Source: Tetramitus jugosus (lineage: Eukaryota > Heterolobosea > Eutetramitea > Acrasida > Vahlkampfiidae). Taken from it: a stretch of 64,000 nucleotides of DNA. The stretch spans positions 186,001 to 250,000 of the forward strand of contig OW569354.1 in assembly GCA_937625935.1 (NCBI GenBank), in the 5' to 3' direction. Positions 1 to 64,000 of this stretch are shown one piece after another. The translations under genes were made by a program, and so were the position numbers. Numbering within the stretch: the stretch's first letter is position 1; each line of letters begins with the position of its first letter. The notes under the pieces were generated by a model, which worked only from the letters and a program-made list of their open reading frames with translations, was not told the origin of the DNA and made no database searches.

Positions 1-69
1 CTCGGGAACAACTGCGGTTGTGGACTTTCTGCCACCTTCATCGGAATTATGATCAGGGTCCAGAAACAT
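1..69 (-). CDS. Possible N-terminus of a gene running off the left edge
   Basis: An ATG on the minus strand at 69 opens 23 codons with no stop up to the window edge (MFLDPDHNSDEGG...). It would be divergent from the F-box gene that starts at 113, a spacing typical of this compact genome. The short peptide matches nothing I recognise. The ATG could also lie inside an exon, because CTTCCAG directly precedes it and would serve as a splice acceptor. Support is only an open frame and position. Confidence 0.3.
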   Translation of the reverse strand, partial: MFLDPDHNSDEGGRKSTTAVVPE

Positions 70-112
70 CTGGAAGTAAAAATCAAGGCAAACACAACTT
101 CACAAAAAACAA

Positions 113-2464
113 ATGAACGATCACGACAGCGACAACGACGACATGATGATTGAGGAGGACATTGACAATAATGACATTGATCCCTCAACAATGTATCAGG
201 TCATCCCACAAGAGATTCAATTCATCATCTTCACCTATCTGCCCGCATTGCCATAGTATGTACTTTTTTGTATGCAAAATCTCTGTGAAGAGATGATCAC
301 TGACTCTTGACTCACACATATCTTTATCCTCAACCACTGTAGCTACTTTTCTCTCAAGTCACTCAACAAGTACTTTGCCTCTCAGTTCTCCAGTGATGAG
401 ATGACATGGTCAGAAATCAATTGCCTCAATCTGTCTCCCTATAATCGATATGAAAAATACATTTTTCAGTCACCAGCCAGAAGAATCATTGACTCTCACT
501 TTGTTGACAAGTGCAAACCTGAAATGATTCAAAAGCTTGTCTTGTCTAGTTTATACAGGCCATACGCTTCACATCTAATCAAGATGCTTCCCAATCTCAA
601 AGAACTGACATATCCGTCTGATTTCTTGCCACAGGTTCAATGGAGATATCGTCTTCCAGTGTTGGACTCCACCTTTTCATCAGAGTTAAAATTAATGGGG
701 TCCGTTTATTCTCATGATCAAATCGAAACGTTGAATGTGTTTTTGCAAGTGCCCGTCGGTTTGAGAAGATGTCAAATGCGATCGAGAGATGCAATGTATG
801 GAGCTGTGCGTCCTGATGATGGTGATAATGATAACGAAGAGAACAATGACAATAAGAAGAGCAAAGAAGATGAAGAAGCACAGCGATGCGAGAGACTCAA
901 GTTGATAAGTACAATAGTGGATGCGTTGAGATCTTTTCCAAAATTGAAGCGATTAAACGTGTACAATACGACTGTCAGTGATGCAGATGTTGCAAAGTCA
1001 TTGAGACAAGTTCAGTATTGGATGAGAAAAAAAAATGAAATTCTTGACAAGATACAGTCACAGGAATTTACAGAAGCGAGACGCTTGGTAGGAACTGTTG
1101 CAGATTACAATCGATTGTGCTTGCATCCAACTGCCATGAGTGAGGATTTTGAACTCAATGTATACTCTTGTCTACGTCAACAAAACAAGACTCTGGCTTT
1201 TGATGACTTGATTCGATGTGGTTTGTCACCAAGCACTTTTGTACAAAACAATCAGAGAAGCTACTTGTTCATGCTGTTGCACTATGGTAACTGGGCAAGA
1301 AGAAAGGCACCGTTGGAAGAGTTGTACAAGAAACATCCCACTGAATTCTTCTCTTGGTTCCGACCATCGGATTGGAGTCTCCTTCTATCGGGAGAGACAT
1401 GTGAAGCCACGAATTTTATCTCCTTCTTCCTTCCAAAATTTACCAAGAGTGAATTCATGCATGTTGTTTCACCTCTCATTTTGTCAGATGTTGGAGACAA
1501 TGCCTATGTAGTGATACAAAAGTTTCCAGAGTATGGATTCGACTTCAAATCTGTTCCCAACTTGCTCAAGACTGTCGAAAAGGCTCCTAGGTTGTATCAA
1601 TACTTTTGTGAACAGGGTTGCTCATTGCAAGAAGAGGCAATTGTCCCTCAGGACTACCTCAAACAATTAGTGCAGCCATGTGTTCTCCATAAGGTGTTGG
1701 AGGAGAGCGTGTCAAACGGGATCGATCTTGCCAATTCCAAAGAGTTCAAGGATCACATCTTCAATACTATTAGTGTAGGTGATGAGCAGTTTGCGCTCAT
1801 GGCTTTGGACAAAATTGGAGTTGAGAGTGTACAAACTCATCGAGATAACCACGGTGATACGTACTTGCACGCAGCATTGGCATGGACTCGCTTAGAACTA
1901 GCAAGATCCATTATTCGCAGATATGGAATTAAGGATATCAATATGATGAATAATAGCAACGAGACTGTTCTGCACATTGCCTGCAGATCCATGAAATGTC
2001 TTCCTAACATGATAGAGTTGTTGCTTGGTGTTCCAGGAGTCAAAACCTATATCAAAAACAAGGGCAATGAATATGCCTACGATATCATGGTGAGAACTAT
2101 GACATCTAGGTATTATCCTCTCTCGTTGTATGCAAATATTTTGAAGCGATTAGAACCAAAGGAAGCAATGGAAGTTGACAAAATACTTGTTGAGGCCAGC
2201 AAGATTCAAAACGACACTGACCAGGCTTATCCTGCTCCAAGGAAAAGAAGGAGGAAATCGGAAGTTGTCAGTTGCTATCAAAGAGCAAAGAGAGCAAAGG
2301 ATACAACTGAGTCGAATGAAGCTGGCAATGAAACTGGTAATGAAGCTGTCAATGAACCAATCGAACCAACAGAGACAGTCTGCCAAATCACTGGTCGCCG
2401 AACTCAGAGGAACTCAATGTCCCTTCGAACAAACACTAAAAGATTTAGCTCATATGCTCAATAA
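113..2464 (+). CDS. F-box protein with ankyrin-like repeats, one intron
   Basis: Two exons, 113..255 and 343..2464, joined across an 87-nt intron with a GTATGT donor and a TGTAG acceptor; the join keeps frame and completes an F-box. After an acidic Asp/Glu/Asn N-terminus, residues about 28-75 read IPQEIQFIIFTYLP...YYFSLKSLNKYF, the usual F-box pattern for binding Skp1 in an SCF ubiquitin ligase. The middle is a long helical region with a charged insert (about 690-860 nt). Near residues 500-580 are two ankyrin-like repeats (GDTYLHAALAW and NETVLHIACRS), probably the substrate-binding part. The C-terminus has a basic, nuclear-signal-like patch (PRKRRRK) and a Glu/Asn/Thr repeat (EAGNETGNEAVNE). 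The role as a ubiquitin-ligase substrate receptor is inferred; the substrate is unknown. Confidence 0.75.
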
Positions 2465-2514
2465 ATTCCACGTTGAACAAGTCAGACAGATAGCTTTATT
2501 TCCTCGAATCATCC

Positions 2515-3177
2515 TTATTGGAAACTCTCTGGTCGCGGCACCAGATACATCATGTACAATATCCACCAAATCAATTGTTTCAATCCTGTAAACACTTCAC
2601 TGAGCCAATCTCTTTCAGGAGCAGAACGCCTAATCATCGCCTTTTGTTGCTGCGTCTGAGGTATGTATCGAATGAAGTTTTCACTCTCGGTAGTCGATTG
2701 ATCCCCAACTTGCCTTTTTCTTTGCACGGCAGATGAAGTGGAGATTGGAACCTGACTGCTCTTCCGAAATAGATCATGCTGCTCCTTTGTAGATAGATAG
2801 GGCATGCCATCTGACGGTTTCGGCACAGCCAATGGCATATCTAATGAGTGATACAACTGTAGTTCCGTAAGACCGGGAATTAAATTCTCCGAATCGGGCA
2901 AAATTTTCGAAAAAGAGAGGTGTTCAGCATCCGAGCTCGGTTCGCGCACATATGGATTTTTTGTCATTGTCGTTGTTTTTGCTGTTGTTGCCGATGGTGC
3001 CGATCCAATGGATATGATTCGTTGTGCACCGTTCTTTTCGTATGGTTGTTGTTTGTCAACATCACCGATCGCTCTGTTGTAGCATAGCGCTATGGCTGCT
3101 CTTCTTTGTTCTTCGTCTTCTGTGCTGAATGCAGAGCGCTTGGTTTGAGCATAGCTCGTTGTCCTTGTTGATTCCAT
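2515..3177 (-). CDS. Hypothetical protein with hydrophobic C-terminal helix
   Basis: A single 220-residue frame divergent from the histone gene (97 bp between start codons) and convergent with the F-box gene (50 bp between stops). The first 190 residues are polar and look disordered. The last 30 hold a hydrophobic stretch ([16 protein letters not shown]), which could be a tail anchor or an amphipathic membrane helix. I recognise no family. It is probably real because it fills the gap between two solid genes and has an ordinary start and composition. Confidence 0.55.
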
Positions 3178-3274
3178 TTTTTTGTTTTTGGGCGCGAGAT
3201 CAACAACGGAGAATCAAGTCTGCCGCCAAAAATTGTCAAAAACCACCAGAAAAAAGGCACGAAATATCACAACA

Positions 3275-3784
3275 ATGAGCAACAGCAATCCCAGCACACC
3301 TAGCATCAACGCTCGATCTAGAGGCAACAACCCAAACACTCCCACAACCGGTGGTGGTACCAACAACCAACGAGCTTCATCCATTGTCGGTGGCCCTGTT
3401 CATGCCAGTTCAAGAAGAACAGTTCCTGGTCCATCGAGGCCAACACCTGGTATTGCAAAGGCTCCTACGCGGAGGAGAGCACCCGGTGAGGCATCACTAG
3501 ATGAAATTAGAAAATATCAAAAAACGCATCATGCACTGTTGCCAAAGTTGCCATTTACGCGAGTGGTGAAATCCATTACAGAAAGAGTGACTTGTGGTCA
3601 AGTACAAATGAAATGGAAGGCAGAGGCATTAGAGGCAGTGCAGCAGGCAACAGAGGATTATTTGGTTCATTTGTTTGAGGATTGTAATCTGTGTGCGATT
3701 CATTGTAAACGAGTGACTATAATGTTGAAGGATATTCATTTGGCGAGAAGGATTAGAGGTGTTAGAGAAGGTATTTATCATTAA
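3275..3784 (+). CDS. Centromere-type histone H3 (CENP-A/cenH3-like)
   Basis: A 169-residue protein with a divergent 75-residue Ser/Pro/Asn/Thr/Arg tail followed by a histone-fold domain. The H3 landmarks are clear: EIRKYQKT before alpha-[31 protein letters not shown] and [12 protein letters not shown]. Four features mark it as the centromeric variant rather than canonical H3. The tail lacks the ARTKQTARKS start. The usual Gln after PF is replaced by Thr (T95). Loop 1 is about three residues longer than in H3. A Trp (W114) stands where canonical H3 has Phe84, as in CENP-A. It would replace H3 in centromeric nucleosomes and seed the kinetochore. The frame stays open upstream to 3182, but MSNSNPS at 3275 is the natural start. 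The gene is intronless and shares a promoter with the divergent gene at 3177. Confidence 0.85.
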
Positions 3785-3903
3785 GGCATGTGTTTGTAGT
3801 GCTTGACACACCTTAGGAGAACGCACAATGTATTATATAGAATAAATTTTTGAATCATAGGCAATGGCTTCAGAAACCTTCCTTTATTGTGTGCGTGTGA
3901 TTA

Positions 3904-5340
3904 TTAGAGCAAATGATCGTGTCCTAGTAGTGTGCTGATCAGGCCTTCAGATGTTAGATTGCCCGAGGTTGGCTTCCTTGTTTTTCTTCTCTTGGCACTT
4001 GAGCCAGAGAATGCATCTTGTTGCTCATCATCACCAGCCACAGCTTGCTTTTCAGCCTGCACATGTCCTTGTTCGTACTCATTTCTTTGTCTCTTCTTCA
4101 ACTGTGACTCTTCTTCATAGGAATGCTCCTGCTGAACATGTTGATTCAAGCTTCTCTTGTGACAAAAACGTCTGTGACAGAACGTGCAAGGGAACTTGAA
4201 CTTTTCCTCTTCATCACCGTGAGATGTCCGAATGTGCGTATTCAAGTTACTTTGCCTAGTGTATACCTTTAAGCACCCATCATACGGACAACGAAACATG
4301 GGTTCATCTTCTCTAGCGTGTGCCTCTCTCAAATGATGCTGCAACAGCTCTAAACTCGCAAATGTGTGTTGCTTTTGAACATTATCCAAGTGTTGTTCTC
4401 CATTGCTTTCTTCTTGTGATTCTTGTTGTTGAGAATGATGACTGGAATGAGCAGAAGCCGCACACACTGGACAACTATAACCCACATTTTCCTTCTCTTG
4501 ATCCTCCTCTGTTTGATACTTGTGACACTGGTGCAAATGAATTTGCATTTCCTTTCGAAACGCAAACGTTTTACCACAATTTGGAAAACCGCAAATGAAC
4601 CGCATCTCCTCATGTCTCTTCAAATGCTTCTTGAACTGTCCCTCTGTTGCAAATTTTTTGTCACAGTGAGTGCACTCATAGGGCATACTCTTTAGAATGG
4701 CATCAATCTGTTGTTGCGTCACAACACTTTTTTTTTCACTTTCTCCTGCTTCTTCCTGTTGATTCTCTACTACTACTACTACTTGTTTCACATGTATCTT
4801 GGCCACATGTTTTCTCATTTGATTCTTCTTTGCGAATCGTGCACCACAAATTTCACACTTTTCATTCTTGCCTGTCGTGTCATGAAATTGAGCAATGTGT
4901 CTCGTTCGTTCAGCACTCGTGTGAAATCGTTCAGAGCACAGGTGACAGGGAAGGTGAGGAAGTGCTCGCATACTAGCTAATCTACGTTGTCTTCTCGTTG
5001 GTGATTCCATAATGGTACTCGTCGTGTCAGTATTGTCATCATTATCATTAATATTACTATTGTCATTGGAAGTGTGATTTGTATTCGTGTCATCAGTTAT
5101 TGTTGTTGGTAGGAATGATGAATGAGCAGTTAAAGTAGTAGTAGAGGAGGAGGAAGAAGAAGAAGAAGAAGAAGATGGAGAGTGTGAAGCAAGAGAAGAT
5201 GCACCAGAGCTGGCAAAGAGTGGAGAGTTGAGGGAAGTGTTGATCAGCATTGTTGTTGATGGTGCATTGTGTTGTGAATGCTGTGACTGGGAGGTGATGA
5301 TTTCCTCAAAGAGTCGTGTGAGATCGATGGGTGATGACAT
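3904..5340 (-). CDS. C2H2 zinc-finger protein, about seven fingers
   Basis: A 478-residue protein. The N-terminal ~115 residues are low-complexity (long Ser run, Asn/Asp/Thr repeats). Fingers then follow in order: CHLC...H, CEIC...H, CTHC...H, a CGFPNC finger with a four-residue Cys spacing, a degenerate CPVC finger with a long insert, another four-spaced finger CPYDGC...H, and CTFC...H. Alternating two- and four-residue Cys spacing resembles TFIIIA-type proteins, although finger number and linkers do not settle identity. The C-terminus is polar with a basic patch (AKRRKTRK) suggesting nuclear location. Most likely a DNA- or RNA-binding regulator; the target cannot be read from the sequence. 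Confidence 0.85.
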   Translation of the reverse strand: MSSPIDLTRLFEEIITSQSQHSQHNAPSTTMLINTSLNSPLFASSGASSLASHSPSSSSSSSSSSSTTTLTAHSSFLPTTITDDTNTNHTSNDNSNINDNDDNTDTTSTIMESPTRRQRRLASMRALPHLPCHLCSERFHTSAERTRHIAQFHDTTGKNEKCEICGARFAKKNQMRKHVAKIHVKQVVVVVENQQEEAGESEKKSVVTQQQIDAILKSMPYECTHCDKKFATEGQFKKHLKRHEEMRFICGFPNCGKTFAFRKEMQIHLHQCHKYQTEEDQEKENVGYSCPVCAASAHSSHHSQQQESQEESNGEQHLDNVQKQHTFASLELLQHHLREAHAREDEPMFRCPYDGCLKVYTRQSNLNTHIRTSHGDEEEKFKFPCTFCHRRFCHKRSLNQHVQQEHSYEEESQLKKRQRNEYEQGHVQAEKQAVAGDDEQQDAFSGSSAKRRKTRKPTSGNLTSEGLISTLLGHDHLL

Positions 5341-5857
5341 CTTTTGTGTGCAATTTTTTTTTCTTTGAGCACCGGTTTATTTTTTTTTGTTCAAGAAATT
5401 TATGTCACTTTCGTGTTTAGTTGGGAATACAATGAGTTGTAGAATTCCCACAACCTTCTTGTTCGAGAGCATTTTCAGAATTCAATGAGACGGTAAGAGA
5501 ACGGTTTTATCGTAGATTGCGATTCGTAGAATAATTTTGGGATCAATTTTCTTCTGTAGTATTTTGGGAAATCACAATGAAACTTCGCAGTGATAATCAC
5601 TCATGATTTCGTCACTGGCTAGTCGATCAGACAATATGCACAGTTGTTGATGTACTGATTGATGTACCCCTTGATCCTTCGCGCCTAAATTTTGGCGGTT
5701 CAATGAGTTCACTGAATTATTCAAATAGCGAATTGTCCGAATGAAGAAAAATTCTGGAGGAGAAACGAAATCGACAGTGGAAGAAGCAAGCCAAACCACA
5801 CAACAACACACCAAAAATTCTTCAAGTGCAGATCATCATCAACATTGAATACAAACC
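5341..5857. other. Intergenic region between divergent genes
   Basis: This 517-bp AT-rich stretch separates the start codons of the divergent zinc-finger (5340) and NCoR-like (5858) genes, so it should hold both promoters and 5' leaders. I see T-runs near 5348-5395 and no convincing coding frame; an 80-codon minus-strand frame at 5572..5814 has no recognisable features. Confidence 0.5.
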
Positions 5858-8800
5858 ATGAGCAATCATCAATCTCTAGAGACTGATCATCGCTCTCAAA
5901 ACGCCAACAATTTCACAATCAATCGCACAACCACCAAGCGCAGAAGACTCAACCAGTCATCATCTCCCTCATCCTCACCATCACTCATTCATAATGATGG
6001 TGATGATGAAGCCCACAACCAAAATGATGGCGTTGATGGTGGTGACAATGATGCAAACCAAGTGTACACTAGAGATGAAAGCAAGAGAAAACGAAGCAAT
6101 GTCAATGTGATGACTAGTGGTGGAGGTGTCTCACGTGAAACACTGCTGAAAGCCATTGAGAGCATTGATAAGAGTATTGAGGAGGCAACTCATCAAATCA
6201 ATTCAAAAAAATCAGTATTCAATGAATTCCTGACTCCCAATTCCTCTGTAACAACGACAACGACATTAACGACAAGACCAACAACAATCCCAGCAACAAT
6301 AGCAACCACCAGAGAAACTGCCAACCATGATGATGCGATGCTTTCAAGAAAAAACAAGATTCAACAAATCTATTATGACAATAGGCAAAAGTGCTGTGAA
6401 GCATACTCGTTGTTTGATCATTTGAACTGGAGAGACAATCCAACACCCTATTTATCATCTCCTTTGCCGCTCACAGATGTCAAAAAAGTTTCTTCATCAG
6501 TCAGAGGCAACAAGAACAAGAACAAGAGCAGCAGCAAGGAAACAAAGTGGTTATTGCCATCCATGGATCCCAATCTGCGCAAAGAACTAGAAGCTAGCAT
6601 ATTGCACAAATGGTCCTCTATGCATCAGAAGAATCGAGCATTGATTAGTCAGTTTAAGGAGTTGAATCAAAAGTGGCTCGAGAAGCAAGATAAACTTTCA
6701 AAGAAGAAGAAAAAGAAGACTGAAGAGGATCGAAGGTACAAACCAATGACTCGGCACAAGAAAACTTTGGCTGAAATTCCTAGGATGTTGACAGACGAGG
6801 AGAAAAAGTATGATTTTTTGAGTGTGAACGGATTTATGGACTCTGAGGCTGTTTTGCGAGAGTATGTAGAGCAACGGATCACAGAGACATCATGGACTCA
6901 AGAGGAGAAGGATATATTTATGCAAAAATTTGCTCTTTATCCAAAGAATTGTCGAAAAATTGCCACTTATCTCCCCAATAAGACCACTTATGACTGCGTT
7001 AATTTCTATTACAACAATAAGTGTACTCCCGAGTTTAAGGAGATGGAAAATAGAATATCAAAGAGAAGACATCCTAAGCGTGTCATTTCCGAAGGTAAAA
7101 GTAAACCAAAGCCTGTTGTTGAGGTTCAATCCGAGTCATCAGAGGAGGAAGAAGAGGAAGAGGAAGACACAGAAAAGGATTCGGAGCAAGTTGAATGGAC
7201 AGATGATGAAATTACATCGCTGATTGGATTCTTGCAAGTGTATGGAATCCACTTTGAGACCATTGCACAGAAATTGAAAACAAAGACTGCACAACAATGT
7301 GAAAGCTTCTACAACGAAAATGATGAAAAATTGAATTTGGAGAGTTATGTTCGTACAACAACTCGATCTGGAAGGACAACGGGAGCTATGCCACCAAAGC
7401 CAACAAGACGAAAGGAAGTGAGAGAACCAAAAACAAAAGAATCAGCAAGAGTAGCACCACCGACACCGACCGAGGGAGCAAAACAGAGTAGGAGACAATC
7501 CACACAACCTAATCTTACACCACAGTCAGTACCGCAGGAAGAAGCAACGAAGCTTGACCAAACTGAAGCTAAAAAGACAAAGAAACAAGTGTCTGTTTGG
7601 ACAATCGTTGAAAAAGACACTTTTCTCGACTCGTTTTTAGAATATGGACGTGATTGGAAGAAGATTGCCGAGCTAATACCATCAAAGACTGAGAATCAAA
7701 TCAAAAACTTTTACCAGAATTATAAGGTTAAGTTGGGTTTGGCCGAACCTCCTGGCGTCAAGATAAAAAAGAAGCGAAGGCGAGTGTCGCTGATATTTGA
7801 TTCTGAACCTCCTGAGCTATGCCAACTTGCTAGTTTAGCGCAAGAGCTCGCAGATAAAGGTTCCATCGATCTAGACGATTATCGGATGTCTGACATTACA
7901 GACGATGGATATGACAAAAGAGCGTCCCTGACACCCCCACCTCCTCCATCGCTACTCAATATTCATCCACTCGCAGAGGCTGAATATCGGATGAATAACC
8001 ATTTTGATCTTTTGGCGCATGCGAGTGAACAAAATGATGATGGAGTGGATTTATTGGCAAGTATGGCGCTGCATCAGAAACCACCAACTACCGTTGTTCA
8101 AGCTCCTCCAGCTTCCCAAGCGAATTATCCATCACTGCAGGATGTTATGATCAATTCTGGCATTATTCCGAACCATCAACAACAGGCTGCTGTCCAACCG
8201 CAACTTTATGCCCAGCAACAGCAAACACGACCTCGATCGTCATCTATTCCTACTACGCCCAGAAGTACATCATCCACACCTCCTACTAACAAGAAATCAA
8301 CACCCCGATCAACTACTAGACGAAAATCAAACAGTACGGCCTCTGCGACAACCTTCAAAAACAAGAAGAGCCCACAGCAAGAAGTTGCTAGTGATGCTTT
8401 TTCCAATCCTTTTGCCATGTATGGAATGCCAAACTTTACATTACCATTTAGTCCAGGTCAGTTTAATGCAACCTCAAACAACTATACTCCCTCAACTATC
8501 GAACAACCAACATCTGATCTTGAGAGAAGTAAGAAGACTTCAAAAAAGTCGAGTGCAAAATCAGTAAGCTCCATGGGTCAAACTTCTCCACAACACACAT
8601 GGCTCTGGTTTAACCAACAGGATGCAGGAAAGACTGCTGACAAACCTAAACCTGCAATTGATTTAACCTCGACTGAGACTCTCTCAACAACATTTACGCC
8701 ACAACTTGCGAATAGGCCTGTAAGCAGTGCTCCTCAAGCTGCCACTCAAAATCCTCCTGCCAAATCTAGCAGCGCTGCTCCATTGCATGCATTCTCGACT

Positions 8801-9574
8801 GTTCTATCTCAGCCAACTGGCTCACCTGCAGTAGAGATCAAACATCACGCAAGTGGTACCGAGCAAAAGAATGTTTTAGATGAGTTGAATCGATCGAAAC
8901 CTGTCCAAACGACATCCATTGCACATACTTCTGTTACTAATACCTCTAGCAACACAAACCAGGAGAATGTGATGATTGAAGAGTTAGGTAGGGGTAAAAT
9001 TTCAGAGTATCAACCTCCGCTGACGGCTAGTTGGGGAAATGCCTTCAATACGACACCCCAAGTGAATAACGATCAAGGTAATGCTCGATATGGAAATCAA
9101 ACGAATACCACTCATGGTTACGCATCTGGTTTGTTCTCTTCCTCGAGCTCCTCATCTATGAGTAGTGGTCCACAAACATACCAGACAAGCTCTAATGCAT
9201 TCGGTATCCCCGTCACTAATACTGCTATGCCAAGTCATGGTAATATTAGTTCCAATCCGAGTACCACGCCTGCTGCAGACAACAGAAATCTCTTTTTCAT
9301 GATGCAGAATTCAAACGCAACCCAGGAAAGCAATCAGCCAAGAGGGATAAGCCAGCAGCAAAATGCCCCTGTGTCCAATGTGTCACCTCCCAACACTCCA
9401 CAAGTCACAAACCTATTCTCTATCTCTCCTGCACCTCATCCCAATCCACAAGGAAACATACCAGTGGCAACATCCATCTCTGATTTCACCTTGATCTTTG
9501 CAAACAATCCTCAAGGAAATATCAATAACTTCCAACCTAACATTACTCCATCCAACAAGAAACCATCCGAATAA
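5858..9574 (+). CDS. NCoR/SMRT-like transcriptional co-repressor, three SANT domains
   Basis: A 1238-residue intronless protein. Residues about 225-340 hold a basic helical segment leading into IPRMLTDEEKKYDF and a VNGFM motif, which match the stretch just before and into the first SANT domain of animal NCoR/SMRT, the part that binds and activates HDAC3. SANT1 lies at about 343-392 (SWTQEEKDIFMQKF...YPKNCRKIATYL), SANT2 at about 446-492 (VEWTDDEI...FYNEN) and SANT3 at about 578-625 (VWTIVEKDTFLDSF...FYQNY). The remaining half is low-complexity Ser/Thr/Pro/Gln/Asn, with a proline run near 691. By family it should scaffold a histone-deacetylase complex in the nucleus. Animal NCoR and yeast Snt1 carry two SANT domains, so a third is unusual. 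Confidence 0.85.
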   Translation: MSNHQSLETDHRSQNANNFTINRTTTKRRRLNQSSSPSSSPSLIHNDGDDEAHNQNDGVDGGDNDANQVYTRDESKRKRSNVNVMTSGGGVSRETLLKAIESIDKSIEEATHQINSKKSVFNEFLTPNSSVTTTTTLTTRPTTIPATIATTRETANHDDAMLSRKNKIQQIYYDNRQKCCEAYSLFDHLNWRDNPTPYLSSPLPLTDVKKVSSSVRGNKNKNKSSSKETKWLLPSMDPNLRKELEASILHKWSSMHQKNRALISQFKELNQKWLEKQDKLSKKKKKKTEEDRRYKPMTRHKKTLAEIPRMLTDEEKKYDFLSVNGFMDSEAVLREYVEQRITETSWTQEEKDIFMQKFALYPKNCRKIATYLPNKTTYDCVNFYYNNKCTPEFKEMENRISKRRHPKRVISEGKSKPKPVVEVQSESSEEEEEEEEDTEKDSEQVEWTDDEITSLIGFLQVYGIHFETIAQKLKTKTAQQCESFYNENDEKLNLESYVRTTTRSGRTTGAMPPKPTRRKEVREPKTKESARVAPPTPTEGAKQSRRQSTQPNLTPQSVPQEEATKLDQTEAKKTKKQVSVWTIVEKDTFLDSFLEYGRDWKKIAELIPSKTENQIKNFYQNYKVKLGLAEPPGVKIKKKRRRVSLIFDSEPPELCQLASLAQELADKGSIDLDDYRMSDITDDGYDKRASLTPPPPPSLLNIHPLAEAEYRMNNHFDLLAHASEQNDDGVDLLASMALHQKPPTTVVQAPPASQANYPSLQDVMINSGIIPNHQQQAAVQPQLYAQQQQTRPRSSSIPTTPRSTSSTPPTNKKSTPRSTTRRKSNSTASATTFKNKKSPQQEVASDAFSNPFAMYGMPNFTLPFSPGQFNATSNNYTPSTIEQPTSDLERSKKTSKKSSAKSVSSMGQTSPQHTWLWFNQQDAGKTADKPKPAIDLTSTETLSTTFTPQLANRPVSSAPQAATQNPPAKSSSAAPLHAFSTVLSQPTGSPAVEIKHHASGTEQKNVLDELNRSKPVQTTSIAHTSVTNTSSNTNQENVMIEELGRGKISEYQPPLTASWGNAFNTTPQVNNDQGNARYGNQTNTTHGYASGLFSSSSSSSMSSGPQTYQTSSNAFGIPVTNTAMPSHGNISSNPSTTPAADNRNLFFMMQNSNATQESNQPRGISQQQNAPVSNVSPPNTPQVTNLFSISPAPHPNPQGNIPVATSISDFTLIFANNPQGNINNFQPNITPSNKKPSE

Positions 9575-9664
9575 ACTCCTTAAGGCAATTCTCCGCATAG
9601 CTCTGGCTTTTGCACTTGCTTCAATCCAACGAACAACACAAACACATAAAAAGAGAGATTAACC

Positions 9665-10360
9665 ATGTCCAACCAGAGTGGCAATCGTCAATCGCTAGAT
9701 ATTGAGATCTCGGTTCTCAAAGAGGAACACATTACACAAGCAGCATACCTGTTGTCCACTTCATTCGGAATGCACGAACCCATTGCGAAAGCACTTGATA
9801 TTCCCTCACACGATCACTATATTTTCAGTTTGCGATTGGCCCAAAAGACTGCTAAAGATGGATTGTCTCATGTCGCCATTGAGAAGACCAGCGGAATGGT
9901 GATTGGTGTTATACTGAGCGCAGATATGGTTGGTGAAGCACCGTTCGAGATGCGGGAGATTCCCAACGCAATCAATAGTGTCATGACTCTGTTGGATCAC
10001 TTGGATCACATGTACGAAGAAAAGTATGGTCGATTTGAGAAACAGGGAGAGCATTTCCATGTGTTGTGCATTGCGATTCATCCAGATCCGTTCTATGCAG
10101 GCAAGGGCTTGGCCAAACAATTGCTGCAAGCAAATTTGAACTCGGCCAGACATAGAGGATTCACAAATGGTCTGGCTGAGTGTACTGGCTTATTTTCTCA
10201 GCGACTCTTTCGAACATTTGGGTTCAGTGAGGAATTTGATCTTCCTTACAACACCTGGAAAGAAAATGGAGTCTTTATTTTTAAGGATATGGAGGCGAAG
10301 GCGAGAGAAGCAAATGATATCATTCATCCCTCAATCAAGCTCATGAGGTGTAGATTGTAA
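9665..10360 (+). CDS. GNAT-family N-acetyltransferase
   Basis: A 231-residue protein starting 90 bp after the co-repressor. The GNAT fold is indicated by a strand VLCIAIHP followed by the acetyl-CoA loop YAGKGLAKQLL and a helix, then NGLAECTG and a C-terminal FRTFGFSEEFD, the late strand-turn typical of GNATs. The loop departs from the classical Q/RxxGxG/A only slightly. The substrate cannot be told; the overall layout resembles small-molecule or polyamine acetyltransferases more than histone enzymes. Probably cytosolic, with no targeting signal. Confidence 0.75.
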   Translation: MSNQSGNRQSLDIEISVLKEEHITQAAYLLSTSFGMHEPIAKALDIPSHDHYIFSLRLAQKTAKDGLSHVAIEKTSGMVIGVILSADMVGEAPFEMREIPNAINSVMTLLDHLDHMYEEKYGRFEKQGEHFHVLCIAIHPDPFYAGKGLAKQLLQANLNSARHRGFTNGLAECTGLFSQRLFRTFGFSEEFDLPYNTWKENGVFIFKDMEAKAREANDIIHPSIKLMRCRL

Positions 10361-10401
10361 GAGCAAAGAATAAAGATTAAGTTATGTGCAAAACCGTTCG
10401 T

Positions 10402-11622
10402 TTATGTAAATGGGGCCAAAATTGCCATGACTGCAAAACCAATAATAAATAGAATGAACTTGACGAGAGAGTAGATAGGATGAGGTTCTTCCTCATGGTC
10501 TTCGTCGTCTGGGCCGTGGCTGTGATTGTGACTACCTAGCACTTCAAAGAGGGAGACGTGGAGAAAGGCACCTGCAGCAAGAGCCAAAAGACAGCTCTCA
10601 GCCACAAGCCAACCATTGTTCTCAGAGCTAGCACCTGATTCTGTGATTCCAATACCAATTGCAATACCAACTGGAGTGGCAATAGCAAAAGAAATGACCA
10701 AAAAGATGGTGCCCGCAGTATTTCTCCAGAACTTGCTTGGATCAATCTTACGGAATCCCTTTTCGATAATAATACCCAGAGCAAATGCAGCAACAAATTT
10801 GTGAGCCATAATAGCAGCAAACAAGCTCCACATCTCACCCACATCATCAGCAGCTCCCAATCCTAGACCTTCAAAGACTGAGTGAACACTAAGTGAGATC
10901 CAAATGACAATGGCATTCAAAAAGAGAGTCAAGGATGTCTTGCTCATCTTTCCATGATGATGATGGTCATGGTGATGCTTGTTAAGCTGTTGATCATCAG
11001 AGCCATAGTTTGTGGCGTGTTCTGAGGCATTCAACATTGATTCTTCAGCAGTAATAGCTACATCCATTTCACCACGAGTCTTTGCATGAATCACAAACTT
11101 CATTAGAATATTTTCCAAAAAGTAAATGGTGAGCAAAGCACAGCATGCCAATGTAGCAACCCATGGATACTCTACGAACCATGGTCCTTCATCGCCCTCA
11201 TCTCCCAAGAGACCACCACTAGTAGAGCGAAACTTGGAAGAACGACCCATATTCGAGCTGAATTGAGTCATCCACTGACCATCAGCAGACATGGTCGTAT
11301 TGTGATGATGATGGATGAGCTCTGAAATGGCACCACTCATCTTTTCACTTGCTTCTGGAATGAGATGAAGCATGCCACCACCGAGTAGGATACCACCAGC
11401 AAAGCCTTCCAACAGCCTCATGATCTTCAAGATCTTATCCATAAAGGTAACCTTTGCGTGCAACCATTTCCACTGAGATAGAATAATAGGAGCAAAGCAA
11501 GAGATGAGAGAACCAAAAAGCAACACGAACAGTGTGACGAGCTTGACTGTAAGCAGACCGCGTTCTCCGCCACCGGGTGCGGAGAATACCTCTTCAAAAG
11601 AAATTGACATTTTTTGACGCAA
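10402..11622 (-). CDS. ZIP-family (SLC39) zinc/iron transporter
   Basis: A 406-residue membrane protein with about eight hydrophobic segments. TM2-3 includes EGFAGGILLGGGMLHLIPEA, whose HLIPEA is a ZIP hallmark. The long cytoplasmic loop between TM3 and TM4 carries a His-rich cluster (KHHHDHHHHGK), the usual metal-binding loop. TM4 has HSVFEGLGLGA and TM5 has MAHKFVAAFALG, together supplying the His/Glu metal pathway of this family. A final His/Asp/Glu patch (HNHSHGPDDEDHEEE) sits before the last helix. It resembles the ZIP1-3 subfamily. It should move zinc or another divalent metal into the cytosol across the plasma or an organelle membrane. Convergent with the acetyltransferase gene (41 bp between stops). 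Confidence 0.9.
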   Translation of the reverse strand: MRQKMSISFEEVFSAPGGGERGLLTVKLVTLFVLLFGSLISCFAPIILSQWKWLHAKVTFMDKILKIMRLLEGFAGGILLGGGMLHLIPEASEKMSGAISELIHHHHNTTMSADGQWMTQFSSNMGRSSKFRSTSGGLLGDEGDEGPWFVEYPWVATLACCALLTIYFLENILMKFVIHAKTRGEMDVAITAEESMLNASEHATNYGSDDQQLNKHHHDHHHHGKMSKTSLTLFLNAIVIWISLSVHSVFEGLGLGAADDVGEMWSLFAAIMAHKFVAAFALGIIIEKGFRKIDPSKFWRNTAGTIFLVISFAIATPVGIAIGIGITESGASSENNGWLVAESCLLALAAGAFLHVSLFEVLGSHNHSHGPDDEDHEEEPHPIYSLVKFILFIIGFAVMAILAPFT

Positions 11623-11889
11623 TTAACGGCAGTGATTCACCTAGATGGAGCGCAATGAAATATCAGTTATCACCACGAGGATGCTGCAGAGTAAGTGAGA
11701 TTTTGTTTGTTTGTGGTTGTTCTCACGTGGAAAGTGGCGTGGTTTTATGTTGTCGTGTTTTTGTTGCGGATCCGCAATATTCCCGGTTGGCCAAAATCGT
11801 GTTCTATCCGCAGTCAACCCAGCTTCCAATCTGCGCATTTATGCCGACTCCCGCCAAAATCAAACAACGCCCAAAATTGTAGAAGCAGC

Positions 11890-12345
11890 ATGAGCAACAA
11901 GCAAGACCAAGCCGTCAATACAACGGATTTACAGCATTGCCTCAATATTGATGAAATCTATCAAGGTATGTTACTTGATGAAGTCAAATCATGTCTTTGA
12001 TGCACCACTGAACTTGTGCTCACAATGTTCCTGACTTCATCACCAGCTTTGCTTCAAATGAAGCCGTCTGATGTACAGAAAAAAGTAGGAGAATCACTGC
12101 AGAGAGGACATGTCATTTCTCAATACGAGACTCAAGTGTTGAGCGAGTGTAAAAATTTAGGTGTTCTCGATTTGGTGAGTCAGTTGAGCAAAGGCGAGAG
12201 TGCCGACGTGCTCGAGGAAGACTTACGAAGACGCATTTACGGTTATGAGCCCCTGCTCAAAACGGATGAACCTTCCCCACCTGTAGTGACGAACGAAAGT
12301 GTCAGTCAGAATCCAAATACAGAATCGCTGAACTCGGACCGCTGA
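11890..12345 (+). CDS. Small hypothetical protein, one intron
   Basis: Exons 11890..11965 and 12047..12345 join across an 81-nt intron (GTATGT donor, CACCAG acceptor) to give 124 residues. The core is a predicted helical region (EIYQALLQMKPSDVQKKVGE...YETQVLSECKNLGVLDLVSQL) followed by a polar tail. I do not recognise the family. The spliced reading removes the in-frame stop that exon 1 would meet if unspliced, which supports the model. Confidence 0.55.
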
Positions 12346-12512
12346 ACGTCCATGAACAGTTACAGTTATTCATTCTCGAAAATTCGAGCCAGCCCCCCAA
12401 AAATTTCTAGGCGTCATGTTGTTGTTTTCTGCGGGAGGAGTTGAGAAAGCAACCTCGCGCCATTGTTGTCTACATATCACAAGAAGACGCTCATCAGCAA
12501 CAATAATAAAAA

Positions 12513-15500
12513 ATGAGGTTGTCAATGAGACTTAAGCATACTTCCACTTCGCCTGTAACACCCTCAGACGAGAGTACGGACATATTTACTGATACAGAGG
12601 AGTTGAATGCCAAGTCATACACAACATTGAAGAGTATTGATCAAGAGGAGATTAGAACTGATCAATGGCCTTTGATTCTATTATTTAAGGATACACAGCT
12701 CGAAAAGGAGTTTGCAGACTATTACTATGTGAAATATGCTGATAGATGGTGGAAACGGTTTCTTCAGTTGCGTCTCTCTCTATTTTTCCTGACTTTTGGT
12801 ATGTCGGTCTCGTTTGTGAACAACGAAGAGGTACTTTTTCTAACTCTTCCTATGTCTACCTCAGTGTACACTGCTTATGTGTATTGGGACTTAACACAGT
12901 ATGGCTTTGTGACCTTTCATGTTGCCCTGAGGTTGGCAACAGCAGCGCTGATGATGATAATTAACCTGCTCACGCTCATCACTCCACTCATGGAGAGGGG
13001 AAACGGATATTTGATTGACATTTTGTCGTGTGTATTTTTAATGGTTGCTTTGGTGCCTTCTGGTTTGAAGAGTGTGATTAGTCATAAATTTGGAGATGGT
13101 ATGTGCGAAAATAGTTGTTCAGCAAATTTTATGTGAAACATATCATGAAACTAACCACCCTTGATGAACAGAGTATCCTGTGGGATTTCCAGTGACTATT
13201 GCTGTTGGCTTCATTGTCAAAAATTTAAGAATCTATATTATGTTTCCTGTGGCCATCGCAGTGTTTCTGACTTATGTAGCTACTTTTGTGATTCTGATTG
13301 GGAATCAATTCCTCAGATTCTCGTTGCGATATCCAGTATATTGGGCGGTAAGTATATTTATGTATGAAACTTTCTACACATTCCAATATTAACCCAAGGG
13401 AATGATCAGGTGATTCTCTTCTTCAATATTATTGGCTACTTAATTATCTACTCTGTTGAGAACTTTCTTCGAAAACAGTTTGTAGAAAGAAAGAGATTGC
13501 AGAATGAACAAAATAGAGCTGTCCTTGAAAATAAGCGAAGTGAACAACTACTTCAGAATATTTTACCGGCTCATTTGATACCTCAGATCAAAAATTTTCT
13601 CATGAGACCACCAAGTCCATTGTCAGAGTGCATTGTGATGGATAAGAGAGAGAATTGTTCAGTGCTCTTTTCTGATATTGTATCCTTTACAGCATATTCC
13701 AGTACTACGCCGGCGCATGAAATTGTGTTTATGTTGAATAGTCAATTCTCTCACTTTGATTCATTATCAAGCAAGTATCGTCTAGAAAAAGTCAAAACAA
13801 TCGGTGATGCCTACTTTGCTGTTGGTAACCTGAAGGGAGACCACGAGGAGCACAGAGAAGCGATATGTGATATGGCCTGTGGAATGATACGCTACATTGA
13901 GAAAACAAACAGAAAGTATGGGTGGAATTTTAGAATTCGAATAGGTCTTTCATCTGGAACCATTTTCGCAGGTGTATTGGGAAACAAAAAATTTACTTTT
14001 GATTGCTTTGGACCTACCATCGTTCTTGCTCATGAAATGGAAGCTGCCTCATTGCCTGGATGTGTGCATGTGACAAAAGATATAAGACAGCAAGCTAGCC
14101 ACTCTCATTTATTCTATGACCGTGGGCAAAATGATATCCCACCTTTTGGATCCATGCATACGTACATTCTCCTCGGAAGGAAGGGATCTTCTTCCATTAT
14201 GGACGAAAAATTGATTATGGAAGGCACTGGAAGTGGTTGTCATACATCTATTCCTCGTCATATCTCATTGTCTACTGCAACATCCACACAATCGATGTTT
14301 GCAGAAACTCCATCAGAAGTCCACGAAAATTCTCCTCTCGATCCAGATAGAGCCTTATCAGGGACGCTGACCAATCCTGATCAAACGACAGACACTGATA
14401 CTTCACCTCCCTCGGCAAGGCAAACTCTAGATCCTTTGGCTTACCATGTTTTTTTCAACTTTTTCAAGTCTTTCGCAATTGAAAAAGAATACACCCTTGA
14501 GAGTTACAAGAGAGGAAAAAACAGTGTGCGTGGAACTATAGTTGTAATTGCGATGATTAATTTATTTTGTATTACGAACTTGGTCGGAATACACCCGGAT
14601 CAAAGTGCTTCTGCGACTGCCATTATCACCTATGTATTCTTTGCTTTGCAGCTTCTGGCTTTAATTATTCTATTGACACCACTAGGCAACTATGCTCTGA
14701 CAGGACTTGTTGTCTCCATATCTTCTATGCTAAGTAATTACGCAATATTTTTGAGCACGTTGTTTTCTCGAACTTTGGCCTTAGAATATTGCACAATATT
14801 TGGAATTTTATGTGTAATCGTATGTATCTAATGAACTTTATCGTGATTGAGACTTATATTTAACATACTTCAACAGGTCTTCCATATTCCTACGAACATA
14901 CCTCATCCGATCAAGTATACCCTATCATGCTCTGTGTTTTTGTATCCCATTCTCCAAGTGACAATCTATGGTGATTGGTCTGTCATAAATGTATCATTCC
15001 TCGTTGCAATGATATTACTTATGGAGTGGACAGCCTACTTTGTTGATCTCTCCTCTAGAAAAGCTTACATCTTGAGACAGAAGACACAGAAAGAACTAGA
15101 AGTTATTGCTGAGGAGCAACGAAAGAATGAAAATCTAGTGCTCTCAGCACTTCCACTAGAAATTGCTGAGAGATTGAAAAAGCAACCAGAAGCAACATAT
15201 GACTCAATCAAAGACGGTTCAGTCTGTTTCGCCAATCTTTGTGGTTTTGACGAACAACTTCGCCACAGCTCTGAAAATCCACTACCAGTTCTCAATGTTT
15301 TGAATGAGCTTTTCACCAAATTTGACGAGATTACAGCTTTCTACAAATGTTCGAAGATTAAATCGATAGGTAGCACATTTATGGTTGTGAGTGGTTGTCC
15401 CACTTACACTTCTGATCATGCGATCCGAATTACCCATCTAGCGAGAGATTTTATGAGAGCTTCAAGGGAAATATTCTCTAACAGAAGGAATACAATCCCC

Positions 15501-15791
15501 CTCATCGACATCCGTATCGGTTTGATGTGTGGTGACTTTGTGGCTGGTGTACTCGGAGAGACCAAATACCTATTCGATGTTTTTGGTAACTCTGTCAATG
15601 TAGCTGCAAGAATGAGCACAACAGGTCAGAACGGAACAATACAGAGTTGTTCTCCAATGTATGAACACTTGCACAACGTGTTCAAGCTGCAGGACCAAGG
15701 AACAGTGATGGTTAAAGGAAAGGGAGAAATGAATGTTTGGACCATTGCTTACGATGACGAAGTACCATTTGTGGAGGAAGAGACTACGTAG
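12513..15791 (+). CDS. Transmembrane adenylyl cyclase with paired C1/C2 domains
   Basis: Four exons: 12513..13098, 13172..13347, 13410..14819 and 14877..15791, with introns of 73, 62 and 57 nt and gtatgt/gtaagt donors, give 1028 residues. Layout is membrane domain, C1, membrane domain, C2, as in animal membrane adenylyl cyclases. C1 (about 335-500) has the metal-binding aspartates D343 (FSDIVSF) and D387 (TIGDAY) but lacks the transition-state Asn/Arg (GPTIVLAHEM). C2 (about 835-1015) is the reverse: no metal aspartates (FANLCGF, SIGSTF) but purine-binding K886 and D958 and catalytic N965 and R969 (GNSVNVAARM). The two halves therefore supply one complete active site, and the Lys/Asp pair indicates ATP rather than GTP. 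It makes cAMP. A Ser/Thr-rich linker at about 520-600 separates the halves. Confidence 0.88.
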
Positions 15792-15976
15792 GAGTTCTCA
15801 TCATTCTTCCATTGATTTGGCTCAACTTTTTCCCTCCCTGCACCAGTGGTGGATAATATGGATATCTCGTGACTCCCGAAAGAGTTTCTTATTACGCGAA
15901 ACTGACTGGGTTTATCCATGCTGGGATAAACAACCGGCTGGCGGATGAGCGAACCAAAAAATCAATAAAAAGCAAC

Positions 15977-17107
15977 ATGAGCACCACACCCACTACATCC
16001 AACACAAACACAACCACAACAACCAGTATGAGTGCACAACCAATCATGATATCGAGTACAGTCTCGACAACAACGAACGAAATCAAACCAGCCGCACCAA
16101 AGAATCGTATTTTGGCTTTGATGAGTGCAGGTATGTGTCATGTGTGAAATGTGTGTTAAAAGGATCATGAATAGTTGGCTGACATCTGCTTTTTTTTTGC
16201 TTTGACTTTGGTAGGATCAATCTCAGGCACCATCTCTGCCGTAGCTACACAACCATTTGATGTCATCAAGACAAACATGATCAACAAAACAGGAACATCA
16301 GCCAATGCAAGCATGCTCAAAACAAGTAAATTCATATATAACAGTCATGGATTGACTGGCCTTTGGAGAGGCACTGTGCCCACTATTTATCGTGTGCTTC
16401 CTGGTGCCGCCATTTATTTTAGCATGTTGGACACTGTGTCGCACGTTGTAAAATCGACCCAAAACAAACACACAATCGAACACTACAAGCATACAAACGC
16501 GGAAAATTTTACGATTGGCTTTTTGGCGCGAACCATTGCCAGCACAATCATGTGTCCGATTACGGTGCTAAAGACGAGGTTCGAGCTCTCCACAAACACC
16601 AATGTAAATATGTTGAAGAGCTTGAGTGGCATTTATAGAAATGAGGGTATCAGGGGACTGTTCTCTGGTTTGCTGCCAACTCTTGGAAGAGATGCACCCT
16701 ATGCTGGTATCTCCTATCTGTGCTTTAGACAATTGCAGGGCATTCTATCCACATTTAATCAACACAGTTCCATTGACTTTGGCTCGTTGATTGATCCAAT
16801 TTCAGGTGGTGCTTCTGGTGTGCTCGGCACAATGATCACCTATCCATTTGATGTTGTTCGTACGCGGTTACAACTTCAAGTGAGAACAGTCGGTGTGGGA
16901 GGCTCTGTTGGTTATGTCGCACCAGCACCAGGTGTCATTTCCGTTTTTAAGACAATGATCCAAAGTGAGGGATATTCCTCATTGTTCCGAGGTGCTGTTC
17001 CTCGGTTATGCAAGAGAAGTGTGGCTTCTGCCATTTCATGGAGCATTTACGAATTCAGTGTGGGGGGTTCAGAAAAGAAAAAGAGGGTTTCAAACAATAA
17101 TAGTTAA
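15977..17107 (+). CDS. Mitochondrial carrier, SLC25A38/Hem25-like
   Basis: Exons 15977..16130 and 16215..17107 (84-nt intron, GTATGT/GGTAG) encode 348 residues. A Thr/Ser-rich N-terminus precedes three carrier repeats, with signatures QPFDVIKTN, CPITVLKTRFE and YPFDVVRTRLQ. The second repeat (IRGLFSGLLPTLGRDAPYAGI) is very close to the pattern of the SLC25A38/Hem25 group, proposed to bring glycine (and in yeast IPP) into mitochondria for haem and quinone synthesis. The subfamily assignment rests on the KTRxE motif and the RDAP motif; transport specificity is inferred. The splice join restores the first TM helix (ALMSAGSISGTISAV). Confidence 0.82.
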
Positions 17108-17216
17108 TTCAACAACAACGACAACATTTACATGCACAACCAATTCATTTTTTCTGCATTCCATTGTATTCACTTTAAAACTCCGTTCTAGGAAACAAAA
17201 AACTTGGCGCCAAAAA

Positions 17217-17645
17217 ATGTTAGAAGTCGATTATTTGAGAGTATGGTTGGTGATCATTGCCCTGGGTCGCCTCTATTCCATTTGGATGGGTTACAAGAAC
17301 TCTGGTCAAATTCACTATCGAATCTACCCACAACAGAAGCCTCAACAGATCACTCCTCTGTTTGGTCGCTTGTTTGCCACATGGACATCCACTTCCATTT
17401 GTCTCACTCTCTTCTTAGCTTACAACCCATATAACTGGGAACTCTACTTGCTGAATATCATTGTGTTTTTGGGTGCTGTTCTGACTCATTTCATGCTTGA
17501 ATGGTTCGTTTATCGCACTGGATCTCTCACGAACACAATTATGATTTTCTTCATTGCTGGCGTCACTGGTTTCTACATGATTTTGAGAGTTTGGCTTGGG
17601 TGGGCTCAATTCGATCGTGTCATTCCACCACCACATCTCAAGTAG
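17217..17645 (+). CDS. ERG28: ERG28-like sterol biosynthesis scaffold
   Basis: A 142-residue protein with four hydrophobic segments, starting 109 bp after the carrier gene. It follows the Erg28 pattern: an N-terminal LRVWLVIIALGRLYS, then LFGRLFATWTSTSICL (Erg28 has RTFGIWTLLS), then NIIVFLGAVLTHFMLEWFVY (Erg28 has a similar HF..E.FVY). Erg28 is an ER membrane protein that tethers the C4-demethylation enzymes of sterol synthesis. Naegleria makes sterols, so the role fits. The frame is open further upstream but that part overlaps the carrier gene; the ATG at 17217 matches the family start. Confidence 0.75.
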   Translation: MLEVDYLRVWLVIIALGRLYSIWMGYKNSGQIHYRIYPQQKPQQITPLFGRLFATWTSTSICLTLFLAYNPYNWELYLLNIIVFLGAVLTHFMLEWFVYRTGSLTNTIMIFFIAGVTGFYMILRVWLGWAQFDRVIPPPHLK

Positions 17646-17786
17646 GCTCTGGTAGAGCTAACAACAAAGAGTGGCCACCAGTGAGGAGCTCCTTGTCATA
17701 AAAACCTATTTTTTCCTTCTCTTGTCGAACAACACAAAAATCAAACAACAACAAGAACAAAAAGAACAAAAAGCACAATAGATAAG

Positions 17787-18782
17787 ATGATGGATCAAGA
17801 ACCAGATCACACGAGCATTGATCTTGAGTTTCAAGATTTTCCATCCACTACAACGACAACCACCACCGCTGCCAACATCAATGATGATGACACATTCTTG
17901 GACAATCAACCATTGATGATGATGAATGACAACATGAATAGTAACACATCAAACAATGACAATGAACCATCAAACAGTAACAATAACAACAACAACAACA
18001 ATTCACAACATGGCAATCCAAATGCTTCTCTCTGGTCCATCGAGTATTATCAAACGTTTTTTGATATTACGACGAGTGAAGTGTTGAATCGCATTCAAAA
18101 ATCATTTACTTTTCCACTCTGGATCAACAACAAGAATGATTATTTTACCAAATATTTGAGATTGAGTGTGCATGGAGCAGATATTTGGGGACCATTCTGG
18201 ATTGTTACAACGTTGATTGTGTTGTTGGTCATTACGAGTAACATTGGTGGTGTGTTTAGTGTGAATCAACTCGTGTCTGAAGTGACCAAACAACAAATGT
18301 TGGCGAATAATGGAACGTCGTCAGTGTTGGGTGATCGATCATTGGCGCAGTGGACTGCTGATTTCTCCATTGTTTCCATGGGTGCAACCATTTTGTACAG
18401 TTATTTGATTTTGGCACCGATGGCACTGTATTTTGTAATGCGATGGAAGGGTATGGATGAGACATCGATTGTAGAGCTGTGGTGTCTATTTGGTTATGCA
18501 CTGGTGATTGTGGTTCCGGCTGCTGTGATTTGTGTGTTGAATTACGGGTGGATTAGATGGTTGGCCATTTTGATATCGTTTGCTTATTCTGGTGGATTCT
18601 TGTTGGCCAATTTGATTCCACTGTGGCGTGGTGTGCTGTTGTTGGGTGATGGAACGAATAAGCCACCTGCCGACGGTCATTTGTACATGCTTGGATTGAT
18701 TGCCTATGTCGCGTTGCTTCAGCTCATCATGGCAATCTTTATTCGATTATACTTTTATACATATCACATTACGGTAAAGTAA
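17787..18782 (+). CDS. Yip1-domain protein (YIPF1/2-like)
   Basis: A 331-residue protein. The N-terminal ~100 residues are cytosolic and low-complexity (Thr, Asp, Asn runs). About five TM helices follow, beginning with ADIWGPFWIVTTLIVLL, equivalent to the DLYGPFWI signature of the Yip1 family, where YIPF1/2 are the closest relatives. It should sit in Golgi/ER membranes and act with Rab GTPases in vesicle traffic. Convergent with tepsin (42 bp between stops), another trafficking protein, though that pairing is probably chance. Confidence 0.85.
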   Translation: MMDQEPDHTSIDLEFQDFPSTTTTTTTAANINDDDTFLDNQPLMMMNDNMNSNTSNNDNEPSNSNNNNNNNNSQHGNPNASLWSIEYYQTFFDITTSEVLNRIQKSFTFPLWINNKNDYFTKYLRLSVHGADIWGPFWIVTTLIVLLVITSNIGGVFSVNQLVSEVTKQQMLANNGTSSVLGDRSLAQWTADFSIVSMGATILYSYLILAPMALYFVMRWKGMDETSIVELWCLFGYALVIVVPAAVICVLNYGWIRWLAILISFAYSGGFLLANLIPLWRGVLLLGDGTNKPPADGHLYMLGLIAYVALLQLIMAIFIRLYFYTYHITVK

Positions 18783-18824
18783 ATGGAAGATTACCATAAT
18801 GATAATAATAAATACATGTTGAAT

Positions 18825-20895
18825 TTACTTCATTGCTTGCTTGACAAACTCAAATGCATCCTTCTCTTCTTTCTTGGGCTCGGGAGTGCTGACAAAATCG
18901 CTCAAGTTTGGATTAATTTTAAGCGGTGCTCTGTTGTTGTTGTTGAATCCATGGTTGTTCATTGGTGCTGGACGTGTGTTGGTATTCACAGGGATAGTTG
19001 TTGTGTTATCTGGGAAAAGAGACGACACTTGGTGAGTCACTGAGAATGTGCTAGTGCCAAAGAAATCGTCCAATGAGTTTTGACTTGAAGAGCTCGACGT
19101 AGTTGGTACAGGTGCCTTCTTCACAATCTGTTTCTGCTTGGTTGCTGGGGTAGACTTAATGTCCATTGACTCAAACATGTTACCAAGATCGTTCGTTTCA
19201 TTGCTTGCCGAGACTGAAGTGGATTGACTATTTACATCATCATCAAATGGATCCAACAGATTTACGCTTCTCTTGGCTGATTTTGAAGTTTTTGTTGACT
19301 GGTTTCCTCCATTGGTTGAAACACCAAAATCCATTTCGGTCGGTTCAAAGTCAATCACATGTTTCTTTCGGTCTCTTGATTGTTTCTTCAATGTTGTTAC
19401 ATCCTCTTCAATATAATCTTCTGAGCCAGCTCCTGATAATACATTTAATACTTTTCTGGCCTTCACTTGCAAAGGTTCATGCGTAGATTCTGTTTGATCT
19501 TCAATGATATCAATGTTATCATTGAAATAATCAATAACTGTCTCGTTGTCAGCACGCACTAACCCTTCAAGTGCATAGAGTGCCTTCAATCTAACTTGCC
19601 ACTTATCATCATTCAGTTTCTGATTCAATGCCTTTGCAATGTATTGTCCATTGACACCAGCACATCGACCACAGAACGCAGTTAACTCCTGTCTCGTCGG
19701 TTGAAGCTTCACTTTCGAATAGGCAGTAAAATCACCGACAATCTTCTTCTCGATATATCCGGATGAGTCACCCTTTTCAGATGGTGAACTTTTGCTTGTA
19801 CTCTTTGCTTTTTTGCTACTGCCGTTACCGGTACTATGATTTGAGTTTTTGCTTCTGTGATCACTCTCTTCCTCCTCTTCACTGCTACTGTCCCAGTGTG
19901 CACCACCACTTCCACTATTGAACCCTCCTCCCATGTTACGACTACGACCACTATCCTCTACTGCTGGTGATTGATAACCACCACCAAATGAATTTTGTTC
20001 ATGCTCCACTTCCCAATGACCCATCAAACCATCAGCAGGCTTCGATTTTTTCTTTGTCGTGAGCAAACCACTTGCAATGCCAGTCACTGTCGACAAGTAT
20101 CCCTTCTTTCCTGCATTTTCCGACTGTGAACCAGTTGGCTTATAAGGCTGTGATCCAAATCCTACATACTTTGAATTGGTGGAACTGCCAATACCACCTC
20201 CACTGCCACCCATCGAAGAACTGCCATTGCCGCCTCCGTAATTGACAGAGGACGATGAATCGTTTCCACCTTCAATACCAGCGAACCGATTGTGATCATT
20301 GTTTCCCCATCCACCCGTGCTCATATTTCCTCCCATGGCTGCTCGGCTCGATTGTTCAGTTCTCTCAAAAATGGCATCAATTGCATCAGTGGTCGCTTGT
20401 CTCACAGCCTGATTCAACGCATCACCGTGCAATGGATCCATTGGACCTCTAAAGTCTAATCAATCAACAACAATGATAACAATGGCAATAATGACAACAA
20501 TCATCACACAATCACAAGTAAAAAAACAGAGAGCAAACAAGGACAAAATGACAAAATCATAGGAGTGAGTGTCTATTGCGCGCACACACATACACATTAC
20601 AAAAACATATCTTGTGACCACACATACTCGCATTCTTTTTAATTTCTTCACTCTGACGAATGATTTGACGTGCAAATTCAGGGTCACCAGAAGTTGCCAC
20701 ACTACGTATAATATTCAAACACTTCTTTTTTGTTCTTGGTGATTTGGATGAGTTGAGACGATGAACCAACCATTGCACAACGTCGTCTGAAGCTTTTGGT
20801 GAAGCTTTGGTCATGTTGGCGATAGCTTTGAACATCCATGCAGCACATGGTTCATCATTGTCCAACGTAGCCTTTTGCAAAACGCTCTTGTCCAT
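18825..20895 (-). CDS. Tepsin (ENTH/VHS-like AP-4 accessory protein)
   Basis: Exon 1 is complement(20628..20895), exon 2 complement(18825..20455); the 172-nt intron has a GTATGT donor and ATTAG acceptor, and the join encodes KKNANFRGPMDPLHG, matching the conserved end of the tepsin ENTH domain (animal tepsin has GPPDPLHG). The product is 632 residues: tENTH at about 1-125 (LQKAT...PCAAWMFKAIANMTKASP), a Gly/Ser-rich linker, a second helical VHS-like domain at about 285-420 (ELTAFCGRCAGVNGQYIAKAL) and a disordered tail. The extreme C-terminus, KDAFEFVKQAMK, resembles the short hydrophobic motif with which tepsin binds the AP-4 ear. It probably acts on AP-4 vesicles at the trans-Golgi network. 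Confidence 0.85.
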
Positions 20896-21125
20896 TTGTG
20901 TGAGATAATTTGAGTTGTTTGTTGTTCGCTTGGTTGGAAGCTGCTGAAATTCCGGTATTTATCGGGGAGATTAGTTTTCGCCGCTGGGTCTTTGCATGTT
21001 CAAGCTTGTAAAGTGTTTCAATCATTTGGATTATCCGCTCAGTCTATTATCCCTCACGTCTCACACCGACACCAAAAAAATCAGAAAACAACAACAACTC
21101 TTGAATTACATCTATTTGTGTGAAA

Positions 21126-22886
21126 ATGATGATCTCGCGAAGCAGCAGACGAATCACTCAAGCCACCACCAGGCATTTGATGAACAACAACATTCAAAGA
21201 TCTTCAATGCACAGCGTTAAATCATTTAGCAGTGTGACTGCTGCTGAGAAGAAGGCGAACATTTTGAATGGTGCTGTTGACACCAATTGCGAAGAATACA
21301 AGATCAATTTTGAGCACAACACTAATGTCATCAAGGAATTGAAGGACACGATTGAACAGATTCGATTGGGAGGTGGTCAGAAGGCTCGTGACCTTCACAT
21401 TCAAAGAAAGAAGCTATTGCCTCGTGACAGAATTAATGAATTGATTGATCCTGGCACGTCATTCCTCGAATTTTCTCAGTTGGCTGGTTATGAGTTGTAC
21501 GGAAAGGACAAGGTTCCAGCAGGTGGTATCATCACTGGTATCGGTACAATTCACGGTCAACAATGTGTCATTGTTGCAAATGATGCAACTGTGAAGGGTG
21601 GTACTTACTATCCAATTACTGTCAAGAAGCACTTGCGTGCTCAAGACATTGCCATGCAAAATAGATTGCCTTGCATTTATATTGCTGACTCTGGTGGTGC
21701 CAATTTGGAACATCAAGCTGAAGTGTTCCCTGATAAGCTTCACTTTGGACGTATCTTTTTCAATCAAGCTACAATGAGTGCCAACGGTATTCCACAGATT
21801 GCTGTCGTTATGGGCAAGTGTACTGCTGGAGGTGCCTATGTGCCTGCCATGGCTGATGAGAGCATTATTGTCAAGGATAATGGTACTATTTATTTGGGTG
21901 GACCTCCTCTGGTAAAGGCTGCTACTGGAGAAATTGTGACAGATGAGGAATTGGGTGGTGCAGATGTTCATTGCAGACAATCCGGAGTGACTGATCATTA
22001 CGCAAACGACGAACACCATGCATTGTACTTGTGTAGAAGAATTGTCGCCAATTTGAATATGCCTCAATACAACTTGGACCGTAAGATAAATATGCTAAAC
22101 TTGGCTGATGTTGAAGAGCCAAGATTTAGTGCTGATGAAATCCCAGGTATCTTACCAAAGGACACTAAGAAAACTTTTGATGTCAGAAAGATCATTGCCC
22201 GTATTGTCGATGGAAGTCGATTTGATGAATTTAAGGCATTGTACGGAACTACTTTGGTCACCGGTTTTGCCAAGATTTATGGTCAACCTGTTGGTATTAT
22301 TGCCAACAATGGTATCTTGTTCAGCGAGAGTGCTCTCAAGGCAGCTCATTTCATTGAACTCTGTACTCAACGAGCTATTCCTTTGGTTTTCTTGCAAAAT
22401 ATTACTGGCTTCATGGTTGGTAAGGCCTATGAGACTGGAGGTATTGCAAAGGCAGGTGCAAAGATGGTGATGGCTGTTTCCAATGCCCAAGTTCCAAAGT
22501 TCACTGTTTTGATTGGTGGTAGTTTTGGGGCAGGTAACTATGGTATGTGTGGTCGTGCCTACGATCCTCGATTCCTGTACATGTGGCCAAACTCTAGAAT
22601 CTCTGTCATGGGTGGTGAACAAGCAGCTTCTGTCTTGACTCAAGTTAAACACGAAGGTATGAAGAAGGTTGGAAAGGAATGGCCTCAAGAAGAGCTCGAA
22701 AAGTACCAACAAGGACTCAGAGACAAATACGAGCACGAAGGATCTCCATATTACAGCAGTGCTCGCTTGTGGGACGACGGTGTCATTGACCCAGCTCAAA
22801 CCAGACAAGTTCTTGGTCTGTCACTTGCTGCAACCAACAATGCCCCAACCACATCCCCCACACAATTCGGTGTGTTTAGAATGTAA
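21126..22886 (+). CDS. MCCB: Methylcrotonoyl-CoA carboxylase beta chain, mitochondrial
   Basis: A 586-residue protein with an Arg/Ser-rich, acid-poor presequence ([17 protein letters not shown]), typical for mitochondrial import, then the two-part carboxyltransferase fold. N-terminal half: [22 protein letters not shown] cut short here as [36 protein letters not shown] and [17 protein letters not shown]-terminal half: [20 protein letters not shown] in part, QNITGFMVG and [11 protein letters not shown]. These follow MCC beta (not propionyl-CoA carboxylase), including the QAEVFPD motif. It carboxylates 3-methylcrotonyl-CoA in leucine breakdown, with the biotinylated alpha chain encoded elsewhere. 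No intron. Two ATGs in tandem at 21126 and 21129. Confidence 0.95.
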
Positions 22887-23184
22887 TCTGATTTTGGTCT
22901 CCATATGTATCTTTGTCCATGTCTTAGAATATTCTACAAAGGCTTATTTCTCCGTATGCGGTATCGTCCTTGCGACCCTCGAAAAAATCTCGCTCAAAAA
23001 AACACGAAAAATTCCTTCTCGAACCAAAAACACAAGTCTGCTTTTGAGCTACCTCACAAGAAAATCTCCATTATTGAAACCAACAACACAAGAAGATACA
23101 ATCATTCACAAACGCAAAAAAAACACCTCTTAAAGAACTTACTGCCGAACTTTTCAAACACCACATTCATCCATCCATTGCTAC

Positions 23185-25374
23185 ATGCCTCAAACACAAC
23201 CACACCCAACACCACCGCACCACCATCAACCTTCGCTGCAACCCTCCCCCGCCGCAGCCGCATCCTCTAGCTTTCATCAACAATTGTCACAATTGTTCAC
23301 ACCACCAGCACCACCCGCAACATCAACACTTTCACAGCTACAACAACAACAACAACAGCTGTCGCAACAACAACCAGTAGCTCAATATCCAATGTCTACC
23401 ACCACCAATAACAATAACAACAATAACAACAATAATAATAATGCGAGTGATGATTTGATGAAATGGATGATGATTCGACTCATGGGTGACCAAATGGTCA
23501 GTAGCTCACCTCATCATCTCAACAATATCAACAGTAACACAGTGAGTGACATTAGCTCTACTGTGAATACACTCACCAACAATCATAACAACCAATCAAT
23601 CGGTAGTAGTAGCAGTATGATCAATAACTATAATTATAACAACAATATCAATCATAGTAGTGATGAATGTGATGGTGACTCAACAGACAATGACGAAGAT
23701 TGTCATCATCACAATGACAAGAACAGACAACAACAACTACAACAGAATCAACAAAATCAAGATTTACATACACCAAAGATTCGTAAACAATATACAATGC
23801 AGAGAAGACGTGAAAAGTGGACCATGGAGGAACATGAGCTATTTATTCAGGGTATTGAACAGTATGGAAGGAATTGGGAGAGTGTGGAACAAGTTGTGGG
23901 ATCCAAGACCCGAAAACAAATTCGTTCTCACGCTCAAAAGTACTTTGAAAAGTTGAAAAAGGAGGGAGGAGTGTTTCCACCTCCACGTGCCAAGAAACGA
24001 TCACAGAATCCTTATCCTAAGCATACGTCGTCGTCGACAACGTTGAACACGATGACAACAACAACTGCCTCGATGTCTTGTTCTTCTTCTGCTGCTGCTG
24101 CCTCTTCTTCGACGACAAGCAGTGCAGCAGAAATGGGAGTTGAGAGCAGTGCAAAGGAAACCAATGCACCGCCTGTATTGAAAGAGGAATCAGGCGCGGC
24201 AAAAAATACGTATTCCACACTGATGAATGAGAGCTTCTTGGACGATCATTTCCTCACGAGTCCAGAGTATGTGAAGCCCAGTGATCCTGGATTATCACTC
24301 AATCAGTCACGCGTCAATATTCCCGGACTGTTTTCATTCTTTAATCAATTGATGATGCCATCGATTGCTACGACGACACGAGGATCCACTATCCATCATC
24401 ATCATCATCAGACAGGACAACCATCGTTTAACAATATTGCAAACAAGTTTGATTCATTGAAGGAAGATGACAAGAAGCAATTGAAGATGGTGTTGCACAA
24501 TTTGGCAGTCGTCATGTTCGAAGATCAGAAACAACGCTGCAAACCAGAGCAGCAGAGTCAGAGTCCTGATCAAGAAAACAACGAGATGGACAATGCTCTC
24601 ATTGATCAAGTCATGTGTGACGATGACAGTGATGAAGCAGCAGAGGGTGATCAACCATCGTCGCCACAAATCTGCACAGAAGCCGTTCAAGAAGAAAACA
24701 CACTAGACAACTTTTTGTGCTCCAGCAATACCAAAGACATTGTAGATGATGACATGTTTCGATTCACTTCAGGTGGATCATTGCCATCATCGTCTGAGAC
24801 TCCAATGACGAAACCAGATAATAACAACATGTATCTGTCATCAGAGTCCATGTACAATCGATTCTATGAGAATGCGAATGTGAATTCTCTGTTGCCGAAT
24901 GATATCACTTTCTCACATCCGCAACGACCTCCATTCCAAGGCGTTTATCCAATGTCAAATTGGATGAACCAGCAATTGCAACAACAACAACAGTCACAAC
25001 AACAGCAACAACAAGCATTAGATAGTTTGCGTGACATTGATCAAATCAATTGTTACTTTGGTAACAACAACATGAACAATCAAGCTCAATTAACATATGC
25101 GTCGCTGTTTGCATCTGCAAGGGAAAGGGAGACAGCCACGGCAATGGGGGGAATGAATAATGCTGTGGCTGCAGTGAACCCATACATGTCGACGTCGATG
25201 CCTGGAGTTGGCTTCTTGAATCCTGAGGCTGTTAGACTGACAAATCCTTGCAGTTTTAACTCTTTTGTGCCTGTTCATGGTACTGTTGTACCACTCGAAG
25301 CCAGAGAACCAACACACAGGGCCAAGGTTGAACTATTCTACTCATTGATGCAAAACAATAATCCTAACCAATAA
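23185..25374 (+). CDS. SHAQKYF-class Myb transcription factor
   Basis: A 729-residue protein dominated by low-complexity Gln, Asn, Ser and His runs. One Myb/SANT repeat lies at about 210-262: KWTMEEHELFIQGIEQYG, then a third helix ending in IRSHAQKYFEKLKK. The SHAQKYF signature defines the one-repeat Myb class common in plants, amoebae and other protists. The repeat is followed by a proline/basic segment and long regions rich in Ser/Glu. The protein probably binds DNA in the nucleus. Convergent with the RFWD3-like gene (8 bp between stops). The first ~25 codons are Pro/His/Gln repeats, so the exact start is uncertain. Confidence 0.85.
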   Translation: MPQTQPHPTPPHHHQPSLQPSPAAAASSSFHQQLSQLFTPPAPPATSTLSQLQQQQQQLSQQQPVAQYPMSTTTNNNNNNNNNNNNASDDLMKWMMIRLMGDQMVSSSPHHLNNINSNTVSDISSTVNTLTNNHNNQSIGSSSSMINNYNYNNNINHSSDECDGDSTDNDEDCHHHNDKNRQQQLQQNQQNQDLHTPKIRKQYTMQRRREKWTMEEHELFIQGIEQYGRNWESVEQVVGSKTRKQIRSHAQKYFEKLKKEGGVFPPPRAKKRSQNPYPKHTSSSTTLNTMTTTTASMSCSSSAAAASSSTTSSAAEMGVESSAKETNAPPVLKEESGAAKNTYSTLMNESFLDDHFLTSPEYVKPSDPGLSLNQSRVNIPGLFSFFNQLMMPSIATTTRGSTIHHHHHQTGQPSFNNIANKFDSLKEDDKKQLKMVLHNLAVVMFEDQKQRCKPEQQSQSPDQENNEMDNALIDQVMCDDDSDEAAEGDQPSSPQICTEAVQEENTLDNFLCSSNTKDIVDDDMFRFTSGGSLPSSSETPMTKPDNNNMYLSSESMYNRFYENANVNSLLPNDITFSHPQRPPFQGVYPMSNWMNQQLQQQQQSQQQQQQALDSLRDIDQINCYFGNNNMNNQAQLTYASLFASARERETATAMGGMNNAVAAVNPYMSTSMPGVGFLNPEAVRLTNPCSFNSFVPVHGTVVPLEAREPTHRAKVELFYSLMQNNNPNQ

Positions 25375-25382
25375 AGTCCAGT

Positions 25383-27567
25383 TTATTCGTCTGACAACCT
25401 AAACAAAGTGAATCTATCTCTCGATAATTGTCCAGCGAAATTACCCAACGGATGTTCCAGAGCTTTAAAGTTCTCAATGTTATACTTGTGCTGTGATGGT
25501 AGCACCTGTATCGTTGATCCCGTTTGTGGATCAATCAGTTTGACTGAAGAGAATTGAGTGTATGCTAGAATTGTCTTCTGATGGGTGTTCGAGTGGTCTG
25601 AATCATTGACAATATGCAAATCATCACTACTATCGTCGAGCACAAATGTGGGTTGACTGGTCTGTGAATTCGAATGGTATTTCACAGTGTACAATTGCGT
25701 TGGCGACGAGTAATAATCAGGGATAAATTGCTGTCCAATCCGTTGGAAGTAATTTGGTTGTAGTAGAGGCGGTAGTGGTGTTGGTGGTTGATCATGTTGA
25801 GTGAGTTGGGTCATCGGGGAGGCATCAAATGCAGAACGTGTCTGACTCAAGGGGAAGATCAAGTGACGAATAGATCGTGATGTTTGAGTTGCAGGCGAAG
25901 AATATGATGACACACATAACTGACTGATTGGATCGTATTGTGTGTGATAATTCACGCTTGGTCTTCCTTCTGTTGGTAGTGGCAACATTGCTACATCCCA
26001 ATCGATATTATCTGCAGACTTACAAAGGAAGGTGTTGCCATGAGTCTTACCTTTGGCAACTAATAGGCCCGATGTTTTGTCTGCGAAGGGTATGTGCGAT
26101 ATCGATTGAATCTTGTCAATTGGGTTCTGCACAATAAGGGATGAGACAGACTTGCATGTGTTGAATCTTGAATCATAAATATCAATCTGGCCATTTGTGC
26201 TGCCAACTGCAAAGTATGAGGAACCATCATTAAAATGAGTAATGCAGCTGATTGGATGTTTCACCTTGAGATAACCTTGCACATTCCTATTCTTCGTATC
26301 CACGAATAAAATCTCATCCATCGTTGTGCAAATTAAATTTCGCTGTTTCGTGTTATAGAGCAAGTGGGTCACAGTATTGTCTGAAACGATCAAGTCATCT
26401 GTTGTCGAATGAAGGATATTGTAAATCGAAATATTGTTATTGTAGTTGCACACTATAGTGGCTGGATCAACAAAATCGAAAATCTTGGTCGTTCTCGTCA
26501 TTAGTATCGATCGCTTCTCAACATAACTTGGAAATTCTCTATCGCCATCCTTATCCTGTCCACCATTATCAATTGTTCGCCGCTGTCTCTTTGATTGATC
26601 ACACAAAGACATCACTGCACCATATCTCTCTTCGTTGATTAACAGTCTCTTCTTTTGCTTTGATGCATTGTTTTTGTTCTTGACACCAAAGGGTATCGGT
26701 ATTTCATATGAATTCATTTCGCTTCTCAATCCTCTCAAAAAGTTCAAAAATTGATCGTGTTCGGTCGTCCGTTTGTTCTCATCACTCACATTCACAATCA
26801 TATTGTGTCTCGTATTGACAACATCATCGCTATCGTCATGATCGTCCAATTCATGCAACACAACAATCGCCTCTCGACTATTGTTGCCATTGTTCTGATG
26901 AGGTTTTTCACTCTCTTCTTGAACCACAACCTGACAACGCGATTCCAACTCTGCAATGTAATCTTCCATTTTTTGCTTCACAGCATGAAATGCACTCTCG
27001 GCTTGCTTCCTCTTTGTTCTCTCAGCTCGAAATCGTTTTCTGAGCTCCACATTCTCCCGACTCAACTCTCTTCTCATCTCGATTCGAAACACTTCACTCG
27101 TATTGGCACTGAAAAACAGTGGAATAATGTGATGAGTGTTCAGTTTGGCTTTACAGATGGGACACGAATGATTTTGTTGAACCCACTTGGAAATGCAACT
27201 CTTACCAAACAAGTGACCACACGTACAAGCAGCAACACAGTGCTCTCCTTCAGATGACCATGCATTTTGACAAATGATGCAAATATTCTGTTGATGATGT
27301 CATTCATCATCAATGAATGTGTTTGTAGTGTCAGAATGATCATCAAACAAGTGATCCAACAAGTGTACATACACCTTCTTCTTCTTGTTCTGCTAGAGTG
27401 GCACTGGGTTGTTGAATAATTTCAATATCGTCCCGTTGTTGGTTCCCAACATTGACCAATGATGAGGAAGACTGCATGATCATGGGCTTGCTATGCTCTG
27501 TGACTCTTTTTTTTCTTGCTAAACCAAGGTTTTGATCACGGAAATGCACGACGATTACTTGAGACAA
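25383..27567 (-). CDS. RFWD3-like RING finger/WD-repeat ubiquitin ligase
   Basis: Exon 1 is complement(27373..27567), exon 2 complement(25383..27287); the 85-nt intron (GTATGT/AACAG) joins in phase 0 just before the RING, giving 699 residues. RING at about 68-111: CIICQNAW...CTCGHLFGKSCISKWV...CPICK, with the spacing and GHLFG..CI..W pattern of RFWD3. A charged coiled coil follows at about 125-180, then a polar linker with a Ser/Asp-rich patch, and a C-terminal ~400 residues of beta-rich repeats consistent with a WD propeller (for example ISCITHFNDGSSYFAVGS). Human RFWD3 ubiquitinates RPA and RAD51 at damaged forks; that role here is inferred. Without splicing the RING is lost, which supports the intron. 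Confidence 0.8.
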
Positions 27568-27793
27568 AAAAGTCCGATAAAACTACGAAGGACCAGGTGA
27601 CTGATACAACAGCCCAAATCCGCAAGTTTACAAAAAAGAGGTATTATTCAAGTATTAGTTACGATTGGTGATTTTATTTCATTCGTTTGATTTAACAAAT
27701 TATGCCGTTGAGCCGTTGTCGCATTGAACACAAGGGTTGACCTGTGTTCGTATTCTATTGAGGGGAAGTCTTAGGAGTGTAAAGCAACCAATC

Positions 27794-30078
27794 TTAATGG
27801 GAGTGTTCATTGTGACTCATAAATCTAGAGAAGGTGTCATTGATCATCATGACTCGAATAGAAGAAACCAACTTGTCAAAGATATCAATCTCAGCCCGTC
27901 CCTTTTGAATCTGGAACAACTCTGATGATAGAATCCGATGGGCAATGTTCAACTCCTTGGGAGAATTTGGCAACAAGTATGTCTCAACAATCTCTTGTTG
28001 GATCAATATTCTATCATGAGTCGCTTTGAATGATTTATAGTGAGCCACCACCTCTAAGAACTCAAAGTTCTCCAAACTCATCTCCTTGTGACAGAATTCT
28101 CTGAACAATGCTCTTTGTTCTTCATTGGCCATCATTGAATCAAAAATGGATCCCATATGATTCTGATTTTCATCTTGTTGTTGATGCAACAATGCTCGAA
28201 GTCTGTTCTGTTCTTCCATATTCCTTGCCAACACGATATACACATCCAACACTTGATCATCAGAGTATAATTTGACTCGATTACATGTTACCAAAACAGG
28301 AGTCGGATCCTTCAGTCTGCAATCCATGAATGTATCAAAAGTCTTTCCTGTGGAACAAAGTGACTCAAGTTTTTGCATGAGTTCATCAGTCTTAAATTCT
28401 GTGAGTGCAGATGAAAGAGGCATGACTCCTTCAGTGGTACTTGGATCAAAAAGTAACTGCTGATAGAAGGACTTATTGGCACTAATGATGATTCCAGTTA
28501 GACAGTCGACTGTCAAAATAAAATCTGTAATTCCATCCATCACTGCTCTTGCTCTCTGCTCTTCAATAGAAATCTTGTCAATCAAGATTTGAAGCCTTTC
28601 ATGATCATAGGCAAGCTTCTTGTTGGAACTGTCCAAAGCTCCCAGCATGGTGTTAATCTTCTTGGTCAATATTGAAATTTCATCTTGAGCACATTCATCA
28701 ACCTTCAATCTCAGTCCACGATCAATCAGTTTTGCAACATCACTTACTCCATAGGTCAACTTAATAATAGGGGAAAGGACTGCTCTTTCAATGTAAAGGA
28801 TCATGACAATTGAAGTGATGACAACTCCGAGTGAAACCATTCCATAGGCCCAACCAAATGAACGAAGACCCAAGACATAAACATCTCTTTTCATATCTGC
28901 TCTCAACACCAAGTTGTTCTTTCCATACATATCAGTGAACACTTGATAGGAAGATATTGTTTTCTCTGAAGTGGTCTCATTTCCATTGTCCTTCAACCAA
29001 CATTGACGTCCTGCAACATTAACTTGTTTGTGAGCATTTAAGATGGATATTTCCATGATGTTGGCATCAGTCCAAACAGAGTTGTCCCATGTGATAACAG
29101 TACCCCTGTTTCTCTCGATCCGAGACTTCTTGGACTTGATCGCTGGATTCGTTGCCAGATCCGAGGAGAACATGGTGACACAAGATTGAGCTCTCACTGC
29201 AATATTTTTCACAAAGTCTTCATCCGGAGCAACTGCATACAACAAGATACCACTTGGTAGAGGACCTCTCAGTTCTGAACGAATTGGCTGAGCAAACAAA
29301 AAGTACAGAACATTGGCTGAAGTGTACATATATCCAACATTATCTGCATTGAAGTTTGTTGTCAAATTGTTGGCCATCATGGGATGATGTGGCGGAAGGC
29401 TCTCCAACTCTGGCAACAGTGGAAGAGAATTGCCTGTCTTCAGATCATATCCAACCCAAGCTGCTCTCGTTCCATTCAAGAAGTAAAACACACAATAATT
29501 AGCGAGAAGGACATCCCTCACATACTCAAAGTAGTAATTGGAGGCCAAATGTCCATTCATTCGCTCCCTTGTAAAATTGGCCATGACGTCATAAGGCACA
29601 TCCCAATTGGCATTATCTTCAAATATCAGTAGTCTGACGTTAGAACAAGACTTGTTCGAATTGCAACAAAATTGGGATTAAACGAGTACATACTGTCCAC
29701 CACCTTTGAGTGGAGGGCCAATCTGTCATACAGTGCCCTATTGACACGCTTCTGAGTCTCACGGGCATAAAACTTCTCCAAGTTGCGAGAGTTGGTCGAG
29801 AAAATGGACAATAGAATGGCCAAGAATCCTCCCATCATCAACAGGAATAAACACACAAGAATTACAATGGTTCTGAATTGGATACTGCACAGAAATCGAG
29901 TCAGGAACCTCCTTGAGGGTGACATCTTCTTCATTCCATCATCTCTGTTTCCAGCTTGTTCTTCTATCAAGTGTACCACTGATAAGAATTGAGGGCGTTC
30001 TCTGCCTTGTTGAGCAGTTGGTACCTTTGTTCCTGTTCTCGAACGGGTGCCATTCTGTTGTCGTGCGTGGTCATCCAT
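27794..30078 (-). CDS. Sensor gene A: CHASE4-TM-HAMP-PAS-RGS protein
   Basis: Exon 1 complement(29694..30078) and exon 2 complement(27794..29616) flank a 77-nt intron (GTATGT donor, GAAG acceptor, phase 1); product 735 residues. Order: basic cytosolic N-terminus, TM1 (IVILVCLFLLMMGG), an extracellular ~290-residue domain with an N-W-D motif right after the splice join and a FFLNGTRAAWVGYD-like core typical of CHASE4 sensors, TM2 (MVSLGVVITSIVMILYI), HAMP (SPIIKLTYGVSDVAKLID), a PAS-like domain (VMDGITDFILTVD), and a C-terminal RGS domain (FREFCHKEMSLENFEFLEVV...FSRFMSH). It should sense an external signal and speed GTP hydrolysis on a G-alpha. The start MDDHARQQ is chosen by comparison with the two paralogues at 35085 and 44564; an upstream in-frame Met exists. 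Confidence 0.83.
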
Positions 30079-30298
30079 GATCAAAGTTGCTCCTTTTTCT
30101 GTCTTGGATTTGTTGTGGTTTCTTGTTGGAAAGGTGTGAATTGAGAACAGGGGAGGAATGACATTGGTCATGGAATACTTTGTATGGGTTGGGGGGTGGC
30201 GAAAAAAGATCCGCCCAACGGAACTTCTGAACGACACAGAAAAAGTGCACGCGATGATATATGATTTTTGAATGAGCAACAGCGAAAGAAGAAAAGGA

Positions 30299-30596
30299 CT
30301 GACAGGATCCTAAAAGTCTCACTACTGGTTTTAGGTGTACCCACCCAAAGAAAGGTGCTTGAATCAACCGGTGATAGATTGCAGTATTCAACACTTAAGT
30401 TTGCTCTCTTGTTCCTCCTTCGTTGTATCTATCGAGTTCATGACAACAGACACAGTTGTGATCCATGCTCGACAATTCAGCTTCGGCCCCTTAACTTTCG
30501 TCCTGATTGTCAGAGCTCTCGTGTGATACCGTCGTAGTCTTAATCGTAAACGATACCAACACGAGATTGGTAGTGAGACTTTTAGGATCCTATCAG
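30299..30596. mobile_element. MITE-like element with 27-bp terminal inverted repeats
   Basis: Positions 30299..30325 and 30570..30596 are inverted copies that differ at one base (core AGGATCCTAAAAGTCTCACT). The 298-bp unit has no coding frame of its own. No clear target-site duplication is visible at the ends. It lies directly upstream of sensor gene A, within its likely promoter region. No transposase with matching ends is in the window. Confidence 0.65.
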
Positions 30597-31418
30597 AATC
30601 CAAGGGAAACCGTTTAGTTTTTGGGTTCTGGGGAGTATGCTCGCAGGGCTGAAACTTAAAGGAATTGACGGAAAGGCACTACATGAAGTGGAGTATGAGT
30701 AGTGATCTTAGGATGTGAAAATGATTGACAGATTAAGTTGTTGAGTGCTGATGACCTCTCTTTCCTTGATTTTCTCTTCAATCAACTGTCGGTGCTATGA
30801 ACATCAATATATTCCTTCATGCTCTTTTTGAAGAATTTCAAGGGTCGTAGAAGTTTTACGGTCGTTTTTCTAATTTTCCTAGTTGGAGCTCCTCATGACT
30901 TTTAAAAGTCGATCCCTCAACAATACAAAGTGGTATGAACTTTTCGAACAATGAATATAGCAATATTCTTCCCTTCCTCTTTCCTTAACAACATGCAGCC
31001 TTGGAGAACAACAAACAAAGGATCAATTTTTCTTTTTATCGAAAATTAACAAGGTGTCTTATGTGACCTCTTCTCCTCCGTCTAGTGGTACCACTCATAC
31101 TAGCGCTTTCGATAACAGATACTCGGCAAAGCTCAAGGCCTTGAAACACTTGATTCATCAAAACTTGAACGAGATGCACACTTCCTCCTGCTTTTCACCA
31201 CTTGAACTACTCTACAACGATGACAATTAGATGATCAAGAACAAAAGAAACAGTTACACCAAGTCAACATACCTTCCATCTCTTAATCTTATAGTGGAGT
31301 TGTTGTCTTACATCATGTAGCGCATCAATCGAGTACCAGGCTTCTCATGTACTTGTAGTAGCCTTTCTCCTTTATCTTTACTCTTCCAATCACATGCACC
31401 CCGTCCAGCCGAACACCA
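30597..31418. other. Non-coding stretch, nothing recognised
   Basis: No frame longer than background and no repeat could be seen here. The base composition is like that of the neighbouring decayed DNA. It may be the eroded flank of the transposon relic that follows. Confidence 0.4.
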
Positions 31419-33000
31419 TCAGAGTGAAACACAAATCGTCTCTTGTACAAGCGTCAGTAATAATTGGTTGAGTTCATTGAACAACGTGACAACATTGATA
31501 CTACTTACACTCATTGCATGTAACAATTTCATCGTTCCTTTGTGTGTCGTGTAGTTCAAACGATCTTCGAGATTCTGCAACAAGGGAATAGCCTCGCAAG
31601 TACCTTGATCCACTCGATACGTTCCATGGATGGATCGCAGAATCACTAGGTTAAAACTGTCAAACGGGAATGCTGTGTAGTACCAGAGAGGTCCATGCCT
31701 CTTCACACAATCAACCAAATGGGTGAGAAGATGAACATTTAATGAAACATACCGATCACCATACACTTCCTGGAACTGAGGCACAAAATGTGTCAGCTCC
31801 AGTTGTACTTTATCCAATTGTTGTGTTGTCAGTTCAGGTTAAAGCAGCTCATACAGGGCATTGACCAGAATCATGTGGTGGTCACAATAGCGAGTGCTCG
31901 CTGGAAACAAGTGCTTTGTAAGTCTCGATGTATAGAGCATGAACACAAGACACTCTGATGCTTTAAAATATCGATGATGCTTGATGATTGATCTGAGATT
32001 TCGACGAAACACAGATAGAAGCTGTTGCTGCAAGAGCAATTGACCAAATGATTCCCACATCTGCTTGCTCTCTCTTGCTCCCAATCTGTCGTTGTACTGC
32101 ACGAGTGCCTTGGAGAATGAGAGATTGAAAGAACACCATGAAAATGGAAATGGCAGTAACGAGATAGCTCTTCCACTCTGTGGCACCATCAATAATCACC
32201 AGAAAGGAGTAACCCCCTCTGGTGTCACAGGAGCAGCAATTCTCCTGTAGACTTCACCGTCATAAACGTCACAAATCACATCAGATGATTTGCAATTTCT
32301 CAGGTGATAGTGCTGGGCGAGAGTGTAAAACCTTATATCCACTCTCATCCTGTCAACGAACTGCTGGACCGGATTGTACCAATGGAAACACTCGATGTAA
32401 CAATTCTTGTTGCAAACGCCGTTGCCCGTCACAAAATTGTGCTCACGACAAAAGTAAATCTTGTTCATTCTTGAGTGGTGAGCAAGTCACTTTAAAAACT
32501 TGTGCTTGGATGTCACTAGAGCATTGTTCTTGGGAAGGAACGCCTGGAGGAAGGTCAACAACTTTTCCAAACCTTGCTCAAATTGAGTTGGACCATGAGA
32601 TACAAAATCAAAGTACAAGCAGTATACAAAGAAATGGGAAGATATTGACACATCTTTTGATCCCATAGTGGATCATCACTATGAATCGTGGATATTCCAT
32701 TGGTGTAGTAATCTCCGATGACTGGCCTTGATTCTTGCATCTCGAGCATGGGTTGAGCTTGAGCCAAGTCTTCTACATCAACAGATGAGATTTGACTTCA
32801 ATGAACTCTTCATCACCAAGCTTCACTACCCGAAATCAGCTGTTTGGCATCAGATAGAGGGCACAACCGTGGTGAGTGGTGGGTTTGGGTTCAGTGGAGT
32901 GTTGGGTGTTGCTTGGGCTGTTGAGGAACAACAATCTTGTTGATGATCGACAACACTATATGTTGGATTTTCCAACATGTTCAGCAAAACTTGTGGTCTA
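31419..33000 (-). pseudogene. Tnp2/CACTA-like transposase relic (DUF4218-type region)
   Basis: Read on the minus strand from about 33000 to 31419, several frames each show part of one protein. At 32196..32468 there is a VYDGEVYRRI segment; at 31963..32199 IIDGATEWKS, the catalytic-domain DG...WKS pattern of Tnp2-type transposases; at 31839..32192 FKASECLVFMLYTSRL..HHMILVNALYELL; and at 31419..31817 HLLTHLVDCVKRHGPLWYY followed by AFPFDSFN, the typical DUF4218 signature downstream of tnp2. Only one stop codon at 31839 separates the last two pieces, which are in the same frame; frameshifts separate the others. The element is dead. Family is assigned by motif pattern alone, and the left boundary near 33000 is approximate. 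Confidence 0.65.
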
Positions 33001-33218
33001 GTTCTTGTTCTTCTCGTTCGATACTTCATAGAAAAGAATCTAGGATGAGGAAGAACTTCAAGGAAATGATTTCTAAGCTCCCTATTCAGAGCATTCTTTC
33101 CGGGGACGAAAGCGACATCGAGATGAGCGATGTTTCGAGGTAATACGGACTCAAAAGTAGGGACTCGTGCTGTTTCATTTTCACAGAGAGTGGTCAAGCT
33201 TTACTCTGTTGATGTTTG

Positions 33219-33525
33219 TTTGTTGGAATGGCGTGTTGTACTACGAACTGATAGACACTACAAAGAAAGCTGATTTGAAGAGTGCGTTCGAAGAATGAAT
33301 GTGATCAAGCCCAAGTACATGATCGCACAATTGGACAATACCAATAAATAAACTGATATTCCCAAGTTCCCTGTCATTTGGCAATCCCCTTACTCACCAG
33401 ACCTTAATCCTATCAAGAAGGTCTTCGGATTGATCAAATCTCGCATGAAAGGTTACGAATTTACCAAGGAGTCGCTGCAACAAATTATCCACCAAGTAAT
33501 TCAAAACTTATCAGATGATGTATCC
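33219..33525 (+). pseudogene. Tc1/mariner-like transposase relic
   Basis: The plus strand carries WNGVLYYELID near 33225, then stops, then FPVIWQSPYSPDLNPIKKVF near 33365-33425. The SPYSPDLNPI motif is the hallmark around the third catalytic acidic residue of Tc1/mariner DDE transposases; the WNG motif belongs upstream of it in the same fold. At least three stop codons and probable deletions break the frame between the two parts, so this is a fragment. Terminal repeats are not visible. Confidence 0.75.
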
Positions 33526-35084
33526 TCTTTGTCCTGCCTGAAAAAAACGAGCGCAAACGTTGTACTTCAAACAACTAAAAGAGTTAGTGTTACACCTCAA
33601 CAAACCTACAATTTCTTTGGTTGTATAATGTGGAGTCTCGAGTGATTCGATGCTTAATTGAATTTGTAGGAGTGGTGATAACAGTCCTGAGCCGAACCGA
33701 GGCATCCCATAAGTGTTAAAACATCAACGAACAACCTTAAATCATCTAGTACAACCAAACAAGTTTTAATGTTTCTTCTTGGGGTGTTTGAGCTGGCCAT
33801 TGTATTATTGTATTTTTTGAGATCGAGTCGTTGATTCTTGAGTTAACTAGTTGGTTTTTCTCGTTGCAAACAGACAAAACTAGCTCGAAGCATTTCATAA
33901 TAGAAAGATCTTTTAAGAAGTGACACTTCATAATGGTTGCAATTGCAAAAAGGAGTCAATCTATTCAAATCTGAGCATGTCCAAAAAAGAACATTAAGAA
34001 TTGATGAGTGACACATTAATGTCTCTGGTCTTTGTGTCCAAACAATACAGAACCGATAGGTGAAGAAACCCTTGATTTAATGAAGGACTTTGATAAATAT
34101 TTTTCAGCCCAAAGAACGAGTATGGAAGTGCTAAGCTGTGTTTTTCCATCATGACCTCATTGTGTTTGCTTCTGTCAGTGCCCGCACAGCAACATTGATG
34201 CATCGTTGACAGGATCATAATCACAAGCAATCAATTGGTGGTAGTTGTCCAGACTAACCGAGTCTGAGATTGCTCACATCACAAATTCAAGTTGGACGCG
34301 TCTGTTCTAGTTTGACAAATGTTAGTTGCATCCCTTTATGCTCACCCAAGCATACATGGTTATATCCTGATTCTCAAACCATTCGAATAAAATCACACAT
34401 ACCCTTCTTACTTAATCACAAGGGGAGTTATCATGGGATTCGAGTGATAGGCTATGGAAACTGTTCCCTGAAGTTTCCGGCAAAACTTATTCGGTTGAAG
34501 GGATGGGAATGATCCATACCGCGTATGTAGATGTTGATAAGACGAGGAGTGCTTTTTCGTTGAAGCTGTCAGGGATGAAGCGTTGGCAACAGAGAGGAAG
34601 AACTCGAGGGATTAATCGCTTGATGTTCGAGTGATTGTATTGGCTTGTGTCCCGAGAGATTTGTTTCATCGACTTTGTCCACACAAGAGAGTACTTGAAA
34701 GTTTTGAATCAAACAGAAGGAATCAATGTGATAGAGTTTGAGCAGTACCACGTGTTGGCTCTCAACAGAAAAAGAAATGTCAAATACCTCACGAAAACTT
34801 TATGGTGGTAACCATCATGATTCAAGAGACCCTCGAAATGCGGTGTATGCATCAACACTACAACCGAAAAATATGTGACTTCATTGCACAGAACTTGTTT
34901 CTTTGGGAACTCGAATCATGATGGTTCTTTGATTTAATTCTGCTAGGTAACCCTTTACCGCTGCTGGAATTCTAAGTTTATTGTTCCAAGTTGAAAGTGT
35001 CGAATTAGTTCTTCAATCGAATTTCATTCAGCTCGTTGTTTCCTATTGGTAGAAAGTCCTAGGAGTAAGAAGCAACTCCCCTAA
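33526..35084. other. Gene-free stretch with a short inverted repeat
   Basis: No convincing gene. A perfect 14-nt inverted repeat (AACCATCATGATTC) occurs at 34810..34823 and 34913..34926, which could be the ends of a tiny eroded element or chance. The last ~60 bp before 35085 resemble the 3' flanks of the other two sensor genes. Confidence 0.4.
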
Positions 35085-37350
35085 CTAAAGGGAGTGTTCA
35101 TTGTGACTCATAAATCTAGAGAAAGTATCGGTGATCATCATGACTCGGACAGAGGAAACCAACTTGTCAAAGATATCAATCTCAGCCCGTCCCTTTTGAA
35201 TCTGGAACAACTCTGATGATAGAATCCGATGGGCAATGTTTAATTCCTTGGGAGAATTTGGCAACAAGTATGTCTCAACAATCTCTTGTTGGATCAATAT
35301 TCGATCATGAGTCGCTTTGAATGATTTATAGTGAGTCACCACCTCTAAGAACTCAAAGTTCTCCAAGCTCATCTCCTTGTGACAGAATTCTCTGAACATT
35401 GCTCTTTGTTCTTCATTGGCCATCATTGAATCAAAAATGGATCCCATATGATTCTGATTTTCATCTTGTTGTTGATGCAGCAATGCTCGAAGTCTGTTCT
35501 GTTCTTCCATATTCCTTGCCAACACGATATACACATCCAACACCTGGTCATCAGAGTATAGTTTGACTCGATTACATGTTACCAAAACAGGAGTCGGATC
35601 CTTCAGTCTGCAATCCATGAAGGTATCAAATGTCTTTCCTGTGGAACAAAGTGACTCAAGTTTTTGCATGAGTTCATCAGTCTTAAATTCTGTGAGTGCA
35701 GATGAAAGAGGCATGACTCCTTCAGTGGTACTTGGATCAAAAAGTAACTGTTGATAGAAGGACTTATTGGCATTAACGATAATACCAGTTAGACAATCAA
35801 CCATCAGAATAAAATCCGTAATTCCATCCATCACTGCTCTTGCTCTCTGCTCTTCAATCGAAATCTTGTCAATCAGTATTTGAAGCCTTTCATGATCATA
35901 GGCAAGCTTCTTGTTGGAACTGTCCAAAGCTCCCAGCATGGTGTTAATCTTCTTGGTCAATATTGAAATTTCATCTTGAGCACATTCATCGACCTTCAAT
36001 CTCAGTCCACGATCGATCAGCTTTGAAATATCACTCACTCCATAGGTCAACTTAATAATAGGGGAAAGGACTGCTCGTTCAATGTAAAGTATCATGACAA
36101 TTGAAGTGATGACAACTCCGAGTGAAACCATTCCATAGGCCCAACCAAATGAACGAAGACCCAAGACATAAACATCTCTTTTCATATCTGCTCTCAACAC
36201 CAAGTTGTTCTTTCCGTACATATCAGTGAACACTTGATAGGAAGATATTGTTTTCTCTGAAGTGGTCTCATTTCCATTGTCCTTCAACCAACATTGACGT
36301 CCTGCAACATTAACTTGTTTGTGAGCATCTAGAACTGATATCTCCATGATATTGGCATCAGTCCAAACAGAATTGTCCCATGTGATAACAGTACCCCTGT
36401 TTCTCTCGATCCGAGACTTCTTGGACTTGATCGCTGGATTCGTTGCCAGATCCGAGGAGAACATGGTGACACAAGATTGAGCTCTCACTGCAACATTTTT
36501 CACAAAGTCTTCATCTGGCGCAACAGCATACACCAGGATACCACTTGGTAGAGGACCTCTCAGTTCTGAACGAATTGGTTGAGCAAACAAAAAGTACAGA
36601 ACATTGGCTGAAGTGTACATATATCCGACATTATCGGCATTGAAATTTGTTGTCAAATTGTTGGCCATCATGGGATGATGTGGCGGAAGGCTCTCCAACT
36701 CTGGCAACAGTGGAAGAGTGTTGCCTGTCTTCAGATCATATCCAACCCAACCTGCTCTCGTTCCATTCAAGAAGTAAAACACACAATAATTAACCAGAAG
36801 GACATCCCTCAAGTATTCAAAGTAGTAGTTGGAAGCCAAATGACCACTCATTCTCTCCCTTGTAAAATTGGTCATGATATCATATGGCACAAACCAATTG
36901 CAATTATCTTCAAGATCAAGGAATGTCAGAATCACGTGAGCAACAAAAATTGGAAATGTACATACTGTCCAAAACTGTTGAATGAAGGGCTAATCTGTCA
37001 TACAGGGCCCTATTGACACGCTTCTGAGTCTCACGGGCATAAAACTTCTCCAAGTTGCGAGAGTTGGTCGAGAAAATGGACAATAGAATGGCCAAGAATC
37101 CTCCCATCATCAACAGGAATAAACACACAAGAATTACAATGGTTCTGAATTGGATACTGCACAGAAATCGAGTCAGGAACCTCCTTGAGGGTGACATCTT
37201 CTTCATTCCATCATCTCTGTTTCCAGCTTGTTCTTCTATCAAGTGTACCACTGATAAGAATTGAGGGCGTTCTCTGCCTTGTTGATAAGTTGGCACCTTT
37301 GTTGTTCCTGTTCTCGATCGGGTGCCATTCTGTTGTGAGGTGTCACCCAT
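35085..37350 (-). CDS. Sensor gene B: CHASE4-TM-HAMP-PAS-RGS protein
   Basis: Exon 1 complement(36966..37350) and exon 2 complement(35085..36907), with a 58-nt intron at the same place and phase as in gene A; product 735 residues, the same length as A. Domain order is as in A. By eye about 20 of 601 exon-2 residues differ from A, spread over the sensor domain, the HAMP (DISKLI instead of DVAKLI), the PAS core (IIVNANK instead of IIISANK) and the RGS domain. The N-W-D motif after the splice join is N-W-F here, a change in the sensor domain. No stop or frameshift, so it looks functional. The extracellular copy has LVNYC and AGWVGY where A has LANYC and AAWVGY. Confidence 0.83.
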
Positions 37351-38329
37351 GTTCTCTCTTCGATTTGTTGTTGGTTCTTTTTGAAATTCAACCTGAGATG
37401 ATGGGAAATCACCAAGGTATAAAGAATCCTTTGTATATCCATCGATGTGACAGTTGACGGAATTTTGTCGGGAAAAGGTACCTCTATTTAGGGGTAGTTC
37501 AATCCCTGGAAAAATTCCAACAGTGACCAGGTATTCTTACTAGTTACCTGCACCAGAAGGGAGGAATGCTGGAGCAAGTAACCAGTCAAATCTGCAGTGA
37601 TATTAGTGATTCACCAAGATATCGAAATTCTTGGCGACTTTTGACACGCAAACAATTCAGAACCGATAATCAAACCAATGATCCAAGACATCAAAGCAAG
37701 TCATCCATACAAGTGTAAGACCTAAAAAAAGAGTCACCACTGAGAACCTGTGGTAATCAACAAACTTAAGCTTTCGTTGGCCATCAAAGTCAAGACATGT
37801 TGAGTTACTGAAGTTTAGAATGATCCGTACATGGAGTTAAAAAGTTCACTAGAACCAAGTCAATTGATTGTGATACTGTTCAGAGTATTTGGCACACTGG
37901 AAAGATATATCTACGACCAAGAGAACTAGATCACAGTTATCAAGATATTGAATGAACGGTTGGACTAGGGAAAGCAGTTTTATCAACTAAATGATCGATG
38001 AAGTATAAATCGTTGTATACAATAATGCCCTTCATCATTCCATCAACCAGTCAAGAGCATTATCTAGATATCCCTTAGGACTTCATGCCAATTTTTTGAC
38101 TCAGAAACATACTAATAATTGGCCGAAGGGCATAGATGTCCACTAAAATTCAAAGTGAAAGGAATTCACGTCAATATGTATTACAGTTTGATCAATCAAA
38201 AGAGTAGGGATTAACACTTACTAATCGAAACACAATCATTTATTTATAAACACATATTTTCTCAAAGTAATTTGTTGACTATATCGGCAACCCCTTTACC
38301 TTGTCCTTGATTCATTTTGCCATCATATG
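37351..38329. other. Gene-free stretch, nothing recognised
   Basis: This ~980-bp region upstream of sensor gene B must contain its promoter. I see no open frame of interest and no clear repeat. It is probably a mixture of promoter sequence and eroded transposon DNA. Confidence 0.4.
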
Positions 38330-39060
38330 CATCGTAGGAAGATTTCTTAATCCCAATTACAAAGATTGGAATCCAAGATGAGCCACTGATCCAAAACCTT
38401 TTCCATCAACTCTCTCTGTGTTATCCTCGTACCTTTTGCCAACTTCGATAGGAGATATGAATTGACCATTGCCATTTTTAGAAAAGCTAAAAATGCTGCG
38501 CTTCTACGACACATTTTTGTGAGGATATATTAGAACTACTGCAGAATCGATCAAACCTATCCACTCCCTGCATCACAAAGTTGTAATGATGGACCATTGA
38601 GGGAATGGTCATCTTGTTCCACAACCTCTTGACCACACACTGGAGACTTAGTTACAAATTCGCTTGTCAAAAAATGACGAGGCAATGATTGACTTCGTGT
38701 GATCAACCAACCATTTGAATTCTTTCCTCTTGAGCTCGTTCTTGAAGATATCTGATGGACGACTTGCATGACATCAAAAAGTATCTACCTCTTCATGCAT
38801 ATCTTGTGCAAGACCAATGCTACCATAGTTATCTGCGACAAAGACATGCTTTTCTGCCTTGATCGGTCAGATCAAGTCCAAAAAATGGGTCGGAAGGGAT
38901 ATAGATTCGCCAATAGTGCCTTAAGAACATGATAGCCGTCTTCAGCAAGTCCCAAAAATTCTTCTTTTCGAGAGGAGTGCGAATCCAAGTATGTTTCATA
39001 TATTTCGGCATTATTATTCTTTAAAATGAGATTTGGTTTTACTTTCTCATTATCTGATTA
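38330..39060 (-). pseudogene. piggyBac-like transposase relic
   Basis: Minus-strand translation in shifting frames gives, in order, a DPFF region near 38860, KHVFVADN followed by SIGLAQDM near 38820, and HHYNFVMQGVDRFDRFC near 38560, followed by a basic stretch and MVNSYLL. The DN..SIGLA and YN..M.GVD.FD motifs are those of the piggyBac (DDE_Tnp_1_7) transposase. Stops and frameshifts interrupt all segments. TTAA-flanked ends were not identified; the boundaries are approximate. Confidence 0.65.
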
Positions 39061-39413
39061 CCACTAAAACACATCTGTCTAATTTATATCGCGCTGGCCA
39101 TCGAAATTTAACCATATTTCTCTTCGACCAATGTCTACTGTCCTTTTTTCTTCTCGTAATGATCAGTAATGGTGGCGGTACTCGTTGTTGAAGTGCTGGG
39201 TGGTAGTTACCATACTTTCAAATTTGTTCTGCACGTAAAAACTAGCGGAATGCCTTGTATTCGTCAGGACGAAAAAAGAAAGCGAGTGATGGTTGTTAGG
39301 ACTGTATGGGGTGACGCAAGGACGTTAGAAATAACAAAACAGTTCATTCTACATTGTACATCATCCACTGCTGTTAGACATATCACTCACTATTACACAT
39401 ACACACACATACA
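39061..39413. other. Gene-free stretch upstream of the 39.4-kb frame
   Basis: About 350 bp with no recognisable gene. A frame at 39169..39453 is low-information and overlaps the following one. It could hold the promoter of the unknown gene at 39414. Confidence 0.35.
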
Positions 39414-41581
39414 ATGGCAAGAGCACCAAGAACACCTCCCAAAATTAATGTAAAGGACATTAAGAGTGTCCAAGAATTGTTGGACAAGTTAACTAGCTTC
39501 TTCAGAGCCATGCTACTGACAATGAGTACGAAGTCTCTTAGAAGAAGATTGACGTATGACAGAGTATTGAGAACGGAACGTGTTGCTATGCCTCGATTGA
39601 TATTTGATCAATTATTTGGCGACTTAACCAACTACAGACCTCTTAGAAAGGTGTATGGAAGTGACAGATCTCGTCAGAAGGTTATCACAACACTGGCACA
39701 GTTCAAGAAGGCTTTCAAGTGCAAGCTACCCGAGAGACTGTTCAAATATCCATACAGATTGAGTAAATTGAAGATACCACTCATTCTCTTCTATGCTGCA
39801 AAGGGTATTTCTGGTTGTGGAGCCATCATGCAATTTCGCGTCACAAATGAAAATGGTCAACTTGTACGTGACATGAGATCAAAGAAGAAGGGAGAGAGTA
39901 AGACAATGAACCTCACTCGTAAGGCATATCTTGCTCAACGTTATACTAATGTTTGAATTGATTGATGTCAGGATTTTGATGTAATTGAAGTTCAAGATGA
40001 TTTCCCACCAAAAAATCTTAACAACACGAAAAAAATGTTCACAAGTGCTGTTCTCTCTGCTTTTAATGTTAGTGCTCTAGGGAACGATGCCAATGATGCA
40101 TTTGGATTGTACAAATTCTATCAGAGTAGTGGTAAAGCCCAGAACATGAGAGAAAAATTAATCAATTTGAGAAAACGGCAAGTGGATGACTGTAAAAAAA
40201 CCTAATGGATATGAACTAATTGCACACATATGGATAATAATACTACACAGGAGTCTTCGCAAAGAATCACAACAGATAGTAATTACTCTTTTGTAGGTGG
40301 ACGTAGAACAATACAACAGATGGTTAAAGATGAATGTTAATGTTGCACATCAAAGATTTCCACCACTATCTGTCAAGATTGATCTTGATTGCTACCACTC
40401 TGACCCTCTTCATTTTTCTACTGCTGCTGGAAGGGCTCTTGCAGAGTACATAGTAATGAAATCATTGAACAAAGATAGAGAAGATCATCTAGTCGATAAG
40501 AATCATCCAGCAGAATAGAGCAGAAGAGACTATCTCAGTTTTATAGCTTTATTCGAAAATACTGAGAATTCAAAGCGATCAGACTCTCAGTTGAAGCAAA
40601 TTGCAGAGGATTATTATGTGGAGTATAAGCATAATAATGAAACACTTGTGGGTATTTGTCAGTGATACATTGGTTGCAATACAGAATGATTTGGATCGAT
40701 TGTGTATTGGTGTTGATCTGACAAAGGAAAGAACAGATGATAATTATTATAATGTGCATGGTGATTCACTTCTACTATTGTTAATAGCAATGCCAGAAAT
40801 TTCCTACACTCACCTGAGAGAACGTGATACGTTATTATATGAGAGCCTCAAACAGGTTAATCACGTATTCCACAAAACGAAATTGGAAGAAACTGACAAA
40901 ACTGACGTTGGTACTCATTATCATAATGCATTTGACTCCATGACATGTATGCACTCAAGAACATACTTGCATATAGGATGGCATTTTGTACAGAATGTAC
41001 AGAAGGGTATTCCAACTGGAGTATTTACATGTCAAAAGCAAGAACGTACCAACAGAGTTTGTAAACTGGGAGTGCATGAACATACAAACAAAAGAGTACC
41101 CAGTATCGCAGAAGAAATTTACAGATTAGCAGCAGGAATGTATGATCCGTCAACTGAAGAAGCAATTAAGCATGAAAATCTCGGATCACACTATGTAGAT
41201 CAATTTGTTACATGGTATAATAGGAGAAGGGTAACAACATTTAAATATTATGCTTCAGAAGAGGAGAGACCCTCGAGAAAGAGAAGAAGAGAAATCGAAG
41301 CAATTTCTTCAAACAAGAAGGCTAGGTTAGTTCATAAGCGAATGAAAATGTTGAAGAAGAGAGTAGTTTTTATTCCTTCTGTTGAATATGAACAGGAAGA
41401 GACACGAACAGACCCACAGGCTAATGAACTGATGGATGATGACTATGACATTATGGATGAAGAATACGATGAAGAAGAAGAGGAAGAAGTAACAGAAGTA
41501 ACCAGTAATCAATCAGACAGTATGGATGATGAAGACAATGAGGACGAAATGACAACATCTGGAAATGATCCAAATTTCTGA
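39414..41581 (+). pseudogene. Unrecognised gene, broken or unusually spliced
   Basis: Consecutive plus-strand frames read as one protein. 39414..39956 (180 codons) runs from MARAPRTPPKINV to LAQRYTNV. After two TGA codons the same frame resumes at 39972 (DFDVIEVQDDF) to about 40204. A further frame at 40297..40518 has VDVEQYNRWLKMNVNVAHQ, continues past a TAG to about 40650 (EDYYVEYKHNN), then shifts by one base into a long frame ending at 41581. The last part has a basic patch (SRKRRREIEA, KKRVVFIP) and a Asp/Glu-rich acidic tail, suggesting a nuclear or DNA-binding protein. I recognise no family. Either a decayed gene with at least three breaks, or a gene with very short non-standard introns; decay is more likely given the surroundings. 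Confidence 0.5.
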
Positions 41582-42772
41582 ATTGGATCTTCCTCCAAAA
41601 ACATCAACATAAAAAGTCATCAAGTCATCAACTAATTGATGTGGTATTTATTGTATATTGTTGAAGTGTAATACTGTATATAGTAATGGATGGCATACGC
41701 TCGTATTGGACAAGTTACACAGGATGTGTTGTGTATTATTGTTGAATAAGAACTAGTAACCATAGGTGCACATAGGACTCGGTTGTGATTAGAAGAATTA
41801 CTTGTTTAATCCTGTATTATACAAATGCTAGTGTCTTTTCATGAGAGCACCGTTGGTGAATGATATGATCAATTGTATGTGAGAATCGCATTTCATTTTG
41901 AGTGACGTTGTAACGTAAGGAATCACAACCGAAGAATTCTTCGGACGATAAATCACGCAAACGACAATGACGCTATTGATGATTGATGAGAAGCTCACTA
42001 GAAATCAAAAGTAATAGACAGCATTCTTATCTCTCCATGCAACTCAATCACCAAGATTTCGACTGTACAACTCATACAGTGTATGCGTTCAGAAGTCAAC
42101 AAATAGATGTAGAAAGTAACAACACTCCTTGAGCCCATACTCATTGTACCAAGCTTGTGGATTTCGACACGTATGTTTTGAGTCGTAGTATTTATTGCAA
42201 TTACATGATCATATGTGTATGGAAATATGATAAACAATATATTATGAACAAGAGTGGTTGTAACTTCAAATGATTAATACTATCAGTCCTTGAACATGTT
42301 TTGATCAGTGCAGTGTCTGGAGGATTGAACTCAGATATAATGAGAGTACAACTACATGTGTCTTTACAGAGGACATTCAAAGTTATAACATGAGATCATC
42401 AATAGATCGATCTACTATCATATTCAACACTGCATCTAAAGTATGAGCTCGGATTATACAACTGATATCTATGTGATAGATAGGTTCTGAATTTTGGTCT
42501 GTAGAAAATCCATCAAACAAGAAATATTTGCAATTATTAGACATTTTCAATGTATCTACATACTCCTGTATTTAAATGTACTCCTATATCAGTCATGTCA
42601 CAACTAAGAATCAGGTCCTGCATTTAACGGTTCGACATCATTAATTGAGCATCTCCAAGTCACACATACATATTGATGATGTATTCTTAATCAATGTAGA
42701 CATAGCAATTGGCCCTTACCTTTTCTTCGTTAGCTGCTGCTTACCTTCACACATAAAAGGAACCATTGGTGA
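41582..42772. other. Gene-free AT-rich stretch
   Basis: About 1.2 kb without a convincing gene on either strand. Frames at 41998 and 42645 are short and show no domain. A GAAGAATTCTTC palindrome lies near 41932-41943; no function can be claimed. Confidence 0.4.
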
Positions 42773-42815
42773 CCTGTCGAACAAGATGATGACAATGAGT
42801 GGTTTTCCTGCTCGA
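42773..42815 (+). repeat. 43-bp direct repeat, copy 1
   Basis: Identical over 43 bases to 43218..43260. In one frame it reads PVEQDDDNEWFSCS in both copies, followed by different sequence, so it could be a piece of a duplicated or rearranged coding region. Confidence 0.85.
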
Positions 42816-42989
42816 GACAGGCATCGAGTAATGAACTCAGAAAATCTTTGACTGTCTATAGCTCTCAGTTGTGTTTACCAGCTCGTAATACTCAATTCCA
42901 TTAAGACTCACGAACATCAACAATGAATAACGCAATTTCACCACTCGTTAGGCATACGAAACCGCTCTGGAACTCTTGGATCAAAAACA

Positions 42990-43680
42990 AGGTTAAGATT
43001 CTTGCGTCTTCTCCAAAATGTTCTACAATCAAGTATGAGAACAAGAGGACAACCGACTAAAAGAAAAGAAGAGAAAAATTGCTGAAGTTGAGAGCGAATC
43101 GAACTCCAAGTTGAATCTCCCTGAATACTACAACACCACCTCGGTCACCTGTTATGATAAGTATCAGCGCAACTTAAAACTCAAGGGTGTAACAAAAACA
43201 AGGAGATATCCATGTGGCCTGTCGAACAAGATGATGACAATGAGTGGTTTTCCTGCTCGATCCACTTCAAGGGACAAGAATCAGTTTGAAACCTTGATTT
43301 TGTGAATGCTAATCTTGATGCTACTGGACCTCAACTCGAAGAAATCGAGCGAAACAAAAAAGAAGCACAAATGAGAACAAGCATAAGACGTACAATCAGA
43401 TTGTGAAACAATTAGAGCAATCAAGGAAAGCGTACAATGAAGTGCAGCAAGGAAGAATTAAGCAGAAAGAGAAAAATACTACAATGTCTTCTGTGTTCAT
43501 GTCTGGGTTGAATGCAAAAAGACTTGAGCACGAAAAGAGGAAATTCAACATGCCTTGTATGAAGAAGCTGTCCAACTGTTGAAGAAGGGAATTGAGTACA
43601 TTTCCCTCTTGTTGCTCACGCTATCGAAGATGAAGAAACGAGGTTGTGCGAGGAAATGCAACTGATTTAACGGTGATTTA
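42990..43680 (+). pseudogene. Degenerate coding-like stretch
   Basis: The plus strand shows purine-rich, codon-like sequence rich in Lys, Glu and Arg (for example QLEEIERNKKEAQM near 43330, and EDEETRLCEEMQL near 43630), in frames that are cut by stops every 20-40 codons. This looks like an eroded coiled-coil gene. No family is recognised. Confidence 0.35.
43218..43260 (+). repeat. 43-bp direct repeat, copy 2
   Basis: Identical to 42773..42815, 445 bp downstream and in the same orientation. Flanking bases differ on the right, while a few on the left are similar. Confidence 0.85.
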
Positions 43681-44563
43681 CAACTTTTTGGAGGGTTTAA
43701 TTCTGCCGAAGCTCAAAAACAGTCTAAGCGACAGGGAATCTTCTTTGAGAAAAATAAGGATAAAAATCTTACTCCGCTCTTTCAAGTAAAATGTTCAGGA
43801 CTCACAAATATTGATGGCATCCTTTATGGGATGTGGGTTCCTCCCACCTGAATGCCAATCAATCATGAGCCTTACATGTTAATCAAGATATAATTAATCG
43901 ACTTAAAATAAGATAATAATTCTCTCGTCGTTGATAAAGCTCATACAGTTGACCTAACAAAAGGTGATGAGCGAGCTTTCCTTCAATCAAGGGAAGTATC
44001 TTCTCCAGAACAGACTGAATCCAACTCTGAAAACGAGCGGTGGGTCGAACCATTAAGTTCTTGAATAGGAGGCTACATTGCCCGGAATCTGATCCTCATC
44101 GGTGGAACACATCCCACTACAATACTATGGACTATTGTACAGCCCGCTCCTGTTGAGTATTGCCCAATTGAGCGTGTCGAAATGTCAGACTATGCTGTGT
44201 CATGTCATCTGACATAGGTGTTTGTACAATACTTAAATACAACAAACGAGTTTCACAATGATGAGTGTGGAATTGCTTATGTTTATGTGAAAATTGATAA
44301 TGAAGTCTAACTCGCAACCCAAAAGATCATGTGTAAATCACTAGCAATGATATATGGAATCCACACTCGAAGATGCATTAGATAATTTTGAAGGCTGAGA
44401 AATATCATTGATTATATCTTCCAATTTGACGATAATGAACAAAGTTCAATCATTCGGTGCAATGAACATTGCGGTTGCAATTCACAATGAATTGGAAATA
44501 CAATAGTCCCTGAGACCATCATTTTCTATTGAGAGAAAATCCTAGTAGTGAAGACCAACCACC
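43681..44563. other. Gene-free stretch with a small hairpin
   Basis: No gene seen. Around 44178-44217 the sequence can fold as a hairpin (TGTCAGA ... TCTGACA), flanked further out by imperfect inverted copies of TATTGTAC (about 44132 and 44224); this may be the remains of a small inverted-repeat element. The last ~60 bp are similar to the 3' flanks of sensor genes A and B. Confidence 0.4.
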
Positions 44564-46865
44564 TTATTGTGAGTGTCCATTGTGACTCATAAATCTAGAG
44601 AAGGTGTCATTGATCATCATGACTCGAATTGAAGAAACCAACTTGTCAAAGATATCAATCTCAGCCCGTCCCTTTTGAATCTGGAACAACTCTGATGATA
44701 GAATCCGATGGGCAATGTTTAATTCCTTGGGAGAATTTGGCAACAAGTATGTCTCAACAATCTCTTGTTGGATCAATATTCGATCATGAGTCGCTTTGAA
44801 TGATTTATAGTGAGCCACCACCTCTAAGAACTCAAAGTTCTCCAAACTCATCTCCTTGTGACAGAATTCTCTGAACAATGCTCTTTGTTCTTCATTGGCC
44901 ATCATTGAATCAAAAATGGATCCCATATGATTCTGATTTTCATCTTGTTGTTGATGCAACAATGCTCGAAGTCTGTTCTGTTCTTCCATGTTCCTTGCCA
45001 ACACGATATACACATCCAACACTTGATCATCAGAGTATAGTTTGACTCGATTACATGTTACCAAAACAGGAGTCGGATCCTTCAGTCTGCAATCCATGAA
45101 GGTATCAAATGTCTTTCCTGTGGAACAAAGTGACTCAAGTTTTTGCATGAGTTCATCAGTCTTAAATTCTGTGAGTGCAGATGAAAGAGGCATGACTCCT
45201 TCAGTGGTACTTGGATCAAAAAGTAACTGTTGATAGAAGGACTTATTGGCACTAATGATGGTTCCAGTTAGACAATCGACTGTCAAAATAAAATCTGTTA
45301 TGCCGTCCATCACTGCCCTTGCTCTCTGCTCTTCAATAGAAATCTTGTCAATCAGTATTTGAAGCCTTTCATGATCATAGGCAAGCTTCTTGTTGGAACT
45401 GTCCAAAGCTCCCAGCATGGTGTTAATCTTCTTGGTCAATATTGAAATTTCATCTTGAGCACATTCATCGACCTTCAATCTCAGTCCACGATCAATCAGT
45501 TTTGCAACATCACTTACTCCATAGGTCAACTTAATAATAGGGGAAAGGACTGCTCTTTCAATGTAAAGGATCATGACAATTGAAGTGATGACAACTCCGA
45601 GTGAAACCATTCCATAGGCCCAACCAAATGAACGAAGACCCAAGACATAAACATCTCTTTTCATATCTGCTCTCAACACCAAGTTGTTCTTTCCGTACAT
45701 ATCAGTGAACACTTGATAGGAAGATATTGTTTTCTCTGAAGTGGTCTCATTTCCATTGTCCTTCAACCAACATTGACGTCCTGCAACATTAACTTGTTTG
45801 TGAGCATCTAGAACTGATATCTCCATGATATTGGCATCAGTCCAAACAGAATTGTCCCATGTGATAACAGTACCCCTGTTTCTCTCGATCCGAGACTTCT
45901 TGGACTTGATCGCTGGATTCGTTGCCAGATCCGAGGAGAACATGGTGACACAAGATTGAGCTCTCACTGCAATATTTTTCACAAAGTCTTCATCTGGAGC
46001 AACAGCATACACCAGGATACCACTTGGTAGAGGACCTCTCAGTTCTGAACGAATTGGTTGAGCAAACAAAAAGTACAGAACATTGGCTGAAGTGTACATG
46101 TATCCGACATTATCTGCATTGAAATTTGTTGTCAAATTGTTGGCCAGCAAGGGATGATGTGGAGAAAGGCTCTCCAACTCTGGCAACAGTGGAAGGGTGT
46201 TGCCTGTCTTCAGGTCAAACCCAACCCAAGCTGCTCTCGTTCCATTCAAGAAGTAAAACACACAATAATTAGCCAAGTGAATATCTCTCACATATTCAAA
46301 ATAGTAATTTGAAGCCAAGTATTCATCCATCCTCTCGCTTGTAAAGTTGGCAACCGCGTCATAAGTCATATCCCAATTTCCGTAATCTTCAAATCACATT
46401 CAAGCATTAAAATTCAGATTAGAATCATGTAAACAAAACTCAGAAGTATGAAGAATGCCTATACGAGTACATACTGTCCAAGACTGTTGAATGAAGGGCC
46501 AATCTGTCATACAGTGCCCTATTGACACGCTTCTGAGTCTCACGGGCATAAAACTTCTCCAAGTTGCGAGAGTTGGTCGAGAAAATGGACAAGAGAATGG
46601 CCAAGAATCCTCCCATCATCAACAGGAACAAACACACAAGAATTACAATGGTTCTGAATTGGATACTGCACAGAAATCGAGTCAGGAACCTCCTTGAGGG
46701 TGACATCTTCTTCATTCCATCTCCATTTCCAGCTTGCTCCATCAAGTTGACCACTGATAAGAATTTGGGATGTTCTCTCTCATGGTGTTGTTGAGAGGAT
46801 GTTTGGAGTAGCTTTGTTCCAGTTCTAGAACGAGTAACATTCTGTTGTTGTGAGGTGTCAACCAT
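44564..46865 (-). CDS. Sensor gene C: CHASE4-TM-HAMP-PAS-RGS protein
   Basis: Exon 1 complement(46475..46865) and exon 2 complement(44564..46386), intron 88 nt at the same position and phase as in A and B; product 737 residues. Exon 2 has exactly the same length (1823 nt) as in the paralogues. By eye about 20 of 601 exon-2 residues differ from A, but 14 of these lie in the first ~76 residues (for example ERMDEYLAS for ERMNGHLAS, RDIHLANYC for RDVLLANYC, HHPLLANN for HHPMMANN), so the membrane-distal sensor has diverged while HAMP, PAS and RGS are almost unchanged. The N-W-D motif is present. The cytosolic N-terminus also differs (MVDTSQQQNVTRSR). The frame is open well upstream of 46865, so the start is chosen by comparison with A and B. 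Confidence 0.83.
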
Positions 46866-47299
46866 TCTGGAGGTGGCTCTTGCTATTGATTTTGTTGTTG
46901 CGGTTGTGTTGTTGTTAACTTGTTGGCTTGGGGTCGTGAATTCGAGTTGGGAAAGGAGCAATCGGAATATACACTGGTATAAGGAATCGTGAAAAACCTT
47001 CGTTTGGCTGGCCATCTTAGAATGGATGTGATAGGTGAGTGTACCCGGCTGCCCATAATCAGAAAATCGCATTATTGTTGGTTGGGCCTTTTCACCCGCT
47101 TGTACTGCAGACAAATACCGAACTTCCTGGCAAGGAAAAACGCATGCACGAAGGAGAAAGCAACCCCAAAAACTGGTTCGTGAAATACTTGAATAAGAGA
47201 AAAACAACGATGTTGATTCGATGCATATCGCAACACAGTGAAATTGTTTTGAAGAATGAGAATGTAATGGCGGTTAGGCAGTTTTAAACTACGACTTCT

Positions 47300-48142
47300 T
47301 CACGGAGACCGAGGAACAACAGATGAAACTTCTCGAGAAATCAATTTGGTGGCTCGGCCTGTTTTCATCCAGTAATCTGCGAGAGGGTCAATCTGAGGGA
47401 GGTCTATATCTTCTCGACTCTTCCTTCTCTCCTCGGTACTAATGCCATAGTGATCATCCCTCTCCTGCACCAATTTATCATCCAGTTGACCATCGGACGT
47501 GAAAGCCATCATGAGATTTGGAATGCCATATGGGAAGGGGTCTCCACGGTCTATTTGCCAAGTGTGAAAAGTTTTGCCATAGGTTCTCACGAGGTCCTTC
47601 ATGAATGCGTGTTCAGCAACATAAGGAATTCTCGGAGCAATTAATTCTCCAGATTTCACTTCATAAACATGACTATGCCACAACTTCTTCTCTTCTTCTG
47701 GAAATGAAGAAAACACTTTCTCCGATACAATGTATTCAATACCAATCAACTTGGCCTTGGGTCCATCCGAATCATAAATAACACATTGTGCCAAGTCATC
47801 ACTAAGATGGGAACAATAATGATGAGCAATAACTTGTCGATCCAACTCACCACTGTAGCAATGAAATCCACATACATGGGTGTGAATTTCTTTGATTGGT
47901 GTAAAACGTTGAAGAATGGAAGAGCCCGTCTCGAGGACATTCTTCTTCATTGACTTGCTACTATCTAGGAAGGGAAGATTTGCCAAAGGAATAGGTTGTC
48001 CGAAGCAAGTCAAGAAGTTGGAGTCGTATGCTTCATCTTCTTCTCCGCTTCTTCTCTTGTTGATGTGAATAGAAGAACCAATAAGATAGCCACCAATGAA
48101 AGCAGGAATAATTCTCTTCATCTCGTTTTTTAGTGAGATCAA
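47300..48142 (-). CDS. OBAP1-like protein (DUF1264)
   Basis: A 280-residue protein. After a short hydrophobic N-terminal stretch (IIPAFIGGYLIGSSI), the DUF1264 core runs from about residue 80: PIKEIHTHVCGFHCYSGE, AHHYCSHLSDDLAQCVIYDS, LIGIEYIVSEKVF, EEEKKLWHSHVYEVKSGEL, YGKTFHTWQIDRGD and NLMMAFTSDG. These match plant oil-body-associated protein 1 and its relatives in fungi and bacteria. Plant members coat lipid droplets; the biochemical activity is not established. The N-terminal hydrophobic segment suggests a membrane or lipid-droplet anchor here. Confidence 0.88.
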   Translation of the reverse strand: MISLKNEMKRIIPAFIGGYLIGSSIHINKRRSGEEDEAYDSNFLTCFGQPIPLANLPFLDSSKSMKKNVLETGSSILQRFTPIKEIHTHVCGFHCYSGELDRQVIAHHYCSHLSDDLAQCVIYDSDGPKAKLIGIEYIVSEKVFSSFPEEEKKLWHSHVYEVKSGELIAPRIPYVAEHAFMKDLVRTYGKTFHTWQIDRGDPFPYGIPNLMMAFTSDGQLDDKLVQERDDHYGISTEERRKSREDIDLPQIDPLADYWMKTGRATKLISREVSSVVPRSP

Positions 48143-48216
48143 CGGTGCCTTGGTCCGTATATTTTTACTTTTTGTTGGATATCTTTATCATCTGACGAGA
48201 AAACTGACAAAAACCT

Positions 48217-50475
48217 TCATATTTCGATTTCTTCAAACTTTGGCAAGTTTCTTCGTCGTTTTTGGCTGACACCCAAAATGATGGACAAGAGGAGTGAAAG
48301 CATGCAAAATACAAACTGCCCAGCAAGGAAAGGTGACGCGAAATACGAGCCAACACTAAAAACAGATATGAAGAAGTACGCCGCGCCACTCGCTGACAAG
48401 ATGACTGAGAGAATGCAGAGGAGTCCGGATAATGAAAGACAGGTGAATGTCTTCAAAAATAAACTCAATACTCTCTTCCATCTACTTTCATGGGATTGAT
48501 CTTGGTTAAATACTCGCATTGCTCTTGCACTCGATGGTACTGCACTTAAAATGATGCTTGGCAACCACATGAATAGGATAATCAGAATGCTCGCACCTAG
48601 AGCCTCTCCTCGCTTTTGAAGCAAAGTTCCCTTGACCCATGTGCCCCACACGAAATATGCGCCCCAATATTTACCTCCCAGGAGAGGTGCAATGATTATG
48701 GGCGAACAAAGAGTCAGAACAAACAATAATACAAACACGACCCAACTAATTGTCGGGATGTTCATAAATCTCCAAGTGTGGGCCCATACAGCCATCCTAA
48801 AGAACTTAAAAACAGAACTGAAGCTCATGGTTCTCTCCAGCAAGCTTGGCATTTTGGGCTTGGTACTAAAATCGCTCTCTATTTCAACGTTGAAATCATA
48901 CTGTCTCTCGTATTCGCTTTCAGACCCAGTATTAAATTCTAGTACATACTCAAGTAATTCCTGGCCGAATCCATTATATCTATCCTTGTCTCTGATCAGA
49001 ACAAAGTACATCAACTTTGGCATTAGCAACAGTATTCCATAAATAAAGAGGGTCAAAAACACCATGAGAGCTCCTTTCTGATGGTTCAGCTTTTGTAAGT
49101 AATTCAACCACAGATGGACGTGAGCAGACTTGGTTGCACCACTGAGAGAAAACTGGAATGCGGACCTTCCGATTCTATTGTCAGAATCTGTAGCAACAAT
49201 TTGGATCTTGTGGAACTGTTCGTCATTATAATCTTCAGCATTCCACTTGTATTGATACAGAACGCCTTTGGTATAATTCAAATTCCTCTCCATGATTCCA
49301 ACAGACTTTCCATCCAAATACAACTCTACCTTCTCAATTGCATGTTCGCTGAATATGAGAGACCTGATGTGAGAGCTAGTCTGCATTGATTGCCAATTCT
49401 CATTTTGAGACAGGTAACGACTGTCTTTTGGATTCGTGATCAGTACCATTGGCTTTTTAGACAACTCATCTAATGTAGTATCAAAAAATGAAAATATTCC
49501 ATTGTCTATCGCCATCACACGTATCGTACTCTTGTACTTGTAATCAGCGACCTCAAGCTCAATCAATCCATTGTCAAATCTATTATACATATCACGTAAG
49601 TGAAGGTGTCCAGTCAAGTGAACTGATGGCTTTACCTTGGAATCAGACACACTATCCATCCAAGTTTTAAACAACTGTTTCCTGTTCCAGTAGGTTGCAA
49701 TTGGATAATGACCAACCATCATGACCATGTCATGGTCCTTGACATTTTGCAATTCTCTCTTGATACTCTTCTGAATACCTCCCATCTCAATTGATGGAAA
49801 CACATTGAACGGAAAATCCAGTCCAGGTAACTCAGTACTATCATATAAAACAAATGAATATTGTTGACCACCTTCAGTGTTGTAGGTGAAAGAGTAGACT
49901 CTATGATTGCCATCTTCTGACTCTATCAAACTTCTATTCCATCTCAACGGAGCAACACCAAAGTCCCTATAGCAATTGCTACTATCATTCATTGATAACA
50001 CACCCATATCATCATGATTGCCCTTAATATCTAACCAGAAATCAGGAGAATATCTTCCATATTTTGTCAACAGAGACTGGTACGCTCTCCACTCATGCTT
50101 TAGTTGTCTATCGGCCTTGGATGTAAAACTATGTGACTCCTTGGCATGAGTAATATCGCCAGATTGGATGACAAACGATGGATTGATCACTGGCATTGAC
50201 CGATTCAAAAAAAGCTCAAATCTCTCATAGATACCAGGAATAACATTCGAGAGATGAATGTCAGATAGATGCACAAAATGAACCAAATTGGTGTGCTGTT
50301 CCAACGGAGAAGCTTCCGTGTTTAAATGATTGCTGTGCAGCTTTGGTGCCAGAGGTGCATTGACAATCAGACACGAAAGCACAACAATAAAGATGGAGGG
50401 CCATAGAGTGAACAACGGAACGACATTATCAAAAAAGCAGAATTTAATTTCGTTCTTGAGACGATGGATGATCAT
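48217..50475 (-). CDS. TMEM62-like metallophosphoesterase membrane protein
   Basis: A 752-residue protein. N-terminal signal anchor (LFTLWPSIFIVVLSCLIV), then a calcineurin-like phosphoesterase domain with the metal motifs in order: HLSDIHLSN, QSGDITHAKE, KGNHDDMG, VGHYPIAT and TGHLHLRD. A beta-rich domain follows at about 330-450, then about six to seven TM segments with a cytosolic loop rich in charged residues (NTGSESEYERQYD). This layout is that of animal TMEM62, a poorly characterised ER/lysosome-type membrane protein. All metal-binding Asp/His/Asn positions are present, so an active phosphoesterase is likely; the substrate is unknown. Confidence 0.85.
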   Translation of the reverse strand: MIIHRLKNEIKFCFFDNVVPLFTLWPSIFIVVLSCLIVNAPLAPKLHSNHLNTEASPLEQHTNLVHFVHLSDIHLSNVIPGIYERFELFLNRSMPVINPSFVIQSGDITHAKESHSFTSKADRQLKHEWRAYQSLLTKYGRYSPDFWLDIKGNHDDMGVLSMNDSSNCYRDFGVAPLRWNRSLIESEDGNHRVYSFTYNTEGGQQYSFVLYDSTELPGLDFPFNVFPSIEMGGIQKSIKRELQNVKDHDMVMMVGHYPIATYWNRKQLFKTWMDSVSDSKVKPSVHLTGHLHLRDMYNRFDNGLIELEVADYKYKSTIRVMAIDNGIFSFFDTTLDELSKKPMVLITNPKDSRYLSQNENWQSMQTSSHIRSLIFSEHAIEKVELYLDGKSVGIMERNLNYTKGVLYQYKWNAEDYNDEQFHKIQIVATDSDNRIGRSAFQFSLSGATKSAHVHLWLNYLQKLNHQKGALMVFLTLFIYGILLLMPKLMYFVLIRDKDRYNGFGQELLEYVLEFNTGSESEYERQYDFNVEIESDFSTKPKMPSLLERTMSFSSVFKFFRMAVWAHTWRFMNIPTISWVVFVLLFVLTLCSPIIIAPLLGGKYWGAYFVWGTWVKGTLLQKRGEALGASILIILFMWLPSIILSAVPSSARAMRVFNQDQSHESRWKRVLSLFLKTFTCLSLSGLLCILSVILSASGAAYFFISVFSVGSYFASPFLAGQFVFCMLSLLLSIILGVSQKRRRNLPKFEEIEI

Positions 50476-50503
50476 TCTGATTTGTTTTTTGAGCGAGAAA
50501 TCT

Positions 50504-50508
50504 AAAAA
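50504..50508 (-). terminator. RNA polymerase III terminator of tRNA-Val
   Basis: On the minus strand a run of five T lies 4 nt after the tRNA 3' end, the normal Pol III stop signal. Confidence 0.7.
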
Positions 50509-50512
50509 GATT

Positions 50513-50586
50513 TACGATTGACCGGGATCGAACCGGCGACCTTGAGCGTGTTAAGCTCACGATCTAACCAACTGATCTACAACCGC
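50513..50586 (-). tRNA. tRNA-Val (anticodon AAC)
   Basis: On the minus strand the 74-nt sequence folds fully. The acceptor stem GCGGTTG pairs with CAATCGT (7 bp, two G-U). The D-stem is GATC/GATC, the anticodon stem TGAGC/GCTCA with loop TTAACAC (anticodon AAC at 50552..50550), and the T-arm GCCGG-TTCGATC-CCGGT. The discriminator base is A, and CCA is not encoded. A-box (TAGATCAGTTGG) and B-box (GGTTCGATCCC) promoters fit Pol III. No intron. It lies 37 bp upstream of the TMEM62-like start codon on the same strand. Confidence 0.93.
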
Positions 50587-50719
50587 TGCTTCGTTTTCTT
50601 ATCTTAGAGAATTTAGCTTTTTAAACTAAAACGCAAAAAATGGATCACGTTCTGCGTGAAGCACACCAAGTGACAGAGAGGTCGTCATTACTGGCACGGT
50701 AATGGTGTCTCTTAGTTCA

Positions 50720-51290
50720 AGCTACTGGGACCTGAGAAGGTGGCCAGTGTGCTCAAGAAGCGTGACACTGCGTCCGTGGTCATGGGTGATGAAACCTATG
50801 CACGAGCAGTGCTCAGTGGAGAGAACAAGGTAAGGCCACGGTCACTCGATACGTCGAGAGGCCACATGATCCTCTCAAGGCTGTCAACAAGAGGTTGACC
50901 AAGATGTACGAGGAGCTGCTGAATGTGGTTGACGCACTGCGTCGACAGGTCACAGAACTCACCAAGGAGTTAGGAAAGACAAAGGGTCAAGGGGGCAACA
51001 AACCGGTTCCAATACCGGAACAAGAAGTTGTCCAAGCCACTGCTAGTGAAGAGACTACTCCTGAGCTAGTGGAGGTAGAAGAACAGAGGATTGTAGCAAC
51101 ACTTCTCCAGTATTCACTTGCTCCAGGATTTGCCGGTCTCAGGAGTGAAAAAGGAAATTGCTGCATTGGCGCTGGCTGCTGCAAAAGGTATGGTTTGACT
51201 GAGAATGAACCAGTCATTGTGGATGACGACTCCAGAAAAGGAGATTCAGAGGCCATAACTCAATGACATCAAGAAAAGGAGTGCTGGGTC
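50720..51290 (+). pseudogene. GC-rich decayed coding relic beside tRNA-Val
   Basis: This stretch is visibly richer in G and C than anything around it. One frame near 50727 gives GPEKVASVLKKRDTASVVMG and so on to SGENK; a shift of frame near 50830 continues as KATVTRYVERPHDPLKAVN followed by the coiled-coil-like MYEELLNVVDALRRQVTEL; another shift near 51130 gives VKKEIAALALAAAKGM. So one protein-like sequence is broken by at least two frameshifts. The longest intact piece is 50895..51266 (123 codons). It could be a gag-like part of a retroelement that inserts near tRNA genes, but no enzyme domain is visible to confirm it. Confidence 0.45.
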
Positions 51291-51471
51291 ACACTGGTGA
51301 TCTGAGGAGCAACAAGACCCAGATGGTTCTGCCACTAAAAAAGATGAAGAATATTTGAAAGTTCACAAATCAAATGCTTGTTCAGTCAACACATGAACTC
51401 AACCACAAATACCAATCAAGAACTATCCCTTCGCCCAAGAAAAGATAGAACAACAAAACTTTACCAGAACA

Positions 51472-52299
51472 ATGCTCGCTCAACAACAGGACACCAGTTG
51501 TTGCCCAATTGAACAGAGAATCAAAAACGACCACGAACAATATGTATTGTTGAAACAGTCGCCAGTCAACAACAACGACACTGACAACAAAACAATAAGG
51601 AGCGAGCTCTTGTATTTTATGACTCTAGGTGTCACATCGACAGAATTGTTGTTACAGCTTGTGTCTCGTGCAATGAACATGCAAGACTATTCCATCATTG
51701 AACAAGAGTTTGTTCAACTGCAGAATCAACAACATCCAATCTATGTCAAATGGAACACGGCAAGTCAACTTTTGGCATTCTATGAATGTCAACTGAAGCA
51801 ACAACAACTACCACAACAACCATTATTGACTCAACAGACCTCAAATGAACAACTACAACAAGATGACAAAAATAAGGAAGAACAAGCAACATCGTTGTTG
51901 ACGACGACTGTTGTTGTTCAGGAATCAACCACCACCACCACATCCAAACCAAAGACATTGGAAGTGCCAGAGCGACTTCGATCAAAGTTCAATCTCAAGG
52001 ATTTGGAAGGATCATTTGAGAACATTGTAGGAAAGGAGCTGTGCTTCTCTAGGCAAAACATGGGATATAAGGCATTGTGTGTCGGCAAGTGCAATGACAT
52101 GGTGTTGAACCAGTTTGTGTTGCATTTGGATGATGAGAATCGATTGAAGGAATTGTGCGAAACAACAGATTTCAACCGATTGCCAAGAAACGTGAGAGGG
52201 ATTGTGACAAAAGTTGTAGAGCTGCCTGCCGCCTACCGATTCAAATTCAAGAAATCAACAAGCATGATTGGTTGCTATGTACAATTTGAATACAATTAA
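51472..52299 (+). CDS. Hypothetical protein
   Basis: A 275-residue frame, convergent with the GspE-like gene (36 bp between stops). The N-terminal 95 residues are helical (ELLYFMTLGVTSTELLLQL), the middle is Gln/Thr-rich low complexity, and the C-terminal ~110 residues form an ordered domain (LEVPERLRSKFNLKDLEG...FKFKKSTSMIGCYVQFEYN). I do not recognise the family. Probably real because of its ordinary codon use and its ordered C-terminal part. Confidence 0.6.
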   Translation: MLAQQQDTSCCPIEQRIKNDHEQYVLLKQSPVNNNDTDNKTIRSELLYFMTLGVTSTELLLQLVSRAMNMQDYSIIEQEFVQLQNQQHPIYVKWNTASQLLAFYECQLKQQQLPQQPLLTQQTSNEQLQQDDKNKEEQATSLLTTTVVVQESTTTTTSKPKTLEVPERLRSKFNLKDLEGSFENIVGKELCFSRQNMGYKALCVGKCNDMVLNQFVLHLDDENRLKELCETTDFNRLPRNVRGIVTKVVELPAAYRFKFKKSTSMIGCYVQFEYN

Positions 52300-52335
52300 T
52301 TGAGAAAATACACAAGTTGCCACAAGAAGTCCTTA

Positions 52336-53664
52336 TTATAAACTGTTTTGAAGATAAAGTGGATTGACTGAACCCTCCTGTATCAGCGCAATGAGTGTCT
52401 CTTCTGTTGTGTACGTGTGATTCTGTCTCAGTTTCTCCATGTCAGAGTTTGGCGTAATGTACAAGTACTCGTAAATGGTATGATTGCCCAGGTATCCGTT
52501 AATACAGTGTGGACAAGTCTTACCACTGTCCTTTGATTTGTTATTGCCATCGGCTGACGATGATGATGAGTCATTGGGATCTGGTGGCATGCAAACAACG
52601 GGCAACACCTGCCTCCGATGACTCTTGTTAAATGAAACAATCCGATAAATGTTCAACAATTGAAGTGCTCGATTATCCGATTTTCCATACATGACCATTT
52701 GTAGTTTACAATGTGGGCAGAGCAAAGGGACTCTCTTCACTCCCAATATGCACTTGAATGCTCTAAATTGTGTCTTGAGATCAATGTTCATCGACCGTAA
52801 TCTCTCCAAGAGATCAATGGGAGAGCTGGCGTGACCTGTTGAAATCACAGACACACCAGACAGTGCAATCGATGTCGCTGTCTCAAAATCAATCTTGTTT
52901 CTCAACTCTCCAAAATAAATCATGTCGGGATCGTGTCTCAACAGTGCATTGGCAGTCTCTGCCAATGATCTCTGCTTGCCCTGAATCTCTTGAAACATGT
53001 CAATTTGACACACGTGGAACAGTCCATGCGTATTCAAATTGACCTCCACTGGATACTCTAATGAATAAATGGACATTGTGCTATTCTTGCTCAACTCACA
53101 CAGAATACCTCGAACAATGGTACTCTTTGGTGTGTGTGTGTGTGTACGCATAGAAAGTCAGACACATGCATGTGAAATGGAGACAAGAACAAAACTACAA
53201 ACCTTTCCGCTGCCCGTGGGCCCTACGATGCACACGTGACCACCACCTCCACCTCCACTTCCACCACTACCCGATCCAATATTGTGTTGAAACACTTGAG
53301 CAATATCGGGAGGATCACCCTTGGGTTGTTCCACAAGTGGTGATGTCGGAGTCACTGGAACTGTTTTGGAGTACACTTTTTCCATGACACGACTAAAGAG
53401 TGTGGCATGAGCAGTCGTGTTTGGATAACCAATGAGCCACTTGTTCTTCTTGAGCTGTTGTTCATTGAGTTGTTTGGCGTCTTGTTGTTTTTTGGTCTTC
53501 TTGTGACTGTTGTTGTGCATGACATTGGCAGTGCTGGTGGCTACTGTGTGTAAGTTGGGTGATATATGCTTCAACAAGACATTGATTCTATTTCTCCAAA
53601 TGGGATTGTCATTTGGTGAGGATGATAATGTTTCGTTCATGTGTTGATGATCATCTTGTTTCAT
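52336..53664 (-). CDS. GspE-type secretion ATPase, candidate mitochondrial T2SS motor
   Basis: Exon 1 complement(53203..53664) and exon 2 complement(52336..53124), with a 78-nt intron that splits the P-loop exactly between Lys154 and Ser155; the join makes GPTGSGKST. Product 416 residues. Motifs in order: Walker A at 148-156; an Asp-box region SLEYPVEVN (bacterial proteins have EDP; here the Asp is Tyr); Walker B DPDMIYFGELRN; a His box ISTGHASS (usual form STLHTN); then a paired-CxxC zinc motif, CPHC ... CPHCINGYLG with a downstream IYEYL, which is the GspE/PilB-type CM domain signature. The N1 and N2 domains that dock to GspL in bacteria are absent; the N-terminal 140 residues are polar and basic with a Gly-rich linker. 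A T2SS in mitochondria is known from Naegleria and jakobids, and this fits its GspE. The intron shows it is a true nuclear gene. Confidence 0.85.
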
Positions 53665-53998
53665 GATCTATAATCTCGAAAAGCTTTTGTGCTCAAAATC
53701 CAGAAAAATCAATCTCTCACTTTTTTTTCACCCACGATTGTTGTTGGTCAAACCACAAATATCCAACAATCTCATTCAGGAGACACTTTTATCAAGTTTG
53801 CAGAGTCGTGTCAATCGATAAGAGTAGACAAGCCTTGTCTCTTCCTTGTTTGCGATTGCGCTTTTGCATTTCAGCGACATCTCTGATTGCTCAATAAAAT
53901 TATTGAACGTTTCCTTGAAGTTGCGGTCAACTTGAGGAAACCAACAAAAATTTGAATTACACAAACAAAAAACAAAGTCATAACCACCTATATACATC

Positions 53999-54424
53999 AT
54001 GAAGCATAACCCACTCGTCTCATCCGATGCTGGCAAGTCCAGAAAGCGCCACTTCACCGCTCCATCTTCTGAGAGAAGAATCAGAATGAGCTCAACCCTT
54101 GACAAGAAGTTGAGAGAAAAGTTCAACGTTCGCGCTGTTCCAATCAGAAGCAAGGATGAAGTCGAAATCATCACTGGTAAGTTGAAGGGACAAAAGGGTG
54201 TTGTTAAGGCTGTCTACAGAAAGAAGTACAAGATCTTCATTGAGGGTGTCCAAAAGACCAAGAACAACGGAAAGCAACCATACGATGTTCCAGTCGAACC
54301 ATCCAACGTTAAGATTGTCAAGCTCCACATGGACAAGGATAGAAGATCCCTGTTGAAGAGAAAGGGTGATGCTAGATCTGCAATCAACGGTGCTGTCGCT
54401 TCTGGTGAAAAGCACGAAGAGTAA
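53999..54424 (+). CDS. RPL26: 60S ribosomal protein L26 (uL24)
   Basis: A 141-residue protein matching eukaryotic L26 throughout: KHNPLVSSDAGKSRKRHFTAPS, RIRMSSTLDKKLREKFNVR, then the KOW motif DEVEIITGKLKGQKGVVKAV, YRKKYKIFIEGVQ, and a basic tail. It binds 25-28S rRNA near the exit tunnel on the large cytosolic subunit. Codon use is strongly biased (AAG, GTT, GTC), as in highly expressed genes. No intron. Confidence 0.97.
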   Translation: MKHNPLVSSDAGKSRKRHFTAPSSERRIRMSSTLDKKLREKFNVRAVPIRSKDEVEIITGKLKGQKGVVKAVYRKKYKIFIEGVQKTKNNGKQPYDVPVEPSNVKIVKLHMDKDRRSLLKRKGDARSAINGAVASGEKHEE

Positions 54425-54531
54425 ATCTCGTTCTATTTTTCTTATCAAATTATTTTCATTCTTATCGTAACAGAAGAAACTCGACCATAACAACAAATCT
54501 CCACTTGGTTGATTCAAAGTTTGTGATAGTT

Positions 54532-55689
54532 TTATTTATTTTCAGTGCTGGTCTCGGTTGATTCCACTGCTTCTTCCTTGACTTCGACTCGTGGCTTTGG
54601 CTTCTTGTGGTAAGAAGTCACATCGAACCATAGGTAAGATCCTTCATTGCAGTGAACTTCTTCCAAGTATCTGGTCGATTCTCCTTCTCCGACAGTTTGT
54701 ATCTTGGAGCTGACGGCGGTTAGACCTCTTGTCTTGAGCATTTCCTTTTGATCAGCAGGATACAGCACGAGGAATGGTCTCTCTTGACTGCCATCACCAG
54801 TTCCTTCAATGCAGACAATCAACATGGACATCATATCCATATCTTCGATGGCCAACAATTCATTTCCTACTTGCTGATGAGCAAAGGCACGCAACTTGTA
54901 CATGGAAGGACAAATAATGTTTTGAAGCAAGACTTGATCATCATTCAACACACGTTCATACTCTTGCGCAGCCAACAACTCCCTGACACCCTCTACATCT
55001 GATCTCTGAGGATTGAAGAATTCACTCATTTCATACTCGGCTCTAAAGTGCAAGTAAGTGTTCACAGATCGATCATCCAAAAAGTCGTTCCATAGAGTGT
55101 TGAGCTCTGGGTGAGTCTTTCCAACTCCCTTCTCGAACACTGCTCTTGTGTAATGGTGCTTAAAGATTTGATCAATATCGTGAATGGTCTCTAGATTCTC
55201 CTCTGCAGTAGAGATGGTGTTAACAGCAGCAGCATCATCATCTTGAGTGTGTTCAGCAGTGGCTGATTGTTCTTGTTCCTTGTTTATAATGTTTTCTGTA
55301 GTTGTAGTAGTTGTTGATTCAGTGCTCTTGCTGTCAGAAGATGGTGATGCTTGTTGTTGTTGTTGTTGCTGGAGAGAGCAGCATGTGTAATGATGATAAG
55401 ATGATGCTTGTTGTTGATTGTTCAATGATGATGATAAAAATAGAGAGTGATCCAATTGGTTGTGGTTGTTGATGAGGAATGTGGATAATCTTTGGCAGTT
55501 CAATGTTTGTTGCTTTTGAAAATGAAAGGATCGACTCATCATAGTAGCACTGCAATGGTGGTGGTTGTTGTTGTTGTGATGAGCAGGATAACATGTGGAT
55601 GGTTGATGATGCAAAAGAGATCGGACAAGAGGTGATTTTGATGATCTTCGCATTATGTTTGTTGTGGCAAGAATATGAGTGGACAGCAT
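54532..55689 (-). CDS. Probable mitochondrial protein of unknown function
   Basis: A 385-residue protein. The N-terminus (MLSTHILATTNIMRRSSKSPLVRSLLHH) lacks acids and is rich in Arg, Ser and His, as in a mitochondrial presequence. A Gln/Asn/Ser/Thr low-complexity region follows to about 165. The ordered C-terminal half starts at about IFKHHYTRAVFEKGVG, contains EYERVLNDDQVLLQNII and AFAHQQVGNELLAIEDMDM, and ends in a beta-rich YLEEVHCNEGSYLWFDV. I recognise no family. It is convergent with L26 and two genes from the GspE gene; shared mitochondrial location is the only link. A Met at residue 13 is an alternative start. Confidence 0.65.
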   Translation of the reverse strand: MLSTHILATTNIMRRSSKSPLVRSLLHHQPSTCYPAHHNNNNHHHCSATMMSRSFHFQKQQTLNCQRLSTFLINNHNQLDHSLFLSSSLNNQQQASSYHHYTCCSLQQQQQQQASPSSDSKSTESTTTTTTENIINKEQEQSATAEHTQDDDAAAVNTISTAEENLETIHDIDQIFKHHYTRAVFEKGVGKTHPELNTLWNDFLDDRSVNTYLHFRAEYEMSEFFNPQRSDVEGVRELLAAQEYERVLNDDQVLLQNIICPSMYKLRAFAHQQVGNELLAIEDMDMMSMLIVCIEGTGDGSQERPFLVLYPADQKEMLKTRGLTAVSSKIQTVGEGESTRYLEEVHCNEGSYLWFDVTSYHKKPKPRVEVKEEAVESTETSTENK

Positions 55690-56246
55690 TTTTGTTGTTT
55701 CGATTGTTTTTTTTTGTTGTTGTTGTTGTTGTTGTTATTGATGGTGTGATTTTGAAGCAATGCGTGTTTTTTTGTTTGTGTGAGTTGGACAAAAGTACGT
55801 GTATTCAATGTCGTTCGTTGTATATGTGTTGTACGAGGAGGAATGTCAGTGAGATGTATTAAGGATTGTGGTGGTCTCTCGTGTGGTGCCAATTGAACTC
55901 AGTTTCACTTGTGTGAGATGTGTGGTGGTGTTTAGCCAAAATAAATTTTCCGCTCCATTTTTTTTTGTTGAAGCTGAAAAATTTTCATTGAAGAATCAAT
56001 TTGGACCGAAAGGCATCAAAGTTTCGAGTTTACGCTGAGCCGATGCCCAGGGTTTTGTGATGTCATTTTTGTTGATTTCCTTCAGAATTTACTCGGCGTA
56101 CGGGTCATACAGACTCCCCCAATGTCCAGTCAATCGAGAGGACTGTTGATGATTGTCGTTGAGGAAAAATATCGTCCGTGGGCAAGAAGAAAAAAACCCC
56201 ATCAAACACTTTTAAAAGAATCTCTCTCGTATCCCAATATCCCAGG
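55690..56246. other. Intergenic region with TTG/GTT repeats
   Basis: About 550 bp between the divergent mitochondrial-protein and RNase T2 genes. It has a TTG/GTT microsatellite near 55712-55737 and T-runs, plus short frames whose content comes from those repeats. It should hold two promoters; no other feature is seen. Confidence 0.5.
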
Positions 56247-57143
56247 ATGAACACCACAAAATTCCTCTGTGTGGCTGCTCTCTTCTTCATTGCGACCCTT
56301 TTGTGTCTCATGAATGTTGAAGCCAAGAAGAACAGAATCAACAACAAGCCTTCTCTCAAGACTCTTGAAGCTCGTGTCCAACACCAACTCAAGAAGCACG
56401 TGTTGCGCAACAACAAGAAGTTTGAAGCACCAAAGAAACAAAAGAAGGCCTTTTTGGCACTCAAGAAGAGATTTATCCATGACAAGAAGAACAAGGTGAA
56501 CAACAATAACAATAGCACTGTTGTTGCCATGGCCGACAAGGGTGGCAAGAATGTTGACTTTAACTATTTGCTCTTGTCATTGAACTGGCCAGGAAGTGCC
56601 TGCATGTCCCTCAAGCCATGCCACGGCGTCACTCCAAAGTACGTCAACTTTACGATTCATGGCTTGTGGCCAAACAGTGAAGGTGGACGTGGTCCAGAGA
56701 GCTGCGGTGAAAAGTTTGACTACAATGTTGTCAAGTCCATTTTGCCAGATTTGAGATTTTACTGGCCAGACTTTAAGCCTGATGAGCCAAACTTTTGGAA
56801 GCACGAGTATGAAAAGCACGGAAACTGTGCTGTTCAAGCTGGTGTCGTCAAGAATCAACTCGACTACTTTGTTCAAACCATTAACATTGTCAAGAGATTG
56901 CCAATTATGCTCGTTCTCCAAAGTGCTGGAATCGTTCCATCAAGCACTGTAACCTACAACAGAGAAAAGATTTTGGATACGATTGAGCGATCTGGAATTG
57001 CTGGCAGACCATTCATGACCTGCGATAGCAACAAGTATGTCAGAGAACTTAGATTCTGCTTCAACAAGCAATTGCAACCTATTGCATGCACCCAAAAGAG
57101 TGGTGGATGCAGTGATGCAGTTATCTTGAAGCCTGTCGCATAA
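56247..57143 (+). CDS. Secreted ribonuclease T2 with basic propeptide-like segment
   Basis: A 298-residue protein. Signal peptide at about 1-26 (MNTTKFLCVAALFFIATLLC, cleavage near NVEA). A ~70-residue Lys/Asn-rich segment follows (KKHVLRNNKKFEAPKKQKK), unusual for the family, perhaps a propeptide or RNA-binding arm. The RNase T2 fold starts at about residue 97. CAS I is FTIHGLWPN with catalytic H138; CAS II is HEYEKHGNC with E187, K190 and H191. Cysteines are placed for the usual disulfides (ACMSLKPC, SCGEKF, GNCA). It should cleave RNA in lysosomal/phagosomal compartments or outside the cell, which suits a bacteria-eating amoeba. The frame is open upstream to 56178 but the signal peptide fixes the start. 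Confidence 0.93.
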   Translation: MNTTKFLCVAALFFIATLLCLMNVEAKKNRINNKPSLKTLEARVQHQLKKHVLRNNKKFEAPKKQKKAFLALKKRFIHDKKNKVNNNNNSTVVAMADKGGKNVDFNYLLLSLNWPGSACMSLKPCHGVTPKYVNFTIHGLWPNSEGGRGPESCGEKFDYNVVKSILPDLRFYWPDFKPDEPNFWKHEYEKHGNCAVQAGVVKNQLDYFVQTINIVKRLPIMLVLQSAGIVPSSTVTYNREKILDTIERSGIAGRPFMTCDSNKYVRELRFCFNKQLQPIACTQKSGGCSDAVILKPVA

Positions 57144-57368
57144 ATTGACTCGATTGATGAATAAAATTCAATACTGTTGTTGTCATCTAAACGTGCGGCC
57201 CTCACTTTTCAATGTCGAGTCTTCCCTGTGAAAAAGCTTTGCATGCCGGCGGAACAACAAATTCTCTCCTTGAAGAAAACAACAAAAAACACAAGATTCA
57301 TTTATTCCCTCAACAACAACAATAACTATCCAACCAACTCGAGTATTTACTTTCCAAACACCTAGAAA

Positions 57369-57867
57369 ATGTCTTCCGAGCAATCTGCGACCATCATCAC
57401 CGAAAGCACAACGACTACTGCTGCTGTGATCACTCCTAGTAAAGTTCCGAACCAAATTGAAGAAGCTCTGAATCATCGTTTGCGTCAATATGCACACAAG
57501 CAATGCGATGATATCATGAAACAGTTTGCTGACTGTTCCAGAGACAAACTCCTATCTGTCGTGTTCAAATGCATTGATCATCAGAATGACCTTGTTCGAT
57601 GCATGAAGCAATAGTATGTCTATCGTCATTCATTATCTATTTTATTGTTGTTGTTGTTGTTGTTGTTGTTAGAATGATGGATTCATTCCATGTGTAACAC
57701 AAACTGACTTGCTTCTTGATTTGTGCAGTGTCAACGATGAAAACAAGGAGAAGTTGAGACAAGCTTATTTGAGGGGTGACATGATGAAGAAGAGAACGTA
57801 CAATGACTATCAGAGTGAATTAGAGGAGCGATTAAAGAATGAAGAGCCAAACAATCAATCAGTGTAA
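57369..57867 (+). CDS. Twin CX9C protein, Cmc1-like (cytochrome oxidase biogenesis)
   Basis: Exons 57369..57613 and 57729..57867 join across a 115-nt intron (GTATGT/GTGCAG) into 127 residues. The twin CX9C helices are CDDIMKQFADC and CIDHQNDLVRC, as in Cmc1/COX-assembly proteins that fold by the Mia40 relay in the mitochondrial intermembrane space. The unspliced frame would stop right after the second cysteine helix (at TAG, 57612..57614, within the donor region); splicing adds a conserved-looking helical tail (ENKEKLRQAYLRGDMMKKR). The intron carries a run of TTG repeats at about 57645-57671. Confidence 0.85.
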
Positions 57868-57993
57868 TAAACAATTCAAAATTTGTTCATTCCCGTTGTT
57901 GAACTATTGGTTTCTGGCTTATTTTGGCGCGCAATAACAATCTACGGTTAGTTCAGCTGATTATTCATCAAGAGAAAGAGGAAGAAAAGAGTG

Positions 57994-60158
57994 ATGAATT
58001 CAACAAGAGAGCAAGTTTTCAATTTGTATACATCGGATGAATCGTACTCTAGGCTCAAGATTGTCCAACAATTATGTTCAAGGCTTCACCTGGATGCCAT
58101 TGTAGCTATTGGTGGTATTGATGGAAGGGATAACCTCGGTTCTACGCGGTTGATCAATTATCTACTGGGAGGAATGTATGGGCACTTCCTATCTGATAAT
58201 ATATTATTTAAGGAACAACTGGATGATTTGTTTCTGGTCATAACTGCTGATCGCATCACAATTTATGTCAATCCATTGAATCACAAGTATATTCAACCAA
58301 AAGTCGAGAAATGGGATCGATTGAGTTTGAAAAAGATTGAGGCATTGCTTTATCACAACGATAAGGATGGAGCTGAGATATTCAAGATTGAGAGTTTCAT
58401 CTCTTCGCTTCAAACGATTCGAAATGAATCCAATAGACTCCCTAAGATAGGATTCCCTCTGACACCTACACCTAACAGTACTCAGGGAAGTAAATTTGAA
58501 GTAGAACAGTTTCCTCTGATTCAGACATACGCCCTCGAGGAATTTAAGACAGGTTCTTTTTTTACTCAGGCTTTTGATGTTGAATCAGTGTTTCATGAGC
58601 TGAATGACGTTTACTGCGAGGTTGATTCACAATCATTCAAAGTTCTTTCAACACTTAATAATTCGATGTTGTTGAATCAGTGGTTGATGTCACTACAGAA
58701 TTTTGACATGTATCTCAATGCTCAAACTGAGTGTTACAACCTTCATCAATTACAAAATCGAAGTGAAGAAAACTTCGGAGAACCACTATTAACGTACTAC
58801 AAGTATGCTCACATTAGAAGTTCGGATCATCAGAAGGCGCTTCCTATCCCCAGTCTATCTTTTGGTGGTCGAGATCCTTTTGGTTCTACACCATCTACTT
58901 TGAGTGTATATCCTGGCACAAAGCATTTCACATTGGTTGCATCAGATCCTCACGCACCAATATGCGTGGCTCGAACATACTTTCTACAGACAGGATCTCT
59001 ATTGACTGACGCATGTTTGGATGGTTTGCTAGAAATAGATGATAGGTGTGATACAGAGGAAGTTAGAGTACTGATGGACATCTACAACACGCTTGTTAGA
59101 TGTGTATCAGAAGCGATGAGTAGAGGTTTATCGAAGCAATCCGACCTCGAAGATTTTGTATCCGATTTCTTTACTTTCTATCACATGGATGACAAAGCTA
59201 GTGATCTTCTTCAGAGTGGAGTAATAGCGAGCAAACTGATTCCTCTCGATATGACTCCCTATGTATTGAATAAGGTTCGACATTTGACTTGCTCTGTTCT
59301 TTTTTACTTAGAAGTGCAGATAAAAGACATAGAATTGAGTAGTGGTCGAGGGAGCATAATATATGGAAACACTGTCGCAAAAACATGCTCAGGCATGATC
59401 AATCTAACAAAGGCATATTCGGACTTTGAATGTTGGCTTGCAACTGAGAATGAAAGTAAGATTACAAAATTGATCCATAACAATATTGTCAACAGATTGA
59501 CAAACATGCACGATGTGATGGGAAGACTCACCCAAGGTAAATTCTTCACAATTTATTCTTTTTTCGGGAAAGAGCTGACACAAGGTATGAAGATATGCCA
59601 AACGCCAAATTATTATTTGGTTCATCCGTGTTCCAACCTCAAAATGGCAAGTTGAGACTATTTCAAAAAGGAATTGCATTCTGTCATGCAAGAATGGGCT
59701 ATTTTATTTATGATTTTCATACTTTATCTAGAATAATTGTTTTCAGAGACGACAGAGATCATCCGAGATATGTTCTGTTTGAATTTGAAGAAAATAAGCC
59801 ACCATATCAGGTACTAAGATATTGCAACGATCACAATAGTTTCATTTTGGCTCTTTATCCAGGTACCATGTCATATAGCGATTTTATCCAGGAAACTCTA
59901 CCAGAGTGGGAAAGGTACTGTGACGATGAAGGTCCTGTACTGGAGTTTCGTTTTCTCGATAAAACACCACTTCCTGATGTTTTTGAGTTTGAGGAGAAGC
60001 ACTTTGCTCTCGAAGCGAGCTCCCTAAAAGCAAGGGAGAAATCAAACACCCGATTCTCACTCTTTGTTCATGAGACAATCTCTTCATCCAGAATATTTGA
60101 GTTGGATGAGGACTGGAGAAATGTTTTGACTGATTTGACCATACAAAAGATCAAGTAG
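57994..60158 (+). CDS. DAAF9 homologue (C20orf194-like), dynein arm assembly
   Basis: Exons 57994..59536 and 59593..60158, 56-nt intron (GTAAAT donor, GAAG acceptor, phase 1), product 702 residues. The N-terminus DAIVAIGGIDGRDNLGS followed by INYLLGGMYG matches the DAAF9/C20orf194 pattern (IGGID.R.N.G....NYLL.GLY). Further matches are YVNPLNHKYIQPKVEKW, FPLIQTYALEEF and ICVARTYFLQTG. The second exon (PNAKLLFGSSVF) restores the C-terminal part. DAAF9 is an ARL3 effector needed for axonemal dynein assembly, so the gene fits an organism that can build flagella. Family assignment is from memory of motif order, not an alignment. Its stop lies 4 bp from the stop of the convergent polymerase gene. 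Confidence 0.75.
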
Positions 60159-60162
60159 GAGC

Positions 60163-61677
60163 TCATGGAACCCTTTTGAAGTAAGAGAGCAAATTTGTTC
60201 TCGTTGACTTTTTCTGTTCCACTTTCTGTCTTTTGGGTTCAGGTGTGATTGAGCTGAATAAACTTGATGCGTCACGCTTCACAAGATATGATTGAATTGA
60301 GGTTTTGTCATCTCTCTTCTCAGTATTGGCAGTGTATGATTTGAAATCAGAAACTTGCACTGAAAGTCGATACAATTGGAATGATTCTCTACCAATCTTG
60401 CCTTGAAATAGTTCAAGACTAATCTTCTTCAAAATATTACACACACTCGTCATCATGTGTTCAGATGGATTCGAACTCTTCCGTAACAACTCACAAAAGT
60501 TATGTCGTCGCGAAGAGGACATAAAATTACTGTTGTAGTCTCGTAATGCATATCGAAGTGTTATCAATGTTGGATATCTCAAGTGTTTCGTTGAGTCTTC
60601 TATCGTTCTCTCAGCCAGCAACTTGCAAATATTATCGATTTTCTCTTCTGCCATGTCCATTGAATCAACAGGAAGAAAAGTTAATTCGTTTACAAGTGAC
60701 TTACCGCCCTCTAATGCCCATATTTTGTCATCAACAGGAGTGGTATCAATCGCTTGAGCTCTTTGAAGTATGTGATTCGCAAGTTTTTCTCCGACAACGT
60801 TCGATAACTCTCGTAAACTTATTGTACATAGATCGTTTATAATCTTCACATTTAAGGTATCCCTTACTTTGGTTGCTGTCTGTTCACCAACCCCAGGAAT
60901 TACTTGTTTCAATGAACTATCCCGAATCAATCTCTTTGCTGCCTGTACAGTTGCAACTACACTCTGTCCATTCGGCTTTGTTTGAGAACAAGCAATCTTA
61001 CTAATGAACTTGTTGAACGAGATACCGGATGATGTTGTATAGCCAAACTTCTTGAATATTGCTTTTCGAAGTCGAGTAGACACAGGTATCGCGCTTAACA
61101 GATCACCATTCACCAACTTTGTGACTTCAATGTAACATTCATCCATTGCATATTGCTCGATCGTAACCAATTTTTTTTCCTCTGAAGAGAAGTGTTCACA
61201 TGCAATAAAAGAAAAGATTGAATCACTCACTTTGCGATATAGATTCATATTTCCTGGTATAATGACAAGGTTGGGACACTTCTTACGTGCCTCATTCACA
61301 TGCATCATCTTATGCAATCCATACTTCTCTCTGGCAACATAATTACATGTTGATATTGTCATGTTCTGTTGAATACCGACTGGTTCATTCTCCAAATTCC
61401 TTCCATCGTTCAACTTGCTATTCACAATTTCTACTTGGGCATAAAAGTAATCAATATCAAGATGAATGATGCATCGAAAGTTTTGATCTCTGATGATGCT
61501 GTTTCTCTCCTTTGACAACAACCGATTCAATTCTTGTTGCTCAAGTGGATCAACTACTACCTTTGCAGCGATGAATGAAGAAGATGGTACGACTAACTCA
61601 CTTCTACTTTGATCATTGTCATCTTCACCACTCGTGTCCGAGTAAGCTGAAGAAGAGGAGCTTTGGGATAACACCAT
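60163..61677 (-). CDS. Y-family translesion DNA polymerase, Pol iota-like
   Basis: A 504-residue protein. Catalytic core in order: IHLDIDYFYAQVE (first metal Asp and the Y-family FYA motif), GIQQNMTISTCNYVAREKYG, KKCPNLVIIPGNMNLYRKVS, and AMDECYIEVT (second Asp-Glu pair). The GIQQ...TCNY pattern (rather than GV....V...Y.AR) is that of DNA polymerase iota. A helix-hairpin-helix (KQVIPGVGEQTATKV) and a little-finger domain follow. The C-terminus has IQSYLVK and, at the very end, LLSYFKRV, a likely PCNA-binding motif. It is shorter than human Pol iota because the ubiquitin-binding tail is missing or not visible. Role: bypass of damaged bases in the nucleus. Confidence 0.87.
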   Translation of the reverse strand: MVLSQSSSSSAYSDTSGEDDNDQSRSELVVPSSSFIAAKVVVDPLEQQELNRLLSKERNSIIRDQNFRCIIHLDIDYFYAQVEIVNSKLNDGRNLENEPVGIQQNMTISTCNYVAREKYGLHKMMHVNEARKKCPNLVIIPGNMNLYRKVSDSIFSFIACEHFSSEEKKLVTIEQYAMDECYIEVTKLVNGDLLSAIPVSTRLRKAIFKKFGYTTSSGISFNKFISKIACSQTKPNGQSVVATVQAAKRLIRDSSLKQVIPGVGEQTATKVRDTLNVKIINDLCTISLRELSNVVGEKLANHILQRAQAIDTTPVDDKIWALEGGKSLVNELTFLPVDSMDMAEEKIDNICKLLAERTIEDSTKHLRYPTLITLRYALRDYNSNFMSSSRRHNFCELLRKSSNPSEHMMTSVCNILKKISLELFQGKIGRESFQLYRLSVQVSDFKSYTANTEKRDDKTSIQSYLVKRDASSLFSSITPEPKRQKVEQKKSTRTNLLSYFKRVP

Positions 61678-61805
61678 GCAAGCGTTTTGTTCTTTGTTCC
61701 CTTTTTTTCAAGAACTTGTACTTCAGAATTCCTCACTCTGCTGGAAGAAAATTGGATTGCGGTGAATTTATTGTCTGTCATCTACGGAAGAACCACCACG
61801 CAGGT

Positions 61806-62099
61806 TCATTCAATTGGAGAGTTGTCAGAATCATAGGGTATGACAACATCATCGTATATGATTCCTTCACTACAGTCTTCCTCTTCAGGGATGGGAAAAA
61901 AGATTGGGACTTCGTCGAAGCAAGTGATGCAGCTGGCGAACACGGCACCAGGCACCCAAAACACCAGGCAGAGAAGGAAGCATACGACAACATTCGTTAA
62001 TACAACCTTACGATCATTTGATACTTCCTTCACTGTCAAATAAACTGAAAGTGGAGGCAGGAGAACAGCCGTGAACAAGGCAATGTCTTGTGTTTTCAT
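61806..62099 (-). CDS. PMP3/UPF0057-family small membrane protein
   Basis: A 97-residue protein with two TM helices: ALFTAVLLPPLSVYLTV (the LPPL.V motif of PMP3) and VVVCFLLCLVFWVPGAVFAS (the PG.IHA-like end). The C-terminal 35 residues are acidic (EEEDCSEGIIYDD). Yeast Pmp3 and plant RCI2 sit in the plasma membrane and affect membrane potential and salt tolerance. The frame is open to 62126, but MKTQDIAL at 62099 gives the usual family start. Confidence 0.8.
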   Translation of the reverse strand: MKTQDIALFTAVLLPPLSVYLTVKEVSNDRKVVLTNVVVCFLLCLVFWVPGAVFASCITCFDEVPIFFPIPEEEDCSEGIIYDDVVIPYDSDNSPIE

Positions 62100-62170
62100 T
62101 TCTTGTTTCTGATTTTGAAGACACATCGGTCAAACAACAATTTCTATTCGATAGAGAATCAAATGCCCTA

Positions 62171-63376
62171 TCAATTCACTTGGTCCTCACTCTTTCTGAA
62201 GTTGTCCTCCTCATCAGATTCTGATTGGTTATGAGCTGAGTTGTCATCATTGTCAGTTGCTCTTTGGAGTTCGAACGTTGCACTCTCATATCCATCTATC
62301 ATAGTTTGAGCAGTGCGGGCACTGATTGGAGAAGCGCTCAAGCATGGTTCGTATCGATCCATGTTTCTACCGAGTGAAACTTCTCCTCTTACGTTGTACT
62401 CTTCAGATTCATGAAGCAGCGGAGGTATAGATACAGTCACAGAGGCATTCTCGGCTTGTGTAGTTTCTTCAGAAGTGGATATTACGACTGATACCATTGG
62501 TAGCGCACCACTATCATCTCGAGATGTTGATTGCTTGGGTTTTGGCTTTGACTTCTTTTCTTCACTGCCTCGTGATGTCTTGTTCTTCGTAGAGAGACGA
62601 GTCACACAGCAACAGCACAATGTAGAAACAAACAAAAATCGCAACAGAGACCGAGAATGATAGTCTGTGTGATTGTCAATATCAGTATCCTTGTATCTCT
62701 TCCACAGGCACATGCATCGCAATGCAACAAAGATGAGACCAACGAGCACACAGGCACCCACAAAGCTCAGAACCACAGATAGAACAATCACACCCGTGTC
62801 ATTCAATCCCTTATGGGACACTTCAAAGTTCATCTGAACAGAGAATGTCTGTGCTTGAGTAGCGCTGATGGTCATTGCGGTTGCCATATCATCTGCATCA
62901 ACAAAGCAAAAGCCTCCTTTGACACCGAGATAGTAAACAGAGCTGTTGTCTACCGTGTTGAATGTGAGAACTTGATCTCCTTCGCTAAAGGAACTTGCAA
63001 TGTGATGGTCGCTCTGATCTGTTGGCAGTTCATTCACTTGAACAAAAGAAGAAATTTGACAGTATTGCTGTTCTTTGACATTGACTATCATCTTGTATGA
63101 TCGACTCGACGAAGGAACAACAATCTTGAAATATTTCCATTCATTCTCTGATAGGGAAGCACTGAGAGACACTAGTTTCTCTAACTGTGGTGCATCAGTT
63201 AACAATTGAGCCATTCTCTCTGGTGATTGTTTGAATTGTAATGCAGTTCTCTCTTGAGATTCGTCGGTCATCGAGCTCCGTATCGTTGTCAAGATGATAC
63301 AGAGAGAACAGAGTAAGATGAACAGATGGCATCGACTGTATCTGGTGTGTGAGGATGAATGGTAGACGTGCGGCAT
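62171..63376 (-). CDS. Type I membrane protein of unknown function
   Basis: A 401-residue protein. N-terminal signal (CHLFILLCSLCIILTTI), a ~165-residue extracellular beta-rich part (EWKYFKIVVPSSSRSYKMIV, VYYLGVKGGFCFVDA), one TM helix at about 195-220 (GVIVLSVVLSFVGACVLVGLIF) and a polar cytosolic tail with a KKSKPKPKQS patch. The extracellular part resembles a pre-peptidase C-terminal-like (PPC) beta-sandwich (a stretch around 'YFKIVVP' and 'YYLGVKG'), but that is tentative. No family is certain. Confidence 0.6.
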   Translation of the reverse strand: MPHVYHSSSHTRYSRCHLFILLCSLCIILTTIRSSMTDESQERTALQFKQSPERMAQLLTDAPQLEKLVSLSASLSENEWKYFKIVVPSSSRSYKMIVNVKEQQYCQISSFVQVNELPTDQSDHHIASSFSEGDQVLTFNTVDNSSVYYLGVKGGFCFVDADDMATAMTISATQAQTFSVQMNFEVSHKGLNDTGVIVLSVVLSFVGACVLVGLIFVALRCMCLWKRYKDTDIDNHTDYHSRSLLRFLFVSTLCCCCVTRLSTKNKTSRGSEEKKSKPKPKQSTSRDDSGALPMVSVVISTSEETTQAENASVTVSIPPLLHESEEYNVRGEVSLGRNMDRYEPCLSASPISARTAQTMIDGYESATFELQRATDNDDNSAHNQSESDEEDNFRKSEDQVN

Positions 63377-63693
63377 GATAAGGTCTCTCAGAAGAACTGT
63401 GTGACTTTGGTTATGTTAATGATGCTGGTGTTATCTGTTGGTTGTGTTTGTTGAATAGTGTTGACATGATGATGATGACTGACACACAACCACGCACAAC
63501 ACAGCGGCAATGGACATCGAATATTCGCACAGTTCCTTCTGGAAAGGCAATCAGAGAACAAAACTCTTTAGATTCAATGTCCGAAAATCGAACCCTGGTT
63601 GGCGGGAAAAATCTACAAGAGCTCAATTCAAATAATTTTCCAAGAAGAGGAAGATGATTGTATTTACAACGAAATGAATGAACCTTTGATAAC

Positions 63694-64000
63694 TTATTGC
63701 TGTTGTTCAACAAGCACTCTGTCAATGTACTGACCCAATGTTTCCTTGTCGTCCTTCATCCTTGTAGTTAAATACTCTCTGACGGTTGTGCCTTTCGATG
63801 CACCACCAAACTTTTCCAACAAATTCTCAGGAGTGTATCTGTTCTGCAACTCTTCATTCACATTCTTGGACAAGAATAAAAACTTTGACTTGGTCTTCTC
63901 ATCCAAAAACAGTTTCACAACAGCCCACACAGTGGAAAAATACCATGGTGGTTGAACCAAAATTGCCTCAATCAACCTCTCTGGATAGTTGTTTTGTCCG
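63694..64000 (-). CDS. SEC14-like CRAL-TRIO protein, C-terminal part
   Basis: The minus strand is open from the right edge to a stop at 63694. It begins NYPERLIEAILVQPPWYF, the typical YPERL..... motif of the CRAL-TRIO lipid-binding domain, followed by FLDEKTKSKFLFLSKNV and PENLLEKFGGA (family: LP.E.GG). The protein should bind phosphatidylinositol or another hydrophobic ligand and move it between membranes. Only the C-terminal ~100 residues are in the window. Confidence 0.85.
   Translation of the reverse strand, partial: GQNNYPERLIEAILVQPPWYFSTVWAVVKLFLDEKTKSKFLFLSKNVNEELQNRYTPENLLEKFGGASKGTTVREYLTTRMKDDKETLGQYIDRVLVEQQQ

Follow-up and report, generated by a model that had tools for sequence, protein, structure and literature searches.

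A PTS2-like N-terminal motif on GspE and further core subunits of the putative mitochondrial type II secretion system of Tetramitus jugosus

How does a bacterial-type secretion ATPase come to be encoded among ordinary genes of a heterolobosean, and what could direct its product to the mitochondrion? These questions are raised by a gene in a 64,000-nucleotide stretch of the T. jugosus genome (contig OW569354.1, positions 186,001 to 250,000; in the following "the window"), which a first-pass annotation based on the letters alone had read as a probable GspE of a mitochondrial type II secretion system (miT2SS). Horvathova et al. (2021; PMC8134430) described such a system in heteroloboseans, jakobids, malawimonads and hemimastigotes. 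Our best explanation, to which we assign a probability of roughly 0.78, is a miT2SS GspE whose N-terminal helix would serve as a PTS2-type signal for a receptor of the Pex7 family.

The GspE gene extends from 53664 to 52336 on the reverse strand and encodes 416 amino acids and a stop codon once a 78-nt intron is removed. In detail, exon 1 (53203..53664, residues 1-154) ends in GPTGSGK and is followed by a phase-0 intron (53125..53202, GTTTGT...CCAAAG) and by exon 2 (52336..53124, residues 155-416 and the stop). The predicted intron splits the Walker A motif between K and S (GPTGSGK/ST), without splicing the frame runs into a stop within the intron, and only one of the 32 in-frame GT-AG pairs, 53202/53125, restores GSGKST. 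The same join is found in the public protein P0001 (418 aa, 99% identical to the window protein), whose sequence may go back to a cDNA or to gene prediction. Both the sole GSGKST join and the identical join in P0001 speak for the coordinates, the strand and the intron exactly in the P-loop that had been proposed before, and 53202..53125 is the likely splice of the gene. The GC content varies between 0.36 and 0.44 across the window and amounts to 0.415 at the GspE gene. Eukaryotic surroundings had been claimed as well, and the adjoining genes bear this out: according to Pfam they encode ribosomal protein L26 (RPL26; 53999..54424, forward strand, PF16906 E 4.1e-28), a TMEM62-like protein, DUF1264, RNase T2 and DAAF9_N, whereas two of the seven neighbours tested had no Pfam match at E 1e-5. 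As the divergent RPL26 gene lies only 334 bp from the GspE start, both genes may have a common promoter region in 53665-53998.

The protein matches the T2SSE family (PF00437) with an E-value of 1.1e-26, and its top two NCBIfam models are GspE, with scores far below the full-length cut-offs. The predicted C-terminal ATPase domain contains all parts that the first-pass annotation had listed, each of them apparently intact (all on the reverse strand): Walker A, whose first part GPTGSGK (53203..53223) is completed by ST at 53119-53124, Walker B with its Glu (PDMIYFGELR, 52900..52929), the His box (STGHASS, 52822..52842) and the two zinc-type Cys pairs CPHCK (52705..52719) and CPHCIN (52498..52515). 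The absence of the N1/N2 domains was seen as well, since a Pfam search of the protein gave no MshEN domain and the top matches by fold start at model residues 58-112, past N1E/N2E. The Asp box is degenerate (SLEYPVEV, 53041..53064), with the Tyr already noted for Asp at residue 178 and with Glu177 retained. Each of the 17 aligned eukaryotic GspE proteins (the window protein and 16 others) has Tyr, Ser or Phe at this position and keeps the adjacent Glu. Therefore, Tyr178 is no peculiarity of the window gene, and we dropped the idea that it marks a dead enzyme.

Regarding the family placement, a tree calculated by a quick method and containing long branches separated 18 eukaryotic GspE rows from 40 other GspE/PilB-type rows with an SH-aLRT support of 100. 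At this support of 100, the window protein is placed together with GspE of heteroloboseans, malawimonads and jakobids and not with bacteria; it sits among the heterolobosean rows, and its nearest relatives are one further protein and an Acrasis group. The closest solved sequences are GspE, and by sequence the protein is nearer to GspE than to PilT/PilB; by fold, GspE/EpsE tie with PilB as nearest. The eukaryotic clade and the closest solved sequences support the earlier proposal, and judged by such comparisons we regard the gene as almost certainly the GspE ATPase of the miT2SS. It extends the published family by one heterolobosean, a kind that was already known. With the miT2SS GspE of Naegleria, Acrasis, Willaertia, Malawimonas and Andalucia it has in common the restriction to the C-terminal domain, GPTGSGKSTIVR, E-[YSF]-PVEV for the Asp box, HDPDxxYFGELR, STGHA, the Cys pairs and a PTS2-like N-terminus (15 of 20 rows), whereas it comes from another species and its two Cys pairs are separated by a Ser/Asn-rich linker that is longer than in most of these rows. 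In comparison to bacterial GspE/EpsE (1p9r, 4ksr, 4pht), it lacks N1E/N2E and the Asp-box Asp and has extra residues past the Asp box and the N-terminal tag.

The first-pass annotation had also left open how a motor without N1/N2 docks. A docking proposal has in fact been published: the miT2SS GspE has no N domains, and it is accompanied by the separate proteins GspEN2A and GspEN2B, which would provide the N2 function, and by GspEL, an inactive paralogue (PMC8134430). In the T. jugosus genome (26.3 Mb, 56 contigs searched) we identified a GspEL paralogue (positions 1465..2274 of locus L002, contig C20 of assembly G000, reverse strand), which like the published one has no Walker A and a replaced catalytic Glu, and which bears the GspE-type tag RANTLLNHLSPN. 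Searches with PF05157 (N2E) across the genome gave no match, the published GspEN2A/B being divergent. The expected partners encoded elsewhere were found for GspF (L005) and GspG (L007), whereas for GspD there is only a weak candidate, a Gln-rich ORF whose C-terminal stretch is possibly that of a secretin and which may represent GspD or GspDL (1294..2292 of L004, contig C14 of G000, reverse strand). The PF00263 match for GspD has an E-value of 0.31 and the full ORF showed no secretin family in Pfam; with an E-value limit of 10 it matches seven PDB sequences, six of which are secretins (best 0.09). The best E-value with PF03958 for GspDN was 0.14 and not significant. A TIGR02517 (GspD) match with a best E of 0.036 was rejected as chance, because the translation of the gene in which it lies reads like a G-protein alpha subunit. 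No relatives of GspE or GspEL were found in viral contigs.

What the first-pass annotation had missed is a short motif near the N-terminus of GspE, RINVLLKHISPN (residues 26-37; 53554..53589, reverse strand), which was recovered by pattern and motif search. The other T. jugosus subunits carry related sequences, namely GspEL at residue 18, GspF at residue 18 (RLENLMRHIQPD) and GspG at residue 3 (RLRILANHIHPN), the starts of GspF and GspG being ATGs chosen within longer open frames. The motif can be written R-[LIVMA]-x-x-[LIV]-x-x-[HQ]-[LIV], with x-P after it in most cases, and is present in these four proteins and in most N-complete orthologues. Its form with Pro, R[LVIMA]xx[LIVMA]xx[HQ][LIVMAC]xP, occurs within the first 70 amino acids of 15/20 GspE rows (P0017 and P0020 having one common N-terminus), 12/18 GspF and 6/11 GspG rows and of all four T. 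jugosus proteins. In contrast, it was absent from all 197 windows of 70 aa taken further along in these proteins and, among the proteins P0021-P0120, which we took as bacterial, from all 100 N-termini and all 645 later windows; in shuffled N-termini its frequency was 0.0004-0.0008. Without the Pro, the counts are 15/20 for GspE, 15/18 for GspF and 8/11 for GspG against a higher background (5/100 N-termini of P0021-P0120, 14/197 later windows, 0.0086 of shuffles). Models that lack the motif and start in or near the conserved domain are P0007, P0013, P0014, P0015 and P0019 for GspE, P0131, P0133 and P0138 for GspF and P0143 for GspG; the GspG proteins P0147 and P0148 have N-termini that look complete and appear genuinely to be without the motif.

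The motif sequences number 41, of which 37 come from orthologue rows and four from T. jugosus. His occupies position 8 in 33 of them and Gln in the other eight, and Pro stands at position 11 in 36; the Arg at position 1, the [HQ] at position 8 and the hydrophobic positions are fixed by the pattern, whereas the Pro was not imposed. A Gibbs sampler without any preset pattern, applied to the first 80 residues of 52 rows, found the same 12-mer with 19.75 bits, compared to 10.65-11.21 bits in five shuffled sets (eight restarts for the real set, three per shuffle); shuffling also erases the homology of orthologues, which favours the real set, and the motif spans three unrelated protein families. In 164 kb of the genome, 130 ATG-initiated ORFs with a length of 100 aa or more were examined, and five of them contain the form with Pro, namely GspE, GspEL, GspF, GspG and one thiolase (L023). 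By a hypergeometric calculation done by hand, the chance that all four Gsp proteins are among these five is about 4e-7, a value that applies to a pattern drawn after seeing the sequences and to loci fetched by family. On this basis we hold it to be nearly certain that the predicted motif common to GspE, GspEL, GspF and GspG is real. It also appears to be new as far as the literature search reached: a PTS2-like tag on Gsp proteins is absent from the titles and abstract openings covered, and in the main texts the term PTS2 occurs once in PMC8134430 (with respect to Gcp1-3) and not in PMC10128026, PMC7050145 and PMC10952624.

The motif resembles the PTS2 signals of AGPS and thiolase, which are read by Pex7. 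It has the same R-[LIV]-x2-[LI]-x2-[HQ]-[LI] near the N-terminus, with the anchors of these signals including the tolerated exchange of His and Gln, and it differs from PTS2 cargo in sitting on mitochondrially located proteins and in the Pro at position 11, which is absent in AGPS. In the literature, PTS2 is given as [RK]-[LVI]-x5-[HQ]-[LAF], in which the middle residue is hydrophobic and which as a rule lies among the 40 N-terminal residues (PMC7710942), and the patterns for Discoba include M-x(0,20)-[RK]-[LVI]-x5-[HQ]-[ILAF] and R-[LI]-x2-[LI]-x2-[HQ]-L (PMC9512073). With no limit on the distance from the start, the core [RK][LVI]x5[HQ][ILAF] fits the first 70 residues of the T. jugosus GspE, GspF and GspG and not those of GspEL, which has Ala at position 2. 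Six of the 130 ORFs contain this core: besides GspE, GspF, GspG and the thiolase there are two more, one of which is the L004 ORF that may be a secretin, where the core sits at another position. The Discoba pattern requires the Arg at most 22 residues from the start (PMC9512073), whereas it is residue 26 in the T. jugosus GspE and lies further in for many orthologues; residue 26 is within the 40-residue range of PMC7710942. The stricter Petriv pattern matches none of the four T. jugosus Gsp proteins (orthologue rows: 7/20 GspE, 4/18 GspF, 3/11 GspG) and the Kunze pattern likewise none of the four; therefore, we do not file them as PTS2 cargo.

The T. jugosus AGPS, with an E-value of 5.9e-197 to peroxisomal ADHAP synthase, starts with RLQVLTNHL, and among 11 loci examined it is the only one with the relaxed motif. 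The motif is absent from L030, L031 and L036, a small control with N-termini judged intact, which we take from their families to be mitochondrial-type enzymes; the remaining seven of the 11 loci start inside an exon or have an N-terminus that does not allow a judgement. Among ten thiolase matches, six loci (L020-L025, L022 and L024 being two exons of one gene) were examined, and only L023 (G000, contig C4, 526485-527315, reverse strand) has a PTS2-like N-terminus, including the Pro (RLHILQQHLSP). It is of the FadI/trifunctional-beta type and comes nearer to FadI, with 331 bits, than to the mitochondrial trifunctional beta, with 296 bits; because both are close, it may be peroxisomal or mitochondrial.

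Pex7 itself is clear (L008, 44% to an approximate human PEX7 sequence), and among its solved-sequence matches the PTS2 receptor 3w15_A ranks second after a WD40 repeat protein. The Pex7 query gave 112 matches, from which L008 and 11 further loci (L009-L019) were examined. Ten of the latter look by eye like what are presumably general WD40 families and were rejected as Gcp1-3. The remaining one, L017 (G000, contig C14, 345557-346132, forward strand), is a stand-alone WD40 protein that is colinear with the T. jugosus Pex7 from residue 1 and aligns with it end to end at 22.6%; because its best solved sequences are CAF1/RBBP4, it stays a candidate for one of Gcp1-3. These belong to the miT2SS companions Gcp1-16, and Gcp1-3 are WD40 proteins which are closest to Pex7 and whose distribution matches that of the miT2SS (PMC8134430). 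From this kinship to the PTS2 receptor we infer a Pex7-type reader of the Gsp tag, for which the chances may be even or slightly less.

Taken as a mechanism, GspE would work as a ring-shaped ATPase within the mitochondrial matrix and, via GspF, power the assembly of a GspG pseudopilus, as expected from its family, with the missing N2 function supplied by GspEN2 proteins as published (PMC8134430; none found here). The N-terminal helix common to GspE, GspEL, GspF and GspG would act as a targeting signal of the PTS2 type: before import, a Pex7-family receptor, either the Pex7-related Gcp1-3 or Pex7, would recognise it in the cytosol and deliver all four proteins. More tentatively, and with odds somewhat below even, one may think of a diverted PTS2 route, in which Gcp1-3 read the tags and either hand the proteins to mitochondria or shuttle them between mitochondria and peroxisomes.

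The strongest competitor accepts the same GspE and regards the helix as a plain Arg-rich amphipathic presequence in which Pex7-type receptors are not involved. The helical model of P0001 agrees with this, with helix 23-36 (numbering +2) spanning the motif at the low confidence of a pLDDT of about 67, and the motif-bearing thiolase L023 has the mitochondrial trifunctional beta among its near relatives. Yeast and T. brucei, the hosts used for targeting studies, both possess PTS2 import. The published location also fits a presequence: GFP fusions of GspD/E/G1 in yeast are mitochondrial, antibodies place core Gsp proteins in mitochondria, proteomics of N. gruberi assigns five Gsp proteins to mitochondria and, as reported there, none of these to peroxisomes, and the first 160 residues of NgGspG1 carried a reporter into the T. 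brucei mitochondrion, whereas the N. gruberi proteome data assign GspEL to the peroxisomal cluster (PMC8134430). Predictors detect presequences in jakobid and malawimonad Gsp proteins; however, they fail on heterolobosean ones (PMC8134430). A presequence also sits poorly with the control enzymes, as the mitochondrial-type L030, L031 and L036 are without the motif and AGPS alone has it among the 11 loci. Furthermore, presequences do not normally retain Arg, [HQ] and Pro at constant spacing, and exactly this is seen across jakobids, malawimonads and heteroloboseans. We consider the presequence a doubtful, albeit serious, alternative to the PTS2-type signal.

It seems rather improbable that the helix is instead a docking tag in the matrix, through which GspE, GspEL, GspF and GspG would all attach with their N-termini to a common partner such as GspEN2A/B, in place of the lost N1E-GspL contact. 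A GspE without N1/N2 would suit such a role, and a bacterial-type topology would turn these N-termini to the matrix. However, the mass-spectrometry peptides of NgGspG all lie beyond the processing site (PMC8134430), so that the GspG tag is apparently removed on maturation and should act before it, which makes a role in targeting more plausible than one in permanent docking. In addition, the motif resembles a known targeting signal. We are aware of no docking motif that resembles the Gsp tag. Bacterial contamination or a PilT/PilB-type ATPase, suggested by the bacterial-type fold and by the equal fold Z of PilB, can practically be dismissed in view of the predicted intron, the divergent RPL26 neighbour, the single clade with eukaryotic GspE (support 100) and the first rank of GspE by sequence.

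The window gene adds one heterolobosean to the published distribution of the miT2SS, a candidate relic of the earliest mitochondrion that is not known to have a cargo and that is accompanied by Pex7-like proteins. A conserved PTS2-type tag on core subunits, if true, would supply a ligand for these companions, and a peroxisomal address system would have been reused for a mitochondrial machine. If the diverted PTS2 route is true as well, the published peroxisome link would have to do with the biogenesis of the miT2SS itself rather than, or as well as, with its cargo. Its origin would then lie in the ancestor shared by heteroloboseans, jakobids and malawimonads.
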